Positions 1-64,000 of a DNA stretch of 64,000 bases are shown one piece after another (the first letter of the stretch is position 1; each line of letters opens with the position of its first letter). The DNA lies in NCBI GenBank assembly GCA_015056315.1, contig SVGN01000006.1, positions 1-64,000 on the forward strand, read 5' to 3'. Under the pieces are notes generated by a model. The model saw only the letters and a program-made list of their open reading frames with translations, did no database searches and was not told where the DNA came from. This DNA is from Clostridiales bacterium. GTDB taxonomy: Bacteria; Bacillota; Clostridia; Christensenellales; Aristaeellaceae. Made by a program: the position numbers and the translations under genes.

Positions 1-22
1 CAGCGGCGTGTACGGTGGTTTC

Positions 23-173
23 GGAACCCTTGCGTAGCAAGGGATTCCTATCACCGTTTGCCGCCCGGGGAGCCGTAGGCTCCTAGGCAAACGGTGCAAA
101 AGTCGTCAAAAAAGTCGCCGTAGGCGAATTTTTTGACGAGCTGGGCCCGCCCCGGCATTATGCCGGAGCGGGC
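23..173. repeat. Cluster of four stem-loops downstream of the acyl-CoA ligase gene
   Basis: Four consecutive inverted repeats lie at 23-48, 52-96, 105-137 and 145-173. The hairpin at 145-173 is the first one met by transcription leaving the minus-strand gene that ends at 184 and is the likely terminator, although no clear U-run follows. On the minus strand the hairpins at 52-96 and 105-137 close with C(UACG)G tetraloops, and 23-48 has a similar TAC loop. No coding signal is visible in positions 1-183. Confidence 0.6.
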
Positions 174-183
174 AGACCGTATC

Positions 184-2448
184 TTACAGCTTGTTGCGCT
201 GGATCTTGCCGGAGATGGTCTTGGGCAGCTCATCCCGGAATTCCACGATGCGGGGGTACTTATAGGGTGCAGTGTGCTGCTTTACATAGTTCTGGATATC
301 CTTCTTCAGCTCGTCGGTGCCTTCGGTGCCCTTGGTGAGCACGATGCAGGCCTTGACCACCTGGCCGCGCACCTCGTCGGGCGCGCCGGTAACGCCGCAC
401 TCCAGTACATAGGGCAGCTCCATGATGACGCTCTCGATCTCGAAGGGCCCGATGCGGTAGCCGGAGGACTTGATCACGTCATCCACACGGCTCACGTACC
501 AGAAGTAGCCCTGCTCATCCTTCCAGGCCACATCGCCGGTGTGGTACCAGCCATCATGCAGCACGGCAGCGGTCTTTTCCTCGTCCCGGTAATAGCCCAG
601 GAACAGACCGCAAGGGACCTTTTCGCTGGTCTTGATGCAGATCTCGCCGCTCTGGCCGGGGGCCACCGGGTTGCCGTCAGGATCCAGCAGCTGGATGTCG
701 TACAGGGGGCTGGCCTTGCCCATGGAGCCCACCTTGTGGGCATGACCCACCAGATTGCAGATGGAGAGCGTAGTCTCGGTCTGGCCGAAGCCCTCGATCA
801 GCTGCAGGCCGGTGAGCTTTTCAAACTGATAGTACACCTCGGGGTTCAGCGCCTCACCGGCGGTGGTGGCGCGCACAACGGAGGAAAAGTCGTACTTGGT
901 CAGGTCTTCCTTGATCATCATGCGGTACATGGTGGGCGGTGCGCAGAAGGTGGTGATCCTGTGCTTGCCGAACATGGGCAGGATGTCGGCGGCATCGAAG
1001 CGGTCGAAGTCGTAGGTGAACACGCCGCCCTCGCACAGCCACTGGCCGTAGTACTTGCCCCAGAGCGCCTTGCCCCAGCCGGTATCGGAGATGGTGAAGT
1101 GCAGGCCGTTACGATGCACGCAGTGCCAGTACTTGGCGGTGATGTAGTGGCCCAGCGGGTACTTGAAGCTGTGGGTAGCGATCTTGGGGTAGCCGGTGGT
1201 GCCGGAGGTGAAGAACATGAGCATGGGCTCGTCGCCGCAGGGGGTATCCTCGGTGCGCAGGTAGCGGCGGCTGAACAGGCCGAACTCGTTGTCGTAATCG
1301 CGCCAGCCCTCGCGGCTGCCGCCTACGAGCACCTTGGTCTTCAGCGTGGGAGAGGTCTCGGCGGCCAGATCCACCTGGCGGGCCACATCGCCGTCGGCGG
1401 TGCAGAGGATGGCGCTTATGCCTGCCGCCTGGAAGCGGTACTCAAAATCGTGGGCCAGCAGCTGGTTGGTGGCAGGGATGGCGATGGCGCCCAGCTTGCA
1501 AAGGGCGGTCATGGCGGGCCAGAACTGCCAGTGGCGCTTCAAAACCAGCATCACGCGGTCGCCCTTCTTCACGCCCAGAGAAGTAAGGTAGTTGGCGGTC
1601 TGGTTGGAGAGATCCTTCATATCCTTGAAGGTGAAGCGGCGCTCCTCCTTCCGGCGGGAAACATGGAGCATGGCCAGCTTATCGGGATCCTTGCGGGCAA
1701 CGGCATCCACGATGTCGAAACCGAAGTTGAACTGATCCTCGTTGGTAAAATCGATGGAAACCAGGGAGCCGTTCTCATCCTCAACGGTGTTGATGAACTT
1801 CTTGCAGCACAGCTCCTCGTCGGTATCGGAGATGGGCACATGCTTCTCCTGCACCTCGGGGGCCACGTTGCTCTTACCGTGGAGCACCATGGCAAGGAAC
1901 AGGCACTCTTCGCCATCCACAGCGATCATGCCGTGAGGGGTGGCGGAATCGTAGTAGATGCTGTCACCCTCGTGGAGCACTTCCACCTGCTCGCCGATCT
2001 GCACCTTCAGGGAGCCCTTCAGGATCAGGTCGAATTCCTGACCGGCGTGGGTGGCCAGCTGGATGGGCTTATCCTGCTGCTCGGGCAGGTAGTCGTAGCG
2101 TACCCAGTAGGGCTCGCCGATCTTCTGGCGGAACATGGGGGCCAGGTTCTGGATGCGGATGCCCCGCTCCTTGGCGGTGGTGATGCCGTTATCCTTGCGG
2201 GTAACGGTGTAGTTGCTCAGGTGGGCGCTGGAGCCCTCCAAAAGGTCGGTCAGACCGATGCCGAAGGCAAGAGCGCATTTATGGATGAAGGAAAAAGGAA
2301 GGTCTACTTGGCCGTTTTCGTATTCCACATAGGTGCTCTCGCTCACCTGCGTGCGCAGGGCCATCTCCTCGGTGGAATAGCCCATAATGTTCCGCATCTC
2401 ACGAATACGAAGGGCGATCTCCTGAATTTGCTGTCCGGACTGGTTCAT
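184..2448 (-). CDS. HTH (XRE)-cupin-AMP-dependent acyl-CoA synthetase fusion
   Basis: A 754-residue protein with three parts. An N-terminal XRE-type helix-turn-helix (about residues 8-65) is followed by a cupin_2 barrel (about 120-190), together resembling XRE-cupin regulators. The rest is a full AMP-binding adenylate-forming enzyme with the P-loop-like FFTSGTTGYPK motif, the GFGQTET motif, YHTGD and a C-terminal SGKIQR lysine segment. Such enzymes activate a carboxylic acid with ATP and load it on CoA; the acid cannot be named from sequence. The ATG at 2448 follows AAGGAGG at good distance; an upstream in-frame ATG lacks one. The gene sits behind a T-box leader and sigma-A promoter, so it should be induced when one tRNA is uncharged. 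Clostridial proteins with this domain order are known, but the pairing with tRNA sensing is notable. Confidence 0.88.
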   Translation of the reverse strand: MNQSGQQIQEIALRIREMRNIMGYSTEEMALRTQVSESTYVEYENGQVDLPFSFIHKCALAFGIGLTDLLEGSSAHLSNYTVTRKDNGITTAKERGIRIQNLAPMFRQKIGEPYWVRYDYLPEQQDKPIQLATHAGQEFDLILKGSLKVQIGEQVEVLHEGDSIYYDSATPHGMIAVDGEECLFLAMVLHGKSNVAPEVQEKHVPISDTDEELCCKKFINTVEDENGSLVSIDFTNEDQFNFGFDIVDAVARKDPDKLAMLHVSRRKEERRFTFKDMKDLSNQTANYLTSLGVKKGDRVMLVLKRHWQFWPAMTALCKLGAIAIPATNQLLAHDFEYRFQAAGISAILCTADGDVARQVDLAAETSPTLKTKVLVGGSREGWRDYDNEFGLFSRRYLRTEDTPCGDEPMLMFFTSGTTGYPKIATHSFKYPLGHYITAKYWHCVHRNGLHFTISDTGWGKALWGKYYGQWLCEGGVFTYDFDRFDAADILPMFGKHRITTFCAPPTMYRMMIKEDLTKYDFSSVVRATTAGEALNPEVYYQFEKLTGLQLIEGFGQTETTLSICNLVGHAHKVGSMGKASPLYDIQLLDPDGNPVAPGQSGEICIKTSEKVPCGLFLGYYRDEEKTAAVLHDGWYHTGDVAWKDEQGYFWYVSRVDDVIKSSGYRIGPFEIESVIMELPYVLECGVTGAPDEVRGQVVKACIVLTKGTEGTDELKKDIQNYVKQHTAPYKYPRIVEFRDELPKTISGKIQRNKL

Positions 2449-2476
2449 TGGGCATACCTCCTTGCTTGAATGGTAA

Positions 2477-2754
2477 AGAAAAACCCGTCCCAAAGTTTTG
2501 CTTTGAGACGGGTGTTATTACACTCGCGGTACCACTCAAATTGCAGCTGTTGCTGCCACTCAACGGGTTCTGGCAAACCCTGTGCATTTACGCAGCCTCA
2601 CGGAAAGCCTTACTGGGAGAATGATTCGGGCTTTCGACTCGGAAGGGATAAGCACTTGAAACCTCTGCTGCCGGTTCGCACCAACCACCGGCTCTCTGGA
2701 AGCGTCCGTTTCGGCCGTCTTCGTCATCGTCTTTGGGATGGGTATTCAATTACA
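2477..2754 (-). promoter_or_regulatory. T-box riboswitch leader
   Basis: Read on the minus strand the leader has a Stem I with AGAGAG and the GGTG/GAACC loop elements, then the conserved T-box sequence GTGGTACCGCG (around 2525-2536), then an intrinsic terminator (stem arms 2484-2495 and 2501-2512 followed by a U-run). This is the canonical antiterminator/terminator arrangement for tRNA sensing. The region 3' of Stem I reads GTGCTTATCCC; the most natural specifier is CUU (Leu), with AUC (Ile) as alternative, so the amino acid is not settled. It lies directly upstream of the HTH-cupin-acyl-CoA ligase gene. Confidence 0.9.
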
Positions 2755-2760
2755 ATACGG

Positions 2761-2790
2761 ATGATAGCACAGTACGGGAAAGGTTGTCAA
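2761..2790 (-). promoter_or_regulatory. Sigma-A promoter of the T-box leader
   Basis: Minus-strand TTGACA (2785-2790) and TATCAT (2761-2766) are separated by 18 bp, placing the transcript start a few bases before the T-box Stem I. Confidence 0.75.
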
Positions 2791-2826
2791 TGGCACTTTT
2801 GAAAAAACATTGGGAGAACAAACCGA

Positions 2827-3645
2827 TCAACCCTCCCCCATCGCCCAGCGTAACCCCTGGGCAATGCCCCCTTCGGTGTTGGCAACGGTCACATACCCGG
2901 CAGCAGCCTTCACCTGGGCTGCACCGTTGCCCATAGCCACGCTCATGGGGTAATGGGCGATCATTTCCAGATCGTTCAGGTCGTCGCCGAAAACAGCGAT
3001 CTCCTCCCTGGCCAGCCCCAGCCGCTTACGGATCTGCTCCACCGCCCGCAGCTTGCCCGCCTCCAGCGGCACCAGCTGGATGGTGCGCCCCTGATCGGTC
3101 ACCAGCACATGGGCCAGCCCTTCGCAATCCGCCGCGATGCGCTCCCCCAGCCAGGCGGGCAGGGGCGGGCGCTCCTCCTTCAGGTCGCTGCGAAAGATGA
3201 GCGCCTTCAGCGTGCGGGAGATGGCATTCTCATCCAGCGGCAGCACGTTCTCCGGCTTCAGCTGCCAGCGGGCCAGCCGCTGCTCATCCATAGCAAAGGT
3301 AAAGGCGTGGCCATCCTCCGGCATATGCAGAGACATCTCCGCGCCCTGACAGCTGCGCACCTGCTTCAGGGCACGGCGTACCGCCTCCGGGTGCAGGCAG
3401 CAGTGGTGCAGCCCATCCTCCAGACGGAGGGTGGCACCGTTGGAGTGGATGGCCCCATCGAAGAGGGCGAACTCCTCCTCGCTCCAGCCCAGGGTGATGT
3501 GGAGCCTTGGGGAGCGGGCGGTAACGATATAGGTGCGCAGACCCTGCGCCCGCCAGTGACGGAGCGCCTCCCGGGCAGAAGTGGGGATGCGCTTATCCTC
3601 ATCCAGCAGGGTGCCGTCCAGATCGAAAAAAGCAGCTTTGACCAC
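2827..3645 (-). CDS. Cof-type HAD-superfamily phosphatase
   Basis: A 272-residue cytosolic HAD hydrolase of the Cof/YbiV type. Motif I is FFDLDGTLLD, starting about 5 residues in; a motif II Thr follows (IVTARS), and motif IV is FGDDLNDLEM near residue 220. These coordinate Mg2+ and the phospho-aspartate. The family removes phosphate from small metabolites such as sugar phosphates or cofactors; the substrate is unknown. I choose a GTG start at 3645 because GGGAGG sits correctly before it and the protein then begins just before motif I, as is usual. The longer reading back to 3750 overruns the promoter. It is a single gene, divergent from the aminotransferase. Confidence 0.85.
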   Translation of the reverse strand: MVKAAFFDLDGTLLDEDKRIPTSAREALRHWRAQGLRTYIVTARSPRLHITLGWSEEEFALFDGAIHSNGATLRLEDGLHHCCLHPEAVRRALKQVRSCQGAEMSLHMPEDGHAFTFAMDEQRLARWQLKPENVLPLDENAISRTLKALIFRSDLKEERPPLPAWLGERIAADCEGLAHVLVTDQGRTIQLVPLEAGKLRAVEQIRKRLGLAREEIAVFGDDLNDLEMIAHYPMSVAMGNGAAQVKAAAGYVTVANTEGGIAQGLRWAMGEG

Positions 3646-3689
3646 AGTTTCGCCTCCCGGTTGCAGCCCTACGGGCTGTTTACCGCCCC

Positions 3690-3719
3690 ATGATAGCACG
3701 GCGGCAAAGCGGGGGTCAA
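3690..3719 (-). promoter_or_regulatory. Promoter of the HAD phosphatase gene
   Basis: Minus-strand TTGACC (3714-3719) and TATCAT (3690-3695) are spaced by 18 bp. A short CAGCCC/GGGCTG hairpin lies in the leader at about 3664-3678. Confidence 0.65.
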
Positions 3720-3779
3720 GCCTGCGCTGCCAGGGGACAGAGAAAACCAAAACAGAACAAAAGGCGTACCAACGGCATA

Positions 3780-3808
3780 TTGTGGGAACGGGTGTAACTT
3801 GCTATAAT
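3780..3808 (+). promoter_or_regulatory. Promoter of the aminotransferase gene
   Basis: TTGTGG (3780-3785) and a perfect TATAAT (3803-3808) are spaced by 17 bp, about 60 bp before the start codon. Confidence 0.65.
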
Positions 3809-3868
3809 GTGCAGGGTGCCCGGGCATACCGGCCCTTTACCTATGCGAAAACAGAGAGGGAATGAAGC

Positions 3869-5176
3869 ATGAAGCCTTATATCGAAATGACGGCATCCGA
3901 GCTGGCGGGCGAGCTGGCGGAGCTGAAGGTACAATACAAGAAGGTGCAGTCTCTGGGCATGCAGCTGGATATGAGCCGCGGCAAGCCCTGCCAGGAGCAG
4001 CTGGATCTTTCCATGGGCATGATGGATGTGCTGGATTCCGCCTCCGACCTGACCTGTGAGGACGGCACCGACTGCCGCAACTACGGCCAGCTGACCGGCA
4101 TCCAGGAGGCCCGGGAGCTGCTGGGCGATATGATGGAGAACAACCCCAAGGACATCATCATCTACGGCAACTCCTCCCTGAACGTGATGTTCGACACCAT
4201 CAGCCGGGTATGGACCCACGGCGTGATGGGCAACACCCCCTGGTGCAAGCTGCCGGAGGTCAAGTTCCTCTGCCCCGTGCCCGGCTACGACCGGCATTTC
4301 GGCATCACCGAATACTTCGGCATCAAGAACATTCCCGTGCCCATGACCCCCGAAGGCCCGGATATGGATCTGGTGGAGAAGCTGGTCAGCGAGGATGCGA
4401 CCATCAAGGGCATCTGGTGTGTGCCCAAGTATTCCAACCCCCAGGGCATCTCCTATTCGGATGAGACCGTGCGCCGCTTTGCCCGTCTGGAGCCCGCCGC
4501 GCCGGACTTCCGCATTTTCTGGGATAATGCCTACGGCATGCACCACCTCTACGACCACCATCAGGATCACCTGATCGAGATCCTGGCCGAGTGCAAGCGC
4601 GCCGGTAACCCGGATCTGGTCTACAAGTTTGCCTCCACCTCCAAGATCACCTTCCCGGGCAGCGGCATTGCCGCCATCGCCACCAGCCCTAACAATATGG
4701 AGGATTTCCTCACCTATCTGCGCCACCAGACCATCGGCCACGACAAGGTGAACCAGCTGCGCCACGTGCGCTTCTTCAAGGACATCCACGGTATGGTGGA
4801 GCACATGCGCAAGCATGCGGACATCATCCGCCCCAAGTTCGAGGCCGTGGAGGCGATCCTGGAGAAGGATCTGGAGGGGCTGGGCATTGGCAGCTGGACC
4901 AAGCCGCTGGGCGGTTACTTCATCCTGTTCGACAGCCTGCCCGGCTGCGCCAGGGATATCGTAGCCCGGGCCAAGAAGGCCGGTGTGACCATGACCGGCG
5001 CAGGTGCCACCTGGCCCTACGGCAACGACCCGCAGGACAGCAACATCCGCATTGCGCCCACCTACCCCTGCCTGGCCGATCTGGAGACCGCCATGAAGAT
5101 CTTCACCCTGTGCGTGCGCATCTCCAGCGCCAAGAAGCTGCTGACGGAGAAGCACGGTATGCAGGCTGAGGGTTGA
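3869..5176 (+). CDS. Aminotransferase class I/II, aspartate aminotransferase-like (MocR-type fold)
   Basis: A 435-residue PLP-dependent enzyme. It has GNSSLN near residue 100 (phosphate-binding region), PGYDRHFG, the D-N-A-Y segment (FWDNAYG) around the PLP-contacting Asp, and the Schiff-base Lys in FASTSKITFPGSG near residue 258. The overall pattern matches the aminotransferase family Asp_aminotransf (PF12897), predicted to transfer amino groups between aspartate or a related amino acid and 2-oxoglutarate. The ATG at 3869 follows GAGAGGGA. The gene has its own promoter and a strong terminator at 5217-5244, so it is probably monocistronic. Confidence 0.85.
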   Translation: MKPYIEMTASELAGELAELKVQYKKVQSLGMQLDMSRGKPCQEQLDLSMGMMDVLDSASDLTCEDGTDCRNYGQLTGIQEARELLGDMMENNPKDIIIYGNSSLNVMFDTISRVWTHGVMGNTPWCKLPEVKFLCPVPGYDRHFGITEYFGIKNIPVPMTPEGPDMDLVEKLVSEDATIKGIWCVPKYSNPQGISYSDETVRRFARLEPAAPDFRIFWDNAYGMHHLYDHHQDHLIEILAECKRAGNPDLVYKFASTSKITFPGSGIAAIATSPNNMEDFLTYLRHQTIGHDKVNQLRHVRFFKDIHGMVEHMRKHADIIRPKFEAVEAILEKDLEGLGIGSWTKPLGGYFILFDSLPGCARDIVARAKKAGVTMTGAGATWPYGNDPQDSNIRIAPTYPCLADLETAMKIFTLCVRISSAKKLLTEKHGMQAEG

Positions 5177-5216
5177 TGGCGGAAGCCTACAGGTAAGAAA
5201 GCAGAATAAGCATTGC

Positions 5217-5244
5217 GCCCCCGGCCGTTTTGCCGGGGGCTTTT
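5217..5244 (+). terminator. Rho-independent terminator of the aminotransferase gene
   Basis: Stem GCCCCCGGC/GCCGGGGGC with a short loop, followed by TTTTG. Confidence 0.85.
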
Positions 5245-5297
5245 GTGTGGGGCGTGGGAGATGCTGCTTGCATTTTGGTACGGCGTACAATCCTTCC

Positions 5298-5694
5298 GGC
5301 TGCCCGCAGGGCAGACTGAGGGTGCCGAGGGAGACCCTCAGCACAACGCAAAAGGGCTGCCGCAGAGAAACCGGGAACCGGCTCCCTCTTCAGAGGGAGC
5401 TGGCTGCCCGCAGGGCAGACTGAGGGTGCCGAAGGAGACCCTCAGCACAACGCAAAAGGGCTGCCGCAGAGAAACCGGGAACCGGCTCCCTCTTCAGAGG
5501 GAGCTGGCTGCCCGCAGGGCAGACTGAGGGTGCCGAAGGAGACCCCCAGCACAACGCAAAAGGGCTGCCGCGGAAAAAACCGGGGACCGGCTCCCTCTTC
5601 AGAGGGAGCTGGCTGCCCGCAGGGCAGACTGAGGGTGCCGAAGGAGACCCCCAGCACAACGCAAAAGGGCTGCCGCAGCCTGCGGCAGCCCTTT
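5298..5694. repeat. Tandem array of a 104-bp unit, about 3.8 copies
   Basis: Units begin with GGCTGCCCGCAGGGCAGAC at 5298, 5402, 5506 and 5611, giving periods of 104, 104 and 105 bp with few differences between copies. Each unit contains two inverted repeats (CTGCCCGCAGGGCAG, and GGCTCCCTCTTCAGAGGGAGC). The last unit ends in the hairpin 5664-5694. The short ORFs that run through the array change frame between units and look non-coding. Confidence 0.9.
5664..5694. terminator. Bidirectional terminator-like hairpin
   Basis: The perfect inverted repeat AAAGGGCTGCCGCA/TGCGGCAGCCCTTT lies between the tandem array and the convergent minus-strand gene ending at 5729. It is suited to stop transcription from either side. 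Confidence 0.65.
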
Positions 5695-5728
5695 CGGCTA
5701 TACACAGCCCCCGACAGGGAGCCTTTTG

Positions 5729-6592
5729 TTACCAGGGATAGAACAGCCAGCCTACGCCGTTGCAGTTCCAGCACTTACCGTTGCCCAGACAGCTGGGGCA
5801 ATAGATCAGGGCGCGCTGCAGAGCGCCGTACACAACACCGGTGCCATCGCAGGTGGTGCAGATGGTATTGGAATGGCACTGGCCGCAGATCATCGGGGTG
5901 GGGGTGGGAGTGGGGGTAGGCGTGGGAGTGGGCGTGGGGGTAGGGGTGGGAGTCGGAGTGGGGGTAGGCGTAGGGGTGGGGGTAGGCGTAGGAGTAGGCG
6001 TGGGGATGGGGGTAGGCGTTGCGATGGGGGTGGGAGTGGGGGTGATCTGGATCAGATTACCGTTCTCGTCGTACACGCCGAGGATCTCCACCTCGCTGCG
6101 GTTGGCGGCAACGAAGCCGATGGAGCCATCGTTCAGCTGGATGGCGTACCAGCCGTTATCGGGGCCTACATAGGTATACACATCGTTGGGGTTGGCAATG
6201 GCCAGCACACCGAACTCCTTGCTGGGGCCCTTGCGGATGTTCAGCGTGGCGGTGTGGGTGATGCGCACGATGCCCTCAGCCTTGGGGCCGTCGCTGTAAT
6301 CATCCTGCACGAAGCCCATTTCCACAACGGACTTGTTGCCGGATACATAGCCGATCTGGCCCTGAGTGTAGATGATGGCATTCCAGCCGTTTTCGGTGCC
6401 CACATAGGGGTAGATGTAATCGGGCTTGGCGGTGCCGATCTTGTTGTGATCGGTGCCGGGGCCGCTGCGCACATTGAGGGAGCCGGGGCTGGTGATGCGC
6501 ACCACATTGCCCTGCTTCAGCGCCATGCCCTGCAGCGGCAGCATGCAGATGAGCACCAGCAGGCAAACAACAGCAAGCAGTTTCCGTTTCAT
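5729..6592 (-). CDS. Secreted SH3b protein with Thr-Pro repeat linker and C-terminal zinc-ribbon cysteine cluster
   Basis: A 287-residue protein. Signal peptide: MKRKLL followed by a hydrophobic stretch ending near LQGMA. Two bacterial SH3 (SH3b) domains follow, about residues 27-90 and 105-170, each with the LNVRSGP/LNIRKGP-type core. A low-complexity linker of about 25 Pro-Thr dipeptides spans roughly residues 180-235. The C-terminus carries four CxxC pairs, three within CxxCxGxG motifs as in the DnaJ cysteine-rich domain, so it probably binds two zinc ions. SH3b domains commonly bind cell wall. The ATG at 6592 follows AAAGGAG; the ATG 18 bp upstream is too close to it. Function is not known. 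The repetitive codons make this a likely slippage hotspot. Confidence 0.8.
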
Positions 6593-6740
6593 AGCGATTC
6601 TCCTTTGCAAATTCGGTCATGATCTGCCGGATGGATGGCGATGCCACCATGGCGGTTTTATCTGCACGGGCTGCGAGGATGCCGTGCGCTCCGCCCCCTT
6701 CCGGCGATGCAGAGAAGATGGCGGTTTGGATCACACCTGT

Positions 6741-6746
6741 ATTATA
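6741..6746 (-). promoter_or_regulatory. Extended -10 element for the SH3b gene
   Basis: The minus strand reads ATGGTATAAT, an extended -10 (TGn before TATAAT). No good -35 is visible at 17 bp. It lies about 150 bp before the start codon. Confidence 0.5.
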
Positions 6747-6794
6747 CCATGCTTTACCACAAGTGAAAATGCTTTTTTGTAAATAACACAAGAA

Positions 6795-7200
6795 ATGACC
6801 ATCCTCGCAGAGCGGGAGCTGGGCGTGGTTCGGTTGTCCACACGGCGGGCGGGCTGCGTGGACGGAGCGGGCTGCGTGGACGGAGCGGGCTGCCCATTCC
6901 CCCGGTGCGGGGCATGGTGCCTTTCGGACGGGAGCGATGACCGTCGGGCGCTTCCACGGGGCGGGCGTGGGCAGGCACAGGCGGGAACGGACGGTTGCGG
7001 GCGGTCTGCCGGGCCCCGGCGGGGCGTGGTATCTTTCGGATGAGGGGCGGGGAGGCTTGCGAGCCGAACGCGAGAAGGCGCTGGGCACAGGCGGGAGCGG
7101 TGACCGGCGGGCGCTTCCACGGCGGGCGGGCGCGGACAAGCACTGGCGGGAACGGACGGTTGCGGGTGGGCTGCCGGGCCCCGGCGGGGCGTGATCAGCC
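6795..7200. repeat. GC-rich intergenic region with duplicated modules
   Basis: A strongly GC-rich stretch with no convincing gene. A segment of about 85 bp (GGGCGCTTCCACGG ... GGGCCCCGGCGGGGCGTG) occurs near 6948-7030 and again near 7108-7193, about 160 bp apart. A shorter tandem GCTGCGTGGACGGAGCGG motif lies near 6856-6890. ORFs on both strands through it lack ribosome binding sites and resemble no family I know. Confidence 0.6.
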
Positions 7201-7265
7201 ATCAGGAGCCGATCACGGGCAGGCGGATGAACAGCCCCCCGCGGCACACGACCGGGCAAACACGG

Positions 7266-7295
7266 TTGCCAAAGGGGGCGGCCATCCTGTATGAT
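7266..7295 (+). promoter_or_regulatory. Promoter of the AlaX-like gene
   Basis: TTGCCA (7266-7271) and TATGAT (7290-7295) are spaced by 18 bp, directly upstream of GGAGGG and the ATG. Confidence 0.6.
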
Positions 7296-7317
7296 AGGAG
7301 CCGGAGGGTGATCAACA

Positions 7318-8511
7318 ATGACCGAACGGCTTTACTACGACAATGCTTACCTGACGGCCTTTGATGCCGTTGTGCTCGAGGTGCGCCCCAACGGCGGCCT
7401 GTTTGATGTGCTGCTGGATCGCAGTGCCTTCTACCCCACCTCCGGCGGCCAGCCCTATGATACCGGCCTGCTGGGCGGTGCAGCCGTGACCGATGTGAAC
7501 GTGGAGGACGGGCTGGTGTGGCACACCGTATCCGCCCCGTTGACCGTGGGCGAGCGGGTGCACGGCAGCATCGACTGGGCGCGGCGGTTCGACCATATGC
7601 AGCAGCACGCGGGCGACCACATGATCGCCGGGGCGCTGCACCGGCTGATGGGCGGCGTGACCATCGGCCTGCACATCAGCGACGATGTATCCACCATCGA
7701 TGTAGCCATGCCCGGCGGCATCACCCGCCTCAGCGGGGAGGAGCTGCGCCGTATCGAGCAGGACGTGAACGAGCACATCCAGCGGGATGTGCCCATCCGC
7801 TGCTGGTTCCCGGAGGCGGATGAGCTGGCCGGGCTGCCGCTGCGCAAAGCGCCCACCGTGAGCGAGCATGTGCGCATCGTTGCCATTGGCGATGATGAGA
7901 TGGTGGCCTGCGGCGGCACCCATCCCGCCACCGCGGGGCAGATCGGGCTTGTGAAGATCCTTTCGGCGACCCCCGCCCGGGGCAAGATGCGCGTGGCCTT
8001 TGTGGCCGGGCAGCGGGCGATGGAGGACTACCGGCGCTGCCACGATGCGGCGCACGGGGCCTCCGCCTTGCTCTCCACCACCCCGGAGGGGCTGCCCGGC
8101 AGCGTGACCGCCCTGCAGGAGCGGCTGCGCACCGCCGAGTATGAACTGAACCGGCTGCGGCAGGAGATGCTGCTTGGCCGCATCCCGGCGCTTTTGGAGG
8201 CTGCCGAAGCACTGCCCGGCGGCATCCGTCTGGTCTCCGGCTTTGTGGAAGCGGATGCCGCCGCCCTCAAGGAGCTGGTCTCCCGGCTCATCGCCGGGCC
8301 CGGGGTGATCGCCCTGATGGGCGCAAAGGTCGGCAGCGCAGCGGTGTACGTGTTTGGCCGCTCCGCCGATGTGGAGGCGGATATGGGCAAGCTGCTCCGG
8401 GAGAGCGCGCAGCCCCTGGGCGGCAAAGGCGGCGGCAGGCCGGACTTTGCCCAGGGCGGCGGGTGTGTGGAGGTGCTGGAGGTGGCGGTGGAGAGAATGA
8501 AGGGGATGTGA
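7318..8511 (+). CDS. Alanyl-tRNA editing protein with DHHA1 domain (AlaX-L type)
   Basis: A 397-residue free-standing editing protein. It hydrolyses tRNA-Ala mischarged with serine or glycine in the cytosol. The N-terminal beta-barrel resembles the AlaRS second additional domain (FYPTSGGQPYDTG). Zinc ligands are visible in HMQQHAGDH (about residue 95) and CGGTHPATAGQ (about residue 200). A coiled region (about 250-285) leads to the C-terminal DHHA1 RNA-binding domain ending in GGKGGGRPDFAQGGG, as in AlaRS itself. The ATG follows GGAGGG. It is monocistronic, with its own promoter and terminator. Confidence 0.92.
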   Translation: MTERLYYDNAYLTAFDAVVLEVRPNGGLFDVLLDRSAFYPTSGGQPYDTGLLGGAAVTDVNVEDGLVWHTVSAPLTVGERVHGSIDWARRFDHMQQHAGDHMIAGALHRLMGGVTIGLHISDDVSTIDVAMPGGITRLSGEELRRIEQDVNEHIQRDVPIRCWFPEADELAGLPLRKAPTVSEHVRIVAIGDDEMVACGGTHPATAGQIGLVKILSATPARGKMRVAFVAGQRAMEDYRRCHDAAHGASALLSTTPEGLPGSVTALQERLRTAEYELNRLRQEMLLGRIPALLEAAEALPGGIRLVSGFVEADAAALKELVSRLIAGPGVIALMGAKVGSAAVYVFGRSADVEADMGKLLRESAQPLGGKGGGRPDFAQGGGCVEVLEVAVERMKGM

Positions 8512-8586
8512 GGGAGTCCCATGCGGCGCACTTCAGATTATTCGCTTACGCATCCTTAGAAGACAGGTACCATTTATCAAGATAGC

Positions 8587-8620
8587 AAAACTGGGACGGT
8601 TGATGCCGTCCCAGTTTTTG
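8587..8620 (+). terminator. Rho-independent terminator of the AlaX-like gene
   Basis: AACTGGGACGG/CCGTCCCAGTT stem followed by TTTTTG. It separates this gene from the leader-distal end of the CRISPR array. Confidence 0.85.
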
Positions 8621-8637
8621 TTTTGAAAGCTGAAAGT

Positions 8638-9119
8638 CTCTGCCTTTGCGGGGAGAGACCTTCAAGGCTTTCCCGCAAAGGTCGAGCCAGTTATTTCAAC
8701 CACCGCCTCGCGGGGAGAGACCTTGTGCAGAATGCCTATCAGGGCTTTGCGAAGCAATTTCAACCCACTCCCCCTCGCGGGGAGAGACCGACATACAGAC
8801 CATCGGTGCCGTTGTTGCCGATATTTCAACCCACTCCCCCTCGCGGGGAGAGACGAGCGGCACCGTTGGCGACCACGCAAGGATGGACATTTCAACCCAC
8901 TCCCCCTCGCGGGGAGAGACGCGGCGATGCTGTCGCCGGTGACGATCTCCTCGTAATTTCAACCCACTCCCCCTCGCGGGGAGAGACGCCAAAGCAATAC
9001 AACGTGCTCAAAGAAGCGACATTTCAACCCACTCCCCCTCGCGGGGAGAGACGGGTTGCTGCGGGAAGCACCCCAACTGTCATCCTCATTTCAACCCACT
9101 CCCCCTCGCGGGGAGAGAC
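8638..9119 (-). CRISPR. Type I-C CRISPR array, six perfect 32-bp repeats plus decayed distal repeats
   Basis: Perfect repeats lie at 8757-8788, 8823-8854, 8889-8920, 8956-8987, 9021-9052 and 9088-9119, with spacers of 33-35 bp. A decayed 29-bp repeat lies at 8693-8721 and a further remnant ends at 8659. On the minus strand the repeat begins GTCTCTCCCC and ends GTGGGTTGAAAT, the classic type I-C form with an 11-nt 5' handle. Transcription is therefore on the minus strand from a leader at 9120-9341. Decayed repeats at the low-coordinate side are the expected old, leader-distal end. cas genes lie upstream on the same strand. Confidence 0.97.
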
Positions 9120-9341
9120 AGCAATGCTAAACAAAAATCAGTTGTTGCACTCAACCAATTTCAACAACTTCACCTGTAAACGGAACATTCAAGTTCCAAT
9201 ACACCTGTTTCAATCAGCGATATTGCAACAAAACAGATGCTTTTTTCGGTGCGAACCTCCTGCGTTTTCCATGTTCGCTGAAGGTTCGCACCGCAAAGCA
9301 GCTTTGCCCATAATAAACGCTTCACCGGGGGCAAAGCGCCG
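9120..9341 (-). promoter_or_regulatory. CRISPR leader region
   Basis: This 222-bp non-coding stretch lies between the cas7 stop codon and the first repeat, on the side from which the array is read. It contains a 12-bp-stem hairpin (9247-9258 with 9282-9293) lacking a U-run, and a GTTGAAAT half-repeat near 9158-9165. I see no clear promoter hexamers, so the array may be read from the cas7 transcript, from a weak leader promoter, or from both. Confidence 0.6.
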
Positions 9342-10274
9342 TTACAGCATCCTCGTACAGGTAACGCCCTCCGGAAGCTGTTCTGCATCAACCGTTACAA
9401 CATAGTCATTGTAGCTGCGTGCAGGCTGCACGCCTTCCTTCCGTTCAACGCGCACTTTTTCAAACAGTTTCCACGCAGGTGCATTGCCCAATTCGCTATC
9501 GTGCTTGAAAACGATCAATTCCCGCACAGCCATTTTGCCGCGTGCAGCAGACCGGTCGTTTTCGAACATATTGATAATGGCATTCCACAAAAGAGCAAGA
9601 TCCTCTTCGGTAAAGCCGGTGGTTTTTCTGGCCAGATTCGCAGAAACGAACCCCTCTGCCCGATACAAGCCATAGGGAACGACGAATTTCCGCCCCATTT
9701 CCGTCTCCTTTTTGGCAGCATCGCTTTCGGTCGTGATCGCCACACGGGTGATCGTCACCTCTTGCGGCACAACAGGATCAACGCTGCGCGCAAAGCCGAG
9801 CTGCACAGGCCCACGCACCTGCCCGCAGTTCAAAGCTGCCTTTACAAAGGTCGTCATAACAGCACCAAAGGTACGTACATCGTAAAAATGCTTGCACATA
9901 TAATCCCGCAGTTTTTCATCGATGAGCGGGTCTTTGCTCCTCATTTTCGCCCCTGTCTTTTTAGCCTCCTCCTTGGAAGCACCGGCAAGGGAAGCAAGTT
10001 CTTCCTTCACATTCAGTTTCTCACCGGCTTCCACATCGCTTCGGTTCAGCGGTACACCCTCCTTGATATAGATGGCATACCCTTCTTCATCCTCTTTCAA
10101 GGTTTCTACGTAGTTGCGAATCTTACGTTTCAGGCATACATCCGTTACGATGCCACAGTTGGTCTCGGGGTCGATGCGGGGCATATTGCCTGCATCGGGA
10201 TCGCCGTTCGGGTTACCGTTTTCAACATCAAACAGGATAACGAAATCATAGCGGTTACGGATCACTTCAGACAT
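9342..10274 (-). CDS. cas7: Type I-C CRISPR-associated protein Cas7 (Csd2)
   Basis: A 310-residue backbone subunit of the I-C Cascade complex; multiple copies coat the crRNA spacer. The N-terminus has the Csd2 signature (FVILFDVENGNPNGDPDAGN), then GIVTDVCLKRKIRNYV, and GQVRGPVQLGFARS in the middle, all typical RAMP-fold elements. The ATG at 10274 follows AAGGAGGAG; longer readings run into cas8c. The start overlaps the 3' end of cas8c by 8 bp, consistent with translational coupling. No cas4, cas1 or cas2 follows: the CRISPR leader begins right after the stop codon. Confidence 0.96.
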   Translation of the reverse strand: MSEVIRNRYDFVILFDVENGNPNGDPDAGNMPRIDPETNCGIVTDVCLKRKIRNYVETLKEDEEGYAIYIKEGVPLNRSDVEAGEKLNVKEELASLAGASKEEAKKTGAKMRSKDPLIDEKLRDYMCKHFYDVRTFGAVMTTFVKAALNCGQVRGPVQLGFARSVDPVVPQEVTITRVAITTESDAAKKETEMGRKFVVPYGLYRAEGFVSANLARKTTGFTEEDLALLWNAIINMFENDRSAARGKMAVRELIVFKHDSELGNAPAWKLFEKVRVERKEGVQPARSYNDYVVTVDAEQLPEGVTCTRML

Positions 10275-10635
10275 TTTCTTTCTCCTCCTTTTTGGTAAAG
10301 CGACTCTGTGTTTGATGATAATAACCAAGTTGGAATACGCCCTGATCATGTAGCGACAGCCGCGACGGATAACTCTCGGTAATCTTCTCCATAACCTTTC
10401 TAATCTGCCGATCAAAGTATGCTTTATCTTTAGCAGGCAGTTTCTTCAAATGCGCCTGAGCCAATCGGATCAAGGTAGGAAAAACGATAGCCGGGGTTGC
10501 AGTGGCAGAACTGAAATACCGGTCTCTGATGGTGGCATTAATGCCTGGGTTAGCTTTTTCCTGCAAGTTTTCCAGTATCGAGAACAAACGTCCCAGCAGA
10601 TAGGGTTGGTAATTGGTCTCTTCATTCAGTTGCAC
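10267..10635 (-). CDS. cas11c: Cas11c small subunit from an internal start in cas8c
   Basis: Inside cas8c and in the same frame, AAGGAGG is followed after 8 bases by a GTG codon (10633-10635). This would yield a separate 122-residue protein covering the helical C-terminus of Cas8c (begins MQLNEETNYQP, ends KKEEKENV). Internally translated Cas11 of this size is established for type I-C systems, where two copies line the Cascade belly and stabilise the R-loop. The near-perfect ribosome binding site inside the coding sequence is direct support here. Confidence 0.85.
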   Translation of the reverse strand: MQLNEETNYQPYLLGRLFSILENLQEKANPGINATIRDRYFSSATATPAIVFPTLIRLAQAHLKKLPAKDKAYFDRQIRKVMEKITESYPSRLSLHDQGVFQLGYYHQTQSRFTKKEEKENV

Positions 10636-12012
10636 CGTCAAAACCTCCTTATGCAAAAAGCTCTTTTTTCGCCACAGATAAGCCTTGATAATGGCGGCTC
10701 TGCCCCGGCTGATCCTTCGTTCTGCCCGAATACGCAGCTGAACCTGGCTGAACAATGTAGCCGGGTACGGAACCGTTTCGCCTTGCAATATTGCCCGCAT
10801 CAGGTCTCCCGCCATCTGCGGATGCGGCTGCTTATCCCGTGAATTCTGGTTTACTGTCTCATTCAGCAACCACCATACGGACAATTCGTTCCAGTTGTCA
10901 TAAACCGGTTTTACGATGTTCAATGCCGCTTGATGCGCTTGGATGTTCCGCATCAATTCGCCAAAGGTATTACACAGGAAAAAGCGAACAGACAGACGGG
11001 CAGCATTGGGGGCAATCCCTAAAATATAGAACCGGTTGGAGGCCTCCAAAGGCAAGTTGTTCCAAACGACATTCTTGCCATCGGCAATAGCATTCAGCGT
11101 GTCGAGGAGTGTCCCCTCGTCCATAGCGTTGCTTCCCATCATATCGTACAAACACTCCGCGTACGCTTCCTGCCCGTCCTCTGCCCAAAACACGGCAGTG
11201 GTATCACCTATGCGAAGGTGGTGTTTTTCGCTGCTTATCAGGTAGTTGAGGGCAGCACCATATGCAAACGCAGCATAAGTGCTTACTGGAGCATTAAGCC
11301 CCTGCGATTCATCGCATCCATACGATTCTGCAGACGGTGCATTAAAGGACACAAGCGATGCGCCGGAAGACTGAGCACCCTGTATGCCTTTTATGCTGGG
11401 ATGGAGGATCTGCACAGGAGCCGTTTTTCCCGTTACCAAGCACTGCCGGTATACTGCGTTTTCCTCGTCTGAATATGCAGCCTGCCAGATACTTCTTATT
11501 TCGGGTATATCATGTACGAATACACCCTCGTACACAAACACCAGATTGCCACCTTTTACGATTTCATTAGCATGATCTCTTAACACAGGATGCTGCAATG
11601 CCATAACTGGCTCCCAGTTATCCAGAAACCTCAACAGCGCTGCGGCAGCGGGGTGGCTGCTTCCATCAAGCAATCTGTGTTGTTTATCTTTGAATGCCTC
11701 AAAGCACCGCAATGCACGTTCGGGTTTTTCCTTGGCATCTACGCCCAGTACATATGACGAATTATCACAAAGGAAATTGGCTTCAATACCAACCGTACGC
11801 TTGACCGGAGTCGGCACCTTCATTTCTCTGGCAACAGTTACCGTTTTCTTTTTTCTGACAATCTCCCGTTGCAATGGTAAGCAATAGAGCAGTTTTCCCG
11901 TCTCATCCAGTTCCAGCCCCCATGCCACCTTGGCAGACGACCAACCGGGCTGTTCTAAAACACCCTTGGCGGCAAGAGCTTCGTAAAGCTCTACCAACGC
12001 CTGAAGGATCAT
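10267..12012 (-). CDS. cas8c: Type I-C CRISPR-associated protein Cas8c (Csd1)
   Basis: A 581-residue large subunit of I-C Cascade that recognises the PAM and the crRNA 5' end. It starts MILQALVELYEAL, the usual Csd1 opening, and contains the CLVTGK segment near residue 190. The ATG at 12012 overlaps the cas5 stop (ATGA), with AGGTGG as ribosome binding site, so the two are coupled. The C-terminal 122 codons also hold an internal translation start for Cas11c. Length is normal for the family. Confidence 0.95.
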   Translation of the reverse strand: MILQALVELYEALAAKGVLEQPGWSSAKVAWGLELDETGKLLYCLPLQREIVRKKKTVTVAREMKVPTPVKRTVGIEANFLCDNSSYVLGVDAKEKPERALRCFEAFKDKQHRLLDGSSHPAAAALLRFLDNWEPVMALQHPVLRDHANEIVKGGNLVFVYEGVFVHDIPEIRSIWQAAYSDEENAVYRQCLVTGKTAPVQILHPSIKGIQGAQSSGASLVSFNAPSAESYGCDESQGLNAPVSTYAAFAYGAALNYLISSEKHHLRIGDTTAVFWAEDGQEAYAECLYDMMGSNAMDEGTLLDTLNAIADGKNVVWNNLPLEASNRFYILGIAPNAARLSVRFFLCNTFGELMRNIQAHQAALNIVKPVYDNWNELSVWWLLNETVNQNSRDKQPHPQMAGDLMRAILQGETVPYPATLFSQVQLRIRAERRISRGRAAIIKAYLWRKKSFLHKEVLTVQLNEETNYQPYLLGRLFSILENLQEKANPGINATIRDRYFSSATATPAIVFPTLIRLAQAHLKKLPAKDKAYFDRQIRKVMEKITESYPSRLSLHDQGVFQLGYYHQTQSRFTKKEEKENV

Positions 12013-12656
12013 CTTACCACCTCGCAATTCCGGCAATCGATCACGCCATTGACCATCTGCGCCCTATAGAACATTGGCACGATATTCTGTGGGTCGCTGT
12101 AATCCATGTCGTACAGGCACCACCCGAGATCGCGGGTCTCTTGTATGGTTGGGATCTCATCCTTCTCCCAAAGGGCAAAATGTGCCGTACATTCCCTGCA
12201 CCCCAAATACGGCTGGCTGTAGCATTGCCCCCGCCGCAAGCGGCGTTTGATAATATCCTGAAATTTACCCGGGTTATCGGATGGGGTCGCTTTATCCGTC
12301 ATCTCAAAGTGTGCTTCAATAACATAATGCACATCTCGCAGCATCAATGAGGCACGTTGCTGAATATCGTTCGCAGTAACAAGATAAAGGTTTTTGTTTG
12401 TGCCATTGGCTGCGCTTAGCACATTCATGCGCGAGACCTTAGACTTCACCTCATTGCGGCGTAAATTCGCATAACGAATGGGCGACAGTACATAGATACG
12501 ATCTATGTACCATCTCAATCCCGGGTGAAAATATACTGCTTCTACTATTCCCCGTGCTGCGCTGGGGGTTATCGTATCGTAGCTGACCCTCTCAATCTTC
12601 ATCTCCGGTCTGCTAAAACACGCCTCTTCTCCCCAGACTTCCATCCTGATCGACAA
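12009..12656 (-). CDS. cas5c: Type I-C CRISPR-associated protein Cas5c (crRNA endonuclease)
   Basis: A protein of about 215 residues. In type I-C, Cas5 replaces Cas6: it cuts the repeat 3' of its stem and stays bound to the 11-nt 5' handle. The signature VWGEEACFSRPEMK.ERVSYDTITPSAARGI is at the N-terminus. I prefer a TTG start at 12656, because GGAGG (12665-12669) lies 8 bases before it and the protein then matches family length; an ATG at 12671 overlaps that ribosome binding site. It has its own promoter 110 bp upstream and is the first gene of cas5-cas8c-cas7. Confidence 0.93.
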   Translation of the reverse strand: MSIRMEVWGEEACFSRPEMKIERVSYDTITPSAARGIVEAVYFHPGLRWYIDRIYVLSPIRYANLRRNEVKSKVSRMNVLSAANGTNKNLYLVTANDIQQRASLMLRDVHYVIEAHFEMTDKATPSDNPGKFQDIIKRRLRRGQCYSQPYLGCRECTAHFALWEKDEIPTIQETRDLGWCLYDMDYSDPQNIVPMFYRAQMVNGVIDCRNCEVVR

Positions 12657-12743
12657 CCATTTCACCTCCATTAGTTTGTTGCGTTTTCCGATACCGTTTC
12701 GTGCCATTCGGTATTGTTTGAACCATATACATTGAGCAAGACA

Positions 12744-12772
12744 ACCATATCACATGCTCTTCGTAAATTCAA
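12744..12772 (-). promoter_or_regulatory. Predicted promoter of the cas5-cas8c-cas7 operon
   Basis: Minus-strand TTGAAT (12767-12772) and TATGGT (12744-12749) are spaced by 17 bp, with an A-tract just upstream of the -35 (around 12774-12781), as in an UP element. Transcription would begin near 12737, about 80 bp before the cas5 start. Confidence 0.55.
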
Positions 12773-12779
12773 TATTTTT

Positions 12780-12816
12780 TTCAGTAAAATTGTATGTTGA
12801 TTGACTTTGTCTTGCT
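12780..12816. promoter_or_regulatory. Predicted Cascade target (TTC PAM plus partial protospacer) beside the cas5 promoter
   Basis: TTC at 12780-12782, the standard I-C PAM, is followed by AGTAAAATTGTATGTTG (12783-12799). This matches 14 of the first 17 bases of the spacer-like part of the RNA at 12836-12920. Two of the three mismatches fall at positions 6 and 12, which are flipped out in type I crRNA-DNA hybrids. The PAM lies 8 bp upstream of the cas5 -35 and the R-loop would cover the RNA gene's own -35. Confidence 0.65.
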
Positions 12817-12829
12817 GATATGGTACTAT
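12801..12829 (+). promoter_or_regulatory. Promoter of the CreR-like RNA
   Basis: TTGACT (12801-12806) and TACTAT (12824-12829) are spaced by exactly 17 bp. The expected start, 7 bp after the -10, is the first G of the repeat-like element at 12836. Confidence 0.8.
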
Positions 12830-12835
12830 TTTTTT

Positions 12836-12920
12836 GTCTGGCGCACGCCAGTTGGTTGAAACAGTAACTTTGTTTGTTGCAACACGCGGAGAATGTATGG
12901 CATTCTCCGCGTATTGCTTT
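12836..12920 (+). ncRNA. CreR-like crRNA-type regulatory RNA (single repeat, short spacer, terminator)
   Basis: Positions 12836-12862 form a diverged CRISPR repeat: it begins GTC like the array repeat, has a short stem-loop (CTGGC/GCCAG), and ends TTGGTTGAAAC, differing from the array handle TGGGTTGAAAT at two of 11 bases. A spacer-like part starts at 12863. A terminator follows: a perfect 12-bp stem (12884-12895 with 12901-12912) and the U-rich TATTGCTTTTT. It lies between cas3 and cas5 on the opposite strand. By analogy with CreR RNAs it should load on Cas5/Cascade and direct binding without cleavage to the partially matching site at 12780-12816, repressing the cas operon. That function is inferred; the promoter, repeat, terminator and PAM-flanked match are seen. 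Confidence 0.75.
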
Positions 12921-12924
12921 TTCA

Positions 12925-15075
12925 TTACGGAAACCACTTCATCTCCGTTGCCGGTTCCAACAGCAGCCCGCATTCCTTGTCATACCGATCTGCAACCTGC
13001 AAAATTCCAAAATGCTCATCCTTGGGGCAGTACATATATTCACGCAGTAACTCGAAATGCTTGGCATAAACATTGACCACATCTCTACCAAGTTTTCGCA
13101 AATCTTTGCGAGATATCGTCCGGTCGCGAAGTGCTTGGAGCAATAGTGCGTTTCTTTCGTTGGGTATATATACAGGTATCGTTTCATCGTCAATCATACG
13201 GAAACTCTCCTTAACATCTTTGAAAGCAAGCCTTGTACTCTTTTCAACAATCCCGTTCGTATCCAAGGCATCCTCCCCGACCATAAACAGCAATTGCCTG
13301 AAATAATACGCGATTGCCTCCGGAGTAGCAATGTCTTCGAACTTATCCAGCACCTTATTCAGCGCAATAATATTCTGAGCAAACATCACCGGCGGTCTTT
13401 CACCAAAACGAAAAACATGCACAAGGCTTTCTTCCAACGGGCGTTTTCCCTCCCTGTTACAGCGACCGGCTGCCTGTAGTACAGAATCCAACCCAGCCTC
13501 CTCGCGCCATACAGAAGGAAAGTCCAAATCCACGCCCGCCTCTATCAGGCTTGTAGATATTACCCTGCACACCGATCCGTTCTTCAGCCGTTCCTTAATC
13601 TTCTCAACCGTTCTACTCCTATGTTCCGGTGTCATATGCGTAGAAAGATGGAAACATCCTTCCCGCTCAAGCATCCAGTACAGTTTGTTTGCTGCTCTGC
13701 GGGAATTAACAATGCACAGCACCTGTTGGGAACGATGCAGATTTTCGATTAACATCTCTTCGCTTAATACACCTTCACAGCAAAACTGCGTACGCCGGAA
13801 AAACGCATATAGTTCACCTGTGTTTTCCGTAATCTCCTTGCAGCTCAGTTCGGGTGCATAATTGGCGATCAAACCATCAAGGGCTGGCTGTGTGGCAGTA
13901 CACAATATTGATGTTGAACCATAATGCTCCACCAATTCGGCAATCATATTCACACAAGGCCTCAGGTATGGTACAGGCAGCATTTGCGCTTCGTCGAAAA
14001 CAATGACCGAATTTGTCACATTATGCAATTTACGACAGCGGGAAGTCTGATTGGAATACATCGATTCAAAGAACTGGACAGCCGTAGTTACAACAATAGG
14101 TGCATCCCAGTTTTCCGTCGCCAGTCTCATCGACTTGCCATCGGCATCATCAAAATCATGGTTGGAATGGTGCTCCAACACCGATTCTTCTCCCACGATC
14201 TCCCGAAAGCGCTGTGCATTCTGCTCAATAATGCTTGTATAGGGTACTACATAAATAATTCGGGACATACCATGCCTAATCGCATGAGACAACGCAAACG
14301 CCAACGAAGATACGGTTTTCCCTCCGCCGGTTGGGATCGTCATCGTATACAGCCCCTTAGGCATTTCATCGCCTTTCAGGCATCTTTGCAGAAGCTCGTT
14401 TCTTTTTTGATTCAAAGCAGACGATGCAGCACAATGCCATGGCTGAACATATTGTTGCAGCCGTTCCATTAAGACAGGAAGCGGAAACGAGGCCGCTCGT
14501 TCTGTTTTCCCACCAGCCATAAAGGCTTCTGTATCCAAATAATCCGCATCTACCAAACAAGAAAACAGCATTCTTATGTAGACAGACAGTGAATACATAA
14601 TTCTGTCCTTCGGGAGTGAACGCAACCATGATGGCATTTGTATCTGTTGTGGTGGAAAAACCTCCGTTGTCCATGCTGAGGGGTCAAGTTGACCATCCAG
14701 CTTTTTTTGGAGACGTCCCATCAGAGTGCCCTCTTCGCAGGCTCTGCTACCGCAGTTCAGCAAACCGCCATGGTGGCCGGCAATAGCAGCTGCTGCACCG
14801 GGATCGCGATAACGCTTATGCGCAACCTGTGCACCCGCTGTTGCGTGATCAACCGGAGAAGTGTGTTCCGGATCCTTCTGCCGTTGTTGGGCTGCCTGGC
14901 TGTATTTTCCCACATCATGTAGCAGCCCGGTGCAGTAAGCATGTTCGCCAGCCCCAAAAGGTGCAGCGAACTCTTCTGCCAGTTTTGCCACCCCCAGCAA
15001 ATGATCCAATAGCTTTTGATATTCACCATTTTCTCTTTTATGAGTTACATATGGCGTAAGAACACCTCCAATCAA
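12925..15075 (-). CDS. cas3: CRISPR-associated helicase-nuclease Cas3 (HD domain fused to SF2 helicase)
   Basis: A 716-residue protein that degrades DNA recruited by Cascade. The N-terminal HD nuclease has HD at residues 53-54 (LLHDVGKY), DH at 76-77 and HH at 101-102. The helicase has Walker A PTGGGKT (248-254), DEAQ (361-364), SLIEAGVDLDFP and QAAGRCNREG (motif VI). The start is a TTG at 15075, supported by AGAAGGA 7 bp upstream; no ATG fits. It has its own promoter, and its stop is followed by the terminator hairpin of the opposite-strand CreR-like RNA, so cas3 and the Cascade genes may be expressed separately. Confidence 0.95.
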   Translation of the reverse strand: MIGGVLTPYVTHKRENGEYQKLLDHLLGVAKLAEEFAAPFGAGEHAYCTGLLHDVGKYSQAAQQRQKDPEHTSPVDHATAGAQVAHKRYRDPGAAAAIAGHHGGLLNCGSRACEEGTLMGRLQKKLDGQLDPSAWTTEVFPPQQIQMPSWLRSLPKDRIMYSLSVYIRMLFSCLVDADYLDTEAFMAGGKTERAASFPLPVLMERLQQYVQPWHCAASSALNQKRNELLQRCLKGDEMPKGLYTMTIPTGGGKTVSSLAFALSHAIRHGMSRIIYVVPYTSIIEQNAQRFREIVGEESVLEHHSNHDFDDADGKSMRLATENWDAPIVVTTAVQFFESMYSNQTSRCRKLHNVTNSVIVFDEAQMLPVPYLRPCVNMIAELVEHYGSTSILCTATQPALDGLIANYAPELSCKEITENTGELYAFFRRTQFCCEGVLSEEMLIENLHRSQQVLCIVNSRRAANKLYWMLEREGCFHLSTHMTPEHRSRTVEKIKERLKNGSVCRVISTSLIEAGVDLDFPSVWREEAGLDSVLQAAGRCNREGKRPLEESLVHVFRFGERPPVMFAQNIIALNKVLDKFEDIATPEAIAYYFRQLLFMVGEDALDTNGIVEKSTRLAFKDVKESFRMIDDETIPVYIPNERNALLLQALRDRTISRKDLRKLGRDVVNVYAKHFELLREYMYCPKDEHFGILQVADRYDKECGLLLEPATEMKWFP

Positions 15076-15155
15076 CTCTGTATCCTTCTTGTAGATCCAT
15101 CATCATCGAATGATACATATTCGCCACATGATCGTTATTCTTTTGGTTTACCCAT

Positions 15156-15184
15156 ATTATACCACACCTCCCAAACCCAGTCTA
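15156..15184 (-). promoter_or_regulatory. Promoter of cas3
   Basis: Minus-strand TAGACT (15179-15184), 17-bp spacer, TATAAT (15156-15161) with an extended TGG before it. Confidence 0.7.
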
Positions 15185-15218
15185 CGCCTCAAATTTGGCT
15201 GTCCGAATATCCGTACAC

Positions 15219-15251
15219 ACAAAAACAGGAGAAGCGGAAACGCTTCTCCTG
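15219..15251 (-). terminator. Terminator of the GH97 gene
   Basis: The stem CAGGAGAAGCG/CGCTTCTCCTG, read on the minus strand, is followed by TTTTTGTGT. Confidence 0.85.
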
Positions 15252-15294
15252 TCTGCGTTTGCAAAATATGCAAATCTTGCACGAGACGGTATAT

Positions 15295-17169
15295 TTACTT
15301 CTCCACCACCATCGCAAACCCGCCGTTCACGCTCATGGGCACGGTCAGCACATCCCCCTTGCGCACGGTCAGCTCCTGAATGCGCATGGCGTGCATATCG
15401 TGCTGGTGATGGGCCGGGCGCTGGCTCATGGCCTCCAGGGCCGCCACCATGGCTGCGTCCGGGGCGGGCAGGGAACCCTCCGCCACATCAAAGGGCCGCT
15501 CGTCGCTCAGGTCGTCGGCGTAGAGGGTCAGCTTGTAGTCCACACCATCCTCCAGGAAGTCGAAGACCACCTTGGCGTTGCGGGGGCGGCGGGCGCAGAT
15601 GCCGCCCACGTACCACTCCTCGCCCTTGCGGCGGGCCATGGTAACAAAGTTGGCGGGGTACGCCTCCAGCACCCGGCTCTCATCCCACGCGGCGGGCACA
15701 CGGCTCAGGAAGGGGCGGGCAGGATGCGCCAGGACCACCTCCGCACCCTCGCCGATGTGCAGGATGTAGCTGGTAAAGATCACCGTCAGGGCGGTCTGGT
15801 GCGCATCGGTGGTGCCGGTCAGGTAGGTGTTGTAGCACACGGGCGTGTAATCCATGGGGCCCATGGCGTTGCGGGTAAAGGGCAGGGTGCAGTTGTGGGC
15901 CGCATCCGGGCCGCCGGGCAGGAAGGTGGAGAAATTCTGCAGGTATTCGCCGCCCATCACGCCCTCGCGGGTCATTACATGAGGCCAGGTGCGGCTCTCG
16001 CCCGCAGGCTTCATGCAGCCGTGGAAGTTGACCATCAGCTTGTGCTTGGCGGCGATCTCCGCCAGATAATCGTACTGCTCCACCCGGTGCGCACCGTCGG
16101 ACTCGAAGAAGTCGATCTTCACGCCCACAACGCCCCAGGAGGCCCACAGGCTCAGCTTTTCCTCCGCGATCTCCCGGGAGCGGATGGCCGCGCTGTGCTC
16201 CCAGATCCAGATCTTTACGCCCTTCTGCTCCGCATAGCGCACCAGCTCGGGGATATCCACCGTGCCGGGCCAGCCGCCATCCGCCAGGTAATAGTCAAAG
16301 CCCATGGCGGCGGCATAATCCACATACTCCCGGCAGCGCTTTGGATCCTTGGTGGAATCGTTCTCGGTCATCCAGCTCCAGGCAGAGGTGCCCGGACGGA
16401 TGAAGGAGGGATCCTCCACGATGGAGGGCGGGTTCAGGTTCTCCAGCGTGTTGGAGGTGGCAATGGCGTTCAGGTCGCCGCAGAGCACCACGCGCCAGGG
16501 GGTGGCGAGGGGCAGCCGGGCCTTGGTGCCGCCCAGCTGATCCGGAGCCTGACGCACCAGCAGGGTGGCGGGCTCCGCCTCGGCAGCGCAGAGGGTGCTG
16601 CCGCCGTAATCGCCAAAGACAGCCGCCTCCGCATACAGCGCCCATACGCCCCTGCCGCAATCGGTCAGTACGGGGAAAACAAGGTTGTTCTGCGCCATGT
16701 CGCACAGGGGGATGGGGTGGTAATGATCCTCGTAGGAGAAGGTGTACTTCATGCCGTAGACCTGCCCGGCGGTATCCGGGATGGCAAAGCCGGTGGTCTC
16801 GCCCAGCACGCAGCACTCGTCCTCGCCGCTCAGCTTCATGCGCAGGGCTGCGCCATCGTCGTAGGCGCGGGCCTCCACGGTCAGCTGCCCGGCGGCGTTC
16901 TCAAGGAGCAGGGTGAGGGTGTTGGCATGGTCGCGGCACACCGCTTTCTTGAAGGCGGCAATGGTGTAGGTATCATCGATCTGCCCACGCTCCTCCCGGA
17001 TCAGCGAAAAGCCGCCGGTCAGGTCGCAGCCCTCCAGACGGATGCCCAGCGGGGAGGCCGCCGTAAGGGCTACATCATCCTTCCGGGTCTGCCAGAAAAG
17101 GGTTCCGTTTGCAAGGGTGATGCTAAGACTCACCCGTCCGTCGGGGGAATGCACAGTAAAACAGGCCAT
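15295..17169 (-). CDS. Glycoside hydrolase family 97 (alpha-glucosidase/alpha-galactosidase type)
   Basis: A 624-residue enzyme with the GH97 layout: an N-terminal beta-sandwich (about 1-245), a central (beta/alpha)8 barrel (about 255-500; WSWMTEND, DYYLADGGW, VKIDFFESDG, MVNFHGCMKPAGESRTWPH) and a C-terminal beta domain. The DFFESDG segment provides the barrel's acidic residue. Whether it acts by inversion (alpha-glucosidase) or retention (alpha-galactosidase) cannot be fixed here. There is no signal peptide, so it probably acts in the cytosol on imported sugars, unlike the periplasmic Bacteroides enzymes. The ATG at 17169 follows AGGAAG. It is a single gene with a strong terminator. Confidence 0.88.
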   Translation of the reverse strand: MACFTVHSPDGRVSLSITLANGTLFWQTRKDDVALTAASPLGIRLEGCDLTGGFSLIREERGQIDDTYTIAAFKKAVCRDHANTLTLLLENAAGQLTVEARAYDDGAALRMKLSGEDECCVLGETTGFAIPDTAGQVYGMKYTFSYEDHYHPIPLCDMAQNNLVFPVLTDCGRGVWALYAEAAVFGDYGGSTLCAAEAEPATLLVRQAPDQLGGTKARLPLATPWRVVLCGDLNAIATSNTLENLNPPSIVEDPSFIRPGTSAWSWMTENDSTKDPKRCREYVDYAAAMGFDYYLADGGWPGTVDIPELVRYAEQKGVKIWIWEHSAAIRSREIAEEKLSLWASWGVVGVKIDFFESDGAHRVEQYDYLAEIAAKHKLMVNFHGCMKPAGESRTWPHVMTREGVMGGEYLQNFSTFLPGGPDAAHNCTLPFTRNAMGPMDYTPVCYNTYLTGTTDAHQTALTVIFTSYILHIGEGAEVVLAHPARPFLSRVPAAWDESRVLEAYPANFVTMARRKGEEWYVGGICARRPRNAKVVFDFLEDGVDYKLTLYADDLSDERPFDVAEGSLPAPDAAMVAALEAMSQRPAHHQHDMHAMRIQELTVRKGDVLTVPMSVNGGFAMVVEK

Positions 17170-17323
17170 GGTTTCTTCCTGCCTCTCTCTTGTTTTTGGG
17201 GTAAAGCACCTTCACACAGCGTAACACAAAAGCAGGGACAATTCAATCCCGTTCGGGGACGGTTTTCGCTTTGCCCGGCAGCCCTTAGCCCCGGAGGGGA
17301 TCGGCTTTTGCAGGCAGCAAAGC

Positions 17324-17349
17324 GCCCCGGGGCCAGGCTGCCCCGGGGC
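17324..17349 (-). terminator. GC-rich hairpin after the YitT gene
   Basis: GCCCCGGGG/CCCCGGGGC with an 8-nt loop, directly downstream of the stop at 17365. The trailing bases (GCTTTGCTG) are only weakly U-rich. Confidence 0.6.
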
Positions 17350-17364
17350 GGTCGTATGCGGCGC

Positions 17365-18057
17365 TCAGGCCGCTTGATCTTCTGTTTTCTCTTTCTTCTT
17401 CAGCCGCTGCACCCAGCCCACGATCTGCCCGGAGAGCACCACCGTAAGCAGGCTGTAGGCGATCTTTTGCAGCGGGATGTAGCTCAGCGACAGCGCCAGC
17501 ACCAACAGGTCGCTGACCAGATACACCGTCTCCACGCCCCAGCCGAAATGCTTGTTCAGGCTCATGGCCAGCGCATCATCGCCGCCGGGCGCACCTCCGC
17601 CCAGCATGCTGATGCCTGCGCCCATGCCCACGAACACCGCCCCCAGCAGGGCACAGGCCAACGGTGAGGCGGTCAGGGCGGGCCACAGGGGCGCAAAAGG
17701 CTCCAGCAGTGCATAGGTAAGGGCGTAGCAGCCCACCGCAATGCCGGAGTAGGCCAGAAAGCTGCCGCCCAGCACCCGCCAGCCGATGGCATAGCAGATG
17801 CCGTTGAGCACGATGCTGGAGATGGCGGGCGAAAGCCCCAGCCAGTGGAACAGAAGCAGCTCCAGCCCCAGCGTGCCGCCCTCGGTAACGCCGGAGTAGG
17901 CATGGATGTTGCACACCCCCACCGCCTGGATCATGCTGCCCAGCACCACCAGCAGGATGCATTTGGGCTTGAGGGAGCGCAGCAGGGTGTACAGAACGTT
18001 CAGCGGTTTCTTCAATGCGGGATCAGTCCTTGCGGGTAGATTGGGCTGCCGGTGCAT
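17365..18057 (-). CDS. YitT family membrane protein
   Basis: About 230 residues with five to six predicted membrane segments and the YitT motif GVTEGG, followed later by GGGAPGGDDALAMSLNKHFGW. The usual C-terminal DUF2179 domain is absent, so this is the short form. Function of the family is poorly known. The ATG at 18057 has AGGAG 10 bp upstream, but that site lies beside a TATAAT (18073-18078). A TTG at 18015 preceded by AAGGA is an alternative start that would give the usual short cytoplasmic N-terminus. Confidence 0.75.
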   Translation of the reverse strand: MHRQPNLPARTDPALKKPLNVLYTLLRSLKPKCILLVVLGSMIQAVGVCNIHAYSGVTEGGTLGLELLLFHWLGLSPAISSIVLNGICYAIGWRVLGGSFLAYSGIAVGCYALTYALLEPFAPLWPALTASPLACALLGAVFVGMGAGISMLGGGAPGGDDALAMSLNKHFGWGVETVYLVSDLLVLALSLSYIPLQKIAYSLLTVVLSGQIVGWVQRLKKKEKTEDQAA

Positions 18058-18239
18058 GCGGCAGCGGCTCCTATTATACATGGTCGGCGGGCAGGTGGCA
18101 AATGGGTGGGCGGTGCTGCAAAGTGCCCGGGTACCGGCAGGGCGTGCCTTGCGCCCACTGCACAGTCAACGTTCCCCACAAACCCAGCGGCACAGAACAG
18201 GTAAAAAATAACAAATTTTCTAAAATGCATATGATCCTA

Positions 18240-18268
18240 TTGAAAAAATAACATTAGTCATATACAAT
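18240..18268 (+). promoter_or_regulatory. Promoter of the SipW-dependent protein gene
   Basis: TTGAAA (18240-18245), 17-bp spacer, TACAAT (18263-18268), in an AT-rich patch about 55 bp upstream of the start. Confidence 0.7.
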
Positions 18269-18320
18269 AATTGGTAAGTGTGGTAAATTTCCACATACCA
18301 AAAGAAAGGATGAGCGCCCC

Positions 18321-19973
18321 ATGAAAAAACGCACCCTTCTTCTGGTCTCCTGTCTTGTGATCGCGCTTGTTACCACCCTGAGCGGGACTCTGGCCTACCT
18401 GGCCGATTCCGATGCAGACGTGAACGTAATGACGCTGGGCAAGGTGGAGATCACCCAGAACGAGCAGGAGTGGAATGCCGATGAGACCAAGCTCCAGCCC
18501 TTCTCTCAGGAAAAGCCCCTGCTGCCCGTCGTCGGCGACCCTGCCTGGGAAAACACCGAGGAAGATGACGGTGCTTACCGCCGCCTGACCATGAACAACG
18601 TGGTGGATAAGTACGTTACCGTAACCAACACCGGCAAGAGCGATGCCTACGTCCGTACGCTGATCGCTCTGGAAATGGGCTCTGTGGATTACGCCCGCCT
18701 GGCCCAGATCCTGCACCTGAGCGTCAACGCAGAAAAGGGCGCCGAGTTCAACTTCCCCGGCGCCTGGATCTGGCCCACCGATGAGGTATTCACCATCGAT
18801 GGCAAGCAGTACAACGTGATGGAGGCCGTACACGTGGATCCCCTGGCTCCCGGCGAGACCACCATCCCCAGCCTGCTGCAGGTGTACCTGAAGAGCATCG
18901 CCACCAACGAGGATGTGGCCAACCTGGATGGCAACGGCAACGGCATGTACGACATCCTGGTGCTCTCTCAGGCCATCCAGGCCGAGGGCTTTGCCGCTAC
19001 CGACGACCTGACCGCCGCACAGGTGGCTCTCAACGAGGGCTTTGGCCCCGTGGATCAGGAGCATGTGCAGGAGTGGTTCACCGGCGGCGAGAACTGGGAT
19101 GACGAAGTGGGCTCCCCCGGCGACAAGTGGCCCAACAACAATCCTCCCTCCGATGATATCACCGTCGTTACCAACCTGGATGAGCTGAAGGCCGCCATGG
19201 CCGAAGGCGGCAACATCATGCTGGGCAACGATATCGTTGTCGAGGACACCATCTACCTCGAGAACGGCAGCAATGTGGTGCTGGACCTGAACGGCAAGAC
19301 CATCACCTTCGATCGTAACAGCAACTACGAGCCCGGCAACCCCATCTTCTACACCCAGGTCGGCAGTGAGCTTACCATCACCGGTAACGGCACCATCGAT
19401 CTGGGCGACAACATCGACACCGGCCTGCTGATCCCCAAAGGCAAGGTGGTCATTGAGAACGGTAACTTCATCAGGAACCGCATTCCCGAGGGCACCAGCC
19501 CCGACGATGTGCAGGGCCTGTTCGTAGGCATCAAGGGCGCCGGCTCCAGCGTGGTCATCAACGGCGGCTACTTCGACAGCGGCTACTACGACAGCAACGT
19601 GGAAAATGCCTTCGTCGAGACCGATGCAGACGTTGCCAACCGCGGCAAGGCTGCCGATAAGAATGCCTACAGAAACGCCCTCAAGCAGAATGTGATGAAG
19701 ATGCTCAACCTGTCCTGGAGCAGCGCCGTTGGCACGCAGGATTTCCGCATCTACGGCGGTACCTTCGTGGGTGCCAACCCTGCCTGGGGCGATGAGGGCT
19801 GCGCAATGCCCACCACCCCCGATTACCTGCGCCCCTGGTCCTACTACCAGGGCACCTTCCTGGAGGGCCAGCAGCTGCACAACGACCAGATCGTGCTCCC
19901 CGATGGTTACAGCATCACCGAGGGCAGCCACAGCGACGGCCGCCCCACCTACACAGTCAATTACAGCAAGTAA
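18321..19973 (+). CDS. SipW-dependent-type signal peptide surface protein with beta-helix region
   Basis: A 550-residue exported protein. The N-terminus (MKKRTLLL, hydrophobic core, then SGTLAYLADSD..VNVMTLGKVEI) matches the TasA/CalY class of signal sequence cut by SipW signal peptidase. A Ca2+-loop-like DGNGNGMYD sits near residue 210. From about residue 280, repeated short strands (VVLDLNGKTITF, LTITGNGTIDLG, VVINGGYF, FRIYGGTFVG) suggest a right-handed parallel beta-helix. It is probably a cell-surface or matrix protein. The ATG follows AAAGGATG. No sipW gene lies beside it in the window. Confidence 0.8.
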   Translation: MKKRTLLLVSCLVIALVTTLSGTLAYLADSDADVNVMTLGKVEITQNEQEWNADETKLQPFSQEKPLLPVVGDPAWENTEEDDGAYRRLTMNNVVDKYVTVTNTGKSDAYVRTLIALEMGSVDYARLAQILHLSVNAEKGAEFNFPGAWIWPTDEVFTIDGKQYNVMEAVHVDPLAPGETTIPSLLQVYLKSIATNEDVANLDGNGNGMYDILVLSQAIQAEGFAATDDLTAAQVALNEGFGPVDQEHVQEWFTGGENWDDEVGSPGDKWPNNNPPSDDITVVTNLDELKAAMAEGGNIMLGNDIVVEDTIYLENGSNVVLDLNGKTITFDRNSNYEPGNPIFYTQVGSELTITGNGTIDLGDNIDTGLLIPKGKVVIENGNFIRNRIPEGTSPDDVQGLFVGIKGAGSSVVINGGYFDSGYYDSNVENAFVETDADVANRGKAADKNAYRNALKQNVMKMLNLSWSSAVGTQDFRIYGGTFVGANPAWGDEGCAMPTTPDYLRPWSYYQGTFLEGQQLHNDQIVLPDGYSITEGSHSDGRPTYTVNYSK

Positions 19974-19988
19974 TCGATCGGTACTCCG

Positions 19989-20019
19989 GCCTCCCGTCCC
20001 TTGGGGCGGGAGGCTTTTG
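19989..20019 (+). terminator. Terminator of the SipW-dependent protein gene
   Basis: GCCTCCCG/CGGGAGGC hairpin followed by TTTTGC. Confidence 0.8.
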
Positions 20020-20199
20020 CTATGCCCTGCGGCGTGGCGTACACATCTGGCTGTATCCTGGTGCCCGCTTTTTCGAGCGGCCTTTCTACGCCCTGCGGCT
20101 GCAGCATACACAAGCCCGTACAGGCTGCGTACCGCTCACCGCTATCCGGCATGCGCCTGCCCGCTTCCGTTCGCCGAGCGCCGCAATGCCTGCATCCCC

Positions 20200-20229
20200 T
20201 TGTTTTTTCCAATCCGACTGTGATAAAAT
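20200..20229 (+). promoter_or_regulatory. Possible promoter of the D-aminoacylase-like gene
   Basis: TTGTTT (20200-20205), 18-bp spacer, TAAAAT (20224-20229). It lies in the 430-bp gap 19974-20404, which otherwise holds the preceding terminator and GC-rich sequence without a convincing gene. Confidence 0.45.
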
Positions 20230-20404
20230 ATTCGCAACGCAACGGCACAGGCCACAGGCGGGGCTCGCCCCGGCTCCGGCAAGCACCGGCAGCCACACAG
20301 GCCCCGGCATCCGCCGCCCCACCCGCCACGGGAGCGGGGGCACCCCGCTGCTCCAATGCACCGTTTATACTCCCCCACTTTGGGCTACGGAAGGATGATA
20401 CACC

Positions 20405-22006
20405 ATGAAGCTTCTGCTGAAGAATGCCCGCATCTACGACGGTACCGGTGCTGCCGCCCAGCCCGGTGATGTGCTCATCGAGGGCGACCGCATTGCCCGT
20501 GTGGACGCAGACCTTGCCTGCGACGGGGCGGATCGGGTGATCGACCTTGAGGGGCTGTCTCTGGCTCCGGGCTTTATCGATGCCCACTCCCACAACGACT
20601 GGTTCGCCCTGCGCAGCGATCCGCTGCCCTGGTTCGAGCCCTTCATCCGGCAGGGCATCACCACCTTTGTAACGGGCAACTGCGGCATCTCCACCGTAGG
20701 CTTCAACAAGGACTGCCCCCACGCGGATATCATCGGCGCGGGGCTGTTCGGCTTTGGCGATGCCAGAGAGCGCAGCGGCTCCCTGAAGGCGTATTTCGAA
20801 GCCGCCGACGGGGCTATGCCCTGCAATCTGGCGGTGCTGGCAGGCCACTGCACCTCCCGTGCGGCGGTCTCCGGCAGCGTGAACCGCCCCCTGACCCCCG
20901 AAGAGGAGGCGCGTATGCTGGCCCTGATGGAGGAAGCGCTGCAGCAGGGTGCGGCAGGCATCTCCCTGGGCCTGATGTACGACCCCGGCCTCTATGCCCA
21001 AAAGGAGGAACTGAAGAAGGTGGCCGCCCTGTGCGCCAAATACGACCGTCCCTTGACGGTACACCCCCGCGCCAACTCTGCGGTATCGATGTCCTACCCG
21101 GAGCTGCTGGGCCGCTCCCATCTGCTGCGTGCGGTGGATGAGCTGAAGGAGATCGCTCTGGAGACAGGGTGCAAGCTGCACTATTCCCATGCCATCTTCG
21201 TTGGCCGCCGCTCCTTCAAGGATAAGGACGAGTTCCTGCAGATCATGAACGGTCTCCGGGCTGCGGGCGTGGATGCCATGTTCGACATCTACAACGAGCT
21301 GCTGGGCGTATCGGTCATCACGGTCATTCTGCCCGCATGGTACCAGGCCATGAGCATTGAGGAACGCCGCAAGCCCCTGAACCGACTGAAGCTGACCGTG
21401 CTGGTGTACGCCTCCAGCCTGCTGCTGGGCTTCGGCTTCAAGGATATCCAGGTGGCCTACATCGGCAAGGGCTATGAGAAGTACGAGGGCAAGTCTGTAC
21501 ACGACATTGCCAAAGAAGAGGGCATGAGCGACCTGAACGCCTACTTGATGCTCTGCGAAAAGAGCGATTTCAAGGGCCGGGTCAACATGGGGCCCTACAC
21601 CACACCGGAGATCATTGCCGATTTTGAGCACAACGAAAACTGCCTGTACATGACCGATGCATGGGTGGAGGAGTTCGGTGTGCAGAACCCGGCCATCTAC
21701 GATTGCTTCCCCAAGTTCCTGCGGGATTCCCTCACCGGCACCGGCGATACCATGGAGAACACCATCCGCCGCATGACCGGCGCTACGGCAGACCGGTTCG
21801 GCCTCAGCGACCGCGGCTACATCCGCCCCGGCTGCTTTGCCGACCTGACCGTATTCGACGAAGCGGAGCTCAAAGCCGCCCAGCCCGACCGGGAAAAGCC
21901 CTTCGGCATCCGGCAGGTGTTCATCAACGGCAGGCAGGTGCTCTGCGGTGATGCGCTGGACAAGGAAGCCCTGAAGGGCTCCGGGCGTGCCATCCGGGTC
22001 GGGTAA
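20405..22006 (+). CDS. D-aminoacylase / N-acyl-D-amino-acid deacylase family amidohydrolase
   Basis: A 533-residue metal-dependent amidohydrolase, probably cytosolic. It starts with the composite beta-sandwich strand LLLKNARIYDGTG. The metal motif is PGFIDAHSHND (about residue 66), followed by GITTFVTGNCGIS, whose Cys is the zinc ligand typical of D-aminoacylases. Further on are GISLGLMYDPG, LTVHPRA, LHYSHAI, and the C-terminal GYIRPGCFADLTVFD closing the sandwich. The family hydrolyses N-acyl-D-amino acids or similar dihydropyrimidine-like amides; the substrate is unknown. The ATG follows AAGGATG. Confidence 0.87.
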   Translation: MKLLLKNARIYDGTGAAAQPGDVLIEGDRIARVDADLACDGADRVIDLEGLSLAPGFIDAHSHNDWFALRSDPLPWFEPFIRQGITTFVTGNCGISTVGFNKDCPHADIIGAGLFGFGDARERSGSLKAYFEAADGAMPCNLAVLAGHCTSRAAVSGSVNRPLTPEEEARMLALMEEALQQGAAGISLGLMYDPGLYAQKEELKKVAALCAKYDRPLTVHPRANSAVSMSYPELLGRSHLLRAVDELKEIALETGCKLHYSHAIFVGRRSFKDKDEFLQIMNGLRAAGVDAMFDIYNELLGVSVITVILPAWYQAMSIEERRKPLNRLKLTVLVYASSLLLGFGFKDIQVAYIGKGYEKYEGKSVHDIAKEEGMSDLNAYLMLCEKSDFKGRVNMGPYTTPEIIADFEHNENCLYMTDAWVEEFGVQNPAIYDCFPKFLRDSLTGTGDTMENTIRRMTGATADRFGLSDRGYIRPGCFADLTVFDEAELKAAQPDREKPFGIRQVFINGRQVLCGDALDKEALKGSGRAIRVG

Positions 22007-22123
22007 GGAAGCACACAAACCATCCACCGGGAGGCGAGCGTTGATACGTTGGCTTTCGGCGTTTGATTTGCCCAGCCGGATACCATCTGAAAACATTAGA
22101 TACAGTTATGGGAGGTATTACCG

Positions 22124-25024
22124 ATGAATGTCGTTGAAAAAAAGAAGACATTCCATTACTACAGTACCTATACACTCTGCTTTTTGATCCTCTCCTTCTT
22201 TTGCTTCAGCTGGTATATATTCTCGGGCCGTTCTCTGATTTGGCAAACAGACGGATGGGAACAGCATTTCCGCGCCTTGCTTTACTATTCCGAATACCTT
22301 AGAGATATTATCGGAAATCTGATCACAGAACACCGTTTGGTTATTCCGGACTGGAATTTCTATATCAGCGAAGGAAACGGTATCATCAGCACTTTGAATT
22401 ACTATGTGATCGGCGACCCGATCGCTTTGCTTTCTGTATTTGTTCCTGCGCAGTACATGCATTATTTCTATTCATTTTCTTGCATACTGCGTCTTTATCT
22501 TGCCGGTATTGCGTTTTCTGTATTGGCCTTTGGCACAGGAGCGAAGAATCAATACGGCGTTCTTGCCGGTGCTCTGTCGTATAGCTTTTGTGAGTGGATG
22601 TTCTACAATGCAGCACGCCACCCTTATTTCATGAACCCGATGATCTATTTTCCCTTGCTTCTTCTGGGCATCGAGAAGATCATCAAAAAAGAACGCCCCT
22701 ATCTGTTTATTGTTATGGTTGCCATTTCTGCCGCCAGTAACTTTTACTTCTTCTACATGATCGTTCTTCTGACGGTCGTTTATGTGGTGGTTCGCTTGGG
22801 CTTCCACAATCGTAAAGACTGGGGCAAATCGCTGCTGACGATCGGCAAAATTACACTGATGGCGGTTCTTGGTCTCTGTATTGCAGGCATCCTGTTCCTG
22901 CCTGTACTGCTCACCTTCTTCCAAGATGCACGCCTTTCCGCCGCTCAGCCATTCCATCTGTTTTATCCGCTTTCCTACTACAGCATGCTTCCTTCGATTG
23001 CGGTATCCGACGCATCTTCTTATTGGCTAACGATGGGCTACGGAGCCCCGATTTGGATCTCCTGCTTCTATCTTTTCCTTACCAAGAAGAAGAATGCCTT
23101 TTTCAAAGTATTGTTTCTCATTTTCGCTGTGATCGCCATTTTCCCCATTGCGGGCAGAGTGCTCAACGGCATGTCCTACATAACAAACCGCTGGGTATGG
23201 GCTCTCGCGTTGCTGTGCTCCTATATTCTTGCGCAGCAATGGGATGCACTTCTTTCGCTGGAAGACAAGGAATGGAGAAAACTGTTCATCTGCTGCGCTG
23301 TATTCTATGCCGCCTGTTTGATGCTCGACAAGTCCAGAGAAAGCACCGGCACGCTCGCCGCTATTCCCATCTTCTTTATTACCCTGATGGCAATGAAAGA
23401 AGGGCTGCTGTTCCATAAGCACGTTCTCAGGCAGGCAGCTGTGATCGTGCTGATTGGGATCAGTGCCATCAACGTATCTTTCTGGCTGAATGCCCCGACC
23501 GCAGGTGATTATGCGGCAGAAAGCTTAGAGAACCGCTCCATCCAGACAATGCTTGAGGATAACGAAGCTCTCATTATCAAGCAGCTTGCGCAGGGCGAAG
23601 AATATCCCCGCTATTCCGGTCGTTCCATATCTGATAATGTCAGCTTGACAAACGAGGTCTCGTCCACGCAATATTACTGGTCCCTCAGTAATCCCGCCAT
23701 GTGCCAGTTCAGAGCAAGTATGGAAATGCGGGAAGACCGCACCTTCCTCTATCAGGGTTACGATGACCGCACAACCCTGCTGGCGCTGGCCTCCGTTCAA
23801 TACTACTCAACCAAGAGCGGCGACAGCAAGGGCCTCCCCTACGGTTATGAAATGCTCGGCACATACAATACGCAAGAAGCCACTCAGAAACAAGCCCTGG
23901 AAGATTTGAAACTCGAGCTGGGCACAGAGGAATTGAGCTCCGCACAGCAAGCCAAAATCGCAGACAGCACCACCAACGAGTATACCATCTACAAGAACCA
24001 ATACGCGCTGCCCTTGGGCTATTGTTATGACAGCTTCATCACCAAGGAAACCTGGGAACGTTTGAATCCCATCCAGAAGCAGGAGGTACAACTGGAGGCC
24101 GTCTATCTGAATACCCCTGCAGCTCCGCTGAAGGAATACTCGGAAGAAATGTCCGATTATCTGATTCCGTATACGGTGGAGTGCGCAAGCGACGAAATAA
24201 CGATGGCAGACAATCGTCTTATTGCAACGGCCAACAAGACCAAAGTTGTTTTCAACTTCACGGGCGCAAAAAACGCCGAAACCTATCTCCGTATTGCCGG
24301 TCTGGATTTTGAACGCGTCCCCGATCTTGACCTGTACTCAACAGATACCGAAGTGGACCCGCTTGATCTTTACAACAAAACAAATTGGGCGCTGCTGAAG
24401 CATCAGGATCAGCTTTCCATTCGCACTGCCAAACGCTATTGGAATGACATCTCCAATATTTCGCTCAAACTCTCTTCCTCCGCAAAGGTATCCAAGAGCT
24501 TTATATACAGACCGGCAGACAGTTCTTTCTCAAGCGGTCGTCAGGATTTCCTCATCAATTTCGGCTATACCAAAAAGCCCGTTACCTCCATAACGGTCAC
24601 GCTGCCATACAAAGGCATCTATACCTTTGATGCGCTGGAAGTATACAGTGTTCCGATGAAGCAATTCCCCGAAAAGATCCAAGCACTTCAGGCCAACACC
24701 CTTGAGGATCTCGAATTGGATACCGATACAGTCAGGGGTACGCTCACGCTCGATTCTCCCAAGTTCCTCTGCATGGCCATTCCTTATTCGGACGGTTGGA
24801 AGGCCTTGATCGATGGTAAAGAAGCTGAGGTACTGGTCGCTAACGAACGCTATCTGGGCGTAGTTGTTCCCGAAGGCGAGCACAATATTGTTTTCATGTA
24901 CAGTACGCCCGGCAAGCGTGCCGGTGCAATCGTTTCGCTGATTGGTATAACGGCTTTCCTGGCTCTGCTGGCAATGACCGAAACAAGCAGAACGAAGAAG
25001 CGCTTGCAGCAGACAGAACAGTAA
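22124..25024 (+). CDS. YfhO family multi-spanning membrane protein
   Basis: A 966-residue protein with about 12-13 membrane segments in the first 480 residues and one near the C-terminus (about 930-950), enclosing a large extracytoplasmic domain. The early motif DGWEQHFRALLYY and the overall layout match YfhO, a GT-C-like family that in related bacteria is implicated in glycosylation of lipoteichoic acid or other surface polymers. The ATG follows GGGAGG. Base composition is lower in G+C than in the neighbouring genes, suggesting separate origin. Confidence 0.85.
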   Translation: MNVVEKKKTFHYYSTYTLCFLILSFFCFSWYIFSGRSLIWQTDGWEQHFRALLYYSEYLRDIIGNLITEHRLVIPDWNFYISEGNGIISTLNYYVIGDPIALLSVFVPAQYMHYFYSFSCILRLYLAGIAFSVLAFGTGAKNQYGVLAGALSYSFCEWMFYNAARHPYFMNPMIYFPLLLLGIEKIIKKERPYLFIVMVAISAASNFYFFYMIVLLTVVYVVVRLGFHNRKDWGKSLLTIGKITLMAVLGLCIAGILFLPVLLTFFQDARLSAAQPFHLFYPLSYYSMLPSIAVSDASSYWLTMGYGAPIWISCFYLFLTKKKNAFFKVLFLIFAVIAIFPIAGRVLNGMSYITNRWVWALALLCSYILAQQWDALLSLEDKEWRKLFICCAVFYAACLMLDKSRESTGTLAAIPIFFITLMAMKEGLLFHKHVLRQAAVIVLIGISAINVSFWLNAPTAGDYAAESLENRSIQTMLEDNEALIIKQLAQGEEYPRYSGRSISDNVSLTNEVSSTQYYWSLSNPAMCQFRASMEMREDRTFLYQGYDDRTTLLALASVQYYSTKSGDSKGLPYGYEMLGTYNTQEATQKQALEDLKLELGTEELSSAQQAKIADSTTNEYTIYKNQYALPLGYCYDSFITKETWERLNPIQKQEVQLEAVYLNTPAAPLKEYSEEMSDYLIPYTVECASDEITMADNRLIATANKTKVVFNFTGAKNAETYLRIAGLDFERVPDLDLYSTDTEVDPLDLYNKTNWALLKHQDQLSIRTAKRYWNDISNISLKLSSSAKVSKSFIYRPADSSFSSGRQDFLINFGYTKKPVTSITVTLPYKGIYTFDALEVYSVPMKQFPEKIQALQANTLEDLELDTDTVRGTLTLDSPKFLCMAIPYSDGWKALIDGKEAEVLVANERYLGVVVPEGEHNIVFMYSTPGKRAGAIVSLIGITAFLALLAMTETSRTKKRLQQTEQ

Positions 25025-25050
25025 CGTTTATTTACACTTACCCTTCAAGA

Positions 25051-25088
25051 AAATGCCTGCAACCTCACCCTAAGGTTGCAGGCATTTT
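25051..25088 (+). terminator. Terminator of the yfhO-like gene
   Basis: AAATGCCTGCAACC/GGTTGCAGGCATTTTT hairpin. Confidence 0.88.
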
Positions 25089-25146
25089 TGTTGTATATCG
25101 AAAACCGTCAAGATCCTTACGGCTTCGCTTCAGTTCTTTGATGAGC

Positions 25147-25182
25147 AAAAGCCCGAAGGCTGCAAAATGCCTTCGGGCTTTT
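25147..25182. terminator. Second hairpin, symmetrical terminator
   Basis: AAAAGCCCGAAGGC/GCCTTCGGGCTTTT can act on both strands, and lies between the convergent genes ending at 25024 and 25317. Confidence 0.75.
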
Positions 25183-25316
25183 GTCTGTTCAATAAACCTC
25201 GGAGATTTCGGAGGGCCGAAGCCCCCCCTGATCGCCGGTCCGTAACCGGCACCCTGCGCAGGCCATTCCCGCAGAGCTTTTTTCGACACGCCCACAGGCA
25301 TTCTCTGCACCGGGCA

Positions 25317-26036
25317 TCAGAAAAACGCTTCCTCTCCCGTATTAGCCAGCAATTCCATCACATTCGAGATCGTTTCTTCATCCGCATAGAAGATCAGGTA
25401 ACCCTGGAGCTCGTATGTGCCCACTACACAGAGCTGTTTGGAACAGTTCTCTTTGCGCAGCACCTGCTCCATAAAGTCGATCGCTGCTTCGTTGAACCAA
25501 TCGCCCCGGCTGTCCAGCTCACAGGTATAGGGAGTACCGTTACACAAGAACGAAAACGAGCGTTTCCCATCCGTCGGGGGCATTTGGGAAAAATCCATAT
25601 CCTCCGTCATCCCGCTCAGATCCTCCCGGATCTCTGTGATCTCCACCTCCGGCACGATCGACCCGATGCCCGTCAGAAAATCGGTATACATATGATCGAT
25701 ATCAAAGCATTCAGCCTCCAAAGCGTATACCATACGGGTGGCCGGAGCAGGCTCCGCCCCGTCGGGCTCGTGCATGCCCAGCGCGACCAGCACATCCATT
25801 ACGGTACAGGGTCTATCCGGCATCGTATCAGCAAACGACTCATCCACATTGAGGCCCGCCTCCCGCAAGGCCTTGACTGCTTCCTGTGGCGACATGGTAC
25901 TCATCCCTCCATATTGCGTTTCTTCCAAACCTTCACCAAACAAAAACCCAAACAGTTCCTCCAACCCTCCGGCCCGTGCCATAAGCGGCACGAACAAGAG
26001 CAGCAGACAAGCGACCAGGGAGAACAGCTTTTTCAC
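25317..26036 (-). CDS. Secreted protein of unknown function
   Basis: A 239-residue protein with a clear signal peptide (VKKLFSLVACLLLLFVPLMARA, cleaved near Ala-Arg-Ala) and no lipobox. I do not recognise the mature part. It is acidic, with a short helix-rich start (GGLEELFGFLFGEG) and a C-terminal alpha/beta segment with two Cys. The GTG at 26036 follows AAAGGAG; the reading back to 26126 lacks a site. The neighbour upstream on the strand is a small XRE regulator, with a terminator between them. Confidence 0.7.
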   Translation of the reverse strand: MKKLFSLVACLLLLFVPLMARAGGLEELFGFLFGEGLEETQYGGMSTMSPQEAVKALREAGLNVDESFADTMPDRPCTVMDVLVALGMHEPDGAEPAPATRMVYALEAECFDIDHMYTDFLTGIGSIVPEVEITEIREDLSGMTEDMDFSQMPPTDGKRSFSFLCNGTPYTCELDSRGDWFNEAAIDFMEQVLRKENCSKQLCVVGTYELQGYLIFYADEETISNVMELLANTGEEAFF

Positions 26037-26151
26037 AACAGTATCTCCTTTCGCAATGATCGTGACAGATATTGATTTCGACATCTTGCAGAAAAACCCT
26101 GCCGTTGGATGGCGATCAGCCAGCAAGCATCAGCGGGAACAGCGTGTCTGT

Positions 26152-26197
26152 AAACAAAGCAGAAGAAGCGAGGCGTCCCTTCCCTCGCTTCCTCTGC
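26152..26197 (-). terminator. Terminator of the small XRE regulator gene
   Basis: A 15-bp stem with one mismatch (26159-26173 with 26183-26197), followed on the minus strand by TTTGTTT. Confidence 0.8.
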
Positions 26198-26201
26198 TAT
26201 A

Positions 26202-26435
26202 TCACGCCGCATTGCCGGTGACCAAAATCGCATCGATGGGCACGGAAAAGATCACCGAGAGCGCCACCAGGTTATCCACCGTCGGCAGGGACTCGCCATG
26301 CTGCCACTTGTAGATGGCCTGCGGGGTGGCAAAGCCCATCATGCGCTGGAGTTGCTTAACAGAGATGCCGCGCTGCTCCCGGAGCATGGTGATGTTCCGG
26401 CCGGTCTGCTTCATGTTGACGACGGGAAAAAGCAT
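26202..26435 (-). CDS. Small XRE-family transcriptional regulator
   Basis: A 77-residue protein consisting almost wholly of an HTH_3 domain (NITMLREQRGISVKQLQRMM, then QAIYKWQHGESLPTVDNLVALS). The ATG follows AAAGGAG. It begins 35 bp after the stop of the RtcB gene on the same strand, so the two are probably co-transcribed, and the regulator could control that operon. Its ligand is unknown. Confidence 0.85.
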   Translation of the reverse strand: MLFPVVNMKQTGRNITMLREQRGISVKQLQRMMGFATPQAIYKWQHGESLPTVDNLVALSVIFSVPIDAILVTGNAA

Positions 26436-26470
26436 ATTCGTCTCCTTTCCGGCATCCGGCCGGCGTTCAC

Positions 26471-27670
26471 TCAGTCGGATGCCTTGAAATTATAGATGGG
26501 CTTCATGATATCGATCACATCAACGGAATCGCGGATCACGCCGATGATATCCTCCAGAGACTTGTAGGCCATCGGGGCCTCATCAATGGTGGAGGCATTG
26601 ACGGAGGTGGTATAGATGCCCTTCATGGCCTGGGTGTATGCATCCAGATCCAGCGTCTCTCTGGCGGCACTGCGGGACATCAGCCGCCCTGCGCCGTGGG
26701 GTGCAGACCAGTTCCACTCCGGGTTGCCACGGCCCACCGCCAGCACGGAGCCATCCCGCATATTGATCGGGATGAGCACCTTCTCGCCCTTGTGTGCCGC
26801 GATGGCTCCCTTGCGCAGGATCATCTCCCGGGTATCGATATAGTTATGGATGGTGTGGAAGCTCTCGCCGCCGGTCAGGCCAGAGCGGGCCAGCAGCACC
26901 TCTGCGATCAGCTCGCGGTTGCGGCGGGCAAACCGCTGGCAGATCTCCACATCGTGCAGATAATCCTCCAGGTACTCGCCGTAGACGTAGCACAGATCCT
27001 CCGGCACGGTCAGAGGCTTGTTCTCCCATTGCAGCGCCTTCAGCGCCGCCTGGATCTCCTTGCGCCTGCCTGCGGCCTTGTACTCGGCGATCAGCGCATC
27101 CCGCCTCCGGAAGTACTCCTCCCGGCCCTGGTTCAGCTCCACCGCCAGGCGCTGGTAGTGCTCGGCCACCTGCTTGCCAAGGTTACGGCTGCCGCTGTGG
27201 ATGATCAGGTACAGGGTACCATCCCCCGCGCGGTCGATCTCGATAAAGTGGTTACCTCCGCCCAGCGTACCCAGCGAGCGCTGGAGCCTGCGGCTATCCT
27301 TCAGCGTGCGGAAGCACCGGAGCGTCTCCAGATCGAAGGGCTCCCTGCGCCCCTCCCACACATTCATGCCCGAGGGCACATAGTGGGCAGCCTCGTCGAA
27401 GCGGGCAAAGTCCACCTGGCGTTCATTAAGCCGTACCGTATACATACCGCAGCCGATATCCACCCCCACCACATTGGGAACGGCCTTATCCCTGATGGTC
27501 ATGGTGGTGCCGATGGTGCAGCCCTTACCCGCATGCACATCCGGCATGATACGGATGGTGCTGCCCTCGGTAAACGCATAGTCGCACATGCGACGGATCT
27601 GGTCGATGGCCTCCTGCTCGATGACCTTTGCATATGCAATGGCCGTAGCGACCTTTCCTTGAATGATCAT
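26471..27670 (-). CDS. rtcB: RtcB family RNA-splicing ligase
   Basis: A 399-residue RNA ligase that joins 2',3'-cyclic-phosphate or 3'-phosphate ends to 5'-OH ends using GTP and Mn2+. Motifs seen: PDVHAGKGCTIGTT, VGVDIGCGM (metal Cys), GTLGGGNHFIE, and the GMP-accepting His in APHGAGRLMSR. The C-terminus NFKASD is shorter than classical RtcB (about 470 residues), as in the RtcB2-type proteins. The ATG at 27670 follows GGGAGG. It is preceded by a small ORF and a terminator, suggesting transcription attenuation, and followed by a small XRE gene. Confidence 0.92.
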   Translation of the reverse strand: MIIQGKVATAIAYAKVIEQEAIDQIRRMCDYAFTEGSTIRIMPDVHAGKGCTIGTTMTIRDKAVPNVVGVDIGCGMYTVRLNERQVDFARFDEAAHYVPSGMNVWEGRREPFDLETLRCFRTLKDSRRLQRSLGTLGGGNHFIEIDRAGDGTLYLIIHSGSRNLGKQVAEHYQRLAVELNQGREEYFRRRDALIAEYKAAGRRKEIQAALKALQWENKPLTVPEDLCYVYGEYLEDYLHDVEICQRFARRNRELIAEVLLARSGLTGGESFHTIHNYIDTREMILRKGAIAAHKGEKVLIPINMRDGSVLAVGRGNPEWNWSAPHGAGRLMSRSAARETLDLDAYTQAMKGIYTTSVNASTIDEAPMAYKSLEDIIGVIRDSVDVIDIMKPIYNFKASD

Positions 27671-27698
27671 TTTCTCTACCTCCCGGAATCGATGAATC

Positions 27699-27734
27699 AA
27701 AAAAACCACCCGCCATGCATCGACGGGTGGTTTG
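27699..27734 (-). terminator. Intrinsic terminator in the leader of the rtcB-like gene
   Basis: ACCACCCG/CGGGTGGT stem followed on the minus strand by seven U residues, 29 bp before the rtcB start. It ends the unit containing the small ORF at 27760-27891 and may attenuate rtcB. Confidence 0.8.
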
Positions 27735-27759
27735 AGGGTGCCGTTGCGCCCGGCCTATG

Positions 27760-27891
27760 TTAGCAGAGTGCTCGTGGGGCCGGTGCTTCCAGCTTCGTCG
27801 AATGCAGGCATGACAAAGGCTGATACTGCGTTTCAGGCAGTACCAGGCTGATCTCTTTGCGCAGACTCAAAAGCATGGAAACAGCGAACAT
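27760..27891 (-). CDS. Small ORF (43 codons) upstream of rtcB
   Basis: An ATG at 27891, with AAAGGAG 8 bp upstream, opens a 43-residue frame beginning MFAVSMLLSLRKEISLVL and ending APRALC. A strong promoter precedes it and a terminator follows, before rtcB. I do not recognise the peptide. The first nine residues are hydrophobic. It may be a regulatory leader peptide or an independent small protein. Confidence 0.5.
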   Translation of the reverse strand: MFAVSMLLSLRKEISLVLPETQYQPLSCLHSTKLEAPAPRALC

Positions 27892-27926
27892 CACGAAAAC
27901 TCCTTTCTTTCTTGGTTTACGGAAGT

Positions 27927-27955
27927 AGTATAGCACAAAGGGCGGGGTTTGTCAT
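27927..27955 (-). promoter_or_regulatory. Promoter of the small ORF / rtcB unit
   Basis: Minus-strand ATGACA (27950-27955), 17-bp spacer, TATACT (27927-27932). Confidence 0.7.
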
Positions 27956-28164
27956 TCTACCGGTGGTATAAAAAAAGGGGGAGGATGGGACAGAAATGAA
28001 GCCAAGTGCGTTTTTATCAGTTAACAGGGGTCTGATTATGGAAAGCAAAGAAACCTTAAAGCGCTGACTACGATGTGCTCATTTTCTTTGCATTCTTCAG
28101 AATTTCGTCACCGAGTGGTGACAATGTGAAAGTTGTTTGTATAGAAACTTCCAAACCCTTGTGC

Positions 28165-28170
28165 TATAAT
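28165..28170 (+). promoter_or_regulatory. TATAAT -10 element
   Basis: A perfect TATAAT with a weak TAGAAA-like -35 at 17 bp. It precedes the small ORF at 28211. The stretch 27956-28210 otherwise holds no gene I can see. Confidence 0.5.
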
Positions 28171-28210
28171 TTATCTACATACACAAACGAAGAGCGAGGG
28201 GGCATTTCAA

Positions 28211-28375
28211 ATGTCTAGCCACAAGCGAAAAACGAAGTATATTTCAAAACAGTATTCTATGACTGACTGGAGGAACCATTATGGCCCTAAAGGATATGAT
28301 GAGAACCTTGATTGGCAAGAAGGAGATGTCCGTCCAAACACAGCCGCAGGACAAGGCCTTACTGACAGCGAATGA
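28211..28375 (+). CDS. Small ORF (54 codons) overlapping the next gene
   Basis: An ATG preceded by GAGGGGG opens a frame starting MSSHKRKTKYISKQYS and ending GQGLTDSE. Its last 95 bp overlap the following gene in another frame, which would allow translational coupling. The N-terminus is basic and the C-terminus acidic. No family recognised. Confidence 0.4.
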   Translation: MSSHKRKTKYISKQYSMTDWRNHYGPKGYDENLDWQEGDVRPNTAAGQGLTDSE

Positions 28376-29531
28376 TTTTCCGATCTTTCGCGCTGCCGAT
28401 GTTGATCTGACCAAGTATCAGAAGGTGCCATTGATGGGACTTGCTGCTTTGGGGACTGCGTTCTCGACGCTGCCAGAAGCTGCCAGAACTATTACCGAGA
28501 CGGTAACAACACGTATTGCCACCGGAACCCCTGTATTTGCCGGTTTCTGGCCTGAAGGCGTCTTTGGCAGAATGCTTGATAAGGGTCAAGGCTTCTCCGG
28601 TAATATTACGGGTATCGATGGCAGCAGCGGCATCGTTGGACGTATGCGTTACAAGTTGCTCGATGGTGGCATTCCGGTGACAACCACCACCAACACAGTA
28701 ATTCCCTTTGACCCAATGACCATGGTTGTTGCAGCAGCTCTGATCAGCATTGACAAGAGGCTGGATACCCTACAGGAAAAGGCAGAGGAGATTCTGCAGT
28801 TCCTGAAGCTTGAAAAGCAGTCCAAACAACGCGGAAATCTGAATATGCTCGCAGAGATCATGGAAGAATACAAACGGGACTGCAATAATGAAAAAACTTG
28901 TGCGCTTCGCGTTGTAGCTGTTCAGGACATAAAACGTGAAGCTCATCAGGATATTCTGTTCTACCAGGAGCAGATTGCCCGCAAACTTCAAGAGCAAAAA
29001 GCAATTCATGGTATGCAGAAGGCTAAGAATCTGATGGACTCTGTGATGAATGAGTTCTACGAATACCAGCTTGCAAGCTATCTGTACGCGTACGCGTCCT
29101 TCATGGAAGTCATGCTGCAGAAGAATTTTGAAGCGGCTCCCGCAGTCGCAGAGAAGATGGCGGCTCATGCAAAGAAGTACACAGACCTTTATACTGAATG
29201 CAGGTCACAAATTGCTAGCTACCAGCGTTCAGCCATCGAAGCACAGCTGCTCGGAGGATTGGGCAACGTTGCAAAGACAGTCGGACAGAAAATAGCTTCT
29301 GTACCTGTACTGAGCAAAGGCCCTGTCGATGAGGCTCTGATCAGCGCGGGCGAATCTATCGGCAAGTTCAATAAGGATGCTGTTGCAAAGAAGCTGGAGG
29401 TTTTTGCTCCGCTGGAGGATTCACGTATGCTGACGTTCATAGAAAACGTACGTCGCCTTGATCTGTTGTATAATCGTGCTGATGGCATGATTACCGACGG
29501 AGAAAACCTCTATATCATGGAAACTGCATAA
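28281..29531 (+). CDS. Conserved-looking protein of unknown function
   Basis: A 416-residue cytosolic protein I cannot assign. Residues about 60-160 are rich in small and Thr residues, with Gly-rich turns (GFSGNITGIDGSSGIVG) and one hydrophobic segment (MTMVVAAALI). Residues about 165-330 are strongly helical and partly coiled-coil (KRLDTLQEKAEEILQFLKLEKQ). The ATG follows CTGGAGG. It is transcribed with the small ORF at 28211 and ends with a terminator. Composition is more A+T rich than the flanks, so it may be a transferred accessory gene. Confidence 0.6.
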   Translation: MALKDMMRTLIGKKEMSVQTQPQDKALLTANDFPIFRAADVDLTKYQKVPLMGLAALGTAFSTLPEAARTITETVTTRIATGTPVFAGFWPEGVFGRMLDKGQGFSGNITGIDGSSGIVGRMRYKLLDGGIPVTTTTNTVIPFDPMTMVVAAALISIDKRLDTLQEKAEEILQFLKLEKQSKQRGNLNMLAEIMEEYKRDCNNEKTCALRVVAVQDIKREAHQDILFYQEQIARKLQEQKAIHGMQKAKNLMDSVMNEFYEYQLASYLYAYASFMEVMLQKNFEAAPAVAEKMAAHAKKYTDLYTECRSQIASYQRSAIEAQLLGGLGNVAKTVGQKIASVPVLSKGPVDEALISAGESIGKFNKDAVAKKLEVFAPLEDSRMLTFIENVRRLDLLYNRADGMITDGENLYIMETA

Positions 29532-29538
29532 GTAACCA

Positions 29539-29565
29539 GGCACCGCGGGCAACTACGGTGCCTTT
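29539..29565 (+). terminator. Terminator of the unknown gene
   Basis: GGCACCG/CGGTGCC hairpin followed by TTTC. Confidence 0.65.
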
Positions 29566-29621
29566 CATACCCTTAACTTTCAGCGTATTCGAACCATCCT
29601 TCAATCGGGGGGATTTCCATA

Positions 29622-29656
29622 TACAAACAGCCGGAAACCTTGCGGCTTCCGGCTGT
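29622..29656 (-). terminator. Terminator of the sigma factor gene
   Basis: ACAGCCGGAA/TTCCGGCTGT, followed on the minus strand by TTGTAT. Confidence 0.65.
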
Positions 29657-29672
29657 CCTAAAAGCGCCTTGC

Positions 29673-31337
29673 TCATCCGTTGGCGATCAGCGTGGTCAGG
29701 GCTCTCCTCTGCCCCTCGGTGGGCTCCTTCAGCTTGCCGTTCTTCAGCAGCGCTGTGATGCAGTGCAGCAGGAACCACCCGTCGGCGTGGAATACAAACT
29801 GCAGCTCATACTCCTTTACCCTTTTGAGATGTGCGGGCACCGAGCGCAGCACAGCCTCGGCATAAGGGGCCTTCAGCGCCTCAAATTCGGCCCGGTGCTT
29901 TGCCTTGATCCGCTCGCCGATGGCAAGGAGCTTATCCCGGATCTCATCGCTTGCCAAAACCACGATCTGCCACGCGGAGCAGAAGTGCTCATCGGCATGG
30001 CCGTTGGTCTTGATGTACCCGCGCTGGGCGAGCCATGCATACTCATCCTTCGAGAGGCGCTCCTCCGCCGCTCTTTGATAGAGGCTGAGCACGCGTCGGG
30101 CATCCTCGGCATACTGGAAGCCGTGATGCTCGCCGCGGTCGGACCATTTGCTGTCGATCTGCCAGAGGATGCGCTGGCCGTTGCCATTCCACATAGGGCC
30201 GCACCAGCGATCCATATGCACATAGCCATCGGGAAGCGCCAATGCATCCGGTGCTACGGATGCCTGATAGATATTATGTGCGCCATCCGGACGGAGCGTG
30301 GCGACCTCATCAAAAGAGATGCGGTTCTCCCGCTCTTTCTCGCCGGCCCAGGCGGCGATATAGGGGATCAGCGTCCACAGGATGAAATTTTGATCCGCTT
30401 TGGGAGGCTCGCTCAGGGAGAGGGGCCGGTCGGTCTGGGCGCAGCGGATGGCCGGATCATCCAGAATGCCGGAGGAGGTCAGCTCATCGTACAGATCGTT
30501 GGCAAACAGCTCCGCCGCGCGCCTGTACATATCGTTCTGCATGGTGAGCAGCTCTGCCGTCGGCTCGCTGATGATGAAGTTGACGATGTACCGATCCTTT
30601 TGCAGCTGCAGGAAGCCGTATTCCTCCAGGAATTCAGCCTCCGTTTCCACATACACGGGGGAAACGCCAAGGGCGTCGGCGATCTCGTTAACGGTCTTTG
30701 CCTCATTGCGCACGCAGTAGCAGATATTCTGAGCCAGCGTGGAACGGAGGAACTCATCGGGAGACTTCTTGCCCGAGGAACCATTGATACCCCAGGAGCT
30801 GAACCTGATCGGGGCAAACTGAAGGCTGCTTGCTTTTCTCATCGTGTCCATACCTCGTTTCAATTCCTTTTTGGCTTCAAACAAGTGCCATTTGACAGTT
30901 CCGAGCGGAATGCCCAGTTCTCCGGCGATCTCTGCCTGCTTGCGATTCTCGAAGTAATACGCGATCACGATCCTTCTTTGCAGCTTGGAAAGGTATGCGA
31001 TCTCCATCCGGAGGCGGTGGAGGGCTTCTGTATCGTCATCATTCCCCGGATCGGCGCAGGGCGCTGCCAGCAGCTCTGCCACCTCATCAACGGAAACGCC
31101 GACCATCCTTTTCGCGTTGTCTCGATAGTAGTTGCTGAGGGTGTTATGGGCGACCGTCCAAATGAACTTGCCCATGTCCGCAACATCATCCCTGACAAGG
31201 AGCGCACGGAACGCCCTTATCGCGATCTCCTGCGACAGATCCTCCGCATCCTGGAGGCTCCTGCACCTTTTCAAAGCAAAGCCGAATACAGGCTTCAGAT
31301 ATTCGGTCACGGTCTTTTCCACATCATGTCTGTTCAC
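29673..31337 (-). CDS. Sigma-70 family (ECF-like) sigma factor with long C-terminal extension
   Basis: A 554-residue protein. Residues 1-170 form a complete ECF sigma factor: region 2 (FGFALKRCRSLQDAEDLSQEIAIRAF, then FIWTVAHNTLSNYYRD) and region 4 (QRRIVIAYYFENRKQAEIAGELGIPLGTVKWHLFEAKKEL). About 385 further residues contain a winged-helix-like part (CVRNEAKTVNEIADALGVSPVYVETEAEFLEEYGFL) and a mixed alpha/beta tail with WCGPMWNGNG. No anti-sigma gene is adjacent, so the extension may carry the sensing or inhibitory function. The GTG at 31337 follows GAGGT. Confidence 0.85.
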   Translation of the reverse strand: MNRHDVEKTVTEYLKPVFGFALKRCRSLQDAEDLSQEIAIRAFRALLVRDDVADMGKFIWTVAHNTLSNYYRDNAKRMVGVSVDEVAELLAAPCADPGNDDDTEALHRLRMEIAYLSKLQRRIVIAYYFENRKQAEIAGELGIPLGTVKWHLFEAKKELKRGMDTMRKASSLQFAPIRFSSWGINGSSGKKSPDEFLRSTLAQNICYCVRNEAKTVNEIADALGVSPVYVETEAEFLEEYGFLQLQKDRYIVNFIISEPTAELLTMQNDMYRRAAELFANDLYDELTSSGILDDPAIRCAQTDRPLSLSEPPKADQNFILWTLIPYIAAWAGEKERENRISFDEVATLRPDGAHNIYQASVAPDALALPDGYVHMDRWCGPMWNGNGQRILWQIDSKWSDRGEHHGFQYAEDARRVLSLYQRAAEERLSKDEYAWLAQRGYIKTNGHADEHFCSAWQIVVLASDEIRDKLLAIGERIKAKHRAEFEALKAPYAEAVLRSVPAHLKRVKEYELQFVFHADGWFLLHCITALLKNGKLKEPTEGQRRALTTLIANG

Positions 31338-31456
31338 TTGCTTGTACCTCGTTGAAAGCTTTCACCTGTATAGACACGCGGATCGGAAAAAGGTTGGGGT
31401 TTTGGGGGATTTTTTTCGGGAATTCTTTTGGGGGTTCTTGGCTAAAGACACTTTTG

Positions 31457-31462
31457 ATTATA
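31457..31462 (-). promoter_or_regulatory. Extended -10 of the sigma factor gene
   Basis: Minus-strand TGATATAAT with no recognisable sigma-A -35, so another sigma factor, possibly the gene's own product, may help. Confidence 0.45.
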
Positions 31463-31550
31463 TCATAACGGCTTTGTTTCTTTTTTCGGGGGGTAGGGGG
31501 CGGCAGCGGGCTATGTGCGAAACGTAGTAAGCATTACCCACTGTACTTCC

Positions 31551-31751
31551 GGATCGGCAAAGCGAAAAAGCCGGTACAGTTCTTTGCGGTCATCTGCGCC
31601 CGGAGAGATCAGGGCAATGCGCTTAGCAGTATGGAGATATAAAGGAACCGCCTTGCCGGGGTTCGGCAGGGCGGTTTCTCGTGGACACACGGTATTCTCA
31701 TCCATGTATCCAAACCTGTATTCAATCATTCTTGCAAGCAGCTCTACCGCT
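31551..31751 (-). repeat. Dispersed repeat, copy 1 (decayed 3' end of a small zinc-ribbon gene plus its terminator)
   Basis: On the minus strand it encodes a remnant similar to the tail of the pseudogene at 36337-36659 (copy 1 reads ELLARMIEYRFGYMDENTV against ELLARICEYWFGQMNEDTV there). A GCC-rich hairpin (AACCGCCTTGCCG/CGGCAGGGCGGTT) and the conserved stretch AAAGCCGGTACAGTTCTTTG follow. Related copies lie at 33099-33219 and 36240-36447. Nothing else is seen in the gap 31338-31869 apart from the sigma-factor -10. Confidence 0.7.
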
Positions 31752-31869
31752 TACCAAACAGCAGGCCCCGGCAGCGTTATGCTCCTTTATCCGTTAGCAG
31801 TCCACCGGCGCAGCGCATGCGCCCGAGGCCGGTGGAGCGTTCATCCTTTACCCGGTCTGTCGGCCGGGC

Positions 31870-32958
31870 TCACCGCTTGATGTCGTAATTCATATTCATC
31901 AGGTTCCGGATCGTCTCCACATCATCGGTGATGTTCGCATCACCGTGGATGGTGTGTTTGATGACGCTGGAAGCAACGGCAAAGTTGACCATATCCATCG
32001 GGCGATAATCATTCATCATGGCGTAGATCAGGCCGCTGGCAAAGGCATCGCCGCCTCCCACGCGGTCGAGGATGTTGAAGGTGAACAGCTTGCTTTCGAA
32101 GGTGTGGCCCTGATACCACATAAAGGCCTTCAGGCTGTTCTCGCTGCCGCTGTGGGCATAGCGCACATGGCGGGCAATGCACTTGATGTTGGGGTAACGC
32201 TCCACAAAACGCTGGAACACCTCATCCTGCTGCTCATAGCTGGGCTGCAGGGGAACGCCGTCCTTCCAGTCGCCCTTGGTATGGTCGTTGTCATCCTTCC
32301 ACAGATGATACGGCTCGATACCGAACAGCACCGTGATGTATGGCAGACATTCGGTGCAGAAATCGCGGGCTGCCTCCCACGTCCACAGGCGGCTGCGGAA
32401 GTTACCGTCAAAGCTGATGGTCATGTTTTTGGCATGCGCCGTTTTGAGCAGATCCATGATCAGCCGGGGGCAGTTGCCGCCCACCGCAGGCGTGATGCCG
32501 CTGAGGTGCAGCCAATCGAAGCCATCCAGCAGCGCATCCAGATCCACCTTCGAAAAATCATATTCGGTGATGGCGCTGTGCTTGCGGTCGTAGGTGACCT
32601 TGCTGGCGCGGATGCCGTAGCCGGTCTCCAGATAATAGGTGCCCAAACGGTGGGTAGGGGTCTCTGCGTGGCTGGAGAGGATCACGGGGGTGCAGTGCAC
32701 ATCGTTGGAGCGCAGCCAGCGCACAGCGCTCTTGCCGAGGCTGTTGTTGGGCACAACGGTGAAAAACGTGCTGTCGATGCCCAGATTGGCAAGCGCCAGT
32801 GCGATATTGGCTTCGCTGCCGCCGTAGCTGGCATCGAAATTATTTGCCATGCGTATCTTGTCGTAGTTGGGCGGCGTAAGGCGCAGCATGATCTCGCCCA
32901 CGGTAATGAATTTCTGCGGGCTTTTCTGGTTTCGGAGCAAAGGATTGTTGTGTTCCAT
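31870..32958 (-). CDS. PfkB family sugar kinase, 2-dehydro-3-deoxygluconokinase-like
   Basis: A 362-residue ribokinase-fold enzyme. The N-terminal FITVGEIMLRL and YGGSEANIALALANLG match PfkB substrate-binding regions. The signature near residue 300, NILDRVGGGDAFASGLIYA, contains the catalytic Asp (GGDAF) and anion hole. Overall similarity is to KDG kinase, which phosphorylates 2-keto-3-deoxygluconate in pectin/uronate degradation. There is no KDPG aldolase beside it, so the substrate remains probable only. The ATG follows AAAGGAGG. Confidence 0.85.
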   Translation of the reverse strand: MEHNNPLLRNQKSPQKFITVGEIMLRLTPPNYDKIRMANNFDASYGGSEANIALALANLGIDSTFFTVVPNNSLGKSAVRWLRSNDVHCTPVILSSHAETPTHRLGTYYLETGYGIRASKVTYDRKHSAITEYDFSKVDLDALLDGFDWLHLSGITPAVGGNCPRLIMDLLKTAHAKNMTISFDGNFRSRLWTWEAARDFCTECLPYITVLFGIEPYHLWKDDNDHTKGDWKDGVPLQPSYEQQDEVFQRFVERYPNIKCIARHVRYAHSGSENSLKAFMWYQGHTFESKLFTFNILDRVGGGDAFASGLIYAMMNDYRPMDMVNFAVASSVIKHTIHGDANITDDVETIRNLMNMNYDIKR

Positions 32959-33026
32959 AATGAGCCTCCTTTGTGTCTGCGGATCAACGATGGCGGATGT
33001 GGCTTTGTACGCTTGTATTTATCTGT

Positions 33027-33056
33027 ATTATATGACATAACAGCCATCTATTTCAA
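33027..33056 (-). promoter_or_regulatory. Promoter of the sugar kinase gene
   Basis: Minus-strand TTGAAA (33051-33056), 18-bp spacer, TATAAT (33027-33032). Confidence 0.75.
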
Positions 33057-33098
33057 GGCATAAGTTCATGCCAGGTGCAAAGGGATGCAGAAGCGATG

Positions 33099-33219
33099 AG
33101 CGCCGATTTGGTATGATGAAAAAAGCCGGTATGGGTCTTTGCGCTTGCAAGTATGGGGAGGTAAAGGAACCGCCTTGCCGTGGGGGGCGGCAGGGCGGTT
33201 TGTCATGGGCACACGGTAT
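33099..33219 (-). repeat. Dispersed repeat, copy 2
   Basis: Shares AAAGCCGGT, the hairpin AACCGCCTTGCCG/CGGCAGGGCGGTT and the following CACACGGTAT with the copies at 31551-31751 and 36240-36447, in the same orientation. It flanks one side of the SIR2-STAND gene region. Confidence 0.65.
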
Positions 33220-33227
33220 AGATACTC

Positions 33228-33438
33228 TCAATTCTCGGTATATGCTCGTACCAACAACAGTTTTACTTTTTCCAAATCATCAGGTGCCTGAATAACCGCC
33301 TGCAGATCTCCGGTACCATAATGGCCGATTCCACGCATATCCCGCGTGAAACCCTCTTCAAGGGTTACGCTGTCGGGACAAAACCCCAAACTTTTGTGTT
33401 TCAGCATATGCCGATATCGAGAAACAATACTGTTAAGC
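33228..33438 (-). pseudogene. Truncated C-terminal fragment resembling DUF5655
   Basis: An open frame of about 70 codons ends at 33228 and contains RGIGHYGTGDLQAVIQ followed by DDLEKVKLLLVRAYTEN. This matches from memory the C-terminal pattern of DUF5655-type proteins (GHxGxGDxEV...DLExxxxLIxxAY). The 5' part is missing: a stop lies just upstream of the fragment, and no ribosome binding site precedes the internal ATG at 33407. The rest of the gap to 33606 holds a hairpin (CAATGCC/GGCATTATTG near 33524-33551) and AT-rich sequence. Confidence 0.5.
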
Positions 33439-33606
33439 GAAATTTCTTATTAATGATGTTTTCTTTTGGCATTTGATGAAACAACGAAAGAAGAAAGAAA
33501 TGGTGGCGGAATTATGCAGTAACAATGCCCAGTCACACTAGGCATTATTGCTGTTATTGCTTCATCTATTTACGAGAGGCATCAAACACTCCAAATCTAA
33601 AAATCG

Positions 33607-36036
33607 TCACATCATTATGATTTTTACAACTTCTTCCAATAGAGGCCACGCTTGTTCCGCTATCAATGTTTTATCAGAGATCAAAGTGGCAATCAAGTTG
33701 AAAACTGCATTTCCGTAATTGTAACTGTCATTCTTTATAAAGTCGTATGAATTATACGGAGATTTCAGAGCACCATGTAACAGAGTCAAAGCCATTGTAT
33801 TTGTTTTGCTTTTGGCGTACCCCTCCAATTTGCACAGATGACAAAGAATGAGAGCCATCGTGTATTCAACATGTGCTATAGAAATCGGTATTTTGTCATT
33901 TTTGCTTTCTTCAAAACGCTGTTTAAAGGAACTGCACGCGACCGAAGCATCACGATATGCCTTTTCAAGGAATCTGATCTTTTCGTCTTGTAGCTTTTCC
34001 TGTTTAGCTGACTTAATATAGCATTTTGCTCTTTGATGCATATAATTTGGATCATTCGATAGCAGGTCGTTGAGATTATCATATATACTCCGAGCCAGCG
34101 GCAGACCTTGCGACCTGAATATCTTATTTATGTTATCAAACAAGATATAAGGCTTATATTGCGAATATTTCTCACCATACATTAAGTTGGGTTTGCCATG
34201 AATCAGAACTATCCGCGATATAATGTGGCGAAAAGCAGAGATAATTACATCATGGTTCTGATGTCTTTTTGCAAATGTATCAAGTTGATTGTTTAGCCAG
34301 TACTCGGCGTTAATTACATACTTGAATGCAGAATTATTGGAGGCGCTCGTTTCAAATTCCCAAGTATTTTCTTGTTCGATTAACGGTTCTGTTGCATGCT
34401 GTTGGCTATAGAGTTCATTTGCGATATCATAATCGATCATCCGAGATGAATAAACTTTTTGCTCAATCGCCAATGCCACGAGAGACGCAAGCATACGTAC
34501 ATTACTATAATGCGGCACGATATTGCTAAATCTGTTTTTTTCTAGCAATTTCGCACTTGCTTCAATAATGTTATCAATAATCGTTTTGTCTGGAGAGAAT
34601 ACACCTAAAGTTGCTTCGACCAAAAGTGGGTTGAGATGTTCTATCTCAGCATTTGAAAAACGGTTGTTTATCTGCGTTTCCGGAAAATAGTTTGGTGAAA
34701 CAACATTCTTCATCTCCATCAAACGTATAAGGCCAGAGATATCCCTATTATTTTTGTTCGACATAACAATTACATGAACATGTTTGGACAACAATCGAGC
34801 ATCTGCCTTAATCAAATATTCTATCTGGTTTATAGTCAAAGAACCATTATCAGCGACTAATAAGCAGTTACCTCTGTCGATAAGCATCTCGAGTGCTGTA
34901 TCGCTTAAGCTGTCTTTTGATTCAAAAACAAAAACATCCCTATCACGTGTACGAAGAACTATATCAATAGCAATATATGTTTTGCCACTACAGCCACTGC
35001 CCCAAACAAACTGCATAGCATGGCTATTAATATTAGCCAGGATGCTTGCTGTAACATCACGCGATATAAAGAAATACGGAACTGAAATAGTTCGATCCCT
35101 GTTAATCATGCTCTTTCCGTAAAAAAGGTATGCTTTGTTGTAATCAAATTCGGAATCTATTCTCTTGAAAGAAAAACTCTTGTAACGTTCTATGTCTGAG
35201 AGGCCAATTTGTCCTGCTTCATTTGCCGCATCACAAACACACTCATATATATCTTCGTATGAGTCGAATACAATGCAATGCGTTATTCCGTATTTTTTCA
35301 ATTTCATTTGTTCAAAATACGACGGTGAGCTTGCGGTGCAAAAATACCTTGCCGTACCTACAGAATAAGTTGTATTTGACGCAAACAATATGTCTATCTC
35401 GTCACTTAGGCTACAGCCAACATAGAGTAGATTCTGATATTGATAATCATGTGTCAGTCGACTAAGTAGGGATGCATTGGTTTGCAAACTTACAACATAC
35501 TGTTTCTGATCAAAAACTTCACTTACAGCATCGTCATATGTGAGTATTTCACCGATATCGCCATGAAGTTTTATGACACACTTATTCTCATCAAAAATAC
35601 CGCTTTGAACACTACGATTGGAATAAACAACCGTATTAAAAGCACTATTACGTTCTATACCATCGTCGATGTTTAATGTGTATATATAAGGCCAATCAAG
35701 GGAGAGAAATTTAGTTTTATATTCTTCAAGGGTTACATGAGTGAAATTATCCCTTAAGTAATTCAAGCGTGTTTGCCGTGGTACTATCTCACGGTACGCA
35801 CTAGATACACCCGAAAAAGGCTCTGAGTTTAGATATTCCTTATCTTCGGTAGTCATACACTGATGTTTTTCTATTGAACTTATCATATATGCCCTATAGT
35901 CCTCGCCGGAAGGAACCATTCCACGCAAGCTTGCACAACCACGGGTGAAGCCAGATCCTATAATGGGAATTAGCATGCGACGCTTGAGACTGTTAATGAT
36001 ATCGGTCCTAACAGAAGAAAAATGCACAACATTCAT
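33607..36036 (-). CDS. SIR2-STAND NTPase, probable anti-phage protein
   Basis: A protein of about 809 residues. The N-terminal SIR2_2-like domain (about 1-270) has IPIIGSGFTRGC, YTLNIDDGIERN and VIKLHGDIGE, the NAD-binding and catalytic segments of defence sirtuins. A P-loop (FVWGSGCSGKTYIAID, about residue 345) and a Walker B-like LLVADNG start a STAND-type NTPase. The C-terminal 350 residues are helical and probably sense the trigger. Related proteins deplete NAD+ on phage recognition and abort infection. It is AT-rich compared with the surroundings, flanked by dispersed repeats and gene fragments, and so probably horizontally acquired. The ATG at 36036 is chosen; a TTG one codon earlier is also possible after AAAGGAG. 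Confidence 0.8.
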   Translation of the reverse strand: MNVVHFSSVRTDIINSLKRRMLIPIIGSGFTRGCASLRGMVPSGEDYRAYMISSIEKHQCMTTEDKEYLNSEPFSGVSSAYREIVPRQTRLNYLRDNFTHVTLEEYKTKFLSLDWPYIYTLNIDDGIERNSAFNTVVYSNRSVQSGIFDENKCVIKLHGDIGEILTYDDAVSEVFDQKQYVVSLQTNASLLSRLTHDYQYQNLLYVGCSLSDEIDILFASNTTYSVGTARYFCTASSPSYFEQMKLKKYGITHCIVFDSYEDIYECVCDAANEAGQIGLSDIERYKSFSFKRIDSEFDYNKAYLFYGKSMINRDRTISVPYFFISRDVTASILANINSHAMQFVWGSGCSGKTYIAIDIVLRTRDRDVFVFESKDSLSDTALEMLIDRGNCLLVADNGSLTINQIEYLIKADARLLSKHVHVIVMSNKNNRDISGLIRLMEMKNVVSPNYFPETQINNRFSNAEIEHLNPLLVEATLGVFSPDKTIIDNIIEASAKLLEKNRFSNIVPHYSNVRMLASLVALAIEQKVYSSRMIDYDIANELYSQQHATEPLIEQENTWEFETSASNNSAFKYVINAEYWLNNQLDTFAKRHQNHDVIISAFRHIISRIVLIHGKPNLMYGEKYSQYKPYILFDNINKIFRSQGLPLARSIYDNLNDLLSNDPNYMHQRAKCYIKSAKQEKLQDEKIRFLEKAYRDASVACSSFKQRFEESKNDKIPISIAHVEYTMALILCHLCKLEGYAKSKTNTMALTLLHGALKSPYNSYDFIKNDSYNYGNAVFNLIATLISDKTLIAEQAWPLLEEVVKIIMM

Positions 36037-36239
36037 CAATAACCTTGCTCCTTTCCATTATTGTACAGTATATCTATATATGCAACAATTATACAAAAAA
36101 ACTATGGCGATTTCAATAGCAATACACCATGTCTTCGTGTGCTCTCTGTTCCCGCACGGCACAAAGGGACGCAGAACCGCTGATCGCCATGAGAATACCC
36201 AGCCACGCGGACGACCGTGCCACGGCGGAACTCTACGCA

Positions 36240-36447
36240 GATCGCCATTCCGGTATGATGAAAAAAGCCGGTACAGTTCTTTACGGTCTTCTGCGACTGG
36301 AGTGATCGGATCGGGGCGATTAGCTGCATGAAGATATTAAGGAACCGCCTTGCCGGGGGGCGGCAGGGCGGTTCCTTGGGGATGCACAGTATCCTCATTC
36401 ATTTGTCCAAACCAATATTCACATATTCTTGCAAGCAGCTCTTCCGT
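36240..36447 (-). repeat. Dispersed repeat, copy 3
   Basis: The fullest copy: AAAGCCGGTACAGTTCTTT, the hairpin AACCGCCTTGCCG/CGGCAGGGCGGTTC, then CACAGTATCCTCAT and CATATTCTTGCAAGCAGCTC. It overlaps the 3' part of the pseudogene at 36337-36659, which explains its origin. The stretch 36037-36239 contains a promoter-like AT-rich patch for the SIR2 gene and no clear gene. Confidence 0.65.
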
Positions 36448-36659
36448 CAGTTCAACAGCCAACTCCGGCAGAACCGCATCCATGCCGCAATAAGGGCGCA
36501 GGGCTTGCGTGCATTTGCATCATCCACCCATTCGGTTACCGTGCTGCCATCGAATATTCTTTTGCAATAAAAGCAGCCGCATTCTTTACTTGTGCAAACA
36601 GCCCTCTCGTTTTCATAGGCCATTGCATGGATCTGTTTCAGCTGCTCCATCTGTCTCAC
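36337..36659 (-). pseudogene. Frameshifted small zinc-ribbon protein
   Basis: Frame 1 starts MRQMEQLKQIH and contains CGCFYCKRIFDGSTVTEWVDD. After a one-base frameshift near 36500 the match resumes as PYCGMDAVLPELAVELTEEL and ends at 36337. The expected pattern CxxCxxxF...LCPYCGxDAV is thus broken by a frameshift and by a Cys-to-Arg change (LRPYCG). Intact homologues are small proteins common in clostridia, often annotated as cytoplasmic proteins. Function unknown. Confidence 0.6.
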
Positions 36660-36726
36660 ACTTCACAAACCTCCGGCGGTTCGTCGTAAAAACAAAAGCC
36701 TTGAAACAAATGTTTCAAAGATTTTT

Positions 36727-36773
36727 CTGGTCGAGGTGACAGGATTTGAACCTGCGACCTGTTGGTCCCGAAC
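36727..36773 (-). repeat. Duplicated 3' end of tRNA-Pro (attachment-site scar)
   Basis: Forty-six of 47 bases match 41621-41667, from the anticodon loop to the encoded CCA of the intact tRNA-Pro. A 3' tRNA copy in the same orientation is the standard footprint of site-specific integration downstream of a tRNA gene. Confidence 0.8.
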
Positions 36774-36968
36774 GCTGGAATCAATCGTTCAAAAACGTAG
36801 TATTTGTCCGGGTTTCTGATGGGGTTGGGTGGTGTATCTTGCCAGAGAAAGGATATTCGGGAAGTATATTTCCGCGCAGCCACGATCCCGTACCATTGCT
36901 GTAAATGTTTTCTCAGTCTTATATCTATAATGCTATCAAACAATTCCATAAACATTGAACCAGGGCCA

Positions 36969-36997
36969 TTGACATACCGATGCAATTTCTATACAAT
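36969..36997 (+). promoter_or_regulatory. Promoter of the marR-MATE operon
   Basis: Perfect TTGACA (36969-36974), 17-bp spacer, TACAAT (36992-36997). Confidence 0.85.
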
Positions 36998-37003
36998 ATT
37001 AAT

Positions 37004-37032
37004 GTTCTATTTTGAACACTTCTATTTAGAAC
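37004..37032 (+). promoter_or_regulatory. Probable MarR operator
   Basis: GTTCTATTTTGAAC (37004-37017) and TTCTATTTAGAAC (37020-37032) are two near-palindromic copies placed between the transcription start and the ribosome binding site, as expected for autorepression by the MarR protein. Confidence 0.6.
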
Positions 37033-37048
37033 ACAAGGAGAAGGGCGT

Positions 37049-37489
37049 ATGGAGAGTGTATTTAGGCACTATGCCGCAAACGAAAGCCTGTATACGGCAA
37101 CTGTTAGTCCGGTGTGTGAAAAGTACGGTCTTACCTACATGGAATTTACGGTGCTAATGTTCTTGGCAAACAATCCGCAGTTCGATACTGCCTCCGATAT
37201 TGTCAAGTACAGACATTTAACGAAATCTCATGTTTCAATGTCTGTTCGCAGCTTGGAAGACAAAGGGCTGCTTACAGGCGAGCATCACAAACCAAACAGA
37301 AGAACCATTCATCTGACGGTGCTGGATGCTGCCGATGCGATTGTAGCAGCTGGCAGAAAAGCACAACAAGCATTCGGAAAGATCCTCTTTTCCGGTTTTT
37401 CTGATTCTGAGTATGAGCAGTTCACTGCTTTTATGAAGCGAATCGATCAAAATATTGCAGATCATATCGACCTGACACAGAAGAAATAG
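37049..37489 (+). CDS. MarR family transcriptional regulator
   Basis: A 146-residue winged-helix repressor. YGLTYMEFTVLMFLANNP, then TASDIVKYRHLTKSHVSMSVRSLEDKGLL is the HTH, with the wing KPNRRTIHLTVLD following. Helices at both ends make the dimer. The ATG follows AAGGAG. The stop lies 10 bp before the MATE gene, so it very likely represses its own operon and yields to a drug or metabolite exported by the MATE pump. Confidence 0.9.
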   Translation: MESVFRHYAANESLYTATVSPVCEKYGLTYMEFTVLMFLANNPQFDTASDIVKYRHLTKSHVSMSVRSLEDKGLLTGEHHKPNRRTIHLTVLDAADAIVAAGRKAQQAFGKILFSGFSDSEYEQFTAFMKRIDQNIADHIDLTQKK

Positions 37490-37499
37490 GAGAACGAAT

Positions 37500-38876
37500 A
37501 TGGAAACAAACAAGGAATTTTTGGGCACGGAGCCGATTGGCAAATTGCTTTTCAAGCTGTCTGTTCCAACGGTAGTGGCACAGCTGATCAATATGCTGTA
37601 TAACATTATTGACCGTATCTACATCGGTCACATGCCCGGCGACGGCAGCTTGGCCCTTACGGGTGTTGGCGTATGTATGCCGCTGATTTTGTTGGTTGCC
37701 GCCTTTGCGGCGCTGGTCAGCGCGGGTGGCGCGCCGAGGGCTTCCATTTTTATGGGCAAGAAGGATCTCGAATCTGCCGAGAAAACACTTGGCAACTGCT
37801 TCAGCCTTCAAGTTGTCGTATCCATGATTCTGACAGCCGTGCTTCTGATCTGGAATGAAGAATTGCTGCTTGCCTTTGGCGCAAGTGAAAACACCATCGG
37901 GTATGCCACGGACTATATGAGCATTTATGCCATCGGCACCCTGTTTGTGCAGATGACGCTGGGCATGAATACCTTTATTACAGCGCAGGGCTTCACCACG
38001 ATCTCCATGATCGCCGTCATGATCGGCGCGGTGTGCAATATTGCCCTTGATCCTTTGTTTATCTTTGCGTTGGATATGGGCGTCAAGGGCGCAGCTTTGG
38101 CGACAATACTTTCGCAGGCCATTTCCTGCGTATGGGTCATTGCCTTTCTTTGCAGCAGGAAAAGCAGACTTCGCATCCGTAAAAAGAATATGCGTTTGCA
38201 GGGCAAAATCATTTTGCCTTGTATTGCGCTTGGCACTGCGGCGTTTATTATGCAGGCCAGCGAGAGCGCCATCTCGATCTGCTTTAATTCCTCTTTGCTC
38301 AAGTACGGTGGAGATATTGCGGTCGGAGCAATGACGATCATGGTCAGCGTGATGCAGTTTGCGATGCTTCCGCTGCAGGGAATCGCCCAGGGTGCACAAC
38401 CGATTACCAGCTATAACTATGGTGCCAAAAATGCAGAGCGTGTAAAAAAGACCTTCCGCCTGCTCCTGATCACCTGTATGACCTATTCCGTGACACTTTG
38501 GGCAGCGGTTATGCTTTTCCCAAAGGTATTTGTAGGAATCTTCACACCGGATAAGGCACTGATTGAGTTCGCCGCTCCAATGCTGCAGATCTACCTCGGT
38601 GGCCTGTGCCTATTCGGCGTTCAGATTGCATGTCAGATGACCTTCACTTCTCTCGGGAAGGCTGCCAATTCCATCATTGTTGCGGTAGTGAGAAAATTCG
38701 TTCTGCTGCTCCCGCTGATCTACATTATGCCGCGTATGATTGCTGATCAAACAAAAGGAGTTTATATGGCAGAGCCCGTCGCAGACGTAATAGCCGTCAC
38801 TTTCACGGCTATTCTGTTCTCAGTCCAGTTCAAAAAGGCAATGAAGGAAATGGAATTGCCTGACAGCTACAAGTGA
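37500..38876 (+). CDS. MATE family efflux transporter (MepA-like)
   Basis: A 458-residue membrane protein with 12 predicted segments in two six-helix halves. N-terminal LFKLSVPTVVAQLINMLYNIIDRIYIGHMPG is the MATE opening, and LPLQGIAQGAQPITSYNYGAKN near residue 300 is the conserved second-half motif. It exports cationic drugs or metabolites in exchange for Na+ or H+. The ATG follows AGGAG, coupled to marR. Confidence 0.92.
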   Translation: METNKEFLGTEPIGKLLFKLSVPTVVAQLINMLYNIIDRIYIGHMPGDGSLALTGVGVCMPLILLVAAFAALVSAGGAPRASIFMGKKDLESAEKTLGNCFSLQVVVSMILTAVLLIWNEELLLAFGASENTIGYATDYMSIYAIGTLFVQMTLGMNTFITAQGFTTISMIAVMIGAVCNIALDPLFIFALDMGVKGAALATILSQAISCVWVIAFLCSRKSRLRIRKKNMRLQGKIILPCIALGTAAFIMQASESAISICFNSSLLKYGGDIAVGAMTIMVSVMQFAMLPLQGIAQGAQPITSYNYGAKNAERVKKTFRLLLITCMTYSVTLWAAVMLFPKVFVGIFTPDKALIEFAAPMLQIYLGGLCLFGVQIACQMTFTSLGKAANSIIVAVVRKFVLLLPLIYIMPRMIADQTKGVYMAEPVADVIAVTFTAILFSVQFKKAMKEMELPDSYK

Positions 38877-38916
38877 GAATGAACATGAACGAAAAAGATA
38901 AAGCAACAGTCAGGCA

Positions 38917-39186
38917 ATGACCACGGACGCTTTTATCAACATTGTACGCAAATACACGCACGCAAAAAAGCTCACGCCGAGTATGCTCAACGAGCTGATC
39001 CAACGTATCGAAGTGCATCAGGCAGAGAAGCTGGATGGCGTTCAGGTGCGGCGACTCACAATTCATTACAACTGCGTTGGGTCACTGGATATTCCCGATG
39101 AGCCTACACTGGAAACACCAAAAGTAGTGATGCAGACCCGCAAAGGTATGCGTGTCGCTTACGAACCTGCTGGCACAGCCATCTGA
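38917..39186 (+). pseudogene. C-terminal remnant of a serine site-specific recombinase (DUF4368-like)
   Basis: 89 codons: FINIVRKYTHAKKLTPSMLNELIQRIEVHQAEK followed by IHYNCVGSLDIPDEP matches the extreme C-terminus of large serine recombinases of clostridial transposons. The resolvase and recombinase domains are absent and no good ribosome binding site precedes it. It shows that the MarR-MATE block once travelled with such an element. Confidence 0.65.
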
Positions 39187-39216
39187 AAATCCCTCATTAT
39201 TCTCCGCATAAAAAAG

Positions 39217-39249
39217 AAACCGCCTTGCCGGGTCTCGGCAAGGCGGTTT
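39217..39249. terminator. Bidirectional terminator
   Basis: A perfect 14-bp stem AAACCGCCTTGCCG/CGGCAAGGCGGTTT lies between the convergent recombinase remnant and the ATPase gene. Confidence 0.8.
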
Positions 39250-39306
39250 ATCATGGAACGCATTTCACATAGCCCGCTCTGATCACATTGTTATGCTATC
39301 ATGTAA

Positions 39307-40902
39307 TTATACATATATTTCTCTTTTATCAGGTTTTTGAAATTGCGCCTTAAAATATCGCAAAAGCGGATAATGAAATGTCAATGGCAACATCGGATCA
39401 ATATCCTTATCCCCCTTGAAAGCGAAACGCTTTACTTCGCCATAATTGCCTATCACACCAATATCGTACAGATCCCGCAGAATGTGCGCAGGCTTTCTGT
39501 TTCCATTTTTTAGGTTCTCAACCTCCTCAAAAGTTTCAGCCTTGCCATCAATCTGCGCCGCAAACTCCCTCGATGTAAAAGGAACTTGCAAGCCGGTTAA
39601 AGCTTGTCGAATTCCGGAAACCTCTACATCCGAATACTTCACAGTGAGTATTTCTTCAAACTCAGCCCAAGATTCTTCTGAATAACGCTGTCTTACAATA
39701 TCAAGCGTCTCCTGATCAATGAAATCCTTTTCATTGGCGACTTCCTGAATAATCGAAAAAAAGCGAATAATATCTCTAGGGCGCAACCAAGTTTGATCCA
39801 AGATATAATTACGAATCGGTATGTTTCCTCTGCCAACCGATTTAACAAAATACTCTTCAAACACATCTTCAGTTATTTCAAGTCCCATCTGTTCCTCACT
39901 GTATTGAAAGCGCCGTTCCAGCATTCTCAATAATGGTTGTGTTCTTATGTCACCACCCTTTTGTTGCCAACTAATCTGTACGCCAAAATCATGAATCGGC
40001 TTGTTGATTTCAAGTCCTTTCGATTTCACTTCGCGGTACACTTCATTGCGAATAGCAGTCATTATGTATACATTATACCCGCGCTTTTTTGCAATCTCAT
40101 TCATATATTGAATTGCAAAAATCAAATCCCTGATCAGCGTAATATCTCTTTCATAATTCTTAGTTTTTTTCAACGACAATTCCAACTCATCAACAAACAC
40201 ATACATATCGCACTCATCAGGACTTAGATTTGAATACAATTCAACAATCTTCTTTCCCAAAGAAGCGAAAGAAACGGTACGAGACTTATCACTATCCCAT
40301 TCAAACTCCACCCCAATCTTGGCGAGCTTGCCTATATCAATCTCAATATTCCCGCGCTTTAGTTTGGGAATAATCCTCTTTACTGCATCACTGGTGTCCG
40401 ATTCTTTATATACAAGACTAATCAGCTTTTGCAACTTACCCCATGGTTCTGTTTCCCGATCGAACACCCCTCCTTCTGTGAATTTCTCCAACCGACATAT
40501 AATCACTTTAATTAGATAGACTTGCCAAGCCAATGTACAATCAATGCTCTTATCGCTTGGTATATCCCTATCCAAAATTTCTTCAAACGGTGCTTGTGGT
40601 ACACCCGCACGTTTCATTTGATTTCTTTCGTCTTCATCGAAATCTCTTCTAAATCGAATAAACTCTGAAAATTTTCTATCAGGCTCACCAGCAACAAGTG
40701 ACTCAATGTATTTCAACAACATAGTCTTACCTGTCCCTTTGTCACCGCAAATATAGTATCTCCGGCCCGAAAGGAAATCGTTCACATCTAAACAGGACAA
40801 CTGAAAGAACAAATCCTTACATTTGTCTTGCCCATATTCAAGGAATTCATTATAGCCATCAGTCTTCCCAATATATAGATTGGAGAGTTTCAGTCGTCCC
40901 AT
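39307..40902 (-). CDS. P-loop ATPase, possibly Sll1717 family
   Basis: A 531-residue protein with a STAND/KAP-like NTPase core: Walker A YYICGDKGTGKTMLLKYI (about residue 50) and Walker B MYVFVDELE (about residue 235). The C-terminal third contains a winged-helix-like part (TSREFAAQIDG...DIGVIGNYG). From memory this resembles the P-loop ATPases named after Sll1717, which have no established role but often sit in defence or mobile regions. The second ATG (40902) is chosen because GGAGG lies 7 bp upstream; the first is only one base from it. Confidence 0.7.
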   Translation of the reverse strand: MGRLKLSNLYIGKTDGYNEFLEYGQDKCKDLFFQLSCLDVNDFLSGRRYYICGDKGTGKTMLLKYIESLVAGEPDRKFSEFIRFRRDFDEDERNQMKRAGVPQAPFEEILDRDIPSDKSIDCTLAWQVYLIKVIICRLEKFTEGGVFDRETEPWGKLQKLISLVYKESDTSDAVKRIIPKLKRGNIEIDIGKLAKIGVEFEWDSDKSRTVSFASLGKKIVELYSNLSPDECDMYVFVDELELSLKKTKNYERDITLIRDLIFAIQYMNEIAKKRGYNVYIMTAIRNEVYREVKSKGLEINKPIHDFGVQISWQQKGGDIRTQPLLRMLERRFQYSEEQMGLEITEDVFEEYFVKSVGRGNIPIRNYILDQTWLRPRDIIRFFSIIQEVANEKDFIDQETLDIVRQRYSEESWAEFEEILTVKYSDVEVSGIRQALTGLQVPFTSREFAAQIDGKAETFEEVENLKNGNRKPAHILRDLYDIGVIGNYGEVKRFAFKGDKDIDPMLPLTFHYPLLRYFKAQFQKPDKREIYV

Positions 40903-41302
40903 AAACATGCCTCCTGCTTTTCTGTTGTGTTTACTATAATTATTGTAACAATATCACATTGTGTAGAAAAACGTCAAGCTTGTTTCTTGAGTTTCCCATT
41001 TCTTTCGCAAGGTCATCCAATAGGGGCGCGTAGCATCCCTGTTGGCACACGACTTTGCATGCAAAGTGTAGTGTGTTATACCTTTTGTGGGCGCTGGCGC
41101 TGGAAAGGTGCTGGGCTGGCCAGGGCCTTTCCAGCGGCATGAGGGCAGACGGGTTTTGTGGACAAGTGCCACGAAAACACCGGGCTTTGCAGGAGCAAAA
41201 GCCGCCTGACCGGGAAGAGTTGGGGCAGGAATGCCTGCAGCCATGCGGAAGGCTTCCTGCCTCAACGTCCCGCAAAAGGGATACTCACCCCGCCGCAGCG
41301 GA

Positions 41303-41541
41303 TCACTCCCACGGGTCGAGGGCGAGCAGGGTTTCCTTCGGCAGTTTGTCGTTATCACAGCCAAGAAGATACACAATGGCTTTCCCGGCAAACATGTTGG
41401 TGCGTATGGTATCCCCGTCAGCAAGCCGGATGATCCGTGCGGTTCCGTTCTCAAAATCGAATACGATCTCGCCCCATTCGCCGTCGCAGTCTGCCTGATA
41501 CAGGTAGGTAGCGGCGGCGATTCTGAACCAAACGGATCAGG
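41303..41541 (-). pseudogene. 5'-truncated fragment of an unknown small protein
   Basis: An open frame ending at 41303 reads GEWGEIVFDFENGTARII, then MFAGKAIVYLLGCDNDKLPK and ends LALDPWE. Codon use and the acidic/aromatic pattern look protein-coding, but an in-frame stop precedes it and no start or ribosome binding site is seen. The rest of the gap 40903-41621 contains only GC-rich sequence with no gene I can support. Confidence 0.4.
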
Positions 41542-41621
41542 ATCGCCCCGGGCGGCAGGCTCTCACCTGTATAAAACGCAACAAAAAACGACCAGATCTC
41601 ACATGAAATCGGCCGTTTTGC

Positions 41622-41698
41622 TGGTCGAGGTGACAGGATTTGAACCTGCGACCTTTTGGTCCCGAACCAAACGCGCTACCAAACTGCGCTACACCTCG
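41622..41698 (-). tRNA. tRNA-Pro (anticodon CGG), CCA encoded
   Basis: Minus-strand cloverleaf: acceptor CGAGGTG/CACCTCG, D arm GCGC/GCGC, anticodon stem TTTGG/CCAAA with loop TTCGGGA, T arm with GTTCAAATC, discriminator A and CCA. Its 3' end is the integration site of the island to its left. Confidence 0.95.
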
Positions 41699-41706
41699 CT
41701 ATGGAC

Positions 41707-41782
41707 TGGAGCCAATGAGGGGACTCGAACCCCTGGCCTGCTGATTACGAATCAGCTGCTCTACCGACTGAGCTACATTGGC
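41707..41782 (-). tRNA. tRNA-Thr (anticodon CGT), CCA encoded
   Basis: Acceptor GCCAATG/CATTGGC, anticodon stem GCTGA/TCAGC with loop TTCGTAA, T arm with GTTCGAGTC, discriminator T and CCA. Confidence 0.95.
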
Positions 41783-41932
41783 ACATCAGCACTGCTCATT
41801 ATAGCAAACGCGCCAGCCTTTGTCCAGTACTTTTTTGAAAACACAAAAGGTTTTGCCTTGCCAACAGCCCGAATGCATGGTATACTGTTTTGGTCTGCGG
41901 TGCAACATACAAACGGCACCCAAGACCCATAG

Positions 41933-41974
41933 GGAGACGTATCGAAGTGGTCATAACGGGGCTGACTCGAAATC
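41933..41974 (+). pseudogene. Truncated 5' half of tRNA-Ser
   Basis: 41 of 42 bases match the first 42 bases of the intact tRNA-Ser at 42115, up to just past the anticodon loop. The remainder is replaced by unrelated sequence of about 140 bp before the intact gene. Confidence 0.8.
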
Positions 41975-42114
41975 CTCCTTGTCCACTGGAGATGTCCCCG
42001 ATGTAATCCCTTGATTTTCCTACGGTTGCGGGAACCATAAGAGCTGGAAAATCACCTACATCTCTCCAACATATCTCTTCAGTTTCCAAGGTGTGTTTGA
42101 GAGGAATCATTCAT

Positions 42115-42205
42115 GGAGACGTATCGAAGCGGTCATAACGGGGCTGACTCGAAATCAGTTTGCCGGGTTTCCGGCACGTGGGTTCGAATCCCACCGTCTC
42201 CGCCA
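42115..42205 (+). tRNA. tRNA-Ser (anticodon CGA), CCA encoded
   Basis: A long variable-arm tRNA: acceptor GGAGACG/CGTCTCC, anticodon stem CTGA/TCAG with loop CTCGAAA, long variable arm (TTGCCGGGTTTCCGGCA), T arm GTTCGAATC. Its 3' end is the attachment site of the element to its right. Confidence 0.95.
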
Positions 42206-42208
42206 CAC
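42183..42208 (+). repeat. attL core (26 bp) in tRNA-Ser
   Basis: Identical to 53797-53822 (TTCGAATCCCACCGTC through CGCCACAC). It covers the T arm, the acceptor 3' side and CCA of tRNA-Ser. Confidence 0.9.
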
Positions 42209-42316
42209 CTCAAAGCCTTGTGAAATAACACTTTCCAAGGCTTTTTCTTATGCCCAAAACCACCCTTTACCACAATATCTACCACAACCAGCAAAAAACC
42301 CGGCATTTCTGCCGGG

Positions 42317-43495
42317 TCACTTGACCGAATCCATATAGTTTTGCATCCTGCTTGCGCTGTCCCTGCGCATCTTCTCCGTAACATGGATGTATATGTTGGC
42401 GGTGGTGGATATGTTGGAATGCCCCAGAGCTTCGGAAACCACCTTCAGATCGTCGCCGTTCTGGAGGGAGATCGTCGCATAAGTGTGCCGGAGATCGTGA
42501 ACACGGGCGGAGGGTATGCCGGATGCCCTCACAATGCGCTTGAAGCTGCCGTAAACCGAATCAACAGTAAGGTGCTTGCCATCCTCATGGGTGAATACCA
42601 AGTCAAGCGAATTCGCCCATTCTGAGCCGAAAAACAACCGTTGCTGTGCCTGTGTCCTGCGTTGCTCTCTCAGTATATCCACGATACCGGGGGCAAGCGT
42701 TACCGTCCTGACACCACCCGTTTTGGTCTCTGCCAGCCGGTATTGACCGCCCCCGCCGGGGAGCCTTTCTTTTTGTAACTGACGATCAATGCGGATGGTT
42801 CCATTGTCGAAGTCCACGCAGCACCAGCGAAGCCCCAGAGCTTCACCCATTCGCATTCCGGAGAACAAAATAACCGTGAACAGGTTTTGATACTTGTGAC
42901 CTTGCACAGCTTGGAGAAACGTTCTCACTTCCGCATCCGTAAGGGGCTTTATTTCGTGTTTCTCTGCCCTTGGCAGCTCACAGGCATCACAGGGGTTGAC
43001 CTTGATGTAATCAATCTTTACAGCTTGTTGCAGGGCTTTATGGAGTATCCCATGCAGGTTCTTTATGCTTTTGTTGCTGAGACCGCCGGAGCCGTTCCCC
43101 CTCTCCCGCTGCTTTTTGTTATACAGGCTTTGGATCATGGGGGCGGTGAGCTGGGACAACTTCACAGCACCGATACCGGGCTTTATATGCTGCTCTATGT
43201 ATGTCCTGTACTGGCTGCGGGTGGAGGCTTTCACGCTGCCAAGGTATTCCCCGTGCCAGATGTCCATCCATTGTGCAACGGTGAGCCGGGACGGCTCAGT
43301 AAACACGCCTTGGTCAACCTCCGCCGTGTATGCGGTGATCTTCTTCCGAACCTCCGCCTGTGTTTTGCCGTAGAAGGACTTTTGCAGCAGCTTCCCGGAG
43401 CCGGGATCCCTGCCGATGGAGATACGCCCTTCCCAGCTTCCGTCCTTCCGCTGGCGGATCATGCCTTGCCCATTAGCTGCTTTGTGTTTCGCCAT
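42317..43495 (-). CDS. int: Tyrosine site-specific integrase
   Basis: A 392-residue phage-type recombinase: an N-terminal AP2-like arm-binding domain (WEGRISIGRDPGSGK), a SAM-like core-binding domain (WMDIWHGEYLGSVKASTRSQYRTYI), and the catalytic domain with Arg in SGMRMGEALGLRW, HDLRHTYA, GHSNISTT and the Tyr nucleophile in ANIYIHV. The gene points at attL 108 bp away, as usual. The ATG follows GGAGG and overlaps the end of the repressor gene by 23 bp. Confidence 0.95.
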   Translation of the reverse strand: MAKHKAANGQGMIRQRKDGSWEGRISIGRDPGSGKLLQKSFYGKTQAEVRKKITAYTAEVDQGVFTEPSRLTVAQWMDIWHGEYLGSVKASTRSQYRTYIEQHIKPGIGAVKLSQLTAPMIQSLYNKKQRERGNGSGGLSNKSIKNLHGILHKALQQAVKIDYIKVNPCDACELPRAEKHEIKPLTDAEVRTFLQAVQGHKYQNLFTVILFSGMRMGEALGLRWCCVDFDNGTIRIDRQLQKERLPGGGGQYRLAETKTGGVRTVTLAPGIVDILREQRRTQAQQRLFFGSEWANSLDLVFTHEDGKHLTVDSVYGSFKRIVRASGIPSARVHDLRHTYATISLQNGDDLKVVSEALGHSNISTTANIYIHVTEKMRRDSASRMQNYMDSVK

Positions 43496-44273
43496 TTATA
43501 CGATCCTCCAATATCTGCATAACTTCTTCGACGGTTGGGACTTCCTCATCCGGGCGGATTACAATCTGCGTTTCTGTTTCTGACAACGGCGGAGGGGAAC
43601 CCCGTTTGAAAGTGACCTTAAAATTCTTGTTCGCTTCTGCTATGAGCCTTTGCAAATCTATTTCATGTTTCAGCCGTTCCAGATCCACGGGGGCGGATGC
43701 CTTTTCTGTGGAATATTTCAAAATCAGAGATTTCACCCAATCTGTAAGAATATCCCTCATTTCGTATTCGCATTCACGGGAAACCCTGCTGAACTCCAAC
43801 AGTAAGCGACCAATGCCGACCCCATCCGGCTGCTGAAACTCATCGATTAGTGTATCCATATCCTTGCTTTCGATATAATCCGCCCATGCTTTGTGCTGCA
43901 GCAGCATATTGGCGTGGCTGGCAAGTGAGAAAACCCGTTCGAGATTCCCGGCGAAATCATCAACGATCCAAAGGGCTTGTGGTTCATGTTCCTTCAGAAA
44001 CGAAAGCTGTTCCGCCGTGGCCTGTGATATACCCAGCAGGGCGCAAGCGTTTTGCATATCCTGCTCTATGCTCTTGCATTCCGTCCTTCCAAGCAGATAG
44101 TCGGTAGATACACCGTAATGATCAGCGATCATAACAAGGGTATCAAACCCCGGTTCTCTTCGCTCCCCTTCGTACATGGAATAAGCCGAAGCCTTTAGCC
44201 CTATGGCTTGCGCTGCCTCCGCCTGTGTTCGTTCCCCTCTTAATTCCCTTAGTCTTTGCCCGAAACCATTCAT
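43473..44273 (-). CDS. XRE-type repressor of the element
   Basis: A 266-residue protein with an N-terminal HTH (RLRELRGERTQAEAAQAIGLKASAYSMYEGERREPGFDTLVMIADHYGVSTDYLLG). The remainder is helical and of unknown fold; no RecA-type peptidase motif is seen. The ATG at 44273 follows GGGAGG. It is divergent from the excisionase gene and coupled to the integrase, consistent with the lysogeny-type control switch lying in 44274-44426. Confidence 0.85.
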   Translation of the reverse strand: MNGFGQRLRELRGERTQAEAAQAIGLKASAYSMYEGERREPGFDTLVMIADHYGVSTDYLLGRTECKSIEQDMQNACALLGISQATAEQLSFLKEHEPQALWIVDDFAGNLERVFSLASHANMLLQHKAWADYIESKDMDTLIDEFQQPDGVGIGRLLLEFSRVSRECEYEMRDILTDWVKSLILKYSTEKASAPVDLERLKHEIDLQRLIAEANKNFKVTFKRGSPPPLSETETQIVIRPDEEVPTVEEVMQILEDRINGETQSS

Positions 44274-44345
44274 AACGGTATCGCCTCCCGCTAAATAGTA
44301 CCACACAGCACCACAGAACGCAAGTTTTTTATGTTGCGCATTGCG

Positions 44346-44394
44346 AACTGTGTTGCATTATCACTTTACATAGTGTATAATAGATTTGTGGTAA
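44346..44394. promoter_or_regulatory. Divergent promoter region between repressor and excisionase
   Basis: On the plus strand TTGCAT, a 17-bp spacer and TATAAT fall within this span and drive the excisionase. A facing minus-strand TTGCGT/TACTAT pair with 17-bp spacing lies just left (about 44294-44323). Short TTGCG/GTTGC repeats between them are candidate repressor sites. Confidence 0.55.
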
Positions 44395-44426
44395 TCCACA
44401 ATCTGTAAACAAAGGAGCATACGAGA

Positions 44427-44612
44427 ATGAACGAAAACCGTATCACCATCACCCCGAAGGAAGCAGCCGGAATGCTGGGTCTGTCCATGACAACCATGTA
44501 TGAGCTGGTACACAGCGAGGGCTTCCCCTCTATCCGGGTAGGCAAGAAGATTCTCATCAACGTGGAGGGCTTGAAACACTGGGTCAACGAGCGCAGCGGG
44601 ATGGTGGTGTGA
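44427..44612 (+). CDS. Excisionase-family DNA-binding protein
   Basis: A 61-residue MerR-like winged helix of the excisionase type (ITPKEAAGMLGLSMTTMYELV, then PSIRVGKKILINVEGLKHWV). It either assists integrase in excision or activates the early genes. The ATG follows AAAGGAG. First gene of the rightward operon; the next starts 4 bp after its stop. Confidence 0.88.
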   Translation: MNENRITITPKEAAGMLGLSMTTMYELVHSEGFPSIRVGKKILINVEGLKHWVNERSGMVV

Positions 44613-44616
44613 TGCG

Positions 44617-45354
44617 TTGGAAAACGGATACATCAAGCTGTGGCGATCCATTGACAGCTGGGGCTGGAGGACGAACCCGAACACTTTGAGCGTGTTTCTG
44701 TACTGCCTCACCCATGCCCGCCACACTCCGGGAGAGTATCATGGTGTGCAGCTCCAGCCGGGGCAGCTGATCACCGGCAGGGATGCTATCAGCCGGGGAA
44801 CAGGGGTAACCACCCAATCCGTGCGTACAGCCCTCAACAATCTAAAAAAAGGCGGAGAATTAACCATCAAATCAACCAACAAATTCTCTGTTATAACCGT
44901 TGTGAATTGGGCAAAATTCCAATCCGCAACCGCCACACCTAACCAGCAACCTAACCAACAACTAACCAACAACCAACCAGCAACTAACCAACAACTAACC
45001 ACAAACAAGAATGATAAGAATGAAATAATGGAAGATGTTGTTGGGGGCAGCATCAGCACCATTCTCGACGATGTTATCAAGAGGGGATGGGGTAAACCAC
45101 CAACGCCGTACATCGCCGGAGAAATAGCACGGCTTGCCAACGAATACGGGGCTACTTTTGTTTCGGCTGCTGTAGATACCGCTCTGGCTCACGATACAAA
45201 GGGCGGAATATCCATAGCGTATGTCGAAAAGATTCTTTCCAATATGCCACGCCGAACAGCGGTTCCAAAAGTCAAGTTTGAGAAGCGCATAGACGAACAT
45301 GGAAACCCGTATGTTGTTGTGATCCGTACCCCGGAGCCGGACGATCCATATTAA
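44617..45354 (+). CDS. Phage-type replication initiator / DnaD-like protein
   Basis: A 245-residue protein. The N-terminal winged helix (ENGYIKLWRSIDSWGW ... GQLITGRDAISRGTGVTTQSVRTALNNLKKGGELTI) is that of phage replisome organisers. A Gln/Asn/Thr-rich linker (about 107-130) is encoded by repeated CTAACCA-type DNA. The C-terminal part (DDVIKRGWGKPPTPYIAGEIARL ... SIAYVEKIL) resembles the DnaD/DnaB_2 domain that loads helicase. The start is a TTG right after the excisionase stop. The repeated linker DNA may be the replication origin. Confidence 0.8.
   Translation: MENGYIKLWRSIDSWGWRTNPNTLSVFLYCLTHARHTPGEYHGVQLQPGQLITGRDAISRGTGVTTQSVRTALNNLKKGGELTIKSTNKFSVITVVNWAKFQSATATPNQQPNQQLTNNQPATNQQLTTNKNDKNEIMEDVVGGSISTILDDVIKRGWGKPPTPYIAGEIARLANEYGATFVSAAVDTALAHDTKGGISIAYVEKILSNMPRRTAVPKVKFEKRIDEHGNPYVVVIRTPEPDDPY
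44937..45000 (+). repeat. CTAACCA-rich repeats, possible origin
   Basis: Repeated AACTAACCAACAA-type units inside the replication gene. Origins embedded in the initiator's linker-coding DNA are typical of such phage replication modules. Confidence 0.45.
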
Positions 45355-45416
45355 CCCACCGCTTTTGAAATCATCCGCTTGCAAATGCTTGCAGATGAAT
45401 GCACCCCTGTAAGAAA

Positions 45417-45464
45417 GTACCCCGGTTAGTACCTTGGTTAGTACCCCACTTTGTACCCCAGTAA
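45417..45464 (+). repeat. Four 12-bp direct repeats (GTACC...)
   Basis: GTACC recurs at 45417, 45429, 45441 and 45453, an exact 12-bp period (consensus GTACCCCGGTTA), immediately before a ribosome binding site. They may be iterons for the replication protein or an operator. Confidence 0.6.
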
Positions 45465-45473
45465 GGAGGAACG

Positions 45474-45650
45474 ATGAGCAGAGCAAGCGATTATAGCAAC
45501 CTTGAAGATACCCCCGCCCGGAAGCGGAAGTGGTACAGGAACAACCCCGACAAGGTTCTGGCAGAACGGCAGAGGGCAGCCCTCCGCCTGCTGGAGCGAA
45601 CCGGCTGCATCGTTGCCGGTATCGTTGTCAATGATCCCCGGAAACTTTGA
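45474..45650 (+). CDS. Small phage-type protein
   Basis: 58 residues, ATG after AAGGAGG. The motif RKRKWYRNNPDKV resembles short basic proteins often found in phage early regions. The second small protein at 49262 has a similar RKWRRENPEKV core. Function unknown. Confidence 0.6.
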   Translation: MSRASDYSNLEDTPARKRKWYRNNPDKVLAERQRAALRLLERTGCIVAGIVVNDPRKL

Positions 45651-45746
45651 TTTTTTCGCCCCCGTAAGGGGGCTATTTTTATTCCGTCGGGATGGTGAAT
45701 GAATAAAGACAATGAGAAAATGAAAGGGAAAGGAGGGGGATAACCA

Positions 45747-46058
45747 TTGAACTCTAAACGTAAAGGGAACGCCGGGGAGCGGGAACTGCTCTCCATCTTG
45801 GCGGAGGCTGGAAAGGCTGAAAGGAACGATCAGCGGTATATCGGCGGGAAGGACAACCCCGATATATCCTTCCAGCACAACGGCAAGAAGTACCATGTAG
45901 AGTGCAAGCGTTGTGAAAAGCTGAGTCTGTACGAAGCAATGGAACAGGCTATCCGGGATGCAAACGGTCATGCTACCCCAGTTGTGATGCACCGCAGAAA
46001 CAAGAAACCGTGGTTGGTTATCCTCCGCCTTTCGGATTTTTTGAACGAAAAGGAGTGA
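45747..46058 (+). CDS. PDDEXK nuclease, Holliday-junction-resolvase-like
   Basis: A 103-residue compact nuclease: KGNAGERELLSIL (Glu), then GKDNPDISF (Asp) and KYHVECKRCE (ExK), the PDDEXK active site, followed by a helix LSLYEAMEQAI. Similar small enzymes resolve recombination intermediates or trim ends in phage replication. The start is a TTG after GGAGGGGG. The stop overlaps the ribosome binding site of the next gene. Confidence 0.78.
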   Translation: MNSKRKGNAGERELLSILAEAGKAERNDQRYIGGKDNPDISFQHNGKKYHVECKRCEKLSLYEAMEQAIRDANGHATPVVMHRRNKKPWLVILRLSDFLNEKE

Positions 46059-46063
46059 GCAGT

Positions 46064-46480
46064 ATTCTTTTTTCGGATCTCTCACAGGTTATCTATAACC
46101 TGTGGTCTGGATTCCATCTGAACGGAATTCCAATTCCGGCATATAAAAGCGGTCACGTCCCCGACCATGCGAAACCGCCTTTTATTACCTTTTCCGTTAG
46201 CATGGGCAATCTTGGAGATGTTACCAATCAAACCGCCTTTTTGTGGCTCCGGCACACCCCCGGCAGCAACGTAAACCGGGATCGTGCAGCCGTTGCGGAT
46301 CAGATCGCCTCTGCCATCCCCACCAGAGGAAAAGCGATTGCAGCAGCCAACGGCGGAGGGGTTTGGATCTCCAGAAGCGGATTGTTCCTTTCGGATAATG
46401 ACCCGGAAGCAACCGACCCCAAGCCGGACGAAGAACCCATTATCGGCTTGCGTGTATCCTATTCGACAAAAACGTATTGA
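46064..46480 (+). CDS. Phage tail-completion-like protein (ATT start)
   Basis: 138 residues reading ILFSDLSQVIYNLWSGF at the start, then a middle with NVNRDRAAVADQIASAI and ending GLRVSYSTKTY, in the style of tail terminator/completion proteins; assignment is tentative. AGGAG (46051-46055) is followed after 8 bases by ATT, not ATG. The only other in-frame candidate, a GTG at 46010, lies within the previous gene without a ribosome binding site. The stop overlaps the next gene's Shine-Dalgarno sequence. Confidence 0.6.
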   Translation: MLFSDLSQVIYNLWSGFHLNGIPIPAYKSGHVPDHAKPPFITFSVSMGNLGDVTNQTAFLWLRHTPGSNVNRDRAAVADQIASAIPTRGKAIAAANGGGVWISRSGLFLSDNDPEATDPKPDEEPIIGLRVSYSTKTY

Positions 46481-46493
46481 GAGGTGAAGCAAA

Positions 46494-49082
46494 ATCAAAC
46501 GGATATTGCTTCCGAAACAAGTCAACCCGACCACTTTCAAGAACAGCAAGCCCCTGCACCCGCTTTTGCTGTCGGTGAGCTTCGACCAGATTCCATGCTC
46601 TATGGCGAGAATGGTTCTGCCGGAGGGGGAAAGTCTTTCGGTTCGTGAGCTGGTGCGCCTGTACACTTCCGAAGGTGATGCCGGTATTTTTCGGGTAACA
46701 GCCACCACCCCAGTATATCCGGGGAACATGGAAGTTACCCTCGCCCACGGCATATGCATTCTGAATGATACCAGAATCAAAGGGAGTGGGTACATCGAGG
46801 GCACCTTCGGATCTGTGATCGCCGATATCATCAGCCATCAAGAAGGAAACACTTTTGCGGTTGGATACTTTGCAGACGGTGAAACCGTCCGCATTAAGTA
46901 TGACAACGATACTCTTCTGGATCTTCTCAAACAGGCTTGTCAAAAGGCAAAGAAACAACGTCTAACCGTTGATCAATCCTCCGCCACTTGGATTCTTGGC
47001 TCTGAATCCATCCCCGACCATCCGACCGCAGAGGGCAGGTTTGCCAGAAATCTGGGCACGGTTTCTATGAACGTGGATGACGATAATCTTTGCACCCGGC
47101 TGGTTGTCGAACACACGAACTGGGAAACCGGCGAAAAAACATATACCTACTATGATGCGGATACCATCAGCGAATATGGAGTTGTTGAGAAGCCGTGGTC
47201 TGTTCCATACGGAGCAACCGAAGAAGATATAACAGCATACGCTAACGAATTTCTGGAAATGTGGAAAGAACCGAGCGTAAGCATTGATATTGATGCCTCC
47301 GATCTTTACGACCTCACCGGGCAAAGCATCGACCGTCTTAAAATCGGTGATATGCTCCGCTGCTGTATGCCCGATTATAAAACAACCGTGAACTGCCGCA
47401 TGAGAACCGTAACGCACCCGGATGTGTACGGCAATCCTCTTAAGCGAAGGATCACATACAGCAACAGCCCCATTGATACCTCCGGACTTTTAGTTGAACT
47501 GAAGAGGCAGAACGAAAGCAACGGGCGGAGGATCGGCGGGGCAGCATCTTCGGCGGAGGCTGCCCGATGGGGTATCAATCTCACCCATGAACGGCTTGAA
47601 GAGCTTGATCAGTATACGAAAGCAACCTTTAACGCCGTTGGTATTGAGCTGAACGCACAGAAGGCAACAGTCGGGATTCACGCAACGAACATAACCACAC
47701 TTTTCGAAGATGTTGAGCGTGTAGCACAGATAACCGGCGATGTTTCCGTTCAGCTTGATGCCCAGAACAGGACGATCAACCTCAAAGCCGACCAGAAAGC
47801 CGTTGATGATCTGACAAACGAGGTAACCACACTTGGAACAGATGTTTCTGTCGGGGTTGATGGTCTGCGAGCCACCATCCAGCAGAACGATAAAACGCTT
47901 TCCGAACTGAATGCTACTATCGCCGGTCTGGAGCATTGGGTAACCGACGGAGCAGATAACGTTTCCGAACTGGTCAATACTGTTCGTGGTTTGGAGAGCA
48001 TCGTCTCTGCTGCCGGAGGGCAGATCAGCACGCTCACCAACACCGCCGATGGCCTCACAAGCATTGTAAACGGGCAGGGCGAACAGCTTGCCACGTTCAA
48101 GACCCGCATTGATGAAATCACCAGTGAAGTCAAGGGGGCGAACGGCAGCATAACCAGCCTTTCGGTTTATGTTGATGAGATCTCCGGGGTTGTCAAAGCT
48201 GCGGGCGGGAAGATTGGTTCCTTGGTTGTATCTGCCGATGAGATTTCCGGCAAAATCACCGACCAAACGAAAGCTTTTTCGCAGCTCCTTGCAAAGATTG
48301 ATGAGATCTCTGCAAACGTACAAGCTGCGAATGGTGATATCGGCAAGATTACCGTGCAAAGCAACGAGATTGCGCAGACCATTGTGAGCGCCGATAAGCG
48401 CATCACTTCGCAGCTCAAATTGATTGCCGGTGTTATAGAGTTGCAAACCAAGGCTGATGGAACCGCTGTATCCCTCCGCCTTAATGCTCTTGACAATATG
48501 ATCACAGCACAAGCTGGAACGATTGCCAATATCAGCGGTGATACCAAGAGCATAGGCGAAACCCTTTCGACGATTACAGGCTCCACGATCTGGCAGAACA
48601 GAGAAAGCATCACCGGCGTTGTAGGGAATATGTCGGTTGGCGCAGACGGGAAGATCTATATCAAGGATGGCAGCGGTCTGATGATCACCAAGGGCAGCGC
48701 AAGCTATGGTGTGTACGATTCCAACAGCCTTACAGCGGGTATCATCGTCAACAAGATCAACGGCGGTACGGCTACCATCAAAGCCGAGCGCATCAACCTT
48801 GAAGGTTATGTTACTGCCGATAAGCTCTCCACAGAGATAGCCAACATCATGACTCAGTTTAGCGGGAAACTCAGCACAGGAGAGTTGGAAGTAACCAAAG
48901 GCCCGTTCTCTTTCCAGGGGTATAACATCGTTCGCCGGAGTAAAGCGGTGATGACAAGTTTGCCAACATTCACGACCGCAACCGTAACCCTTGCCAATGG
49001 CAACCAAATCAAAGTTGTAACTGGTTGGGCTGATGCCCCAAGCAACCACAGATCCACCCTGTTTTATCTGGGTGATGAATAA
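46494..49082 (+). CDS. Phage tail tip / minor structural protein (ATC start)
   Basis: About 862 residues. The first 340 look like a prophage tail-tip (hub/endopeptidase-like) domain. The middle 450 residues consist of repeated helical units of about 30-40 residues (ITSLSVYVDEISGVVKAAGG, KIGSLVVSADEISGKI and others), typical of an elongated receptor-directed fibre or spike shaft. The last 130 residues form a tip. GAGGTG (46481-46486) is followed after 7 bases by ATC, with an in-frame TGA just upstream. The first canonical start (TTG, 46506) is 19 bases from the ribosome binding site. Confidence 0.72.
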   Translation: MKRILLPKQVNPTTFKNSKPLHPLLLSVSFDQIPCSMARMVLPEGESLSVRELVRLYTSEGDAGIFRVTATTPVYPGNMEVTLAHGICILNDTRIKGSGYIEGTFGSVIADIISHQEGNTFAVGYFADGETVRIKYDNDTLLDLLKQACQKAKKQRLTVDQSSATWILGSESIPDHPTAEGRFARNLGTVSMNVDDDNLCTRLVVEHTNWETGEKTYTYYDADTISEYGVVEKPWSVPYGATEEDITAYANEFLEMWKEPSVSIDIDASDLYDLTGQSIDRLKIGDMLRCCMPDYKTTVNCRMRTVTHPDVYGNPLKRRITYSNSPIDTSGLLVELKRQNESNGRRIGGAASSAEAARWGINLTHERLEELDQYTKATFNAVGIELNAQKATVGIHATNITTLFEDVERVAQITGDVSVQLDAQNRTINLKADQKAVDDLTNEVTTLGTDVSVGVDGLRATIQQNDKTLSELNATIAGLEHWVTDGADNVSELVNTVRGLESIVSAAGGQISTLTNTADGLTSIVNGQGEQLATFKTRIDEITSEVKGANGSITSLSVYVDEISGVVKAAGGKIGSLVVSADEISGKITDQTKAFSQLLAKIDEISANVQAANGDIGKITVQSNEIAQTIVSADKRITSQLKLIAGVIELQTKADGTAVSLRLNALDNMITAQAGTIANISGDTKSIGETLSTITGSTIWQNRESITGVVGNMSVGADGKIYIKDGSGLMITKGSASYGVYDSNSLTAGIIVNKINGGTATIKAERINLEGYVTADKLSTEIANIMTQFSGKLSTGELEVTKGPFSFQGYNIVRRSKAVMTSLPTFTTATVTLANGNQIKVVTGWADAPSNHRSTLFYLGDE

Positions 49083-49095
49083 GGAGGAACATACC

Positions 49096-49269
49096 ATGAT
49101 CAAGATTCTTGACACCATCATTGCAGCTCTGAACAAAGTCGAGGTGCGGGGGCTGGATAATGTGAAAATCCTGAGTGATTGCATTATTACCCTTCGGGAT
49201 TTTCGCAACATGATCGCCGAAGAGCTGGAGAAGTCTGCGACCGAGACGGAGGTGGTATCCGATGACTGA
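49096..49269 (+). CDS. Small phage protein
   Basis: 57 residues, ATG after AAGGAGG. IKILDTIIAALNKVEVRG is followed by a helix and an acidic end. It resembles small helical proteins found downstream of tail genes. Function unknown. Its end overlaps the next start (ATGACTGA). Confidence 0.6.
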   Translation: MIKILDTIIAALNKVEVRGLDNVKILSDCIITLRDFRNMIAEELEKSATETEVVSDD

Positions 49270-49399
49270 AGCAGCCAAGGAAGCCCGCCGAGCCTATCAG
49301 CGTAAGTGGCGGAGGGAGAACCCCGAAAAGGTGCGGGCTACTCAGGATCGCTACTGGGAAAAGAAATCCATCGAAGCCAAAAAGGAGCTGAAAGCATGA
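49262..49399 (+). CDS. Very small basic protein
   Basis: 45 residues: MTEAAKEARRAYQRKWRREN followed by PEKVRATQDRYWEKKS. It is translationally coupled to both neighbours by overlapping ATG/TGA. It resembles in its core the protein at 45474. Function unknown. Confidence 0.55.
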   Translation: MTEAAKEARRAYQRKWRRENPEKVRATQDRYWEKKSIEAKKELKA

Positions 49400-49941
49400 G
49401 AACCCTTGATGAACTTTTGACCGCAGCGAAAGAAGCCAAGAACGGCTATTCCGCCAATGTACAGAGAGCCGAGCAGGAACGGCAGCTGCTGCAGAAAGCC
49501 CTTTCCGCAGCCCGTACAGCGCAGGAAGCTGCTGCTGCCTCTGGTGACCGTGCAGCATATGACAAGGCTCACAGCGACGAAAAGTACGCCTCCGCCCGTC
49601 TGGCTGCTATCGCCCAGCCGAAGCCGTTCTTCACCAGAGAAGAAAACAATGCCTTTGCTGCCGAAGTGCGCAGGGCATACGTTGAAGCTGTAAAACCCCA
49701 CTACAAGCACCTGCAGGAGCTGCGCCATCAATGGCAAGCTGTCCTTGACCAGATCAACGAGGAAGCCCAGAAGGTGCGTATCATCGGCAATAAGATGAAT
49801 GCAGCACACCCCCAAAACAGAGATTATTCCATTCGCTATGACAAGCCATACGAGTGTCTTTCCCCCCGTCTGGATACCTTCAAGGATGGCGAAGCCGTGC
49901 ATGCTATCGACACTTTTCTGAGAATCTACGATAAGGAGTAA
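49396..49941 (+). CDS. Phage protein of unknown function
   Basis: 181 residues, largely helical with an Ala-rich coiled-coil N-terminus (RAEQERQLLQKALSAARTAQ). ATG after AAGGAG, overlapping the previous stop. Not recognised. It lies in the tightly packed block between the tail tip and the portal gene. Confidence 0.6.
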   Translation: MRTLDELLTAAKEAKNGYSANVQRAEQERQLLQKALSAARTAQEAAAASGDRAAYDKAHSDEKYASARLAAIAQPKPFFTREENNAFAAEVRRAYVEAVKPHYKHLQELRHQWQAVLDQINEEAQKVRIIGNKMNAAHPQNRDYSIRYDKPYECLSPRLDTFKDGEAVHAIDTFLRIYDKE

Positions 49942-49947
49942 ACCGCC

Positions 49948-50478
49948 ATGAAAGAATGTATTTCCATCGCCCGTAACTTTTTGGATGTGGTTTCCGCAGC
50001 AAAAGCGGAGCTTCGCACCATCGGCGAAACCTACAAGGGCGAAGCCCTCCGCAGCAAGTCGGCGGAGGTGCTGAAGGGGCTGCAAGCCGAGTACCTTACC
50101 ACCGGGCAGCTCATCCAGAAGCGTATCGATGAAGCCGAAAAGCGTGCTGCCGAGGAACAGAAGAACCTTTTCAACGTCCCTCCCTCCGCTGATTTCCAGT
50201 ATCTTACCCTACCAATTGTGCTGGATCAGGATCAGCTTTCTATTCTTCATGAGCGCAACAGCGCAGACCCTATTTTTTGCAAGGCTCTGAACGAATACGT
50301 TCAGAAGAACCACCCCGACAGCGGTGCATATTTCTCCTGTACTGCTCCCGGCGCAAAGGCAGAATGCAACAGCATGAAGGTGGTTTTCAATGATCTGTTG
50401 CGTTCCTCTGCCCCCGCTGATATGCCCAGCTTTGACCAGATCGCCGACGATCTGTACTGGGGTATGGAAACCAACTGA
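49948..50478 (+). CDS. Phage protein of unknown function
   Basis: 176 residues. The first 80 are helical and charged (AEVLKGLQAEYLTTGQLIQKRIDEAEKR). The rest is mixed, with two Cys. The ATG follows AAGGAG at the spacing used throughout this operon. Not recognised. Confidence 0.6.
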   Translation: MKECISIARNFLDVVSAAKAELRTIGETYKGEALRSKSAEVLKGLQAEYLTTGQLIQKRIDEAEKRAAEEQKNLFNVPPSADFQYLTLPIVLDQDQLSILHERNSADPIFCKALNEYVQKNHPDSGAYFSCTAPGAKAECNSMKVVFNDLLRSSAPADMPSFDQIADDLYWGMETN

Positions 50479-50494
50479 TAAGGAGTGACCCGCC

Positions 50495-51016
50495 ATGATG
50501 CCCGAACCCCGGAAGAATCAAGATGTCCGATTGTGGCTAAAGGGCTACCGCAGCAATATGCGAAACCTTGATAACCACATCAAGGTATATGAGCGTTACC
50601 GGGCAAAGGTTGACAGGTATGAAGCTGCTTTCAGCAGGGCTACCAGCGCAACCCAGAAATGGGGAACGGGCATCAAGGGGAACCAGCGCAATTTCTCAGA
50701 CAAAACCGCCGATGCGGTTCTGGAGATGATAGAAGCCTCCGCCACCGCCAGCCGGGGAGATTATGACGGTCTTTTCGATTGGCTGGTGGAGGATCTCTCC
50801 GCTCTGGCTTCCTCCGGCCGTAAAGTGCTGGCAGCTATCAACAACCTATCCCATGCAGACCACAAAGATGCGCTTTTCCGGCGGTATATCGTTGGTGATA
50901 CATGGGAGAAGATCGCCCTTGATATGGGCGTTTCTGTTGAATCCGTGTATAAGTGGCACGGGCATGCGCTGGATGAACTGAAAGAAAAGGGCGTACTTCC
51001 GCCCGAAAAGGAGTGA
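50495..51016 (+). CDS. Sigma-70 region 4-like phage regulator
   Basis: 173 residues. The C-terminus AIALF-type helix is followed by RRYIVGDTWEKIALDMGVSVESVYKWHGHALDELKEKGVL, a sigma region 4-like helix-turn-helix as in ArpU/late-gene regulators. The N-terminal part is helical. It stands directly before the portal gene, where late-gene activators normally lie. The ATG follows AAGGAG; the next gene's ribosome binding site overlaps its end. Confidence 0.72.
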   Translation: MMPEPRKNQDVRLWLKGYRSNMRNLDNHIKVYERYRAKVDRYEAAFSRATSATQKWGTGIKGNQRNFSDKTADAVLEMIEASATASRGDYDGLFDWLVEDLSALASSGRKVLAAINNLSHADHKDALFRRYIVGDTWEKIALDMGVSVESVYKWHGHALDELKEKGVLPPEKE

Positions 51017-51022
51017 TCCACC

Positions 51023-52471
51023 ATATTCATCAAATACACATACCAAGACTGGGAGAGTACCCCGGCAGCGCAGCGCACCGAGCTGCTGGAGAAGATCATC
51101 AAGGATTACAAGAACAGCCCCGATTTTCGGCAAGCAGCCGTTGCCAATTCCTACTGGATGAACGAGGGAAAGAAGATCGACGAAAAGTATATCCTCTCCC
51201 CGAAAGCCATCAATCACGGCGACCCCAAAACCGGCACAGTAACTAAGCATGTGCATCTTACTCCCGTAGTGGGCAACCGCATTTCCTGCGATTTCTACCA
51301 GCGTTTTGTAACCCACCGGGCGCAGTACAGCCTTTCTCATGGTGTTCTGATCGACGGCAAGCCCAGCGCACAGAGCATGGGTGTAGGCTTCGATAACGCC
51401 GTGGCTACCGCTGCCCAATATGCACAGGTTCACGGTGTGTGCTGGGGCTACTGGAACCACGACCATCTGGAGCTGTTCCCCGCCTATGAGGATGCTCTTT
51501 CCGGCTTCGTTGCCCTGCTGGATGAGCGCAACAGCCAGCCGATGGTCGGCATTCGCTTCTGGCAGATCGACAAAGACCGCCCCATGTGGGTGCAGCTCTA
51601 TGAGCCGGACGGCATGACCGAGTACCGCAAGCCCAAAGATGCACAGCATCTGATCCCGTACAAGGCAAAACAGGCATATTACAGCAAGGGCTACAAAGAT
51701 GCAGCCGGGTCTGTGATCACCGAAACCGGCAATTATTCTGCCCTGCCGGTTGTTCCCCTGTTCGCCAACAAGCAGCATCGATCCACCCTGACCACCGCCA
51801 TCAAGTGCAAGATTGATGCATACGATGTGATTACCTCCGATTTTGCCGATAATCTGGAAAAGACCAACGAAATTTATTGGGTGCTGAATAACTTCGGCGG
51901 GTCTACTTCGGAGATCGTCAATATGATGGAAACCATCAACGAGCTGAAAGTGGTAGCCAACATCAGCGACGGCACAGGCAGCAGCAGCGCAGAGCCGAAG
52001 TCCTTTGAAGTCCCCTATGCTGCCCGGAGCCAAGCCGTTGCCCTGCTGACCGAAACCCTGCACGACGATGCTATGGTGGTCAATCTGAAGGAGATCACCG
52101 GCGGGAGCCTGACCAACGTTGCTATCGAAGTAGCATTCACCCGCATGGATTTGGGAGCCGACGAGCTGGAATGGGAGGTTTTTACCTTCGTGCAGCATCT
52201 TCTTGCGCTGGCGGGAATCCAGACCGAAAACATCACGTTCAAGCGCAGCCGTCTGTTCAATACGGCGGAAACCATCCAAGAGATTTACACCATGCGCAAC
52301 GATATCTCCCAGAGGAAAGCCCTTGCGCTGAATCCTCTTATCACCAATGATGAGATTGATCAAATCATGCAGGAATCCGCACAGGAAGCAGCAGCCCGCC
52401 GGGAGATGGAAGCCATTGCTGCAGCCGTGGATGAGACCATGACCGAGGAAGATTCTTTCGGGCAGCGATGA
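51023..52471 (+). CDS. Phage portal protein, SPP1 Gp6-like (ATA start)
   Basis: About 482 residues. The N-terminal FIKYTYQDWESTPAAQRTEL and YWMNEGKKIDEKY are followed by the conserved portal core (NHGDPKT, GNRISCDFYQRFV, DNLEKTNEIYWVLNNFGG). This ring protein forms the DNA entry vertex of tailed phages. AGGAG (51009-51013) is followed after 9 bases by ATA. An in-frame TGA lies directly upstream and the first ATG is 45 codons in, past conserved portal sequence. No terminase or capsid gene follows. Confidence 0.82.
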   Translation: MFIKYTYQDWESTPAAQRTELLEKIIKDYKNSPDFRQAAVANSYWMNEGKKIDEKYILSPKAINHGDPKTGTVTKHVHLTPVVGNRISCDFYQRFVTHRAQYSLSHGVLIDGKPSAQSMGVGFDNAVATAAQYAQVHGVCWGYWNHDHLELFPAYEDALSGFVALLDERNSQPMVGIRFWQIDKDRPMWVQLYEPDGMTEYRKPKDAQHLIPYKAKQAYYSKGYKDAAGSVITETGNYSALPVVPLFANKQHRSTLTTAIKCKIDAYDVITSDFADNLEKTNEIYWVLNNFGGSTSEIVNMMETINELKVVANISDGTGSSSAEPKSFEVPYAARSQAVALLTETLHDDAMVVNLKEITGGSLTNVAIEVAFTRMDLGADELEWEVFTFVQHLLALAGIQTENITFKRSRLFNTAETIQEIYTMRNDISQRKALALNPLITNDEIDQIMQESAQEAAARREMEAIAAAVDETMTEEDSFGQR

Positions 52472-52504
52472 ATCAGCGAGGAAAGAATCGGTTTCCCGAA
52501 TCAA

Positions 52505-52534
52505 AAAGGGGAGGGCTTGCGCTCTCCCCTTTGG
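52505..52534 (+). terminator. Terminator after the portal gene
   Basis: AAGGGGAG/CTCTCCCCTTT hairpin. It ends the rightward operon of the element. Confidence 0.8.
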
Positions 52535-52561
52535 TGTGGTATAATATCTGTGCTGTTCCCT

Positions 52562-52726
52562 TTAGTTAAGGGGCTGTCCTTCGTCGGTCTGCTCACCGGC
52601 GGAGGCTTTTTCTTTTTCGGCCTGTACGGCTTCCCAGATGCGGTAGATCGTGTCAGCGTCCGGGACTTCGTTCTTCGGGAACCGGATGGTAATGTTGCCG
52701 TTGTCAATGTAAATCGTAACCGCCAT
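52562..52726 (-). CDS. Small protein of the element
   Basis: 54 residues: MAVTIYIDNGNITIRFPKNE, then DADTIYRIWEAVQAEKEKAS. The ATG follows GGGAGG. It lies 14 bp after the stop of the upstream minus-strand gene, so the two form an operon. Function unknown. Confidence 0.6.
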   Translation of the reverse strand: MAVTIYIDNGNITIRFPKNEVPDADTIYRIWEAVQAEKEKASAGEQTDEGQPLN

Positions 52727-52740
52727 GTGCTTTTCCTCCC

Positions 52741-53010
52741 TTACGCAATGGTCAACCGGTGGCTGGTGGTGGTCTTGGTGAACTGGGCTGCAACCTCTGG
52801 CATGGCTTTCTTCAGGGCGGTGGTGTCCACCCGGCTGCTGCTGACCGCCTTGTAGGTGATCTTGAACGCCCCTGCAATGATCTGTTCCTGATCCCCCATA
52901 GCTGCCTTGATAGCGTCCTTCAGGCTATCAATTTCGGCTTCCAGTTCGTCCTGCATCCGCTGAAGCTCTTTCAGCTCCATAACCTTGGCTTCCATTTCCT
53001 TGATACTCAT
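52741..53010 (-). CDS. Small coiled-coil protein of the element
   Basis: 89 residues. Residues 1-40 form a coiled coil (KEMEAKVMELKELQRMQDEL), and the C-terminus has KAVSSSRVDTTALKKAMPEV, a pattern seen in phage proteins of unknown function and weakly in host-nuclease-inhibitor-like proteins. The ATG follows AAAGGGG. It is driven by the operator-overlapped promoter at 53064-53092. Confidence 0.6.
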   Translation of the reverse strand: MSIKEMEAKVMELKELQRMQDELEAEIDSLKDAIKAAMGDQEQIIAGAFKITYKAVSSSRVDTTALKKAMPEVAAQFTKTTTSHRLTIA

Positions 53011-53063
53011 TCGGTAAAACCCCTTTCAACGGTGATTCAGCGGGGAAAGATCCCCGGCTGATG

Positions 53064-53176
53064 GATATAGTATAACAGACTAACGTTAGTACATCAATAG
53101 AAAGGTATAACGTTAGTCTTACGATATTGTTACGAATGTACTAACAGTAGACAAACAAGCAGACTTGTGTTAGAAT
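53064..53176. promoter_or_regulatory. Divergent promoters with ACTAACGTTAGT operators
   Basis: Minus strand: TTGATG, 17-bp spacer, TATACT. Plus strand: TAGACA (53148-53153), 17 bp, TAGAAT (53171-53176). The perfect palindrome ACTAACGTTAGT lies in the minus promoter spacer, with partial copies AACGTTAGT and ACTAACAGTAG between the promoters. The ribbon-helix-helix protein encoded next door is the obvious candidate binder. Confidence 0.65.
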
Positions 53177-53196
53177 ATAGAAAAGGGGGTGAAAGC

Positions 53197-53403
53197 ATGG
53201 CGGTAAACCAAAAGAGAACCGACCAAAAGAGAGCTTTCAACGAAAAGGCATATGATCGCTTGGCAATTACCATTCCAAAGGGGCAGAAAGCTGCCGTCGA
53301 AGATCACGCAGCCGGGCGGGGCTTCTCCATCAATGGGCTGGTAAACTATCTTCTCCGTGTTGATATGGGCATTCCGGCGGAGGAATGGAAAGCCAAAGAA
53401 TAG
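53197..53403 (+). CDS. Ribbon-helix-helix (Arc/CopG-like) DNA-binding protein
   Basis: 68 residues. YDRLAITIPKGQKAAVEDHA, then FSINGLVNYLLRVDMGI fits an RHH strand-helix-helix. The ATG at 53197 follows AAAGGGGGTG. No toxin gene is adjacent on the strand, so it is more likely a local repressor than an antitoxin. Confidence 0.75.
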   Translation: MAVNQKRTDQKRAFNEKAYDRLAITIPKGQKAAVEDHAAGRGFSINGLVNYLLRVDMGIPAEEWKAKE

Positions 53404-53412
53404 CACCCACAC

Positions 53413-53450
53413 AAAGCCTCTCATAAACGCCTCTGAGGGGCTTTCTTTTG
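53413..53450 (+). terminator. Terminator of the RHH gene
   Basis: AAGCCTCT/AGGGGCTT hairpin followed by TCTTTTG. The rest of 53404-53796 contains TACCACAA repeats near attR and no gene. Confidence 0.6.
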
Positions 53451-53656
53451 CCCTTGCTTCCCTGCCGGGTGTAATCCTCCGCCCAGCCAGCAGAAACGAA
53501 AATAAAGGGCATTCTGGGCTGTTAACATATGTTAATGTTTTCGCCTATATAGGGAACCTTACAAAACCTTACTATATGCCCGTGGAGCCTTTCGGGAGGC
53601 ACGGCGAATCAGCGGGGAAAAATACTCAAAAATACTGAATTTTGACCACCACAATT

Positions 53657-53685
53657 TATACCACAACCGATACCACAATGGCGGT
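53657..53685. repeat. Integrase arm-site-like TACCACAA repeats
   Basis: Two TACCACAA copies here, with two more near attL (about 42267-42289). Placement at both ends of the element suggests integrase arm-binding sites. Confidence 0.4.
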
Positions 53686-53796
53686 TTTTTTCGGTGGTAT
53701 TGGATGATATCTGGAGAGCAGGAAAACGGGCTTTTCCGTGCTGCTGCTTGGATTACAGATCACACCATAACGCACCGTGATTTTGAACAAGGAAAA

Positions 53797-53822
53797 TTCG
53801 AATCCCACCGTCTCCGCCACAC
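53797..53822 (+). repeat. attR core (26 bp)
   Basis: Identical to the tRNA-Ser 3' end at 42183-42208. Confidence 0.9.
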
Positions 53823-53857
53823 GCCTTGCAGCATAACGGCTGCAAGGCTTTTTTGTT
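53823..53857 (+). terminator. Original chromosomal terminator of tRNA-Ser
   Basis: GCCTTGCAGC/GCTGCAAGGC followed by TTTTTTG, right after attR. Before integration it would have followed the tRNA gene. Confidence 0.75.
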
Positions 53858-54004
53858 GCAAAAAAGTTTGCGCCGCACCGAATGATCGGCTCCCCATGCC
53901 CAGACCCGCGGGCATGGCTTGCTGCCTGCTTGTTTTGGCGTGCTCATCTCCGCTCGTTTTCTCCGCACATCTATTATAGCGCAAAACCCGCCCCATGAAC
54001 AGTC

Positions 54005-54032
54005 TTGTCATTCACCTGCGATACTGTACAAT
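54005..54032 (+). promoter_or_regulatory. Promoter of the S41-like gene
   Basis: TTGTCA (54005-54010), 16-bp spacer, TACAAT (54027-54032). Confidence 0.55.
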
Positions 54033-54081
54033 ATCGGTAGCAAAGGCTTCAAACTGCACGGCATCAAGGAGGTATGCAGCC

Positions 54082-55005
54082 ATGAACAAAGCAGATATGA
54101 TCTACGACCTTTCCTCCCTGTGGGCGGTAACAAAAGAGATCTTCCCCTACTTCGACCGCCTGCAGCTCGATTGGGATGAGCAGTACCGAATCTGCCTTGA
54201 GAAGCTTCTCGTGGTAGATGACGAGGGCGATTTCCATCGGCTCTTAACGGCATTCATGGAAAGCCTGCAGGATGGTCACAGCAAATACTACCCTCCGGCT
54301 GCGTACCGAAAACCGAAGGCCTATGTTCCTCCCGAGCCGCCCTCCTTCACCGTCGCTGATGGCGTTTTGACCATCAGGCTCAACGAATTCATGAAGGATC
54401 ACACGCCCTATGTAAAGCACCTGCTGGAAACGACCTCCGGGCTATCGTTGGTGCGCCTGGATATACGCAGCAACATCGGCGGCAATACCTACTATGCCGC
54501 AAAGGTGGCTGAGCTGTTCATCTCCGGAACATTTGAAAGCTGCCAGAAGTGGACGCAGGCGCAAACCGCCATCGCCACCGCCGGTGCAAGCCAGCTGGTC
54601 TGTTACAGCGAAGAGGAGATCGCCCGGTGTATCCGGGATGGGATGTTTACCCAAGAGGCGATCGCCGATGCCAAAAGCACCATGAACCGCACCAAATACG
54701 AAACCTATACCTCCACCCACGGCGCAGAAGGGCAGCGCGCGCTCTATGAGGGGCCTTTGCAGCTCCTGATCTCCCGCAGCACCATGTCCGCCGCGGAAGA
54801 CTTTACCGCTATGTTCAAAAACACCCGGCGGGCCACTTTGATCGGCCAGCCGACCTACGGCTCCACCGGCACCCCGTGCATGATCCCGCTTCGCTGCGGC
54901 GGTCGGGCGCAGGTGGTTTCGGTCGGCTACCGTTTGCCGGATGGGACCGAGTTCATCGGTAAGGGCATCCTGCCCGATATCGAAACGGATGCAGCTTCTG
55001 TATAG
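54082..55005 (+). CDS. S41 (C-terminal processing) peptidase-like protein
   Basis: 307 residues. The N-terminal helical part (DLSSLWAVTKEIFPYFDRLQLDWDEQY) and the tail-protease fold (LVRLDIRSNIGGNTYYAAKVAELF, then LLISRSTMSAAEDFTAMFKNTRRATLIGQPTYGSTG) match S41. A Ser is at the expected nucleophile place (STMSAAEDF), but the usual Lys of the following GxxTxGK segment is replaced, so activity is uncertain. There is no signal peptide and no PDZ domain. The ATG follows AAGGAGG. Confidence 0.8.
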   Translation: MNKADMIYDLSSLWAVTKEIFPYFDRLQLDWDEQYRICLEKLLVVDDEGDFHRLLTAFMESLQDGHSKYYPPAAYRKPKAYVPPEPPSFTVADGVLTIRLNEFMKDHTPYVKHLLETTSGLSLVRLDIRSNIGGNTYYAAKVAELFISGTFESCQKWTQAQTAIATAGASQLVCYSEEEIARCIRDGMFTQEAIADAKSTMNRTKYETYTSTHGAEGQRALYEGPLQLLISRSTMSAAEDFTAMFKNTRRATLIGQPTYGSTGTPCMIPLRCGGRAQVVSVGYRLPDGTEFIGKGILPDIETDAASV

Positions 55006-55100
55006 CCTGCAAAACAAGCGTACTTCCACGTGCGTCAGCAAGCCGCAAAGCTGCGCTCTCCGCTGCTGCGAGCCGCATCCCTTCTCCCCTGCCCCGCTGT

Positions 55101-56027
55101 TTACACCCCGAACATCCGCCGCAGGTACTCCACCCGCTCCCGGATCATCCGCTGGGTGGTGGGTGCTTTGAAGACCGTATCAAAGCCATGCATGGCCCCG
55201 GGCACTTCTTCAAGCACGGCCTCGATGCCCTCCTTCTCCAGCAGGGCGGCGTAGAGCACGCCGTCGTCGTGCAGGCAATCGAACTCCGCCACCTCGATGT
55301 AGGCAGACGGCAGCCCCGCATGGCTCTCCGCCTCCACGGGGCTGCGGTAGGCAAGGGGCATATCGGCAGGGCCCGGGTCGATCAGCGGCCCCACCTTTTT
55401 GGAGAGGGTGGAATTCCACATGGGCGTATCGGTAAAGCGGCGGCAGGATTCGCTGTTGCCCCGGCCATCCAGCCAGGGGTATACCAGCAACTGGAACAGA
55501 GGCCCCACCGCTGCACCCCGATCCCTCGCCATCAGGCAGCAGGTGACCGCCAGAGTGCCGCCTGCGCTGTCGCCGGTGATGCCGATCCTATCCCGCCGGA
55601 TGCCCAACGCATCCGCATGATCGTACACCCAGCAAAGCGCCGCATAGCAATCCTCCTGCGGCACCGGGAAGGGATGCGCCGGGGCCAGCCGGTAGCGAAC
55701 ATAGATCACCTTGCAGCAGGCTTCCTTTGCATAGGTCATGGCCAGGCGGAAGTGGCTGTTGGAGCCCTCGAACACAAAGCCGCCGCCGTGGATGTAGAAA
55801 AGGCAGGGCGCAGGCTCCTTCAGCCCCGCCGGAGTAAGGATGTACAGCCCGATCTCTCCGCCCTGATATCCGGGGATGGTTTTCTCCTCCACCGCCAGTT
55901 CGGGATCCCGAAACAGAAAGCCCGGGGTCTTCATATGCCGCTGCGCCAGCTGCACAAAGCGGCGGCCGATGGGCGGCGCAAACAAATTGAACGGAAAGAA
56001 TTCCTTGCTGATGGGGTATTTGCCCAT
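55101..56027 (-). CDS. Alpha/beta hydrolase, HSL-type esterase/lipase
   Basis: 308 residues. The oxyanion motif YIHGGGFVF, nucleophile elbow GDSAGG, Asp in EFDCLHDDG and His in GAMHGF complete the catalytic triad of family IV carboxylesterases. Cytosolic, substrate unknown. The ATG at 56027 follows AGGAGGG. A minus-strand promoter (TTGACC, 17 bp, TATAAT) lies near 56083-56105, divergent from glf. Confidence 0.88.
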   Translation of the reverse strand: MGKYPISKEFFPFNLFAPPIGRRFVQLAQRHMKTPGFLFRDPELAVEEKTIPGYQGGEIGLYILTPAGLKEPAPCLFYIHGGGFVFEGSNSHFRLAMTYAKEACCKVIYVRYRLAPAHPFPVPQEDCYAALCWVYDHADALGIRRDRIGITGDSAGGTLAVTCCLMARDRGAAVGPLFQLLVYPWLDGRGNSESCRRFTDTPMWNSTLSKKVGPLIDPGPADMPLAYRSPVEAESHAGLPSAYIEVAEFDCLHDDGVLYAALLEKEGIEAVLEEVPGAMHGFDTVFKAPTTQRMIRERVEYLRRMFGV

Positions 56028-56225
56028 GGTTTTTCCCTCCTGCCCGTGCAGCAGGCGCTGCACAGCATCTGTTGCATACATTATAATAGCGCATCGGCGT
56101 ATGGTCAATGCGGAGGGGCCGCTGCGCCCCGCACCATTCTCTATGCATTCCGTTTCCCACAGCGGCGCAAGTATGGTATAATGGAAAAACCAACCGGGAG
56201 AACTCATCTGTATGGAGGCTGCAAG

Positions 56226-57317
56226 ATGTACGATTATCTCATCGTGGGTGCGGGGCTGTACGGCGCGGTATGCGCCCGGGAGCTGACCGACCGGGGCAAG
56301 CGCTGCCTGGTCATAGACCGGCGCAGCCACATTGCCGGGAATACCTATACCGAGCAGGTATCCGGCATCCATGTGCACAAATACGGTGCGCATATCTTCC
56401 ATACCAAAGACGAAGAGGTGTGGCAGTATGTGAACCGCTTTGCCACCTTCAACCACTACATCAACAGCCCTGTGGCCGTCTATGGGGATGAGCTGTACAA
56501 CCTGCCCTTCAACATGAACACCTTCTCCAAAATGTGGGGCATCCGCACCCCTGCGGAGGCAAAGGCAAAGATCGCACAACAGGTGGCAGAGCTGGGCATC
56601 ACCCAGCCCCAAAACCTGGAGGAGCAGGCGCTGAGCCTGGTGGGCCGGGATGTATACACCAAGCTGGTAAAGAGCTACACCGAAAAACAGTGGGGCCGGG
56701 ATTGCCGGGAGCTGCCCGCTTTCATCATCAAGCGGCTGCCCTGCCGCTTCACCTACGATAATAATTACTTCAACGACCCCCATCAGGGCATCCCCACGGA
56801 GGGCTACACCGCTATGGCGGCCAATCTGCTGGCGGGCGTGGAGGTACGCCTGGGTGTGGATTTTCACCGGCTCATCCGCTCGGAGCCGCAGATCGCCCGC
56901 AGGATCATCTACACCGGCTGCATCGACGAATACTTCGGCTACCGGCTGGGGGCGCTGCGCTACCGCTCCCTGCGCTTCGAGACCCAGGAGCTGCCGGAGG
57001 AGAACCATCAGGGCAATGCGGTGGTCAACTATACCGGGCCGGAGGTGCCCTACACCCGCGTCATCGAACACAAGCACTTCGCCTTCGGTACCCAGCCCAC
57101 CACCGTCATCACCCGGGAGTACCCCTGCGAGTGGCAGCCCGGGCAGGAGCCCTATTACCCCATCAACGACGAGGAAAACAACGCCCTCTATGCTGCCTAC
57201 CGGCAGCTGGCCGAGGCTGAGGGGAATGTGCATTTCGGCGGTCGGCTGGGCCAGTACCGCTACTACGATATGGATCAGGTGATCCGCACAGCGCTGGATG
57301 ATGTACAGACGCTGTAA
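56226..57317 (+). CDS. glf: UDP-galactopyranose mutase
   Basis: 363 residues. N-terminal FAD-binding YLIVGAGLYGAVCARELTDRG, then IDRRSHIAGNTYTE, KYGAHIFHT and YEK-like KSYTEKQWGRD. Arg residues for substrate binding lie in the C-terminal half, with the FAD-closing GRLGQYRYYDMDQVI at the end. It interconverts UDP-galactopyranose and UDP-galactofuranose for surface polysaccharide. The ATG follows GGAGG. An extended -10 (TGGTATAAT) lies near 56174-56182. Confidence 0.95.
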   Translation: MYDYLIVGAGLYGAVCARELTDRGKRCLVIDRRSHIAGNTYTEQVSGIHVHKYGAHIFHTKDEEVWQYVNRFATFNHYINSPVAVYGDELYNLPFNMNTFSKMWGIRTPAEAKAKIAQQVAELGITQPQNLEEQALSLVGRDVYTKLVKSYTEKQWGRDCRELPAFIIKRLPCRFTYDNNYFNDPHQGIPTEGYTAMAANLLAGVEVRLGVDFHRLIRSEPQIARRIIYTGCIDEYFGYRLGALRYRSLRFETQELPEENHQGNAVVNYTGPEVPYTRVIEHKHFAFGTQPTTVITREYPCEWQPGQEPYYPINDEENNALYAAYRQLAEAEGNVHFGGRLGQYRYYDMDQVIRTALDDVQTL

Positions 57318-57333
57318 AACGCATTCCCCATGC

Positions 57334-57360
57334 AGGGCCTGCCCCATCGGGCAGGCCCTC
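57334..57360 (+). terminator. Hairpin after glf
   Basis: GGGCCTGCCC/GGGCAGGCCC. A second copy lies at about 57522-57549, on the far side of the dispersed repeat. Both have short U-poor tails. Confidence 0.55.
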
Positions 57361-57389
57361 AGGCTGTTGATAAACCCATACTTTTCGAT

Positions 57390-57503
57390 CAAAGCCGCAC
57401 ATCTTGCACCTTCGGTGCTCGCTGTGCTTGCGGGAAAACGCTGCGGCGCAAGGTTTGTGGGCTCTGCCCACACCCGGCAGGGGGATGATCCCCCTGCACC
57501 CCA
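57390..57503 (-). repeat. Dispersed intergenic repeat, reverse copy
   Basis: On the minus strand it reads GGTGCAGGGGGATCATCC, later TGCGCCGCAGCG and AAGCACAGCGAGC, ending near AAGATGTGCG. These blocks recur in the same order at 61691-61816 and 61836-61963. Confidence 0.75.
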
Positions 57504-57597
57504 CACTTTGTCGACAACCTGAGGGCCTGCCTCATCGGGCAGGCCCTGCTTTCCTTCTGCATGCCTATGCACCGCCCCAAAGCAGCCGCCGCCCGGC

Positions 57598-57627
57598 TTG
57601 ACAAAGCAGAACCGGGCTTTGTATAAT
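57598..57627 (+). promoter_or_regulatory. Promoter of the malic enzyme gene
   Basis: Perfect TTGACA (57598-57603), 18-bp spacer, perfect TATAAT (57622-57627). Confidence 0.85.
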
Positions 57628-57667
57628 ATCCGCTGGATATTTCAGTATACATATCGAGGTGAATGGT

Positions 57668-58855
57668 ATGGACCTCCGTCAGGAATCCCTGAAGAAGCAT
57701 TACGAGTGGGGCGGCAAGCTGGAGATCGCCGTCCGGGCCACGGTGCAGGATAAGGAATCCCTCTCTCTGGCCTACACGCCCGGCGTTGCCGAGCCCTGCA
57801 TGGTTATTCATGAGGATGTGGAAAAATCCTACGAGCTTACCCGCCGCCACAATCTGGTGGCCGTCATCACCGACGGTACCGCCGTGCTGGGGCTGGGCGA
57901 TATCGGCCCCGAGGCCGGTATGCCGGTCATGGAGGGCAAGTGTGTGCTGTTCAAGGAGTTTGCCGGGGTGGATGCCATTCCCCTGTGCCTCAAGAGCACC
58001 GATGTGGATGAGCTGGTACGCACCATCTACCTGCTCTCCGGCAGCTTTGGCGGCATCAATCTGGAGGATATCGCCGCCCCCCGCTGCTTCGAGATCGAGC
58101 GCAGGCTCAAGGAGATCTGCGACATTCCCGTTTTCCACGACGACCAGCATGGCACCGCCGTGGTGGTGGCCGCTGCGCTGTACAACGCCGCCCGGCTGAC
58201 GGGCAGGCAGCTTTCCGAAATGACCTGCGTCATCAACGGCGCAGGCGCTGCGGGCTGCGCCATTGCCAACCTGCTGCTGAATTTCGGCATCGGTGAGCTG
58301 ATCCTGGTGGATAAGCAGGGCATCCTCTACGAGGGCTGCGAGGGCATGAACCCCGCCCAGCAGGCGCTGTGCCAAAGATGCAACCGCAGCCTGTGCAAGG
58401 GAACCCTGGCCGATGCCATGCGCGGCGCGGATGTATTCGTGGGTGTCAGCAGGCCCGGCCTGGTGACCGAGGACATGGTACGCTTCATGGCCAAGGATCC
58501 CATCGTGCTGGCTATGGCCAACCCGGTGCCGGAGATCATGCCCGAGGCGGCCATCAACGCAGGGGCCAAGGTGGTGGGCACCGGCCGCAGCGATTACGGC
58601 AACCAGATCAACAACGTGCTGGCCTTCCCCGGCATTTTCCGGGGCGCGCTGGATGTACGTGCCCGGGATATCACCGAGGAGATGAAGGTAGCCGCAGCCT
58701 ATGCCATCGCCGGTCTGGTCAGCGACGAGGAGCTGGCTCCCGGCTACATACTGCCCCAGGCCTTCGACCCCCGGGTGGGCAAGACCGTTGCCCGGGCCGT
58801 GGCCAAAGCCGCAGTGGAATGCGGCGTAGCCCGGCTGCCGCTCAGGGAGGAATAA
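57668..58855 (+). CDS. Malic enzyme (NAD(P)-dependent, prokaryotic short form)
   Basis: 395 residues. It oxidatively decarboxylates malate to pyruvate. [12 protein letters not shown] (Tyr), [17 protein letters not shown] (Lys), [16 protein letters not shown] and the metal site FHDDQHGTA are followed by the Rossmann [14 protein letters not shown]. It lacks the C-terminal phosphotransacetylase-like domain of MaeB, so it is the short type. The ATG at 57668 has GAGG 8 bp upstream. Single gene with strong promoter and terminator. Confidence 0.93.
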
Positions 58856-58871
58856 AAACGCATATGCCGCG

Positions 58872-58909
58872 AGGGCAGAAGCAAAGCTTCCCGCCCTCGT
58901 GTTTTTTGT
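58872..58909 (+). terminator. Terminator of the malic enzyme gene
   Basis: CGAGGGC/GCCCTCG stem with internal AAGC/GCTT pairing, then TGTTTTTTG. Confidence 0.85.
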
Positions 58910-58932
58910 CCCATCTTTCTGCCAAGCGGGCA

Positions 58933-58962
58933 TTGCTTCACGCCCGCCGCCTGCCCTATACT
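58933..58962 (+). promoter_or_regulatory. Promoter of the secreted esterase gene
   Basis: TTGCTT (58933-58938), 18-bp spacer, TATACT (58957-58962). Confidence 0.65.
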
Positions 58963-58997
58963 ATAGCCATACCCCACACCGCGAAGGAGGCCGTCAT

Positions 58998-59852
58998 ATG
59001 TCCCGTTTCCTTAGTTTTGTCCTGTTGCTTTCCCTGTGCATCACCCCTGCGCTGGCGCAGGAGGATCCCTATACGCCCCCGGCTGGGTTCGATGGCTACC
59101 AAAAGGGGGCCTTGTACGCCATCCCGGAGACGGTGAGCTACTACTCCACCACCTGCGAGAAGGAGCGCAAGTTCAATCTATACCTGCCTGTGCAGTACGA
59201 TGAGAGCAAGGCCTATCCCCTGCTGATCCTGCTGCACGGCATCGGCGGCGACCACAACGAGTGGAACGGCGGCAAGCCCGGCATCATCATCGGCAATCTG
59301 GTGCTGAACGGCGAAGCGCCGGAGATGATCGTTGTCACGCCGGATGTGAAGGCCTTCCACAAGGATGCGGCTCCTGCGGGCATCTACACCCCGGAGAACT
59401 TTGCCGCCTTCGATAACTTCATCAACGACCTGCGGGACGATCTGCTGCCCTTCCTTAGGGAGAACTACAGCATTGCAGAGGGCCGCGAGAACACCGCCAT
59501 CGCCGGGCTTTCCATGGGCGGGCGCGAATCGCTGTATATCGGCCTGAGCATGCCGGAGACCTTCGGCTATGTGGGTGCCTTTGCCCCCGCCCCCGGCGTG
59601 CTGCCCTACAACGTGGAAAAAGGCCTCTTTGCCAAAGAGGAGCTGAAGGCCGCCGAGGGCTACGATACCCTGATCATGATCGTGCACGGCCTGCAGGATA
59701 ACGTGGTGGCCCCCTGGCCCAAGACCTACTCCGACACCCTTACCGCCAACGGCACCGAGCATGTGTACTACGAGACCCCCGGCGCCCACGATTTCTTTGT
59801 GTGGAAGAACGGGCTGTACAATTTCGTGAAGCAGATCTTCCCCGGCAAGTAA
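58998..59852 (+). CDS. Secreted esterase (esterase D / feruloyl-esterase-like)
   Basis: 284 residues with a signal peptide (MSRFLSFVLLLSLCITPALA, cut after AxA). The alpha/beta hydrolase core has LLILLHGIGGDHNEW, the nucleophile elbow GLSMGGRES and the C-terminal His in GAHDFFVW. Enzymes of this family remove acyl or feruloyl groups from plant polysaccharides, consistent with a gut fibre degrader; the substrate is not proven. The ATG follows AAGGAGG. Confidence 0.87.
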   Translation: MSRFLSFVLLLSLCITPALAQEDPYTPPAGFDGYQKGALYAIPETVSYYSTTCEKERKFNLYLPVQYDESKAYPLLILLHGIGGDHNEWNGGKPGIIIGNLVLNGEAPEMIVVTPDVKAFHKDAAPAGIYTPENFAAFDNFINDLRDDLLPFLRENYSIAEGRENTAIAGLSMGGRESLYIGLSMPETFGYVGAFAPAPGVLPYNVEKGLFAKEELKAAEGYDTLIMIVHGLQDNVVAPWPKTYSDTLTANGTEHVYYETPGAHDFFVWKNGLYNFVKQIFPGK

Positions 59853-59870
59853 ACGATCGTCAAAATGCCC

Positions 59871-59906
59871 CCGGTGCGCAGTTCAGTTCAATGCACCGGG
59901 GGCATT
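59871..59906 (+). terminator. Terminator of the secreted esterase gene
   Basis: AATGCCCCCGGTGC/GCACCGGGGGCATT hairpin, then CTGT. The stem is strong, the U-run weak. Confidence 0.7.
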
Positions 59907-59914
59907 CTGTACCC

Positions 59915-59942
59915 TTTACATTCCGCTAATTTTCTGTATAAT
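59915..59942 (+). promoter_or_regulatory. Promoter of the VOC-oxidoreductase operon
   Basis: TTTACA (59915-59920), 16-bp spacer, TATAAT (59937-59942). Confidence 0.65.
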
Positions 59943-60022
59943 AAGCCTCAGAAAACAGCGTGCGGGGCGTGCCCGCCACCAAAACCGCATACCCCGCACC
60001 AACAGAAAGAAGGCGTTTTTCT

Positions 60023-60481
60023 ATGGCAGGTCCCCTTGGTACCCTCCGTGTAGCCCAGATCGGCTTTATCGTGCGCGATATCGAGACCACCAAACAGAAG
60101 TTTGCCGAGTTTCTCGGTACCCCGGTACCTCCCACGGTGGGCGGCGGCGAATTCGAGACCACCCAGACCACGGTGAACGGGCAGCCCGCCCCCGATGCCA
60201 ACTGCAAAATGGCATTCTTCGATCTGGAAAACATCCAGCTGGAGCTGATCGAGCCCAACGGCCACAAGAGCACCTGGCAGGATCATCTGGATGCCCACGG
60301 CGAGGGCATCCATCACATTGCCTTTGGCGTAAAAGGCACCGATGAGAAGCTCATCGCCTGCGAGGCCATGGGGCTCAAGTGCACCCAGCGGGGCAAGTAC
60401 GGTGACGGCGGCGGCGAATACGCCTATCTGGATGCCACCGAGACCCTCAAATGCTTCATGGAAACCCTGGAAAGCTACTGA
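60023..60481 (+). CDS. VOC-fold (glyoxalase/methylmalonyl-CoA epimerase-like) protein
   Basis: 152 residues with two beta-alpha-beta-beta-beta modules. VAQIGFIVRDIE and GIHHIAFGVKG supply metal-site residues (second His pair), and IQLELIEPNG supplies Glu; the family usually uses a divalent metal. The pairing with a Gfo/Idh/MocA gene 18 bp downstream suggests a role in sugar or polyol isomer metabolism rather than in methylmalonyl-CoA. The ATG is preceded by AGAAAGAAGG. Confidence 0.82.
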   Translation: MAGPLGTLRVAQIGFIVRDIETTKQKFAEFLGTPVPPTVGGGEFETTQTTVNGQPAPDANCKMAFFDLENIQLELIEPNGHKSTWQDHLDAHGEGIHHIAFGVKGTDEKLIACEAMGLKCTQRGKYGDGGGEYAYLDATETLKCFMETLESY

Positions 60482-60499
60482 CGAAGGGAGGCATTTACC

Positions 60500-61684
60500 A
60501 TGCAGATCAAACCCGTTAAAACTGCCGTGGTGGGCTGCGGCATCATCTCGCAGGTCTACCTGCGCAATATGACCCGGCTGTTCAGCATCCTGGATGTGGT
60601 GGCGGTGTGCGACCTGGTGCCCGAGCTGGCTCAGGAGGCTGCCCGCAAGTACGGCGTGCCCCGGGTGATGACGCTGGAGGAGATCACCGCCGATCCGGAG
60701 ATCGAGCTGGTCATCAACCTGACGGCTGCCTCCGCCCATTATGGGGTCATCCGTCAGCTGCTGCTGGCGGGCAAGCATGTGTACACCGAAAAGACCATGA
60801 CCGCCCGGCTGGAGCAGGCCCGGGAGCTGGTGGATATCGCCAACGCAAAGGGCCTGTACCTGGCCGTTGCGCCGGATACCGCACTGGGTGCCGCCATACA
60901 GACCGCGCGCTGGGCGGTGGATCACGGCCTCATCGGCGAGGTGACCTCCTGCGTGGTCTCCATCAACCGGGACCAGAACCTGAATGCGGAGCGTTTCCGC
61001 TTCCTGCGCAGCGAGGGCGGCTGCCTGCCCTACGATGTGGGCATCTACTACATTCAGGCACTGCTGTGCATCCTTGGCCCGGTGGCCGAGGTGACCGGCT
61101 TCGGTGCCCCTGCCAGGCCCAGGCAGCGGCAGTTCCTCTACAACAAGGAGGATGCGGAGAGCTGGCAGATCCCCGGCAACAATCTGGTGGCAGGCTCCCT
61201 GAAATTCCGGCGGGGCACGCTGGGCATGCTGCATTTTGACGGCAACACCATCGGCGCAGAGTGCTCCACCTTCCGCATCTATGGCACGGAGGGCATCTTG
61301 GAGCTGGGCGACCCCAACCGCTTCGGCGACCCGGTCACCCTCATCAAGCCGGAAAGCCCGCCCTGTCAGCTGCCCATGACCCACGGCTACGACGGCACCT
61401 GTGTGCTGGAGGATGCCACCGATTTCGAGAAGGGCTACGGCAACCGGGGCATCGGCGTGGCAGAGCTGGCGTGGGCCATCCGCAAGGGCCGCCCCAACCG
61501 GCTCAATAAGGAGATGGGCCTGCACGGGCTGGAGGTGCTCTGCGGCCTGGATGAGACCGCCCGCACCGGCGGCGTGTACCATATGACCTCCACCTTTACC
61601 TCGGAGCCGGTGAAGCCGGGCATTTATTCCACCATGTGGGGCGGCGGCGCCCGGGCGGATGCCGAACTCTCTCTGGTGGATTAA
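60500..61684 (+). CDS. Gfo/Idh/MocA family oxidoreductase
   Basis: 394 residues. The N-terminal Rossmann fold TAVVGCGIISQVYLRNM binds NAD(P). EKTMTARLEQARELV contains the family's catalytic-region Lys (normally EKP). GGCLPYDVGIYYIQAL lies in the C-terminal alpha/beta sheet domain. These enzymes oxidise sugar or inositol hydroxyls. The ATG follows GGGAGG. It forms a two-gene operon with the VOC protein, and two sugar-type ABC permeases lie next door on the other strand. Confidence 0.9.
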   Translation: MQIKPVKTAVVGCGIISQVYLRNMTRLFSILDVVAVCDLVPELAQEAARKYGVPRVMTLEEITADPEIELVINLTAASAHYGVIRQLLLAGKHVYTEKTMTARLEQARELVDIANAKGLYLAVAPDTALGAAIQTARWAVDHGLIGEVTSCVVSINRDQNLNAERFRFLRSEGGCLPYDVGIYYIQALLCILGPVAEVTGFGAPARPRQRQFLYNKEDAESWQIPGNNLVAGSLKFRRGTLGMLHFDGNTIGAECSTFRIYGTEGILELGDPNRFGDPVTLIKPESPPCQLPMTHGYDGTCVLEDATDFEKGYGNRGIGVAELAWAIRKGRPNRLNKEMGLHGLEVLCGLDETARTGGVYHMTSTFTSEPVKPGIYSTMWGGGARADAELSLVD

Positions 61685-61690
61685 TGAGCA

Positions 61691-61963
61691 GGGTGCAGGG
61701 GGATCATCCCCCTGCCGGGGCTTGGGGCAGCGCCCCAAAACCTGCGCCGCAGCGCGCAACCCCAAGCACAGCGAGCGCCAAAGGCCCAAGATGTGCGCCG
61801 GTAACGCCCAAGCCGGGGGAATACCGAAAGAAGCAGGGTGCAGGGGGATCATCCCCCTGCCGGGGCTTGGGGCAGCGCCCCAAAACCCTGCGCCGCAGCG
61901 CGTAACCCCAAGCACAGCGAGCGCCAAAGGCGCAGGATGTGCGCCGGTAACGCCCAAGCCGGA
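61691..61963 (+). repeat. Two tandem copies of the dispersed intergenic repeat
   Basis: Copies at about 61691-61816 and 61836-61963, 145 bp apart, each with the palindromes GGGGGATCATCCCCC and GGGGCAGCGCCCC. They are related to the reverse copy at 57390-57503. The remainder of the gap 61685-62106 holds only the terminator below. Confidence 0.8.
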
Positions 61964-62030
61964 AAAAGCACCCAAACCGTCCTGTACCGTGCACTCCTCC
62001 CCCGCCATTCTCCCTCCCCCAAAAGCAGCA

Positions 62031-62064
62031 AAACACCTTCCGGATGCACCACGCACCCGGAAGG
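62031..62064. terminator. Bidirectional terminator
   Basis: ACACCTTCCGG/CCGGAAGGTGT between the convergent oxidoreductase and permease genes. U-rich on the plus side (TCTTTG) and TTTTGC on the minus side. Confidence 0.75.
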
Positions 62065-62106
62065 TGTTCTTTGTTACTGAAACGATCTGTACAGGAAGAA
62101 GGCTCC

Positions 62107-63162
62107 TTACGCCTTTACGCCTTCCTTGCCCTTGCCCTTCTTCTTGGCCCGGTGGGAGAGCACCACGCTCTGCAGCAGAATGAAGAAGCAAAGCATGGCA
62201 CCGGTGGTGATGGACTGCCACCAGGGATCCCGCAGGCCGGAGGTGGTAACGATGGCCTTGATGGTGGTCAGGGTCAGCACGCCGAAGAAGGTGCCGATCA
62301 CGTTGCCTACGCCGCCACTGAGCAGCGTGCCGCCGATGATGGCAGAGGCAATGGCGTTCATCTCCGCACCGGCGGCGTTGGTGGCATTGCCTGCGCCGGT
62401 GTGCATCATGAACACAAAGCCCGCGATGCCGGAGAGCAGACCGCTGATCAGGTAGGACCAGAAACGGGTGCGCTTTACATTCACGCCCAGCATCAAAGCG
62501 CTCTGGCTGTTGCCGCCGATGGCGTAGAAGTTGCGGCCCATACGGGTCTTCTTCAGCACCACGAACACCACCAGCAGAATGACCAGCGCCACCACCACGC
62601 CCAGCTCCATGCGGGCGGGGATCAGGTTGCCCTTCTTGGCAATGTAGCCCAGCCAGGGGATCTCGATCTTGGTCTTCATGAGCGCCTTGAAGCCCTCATG
62701 GGCGATCTTCTGGGGCTCCAGAGAAACGATGGTGGTCATGCCGCGGGCAAAGAACATGCCCGCCAGCGTGATGATGAAGGGCTGGATCTCCAGATAGGAG
62801 ATCAGGTACCCCTGCACCAGACCGAAGCACAGGCCGATGCCGATGGCCAGCAGCGCAGCGGTAAAGATGCTGCCGCCGTTGTTCATGTGCACGATGCAGC
62901 TCATTACCACCAGGGCCGTTACGCCGCCGACGGAGATATCGATGCCGCCGCCGATCATCACGATGGTAAGACCGCAGGCCACGATAATCAGGGCCGCGTT
63001 GTTGTTGAGCATGTCGAACACCTGCTGGAACCGCAGGAAGCCGCCGCCCCAGATGAGCATGGCCAGCCCGTACATGGCAAAGAAGATGCAGATGGTAATG
63101 GTCAGAAGCAGCTGGGTATCGGTCAGCGGCTCCCGGCGTTTCAGTTGGTTACTGCGCTTCAT
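62107..63162 (-). CDS. Sugar ABC transporter permease (RbsC/YjfF type)
   Basis: 351 residues with about nine membrane segments of the BPD_transp_2 family. CGLTIVMIGGGIDISVGG and IGGNSQSALMLGVNVKRTRFW (coupling region) are the usual signatures, followed by GAEMNAIASAIIGGTLLSGG. It imports a monosaccharide with a partner permease, an ATPase and a binding protein. Compared with E. coli it is closest in style to YjfF of the galactofuranose importer, which would fit glf nearby only loosely. The start overlaps the upstream permease stop by 14 bp. Confidence 0.9.
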   Translation of the reverse strand: MKRSNQLKRREPLTDTQLLLTITICIFFAMYGLAMLIWGGGFLRFQQVFDMLNNNAALIIVACGLTIVMIGGGIDISVGGVTALVVMSCIVHMNNGGSIFTAALLAIGIGLCFGLVQGYLISYLEIQPFIITLAGMFFARGMTTIVSLEPQKIAHEGFKALMKTKIEIPWLGYIAKKGNLIPARMELGVVVALVILLVVFVVLKKTRMGRNFYAIGGNSQSALMLGVNVKRTRFWSYLISGLLSGIAGFVFMMHTGAGNATNAAGAEMNAIASAIIGGTLLSGGVGNVIGTFFGVLTLTTIKAIVTTSGLRDPWWQSITTGAMLCFFILLQSVVLSHRAKKKGKGKEGVKA

Positions 63163-64000
63163 TGTGTGCCGCCTCCTTTGCTTTTCTGCCGCCGGAGAGC
63201 TTCTTCCACAGGCGGCTCAGCTGTGCCTTGACCACCGGCGAGCCGATGACCACGATCAGGATGATAACGATGGCCTTGTACGCCTTAACGGCGGTGGAGG
63301 GCACCTTCATGGCGTAGAGGGTGATGGTGAGGGCCTGGATGGCATAGGCACCCAGCACGGAGCTGGATACCTTGAACTTGCCGCCGCCCAGCGCATTGCC
63401 GCCGATGGCAACCGCCAGGATGGCATCCATCTCGATCTCCAGCAGCAGGGTCTCGTGGTTGATGAGGCCCAGACGGCTCACGCCGATGCAGCCGGCCACG
63501 GCGCAGCACACACCAAGGATCATAAAGCTGAGCAGTTTGATCAGCGTGGTGTTGATGCCGTTGAGGCGGGCAGCCCGCTGGTTGATGCCCACGGTCTGGG
63601 TATACAGCCCCAGGGTGGTGAACTTGAACAGCAGCGCAAACAGGATGCCCACAACGGCCACGATAATGATGGGCGTGGGGATCGGCACACCGGGAATAAA
63701 GCTGCCGATGGCATTGATCAGCGGGCTTTCCACGGTGGGGGTGGCACCGCCGTTGATCCAGTACGCAATGGAGCGGCCGCAGGTGAACAGCACCAGCGTG
63801 GCGATCATGGGCTGGATCTTGAAAACGGAGACCAGTGTACCGTTAAAGGCACCGAACACCACCGCCACAGCGCAGCAGCACAGGAACGCCAGCACGATCG
63901 TGCCCGCGGTGATCTCGCCCGAGCGCAGCACCTTGACGAACACACTGCCCGCAATGGCAGCCAGGGCACCAACGGAGATATCCTGACCGCCGCAGGCAGC
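63149..64000 (-). CDS. Sugar ABC transporter permease (RbsC/YtfT type), 5' end beyond the window
   Basis: The open frame continues to the right edge with GGQDISVGALAAIAG in the last codons, so at least 284 residues are present and the N-terminus is missing. It has the same family marks as its partner: QPMIATLVLFTCGRSIAYW, VGINQRAARLNGINT and EIEMDAILAVAIGGNALGGG. It is the upstream half of a YtfT-YjfF-like permease pair; the ATPase and binding protein genes should lie outside the window. Confidence 0.9.
   Translation of the reverse strand, partial: AACGGQDISVGALAAIAGSVFVKVLRSGEITAGTIVLAFLCCCAVAVVFGAFNGTLVSVFKIQPMIATLVLFTCGRSIAYWINGGATPTVESPLINAIGSFIPGVPIPTPIIIVAVVGILFALLFKFTTLGLYTQTVGINQRAARLNGINTTLIKLLSFMILGVCCAVAGCIGVSRLGLINHETLLLEIEMDAILAVAIGGNALGGGKFKVSSSVLGAYAIQALTITLYAMKVPSTAVKAYKAIVIILIVVIGSPVVKAQLSRLWKKLSGGRKAKEAAHNEAQ

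Follow-up and report, generated by a model that had tools for sequence, protein, structure and literature searches.

Stand-alone CRISPR repeats within cas loci, mostly of type I, have reportedly been described by Shmakov et al. (NAR, 2023), with guides partly complementary to cas promoters; these elements are said to be often two-repeat mini-arrays and to concern cas8 promoters. The genes of the CreR RNAs are likewise said to be mini-CRISPRs, and tests in I-B, I-E and V-A systems have reportedly been made by Liu et al. (Cell Host Microbe, 2023). In the excerpts of PMC12737573, CreR RNAs are presented as resembling crRNAs and as regulating the cas operon to which they belong, in systems of type I and type V-A; competing crRNAs or anti-CRISPRs relieve the repression. 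For the type I-B CreA RNAs, the excerpts of PMC8501985 state that repression through Cascade needs pairing at guide positions 1-5 and 7-11, with the TTC PAM and the free positions 6 and 12 shown for H. hubeiense, and that CreA of Haloarcula hispanica (CreTA, type I-B) has one degenerate repeat and a guide ending in a transcription terminator. The Racr RNAs, including RacrIC1, are described in the excerpts of PMC10651486 as solitary-repeat RNA anti-CRISPRs of phages and proviruses that mimic the repeat.

The element reported here lies between type I-C cas3 and cas5c on the + strand of the window (the whole 64,000-nt stretch of DNA that was analysed; features in Table 1). As judged from its sequence and from that of its relatives, it is very probably a CreR-type guide, with one repeat and a terminator cap, that would direct I-C Cascade to repress cas5-cas8-cas7. 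In common with CreR it would be a crRNA-like RNA of a cas locus with a match to the cognate cas promoter, where Cascade would act as the repressor, and it has a degenerate repeat outside the array in the cognate cas locus and PAM-flanked partial complementarity to a predicted cas promoter. It differs from CreR in belonging to type I-C, in having one repeat and an intrinsic terminator, and in matching to about 17 nt; to judge from the I-C gene set, processing would also be by Cas5c rather than Cas6. The stand-alone repeat and the promoter-matching guide are shared with the crRNA-like elements reported by Shmakov et al., while the single repeat and the cas5 promoter are differences. H. hispanica CreA, in the excerpts of PMC8501985, resembles the element in its single degenerate repeat, its terminator-ended spacer-like guide and the seed at 1-5 plus 7-11, but a toxin RNA promoter is targeted there, whereas here it is the promoter before cas5, with matching to about position 17. 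RacrIC1, as excerpted in PMC10651486, is also a single I-C repeat-like RNA outside an array, but the window element sits in a host cas locus and has a target; moreover, an exact search of viral contigs with the guide and handle of two of the relatives described below (L007/L008) found nothing, and this particular guide thus gives no sign of having a phage copy. Among the literature matches listed, no CreR-type guide in type I-C was met in the excerpts of PMC12737573, PMC13131331, PMC10651486, PMC9458426 and PMC8501985. We regard the element as a variant of CreR and do not claim priority for type I-C.

Table 1. Features of the guide RNA gene and of the surrounding type I-C cas locus in the window.
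Feature	Position	Strand	Description
Predicted guide RNA gene promoter	12801-12829	+	TTGACT 12801-12806, 17 bp, TACTAT 12824-12829, TG before the -10; predicted start 12836
Degenerate type I-C CRISPR repeat (psi-repeat) GTCTGGCGCACGCCAGTTGGTTGAAAC	12836-12862	+	Sequence and fold
Psi-repeat stem CTGGC/GCCAG	12838-12842 / 12847-12851	+	5 bp; sequence and fold
Psi-repeat handle TTGGTTGAAAC	12852-12862	+	11 nt, directly after the 5-bp stem
Spacer-like guide	12863-12883	+	Nucleotides 1-17, AGTAACTTTGTTTGTTG, match the target next to the predicted cas5 promoter
Intrinsic terminator	12884-12922	+	13-pair hairpin 12884-12912 and T-rich tail
Target	12780-12816	+	PAM TTC 12780-12782; matched part AGTAAAATTGTATGTTG 12783-12799; assumed 34-bp protospacer ends at 12816
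Predicted cas5 promoter	12744-12772	-	-35 TTGAAT 12767-12772, 17 bp, extended -10 TATGGT 12744-12749; 7 bp from the PAM
cas5c	12009-12656	-	TIGR01876, 168.4 bits; start probably TTG 12656 (the ORF extends to 12707); heads the operon presumed to be repressed
cas8c/csd1	10267-12036	-	TIGR01863, 469.8 bits
cas7c/csd2	9342-10415	-	TIGR02589, 354.5 bits
cas3, upstream neighbour	12925-15075	-	Above cut-off for TIGR01587 and TIGR01596; stop codon begins 2 bases past the guide terminator tail
Canonical I-C array	8640-9119	-	Repeat GTCTCTCCCCGCGAGGGGGAGTGGGTTGAAAT; last repeats degenerate

The locus carries Cas5c, Cas8c, Cas7c and Cas3 together with a repeat ending in an 11-nt handle, as in type I-C, and belongs to a 3.09-Mb draft assembly that is 80% complete. 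The nearest Cas5c relative among the matches listed is 94% identical and comes from a Clostridia MAG from sheep rectum (L008/L037). Many homologues of Cas5c align only from about residue 18, and the true start is therefore probably TTG 12656, which stands behind GGAGGTG, and not ATG 12707. The predicted cas5 promoter has 8 of 12 consensus bases and an extended -10, and is weak by consensus.

Directly readable in the gap are a promoter-like site, a degenerate repeat with an 11-nt handle, a guide of about 20 nt, a terminator and, next to the predicted cas5 promoter, a partial match flanked by a PAM. From 12801, on the strand opposite to the cas genes, the order is TTGACT, 17 bp, TACTAT, six T, GTCTGGCGCACGCCAGTTGGTTGAAAC, AGTAACTTTGTTTGTTGCAAC and the hairpin. 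The psi-repeat and the array repeat of the same locus follow the same plan, the array handle being TGGGTTGAAAT. The RNA from 12836 to 12922 folds at -37.2 kcal/mol (z -4.99) and beats 200 of 200 shuffles, and one terminator-like hairpin was counted in the stretch against a mean of 0.2 in shuffles; the promoter scan found one site against a mean of 1.1, which is chance level. At gathering thresholds Rfam gave no match at the guide RNA site. The initial annotation had placed TTGACT, a 17-bp spacing and TACTAT so that the predicted start is the first base of the repeat (12836), had read a diverged repeat at 12836-12862 and had let a spacer-like stretch begin at 12863, and the coordinates and the sequence agree with this; its terminator stands as well, with 13 pairs in the hairpin as counted here instead of a 12-bp stem.

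Guide nucleotides 1-17 are identical to 12783-12799 at 14 of 17 positions, with mismatches at 6, 7 and 12. None of 20,000 dinucleotide shuffles of the gap reached 14/17, and 8 of 20,000 shuffled guides did so. The window contains 2,259 TTC sites, of which the next best after the target scores 11. When the guide-target pattern was searched in the 3.09-Mb assembly with at most two mismatches, it occurred only at the target if TTC was included and at the guide itself if TTC was left out, while a reversed control pattern gave 1 match. The end assumed for the protospacer follows from 34 bp, the usual spacer length of type I-C. The claim of the initial annotation that a 14/17 match directly follows TTC is thus borne out, none of the 20,000 shuffled gaps equalling it, and so is its placing of two of the three mismatches at 6 and 12; the third, which it had left unnamed, is at 7 and lies in the seed. 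It had also put the site 8 bp upstream of the predicted cas5 -35, and the two are indeed adjacent, although the edge of the PAM is 7 bp away.

Cas5c searches yielded at least 162 loci with a cas5 match, with no more than 30 loci taken from any one genome search and, in one case, the 80 best of 121, and 151 were left once 11 duplicates had been removed; the most distant of the sampled loci (about 30% identity) may not be I-C. Up to 1 kb upstream of cas5 was scanned for a repeat handle and a guide with a PAM-flanked match, using a broadened handle pattern and admitting PAMs other than TTC. This gave 42 rows with 12/17 matches if the PAM was TTC or 14/17 otherwise, plus at least 8/10 seed matches. 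We dropped two rows of L094 (36-bp tandem duplication, PAM AAT), L032, L072 and L157 (non-TTC PAM, judged to be chance), L049 (array repeats), and the second rows of L067 and L046. Among the loci listed, a psi-repeat with a matched guide was found in 34 of the 151 distinct loci with a Cas5c relative, with TTC as the PAM in 32 and TTT in 2. Two loci outside the 34 resemble the module by eye: L035, which has a TTT PAM and a gap of about 241 bp, and L061, whose gap is about 377 bp. The tandem duplication upstream of cas5 in L094 lies near cas5 and carries the ribosome-binding-like AGAAAGGAG.

The initial annotation was to be refuted if relatives with this gap between cas3 and cas5 lacked the handle and the PAM-flanked match. 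Both are kept in 28 of the 48 loci in which the gap is estimated at 170-320 bp, which does not refute the proposal; the other 20 have no guide by the survey criteria. The module was found in 4 of 11 loci with a gap of 320-2000 bp, in 2 of 14 without a cas3 match, and in none of the 78 with a gap below 170 bp, a zero that is partly trivial because the module needs room. Overall matching in the survey rows is selected for, since the criteria demand it, and the fair figure is therefore given by the guide-swap control. At 14/17 or better, a TTC match in the own region was found for 25 of 56 handle-adjacent 17-mers, as against 6 of 2,576 guides swapped between loci, and at 12/17 or better the corresponding figures are 28 of 56 and 39 of 2,576. 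Named isolates with the same module are Eubacterium barkeri, E. aggregans, Fusicatenibacter saccharivorans and Clostridium transplantifaecale. Fifteen of the guide rows on the Cas5c tree have named records, which are from Clostridia in 13 cases and from Negativicutes and Rhodobacterales in one case each. One arrangement outside Clostridia is different: in L115, a Rhodobacteraceae MAG, the guide is on the cas5 strand and the target on the other strand, matching at 14/17 with TTC.

The strongest evidence comes from the positions of the mismatches, at which, unlike overall matching, a count of zero is not imposed by the survey. They were counted in 33 non-redundant pairs, L065 being left out as its guide and target equal those of L062. 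Positions 1-5 and 8-11 have no mismatch in any pair, position 6 has 16, position 7 has 4 and position 12 has 26; positions 13-15 have 1, 1 and 3, positions 16-17 have 9 and 12, and positions 18-22 have 21-29, where about 25 is random. Type I Cascade pairs its guide in groups of five, every sixth base being flipped out, and the pattern is what such pairing would give if it ended at about 17 nt. The initial annotation had seen the flipped-out positions 6 and 12 mismatched in the window, and the relatives concentrate their mismatches there too (16 and 26 of 33). The window pair is among the weaker ones, and its mismatch at position 7, which 4 of the 33 pairs have, the window included, falls in the part needed in the I-B test.

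It could be argued that the element is the relic of an old array, a decayed solo repeat-spacer, transcribed or not, with a fortuitous promoter match. The repeat is degenerate, and on the Cas5c tree, built with FastTree from 148 of the 151 loci, presence is patchy: the 33 guide rows need 26 changes (raw count). However, the partial match between guide and target is maintained by covariation across relatives, the two staying matched while the sequences turn over, and the mismatches gather at the flipped-out positions; between the close relatives L007 and L008, and likewise between L013 and L014, guide and target have changed together at position 10. The PAM, the terminator and the promoter geometry are conserved too. 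We therefore find a relic extremely improbable, and conclude that the guide module is real, recurrent and, by the comparative evidence, functional.

The build of the guide gene is similar across the 34 loci. In 25 of them the start given by the best promoter lies 23-32 nt ahead of the guide, and in 17 it lies 23-26 nt ahead; these are raw counts of best consensus sites from a scan that admitted only starts about 17-58 nt before the guide. A stem of at least 4 bp precedes a handle of 10-12 nt in 30 of 34 loci, as against 34% of shuffles, and the handle is 11 nt in 23. A strong hairpin with a T-tail follows the guide in 25 of the 32 loci that are long enough, as against 0.6% of 1,280 shuffles; this strict test replaces a lenient one that had a null of 34%. 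A second repeat, searched as TTGAAA up to 110 nt from the guide start (over 22 nt in L054 and 85 nt in L115), is not found in 32 of the 34 loci; in the other two, L062 and L065, TTGAAA lies inside the guide, at 16. The two-repeat mini-CRISPR layout is thus not seen, and one repeat with a terminator is the common form here, although the loci that lack a strong terminator hairpin may have a second repeat that lost its handle. The array was read in 13 of 19 loci tried, and in 12 of these 13 the variable base of the handle is the same in the psi-repeat as in the array (the exception is L030; kinship is ignored in this count), while the stems of psi-repeats and arrays have diverged. The agreement in the handle fits with a guide that is kept compatible with the local Cas5c. 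The initial annotation had regarded a one-repeat, terminator-ended guide as unusual, which is partly right: the excerpts of PMC8501985 give the same layout for H. hispanica CreA, and it is common among the present loci.

In 32 of the 34 loci the target reads opposite to the cas5 strand, and 29 of the 34 fall into two classes by the place of the target with respect to the predicted cas5 promoter. From best-scoring consensus sites, and as raw counts, 15 of the 32 loci have the best -35 on the cas5 side beginning 0-9 bp from the PAM (7 bp in the window), and 14 of the 32, L115 among them, have it at -46 to -70 from the PAM; L127, L144 and L154 differ from both classes. Cascade would abut the cas5 -35 in the first class and would lie over the start point in the second. 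Without L115, the predicted leaders to cas5 in 28 loci are 16-131 nt long.

These leaders bear on a CreA-like alternative, in which the guide would be an antitoxin that keeps creT repressed, a small toxin RNA encoded between target promoter and cas5, the module then being an addiction device and not mainly a cas regulator. According to the excerpts of PMC9458426 and PMC8501985, CreA guides have one or two degenerate repeats and obey the same seed rule. The predicted leader before cas5 in the window, about 80 nt, may contain a small toxin RNA, and 11 of the 28 loci, with 66-131 nt, have room for a tiny RNA as well; in the other 17, however, only 16-53 nt separate the start from cas5, which leaves little room for a separate gene, and cas5 is the first gene downstream. 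Since 17 of the 28 predicted leaders are at most 53 nt long, cas5 is likely the controlled gene, and we consider an antitoxin improbable as the main function.

It is also conceivable that the guide is real but serves mainly to limit itself, to compete for Cascade (as a decoy shrinking the pool for crRNAs) or to roadblock read-through from cas3, with the repression of cas5 as a side effect. The window protospacer covers the guide's own -35, at protospacer positions 19-24, as the initial annotation had stated, and solitary repeat-like RNA can inhibit a I-C system, as described for RacrIC1 in the excerpts of PMC10651486. A decoy would work without any match to a target, but here such a match is conserved. 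As for self-limitation, the coverage seen in the window is no rule: the guide's own -35 starts at protospacer 12-29 in L008, L009, L013, L014, L016, L027 and L076, at 31-37 in L012, L055, L068, L125 and L154, and at 41-148 in 14 other loci, where it is outside the 34-bp site while the target still lies beside the cas5 promoter in 13 of the 14. Because these positions vary between loci, self-repression is possible in the window's group and not a general rule; for the guide itself it is plausible, as far as the promoter positions suggest. We find it highly improbable that any of these is the main role.

The reading that we prefer remains repression of the cas5 operon by a Cascade-bound guide, and the proposal of the initial annotation that the guide RNA lets Cascade tune its own operon is largely supported by the conservation, the mismatch positions and the promoter geometry. 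The RNA would start at 12836 and be cut by Cas5c after the short stem, which would leave the 11-nt handle, and the terminator hairpin would cap the 3' end instead of a second repeat. Cas5c, Cas8c and Cas7c would assemble on it and bind 12780-12816, where pairing over about 17 nt (1-5, 7-11, 13-17) would hold Cascade on the DNA without a full R-loop, and it is proposed that Cas3 therefore does not cut. The PAM-side end of the complex would block the cas5 -35 and so repress cas5-cas8-cas7, while cas3, being upstream, would escape direct control; read-through from cas3 could feed cas5 past a block at initiation. The same complex may also lower the guide, because its far side covers the guide's own -35. 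By analogy with the described systems, we infer that such a shared operator of two divergent promoters would keep free Cascade constant, repression being released when crRNAs or anti-CRISPR proteins take Cascade.

It is tempting to go further and to propose for type I-C systems of Clostridia and relatives a recurrent family of rapidly re-targeted, one-repeat, terminator-capped guides, each of which would keep Cascade on a three-segment R-loop (5+5+3 to 5 bp) whose distance from the cas5 promoter takes one of two fixed values; within the window's group a single Cascade would then seal both divergent promoters and act as a homeostat for effector and guide, with cas3 uncoupled. For this wider model we would put the chances at about even. 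Should guide-directed repression of cas5 be borne out, self-regulation of Cascade by an internal guide would extend to type I-C, with Cas5c and no Cas6. The 33 natural guide-target pairs would then show which crRNA positions count when Cascade binds and does not cleave, namely 1-5, 7-11 and 13-15 to 17, positions 6 and 12 being free. With simple reporters, the two promoter geometries and the self-covering operator of the window would also allow one to ask how a cell adjusts its Cascade level, the named isolates being possible models.

Some further observations concern the cas locus. Cas1 (PF01867) was not found in the window assembly (G000, 80% complete) nor in the congener G101 (95% complete); it is present in 5 of 8 guide-bearing relatives searched, and G257 and G172 are also without it. 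In G000, where no adaptation genes were seen at 8640-15075 of the window, and in G101 the effector, presumed to be guide-regulated, is thus apparently without spacer acquisition. The end of the array (8620-8720) has degenerate repeats, the final one being a hairpin GTCTCT...AGAGAC, and behind it stands a distinct palindrome with a run of T. The words TGTCTTGCT and GATATGGT are common to both divergent promoters (12735-12751 on the - strand and 12808-12824 on the + strand, in swapped order); the pair is possibly the operator of a second regulator, and is not seen in the relative L008.

Elsewhere in the window, a 104-bp unit is repeated in tandem at 5298-5714 next to an aspartate aminotransferase gene; of its four copies, the second, third and fourth have 99, 76 and 67% identity to the first. 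A G-rich repeat based on 6 bp lies at 5895-6044 within a - strand reading frame with SH3-domain matches, and at 2501-2736 on the - strand there is a T-box leader with 94.5 bits, just above the Rfam gathering score of 93.
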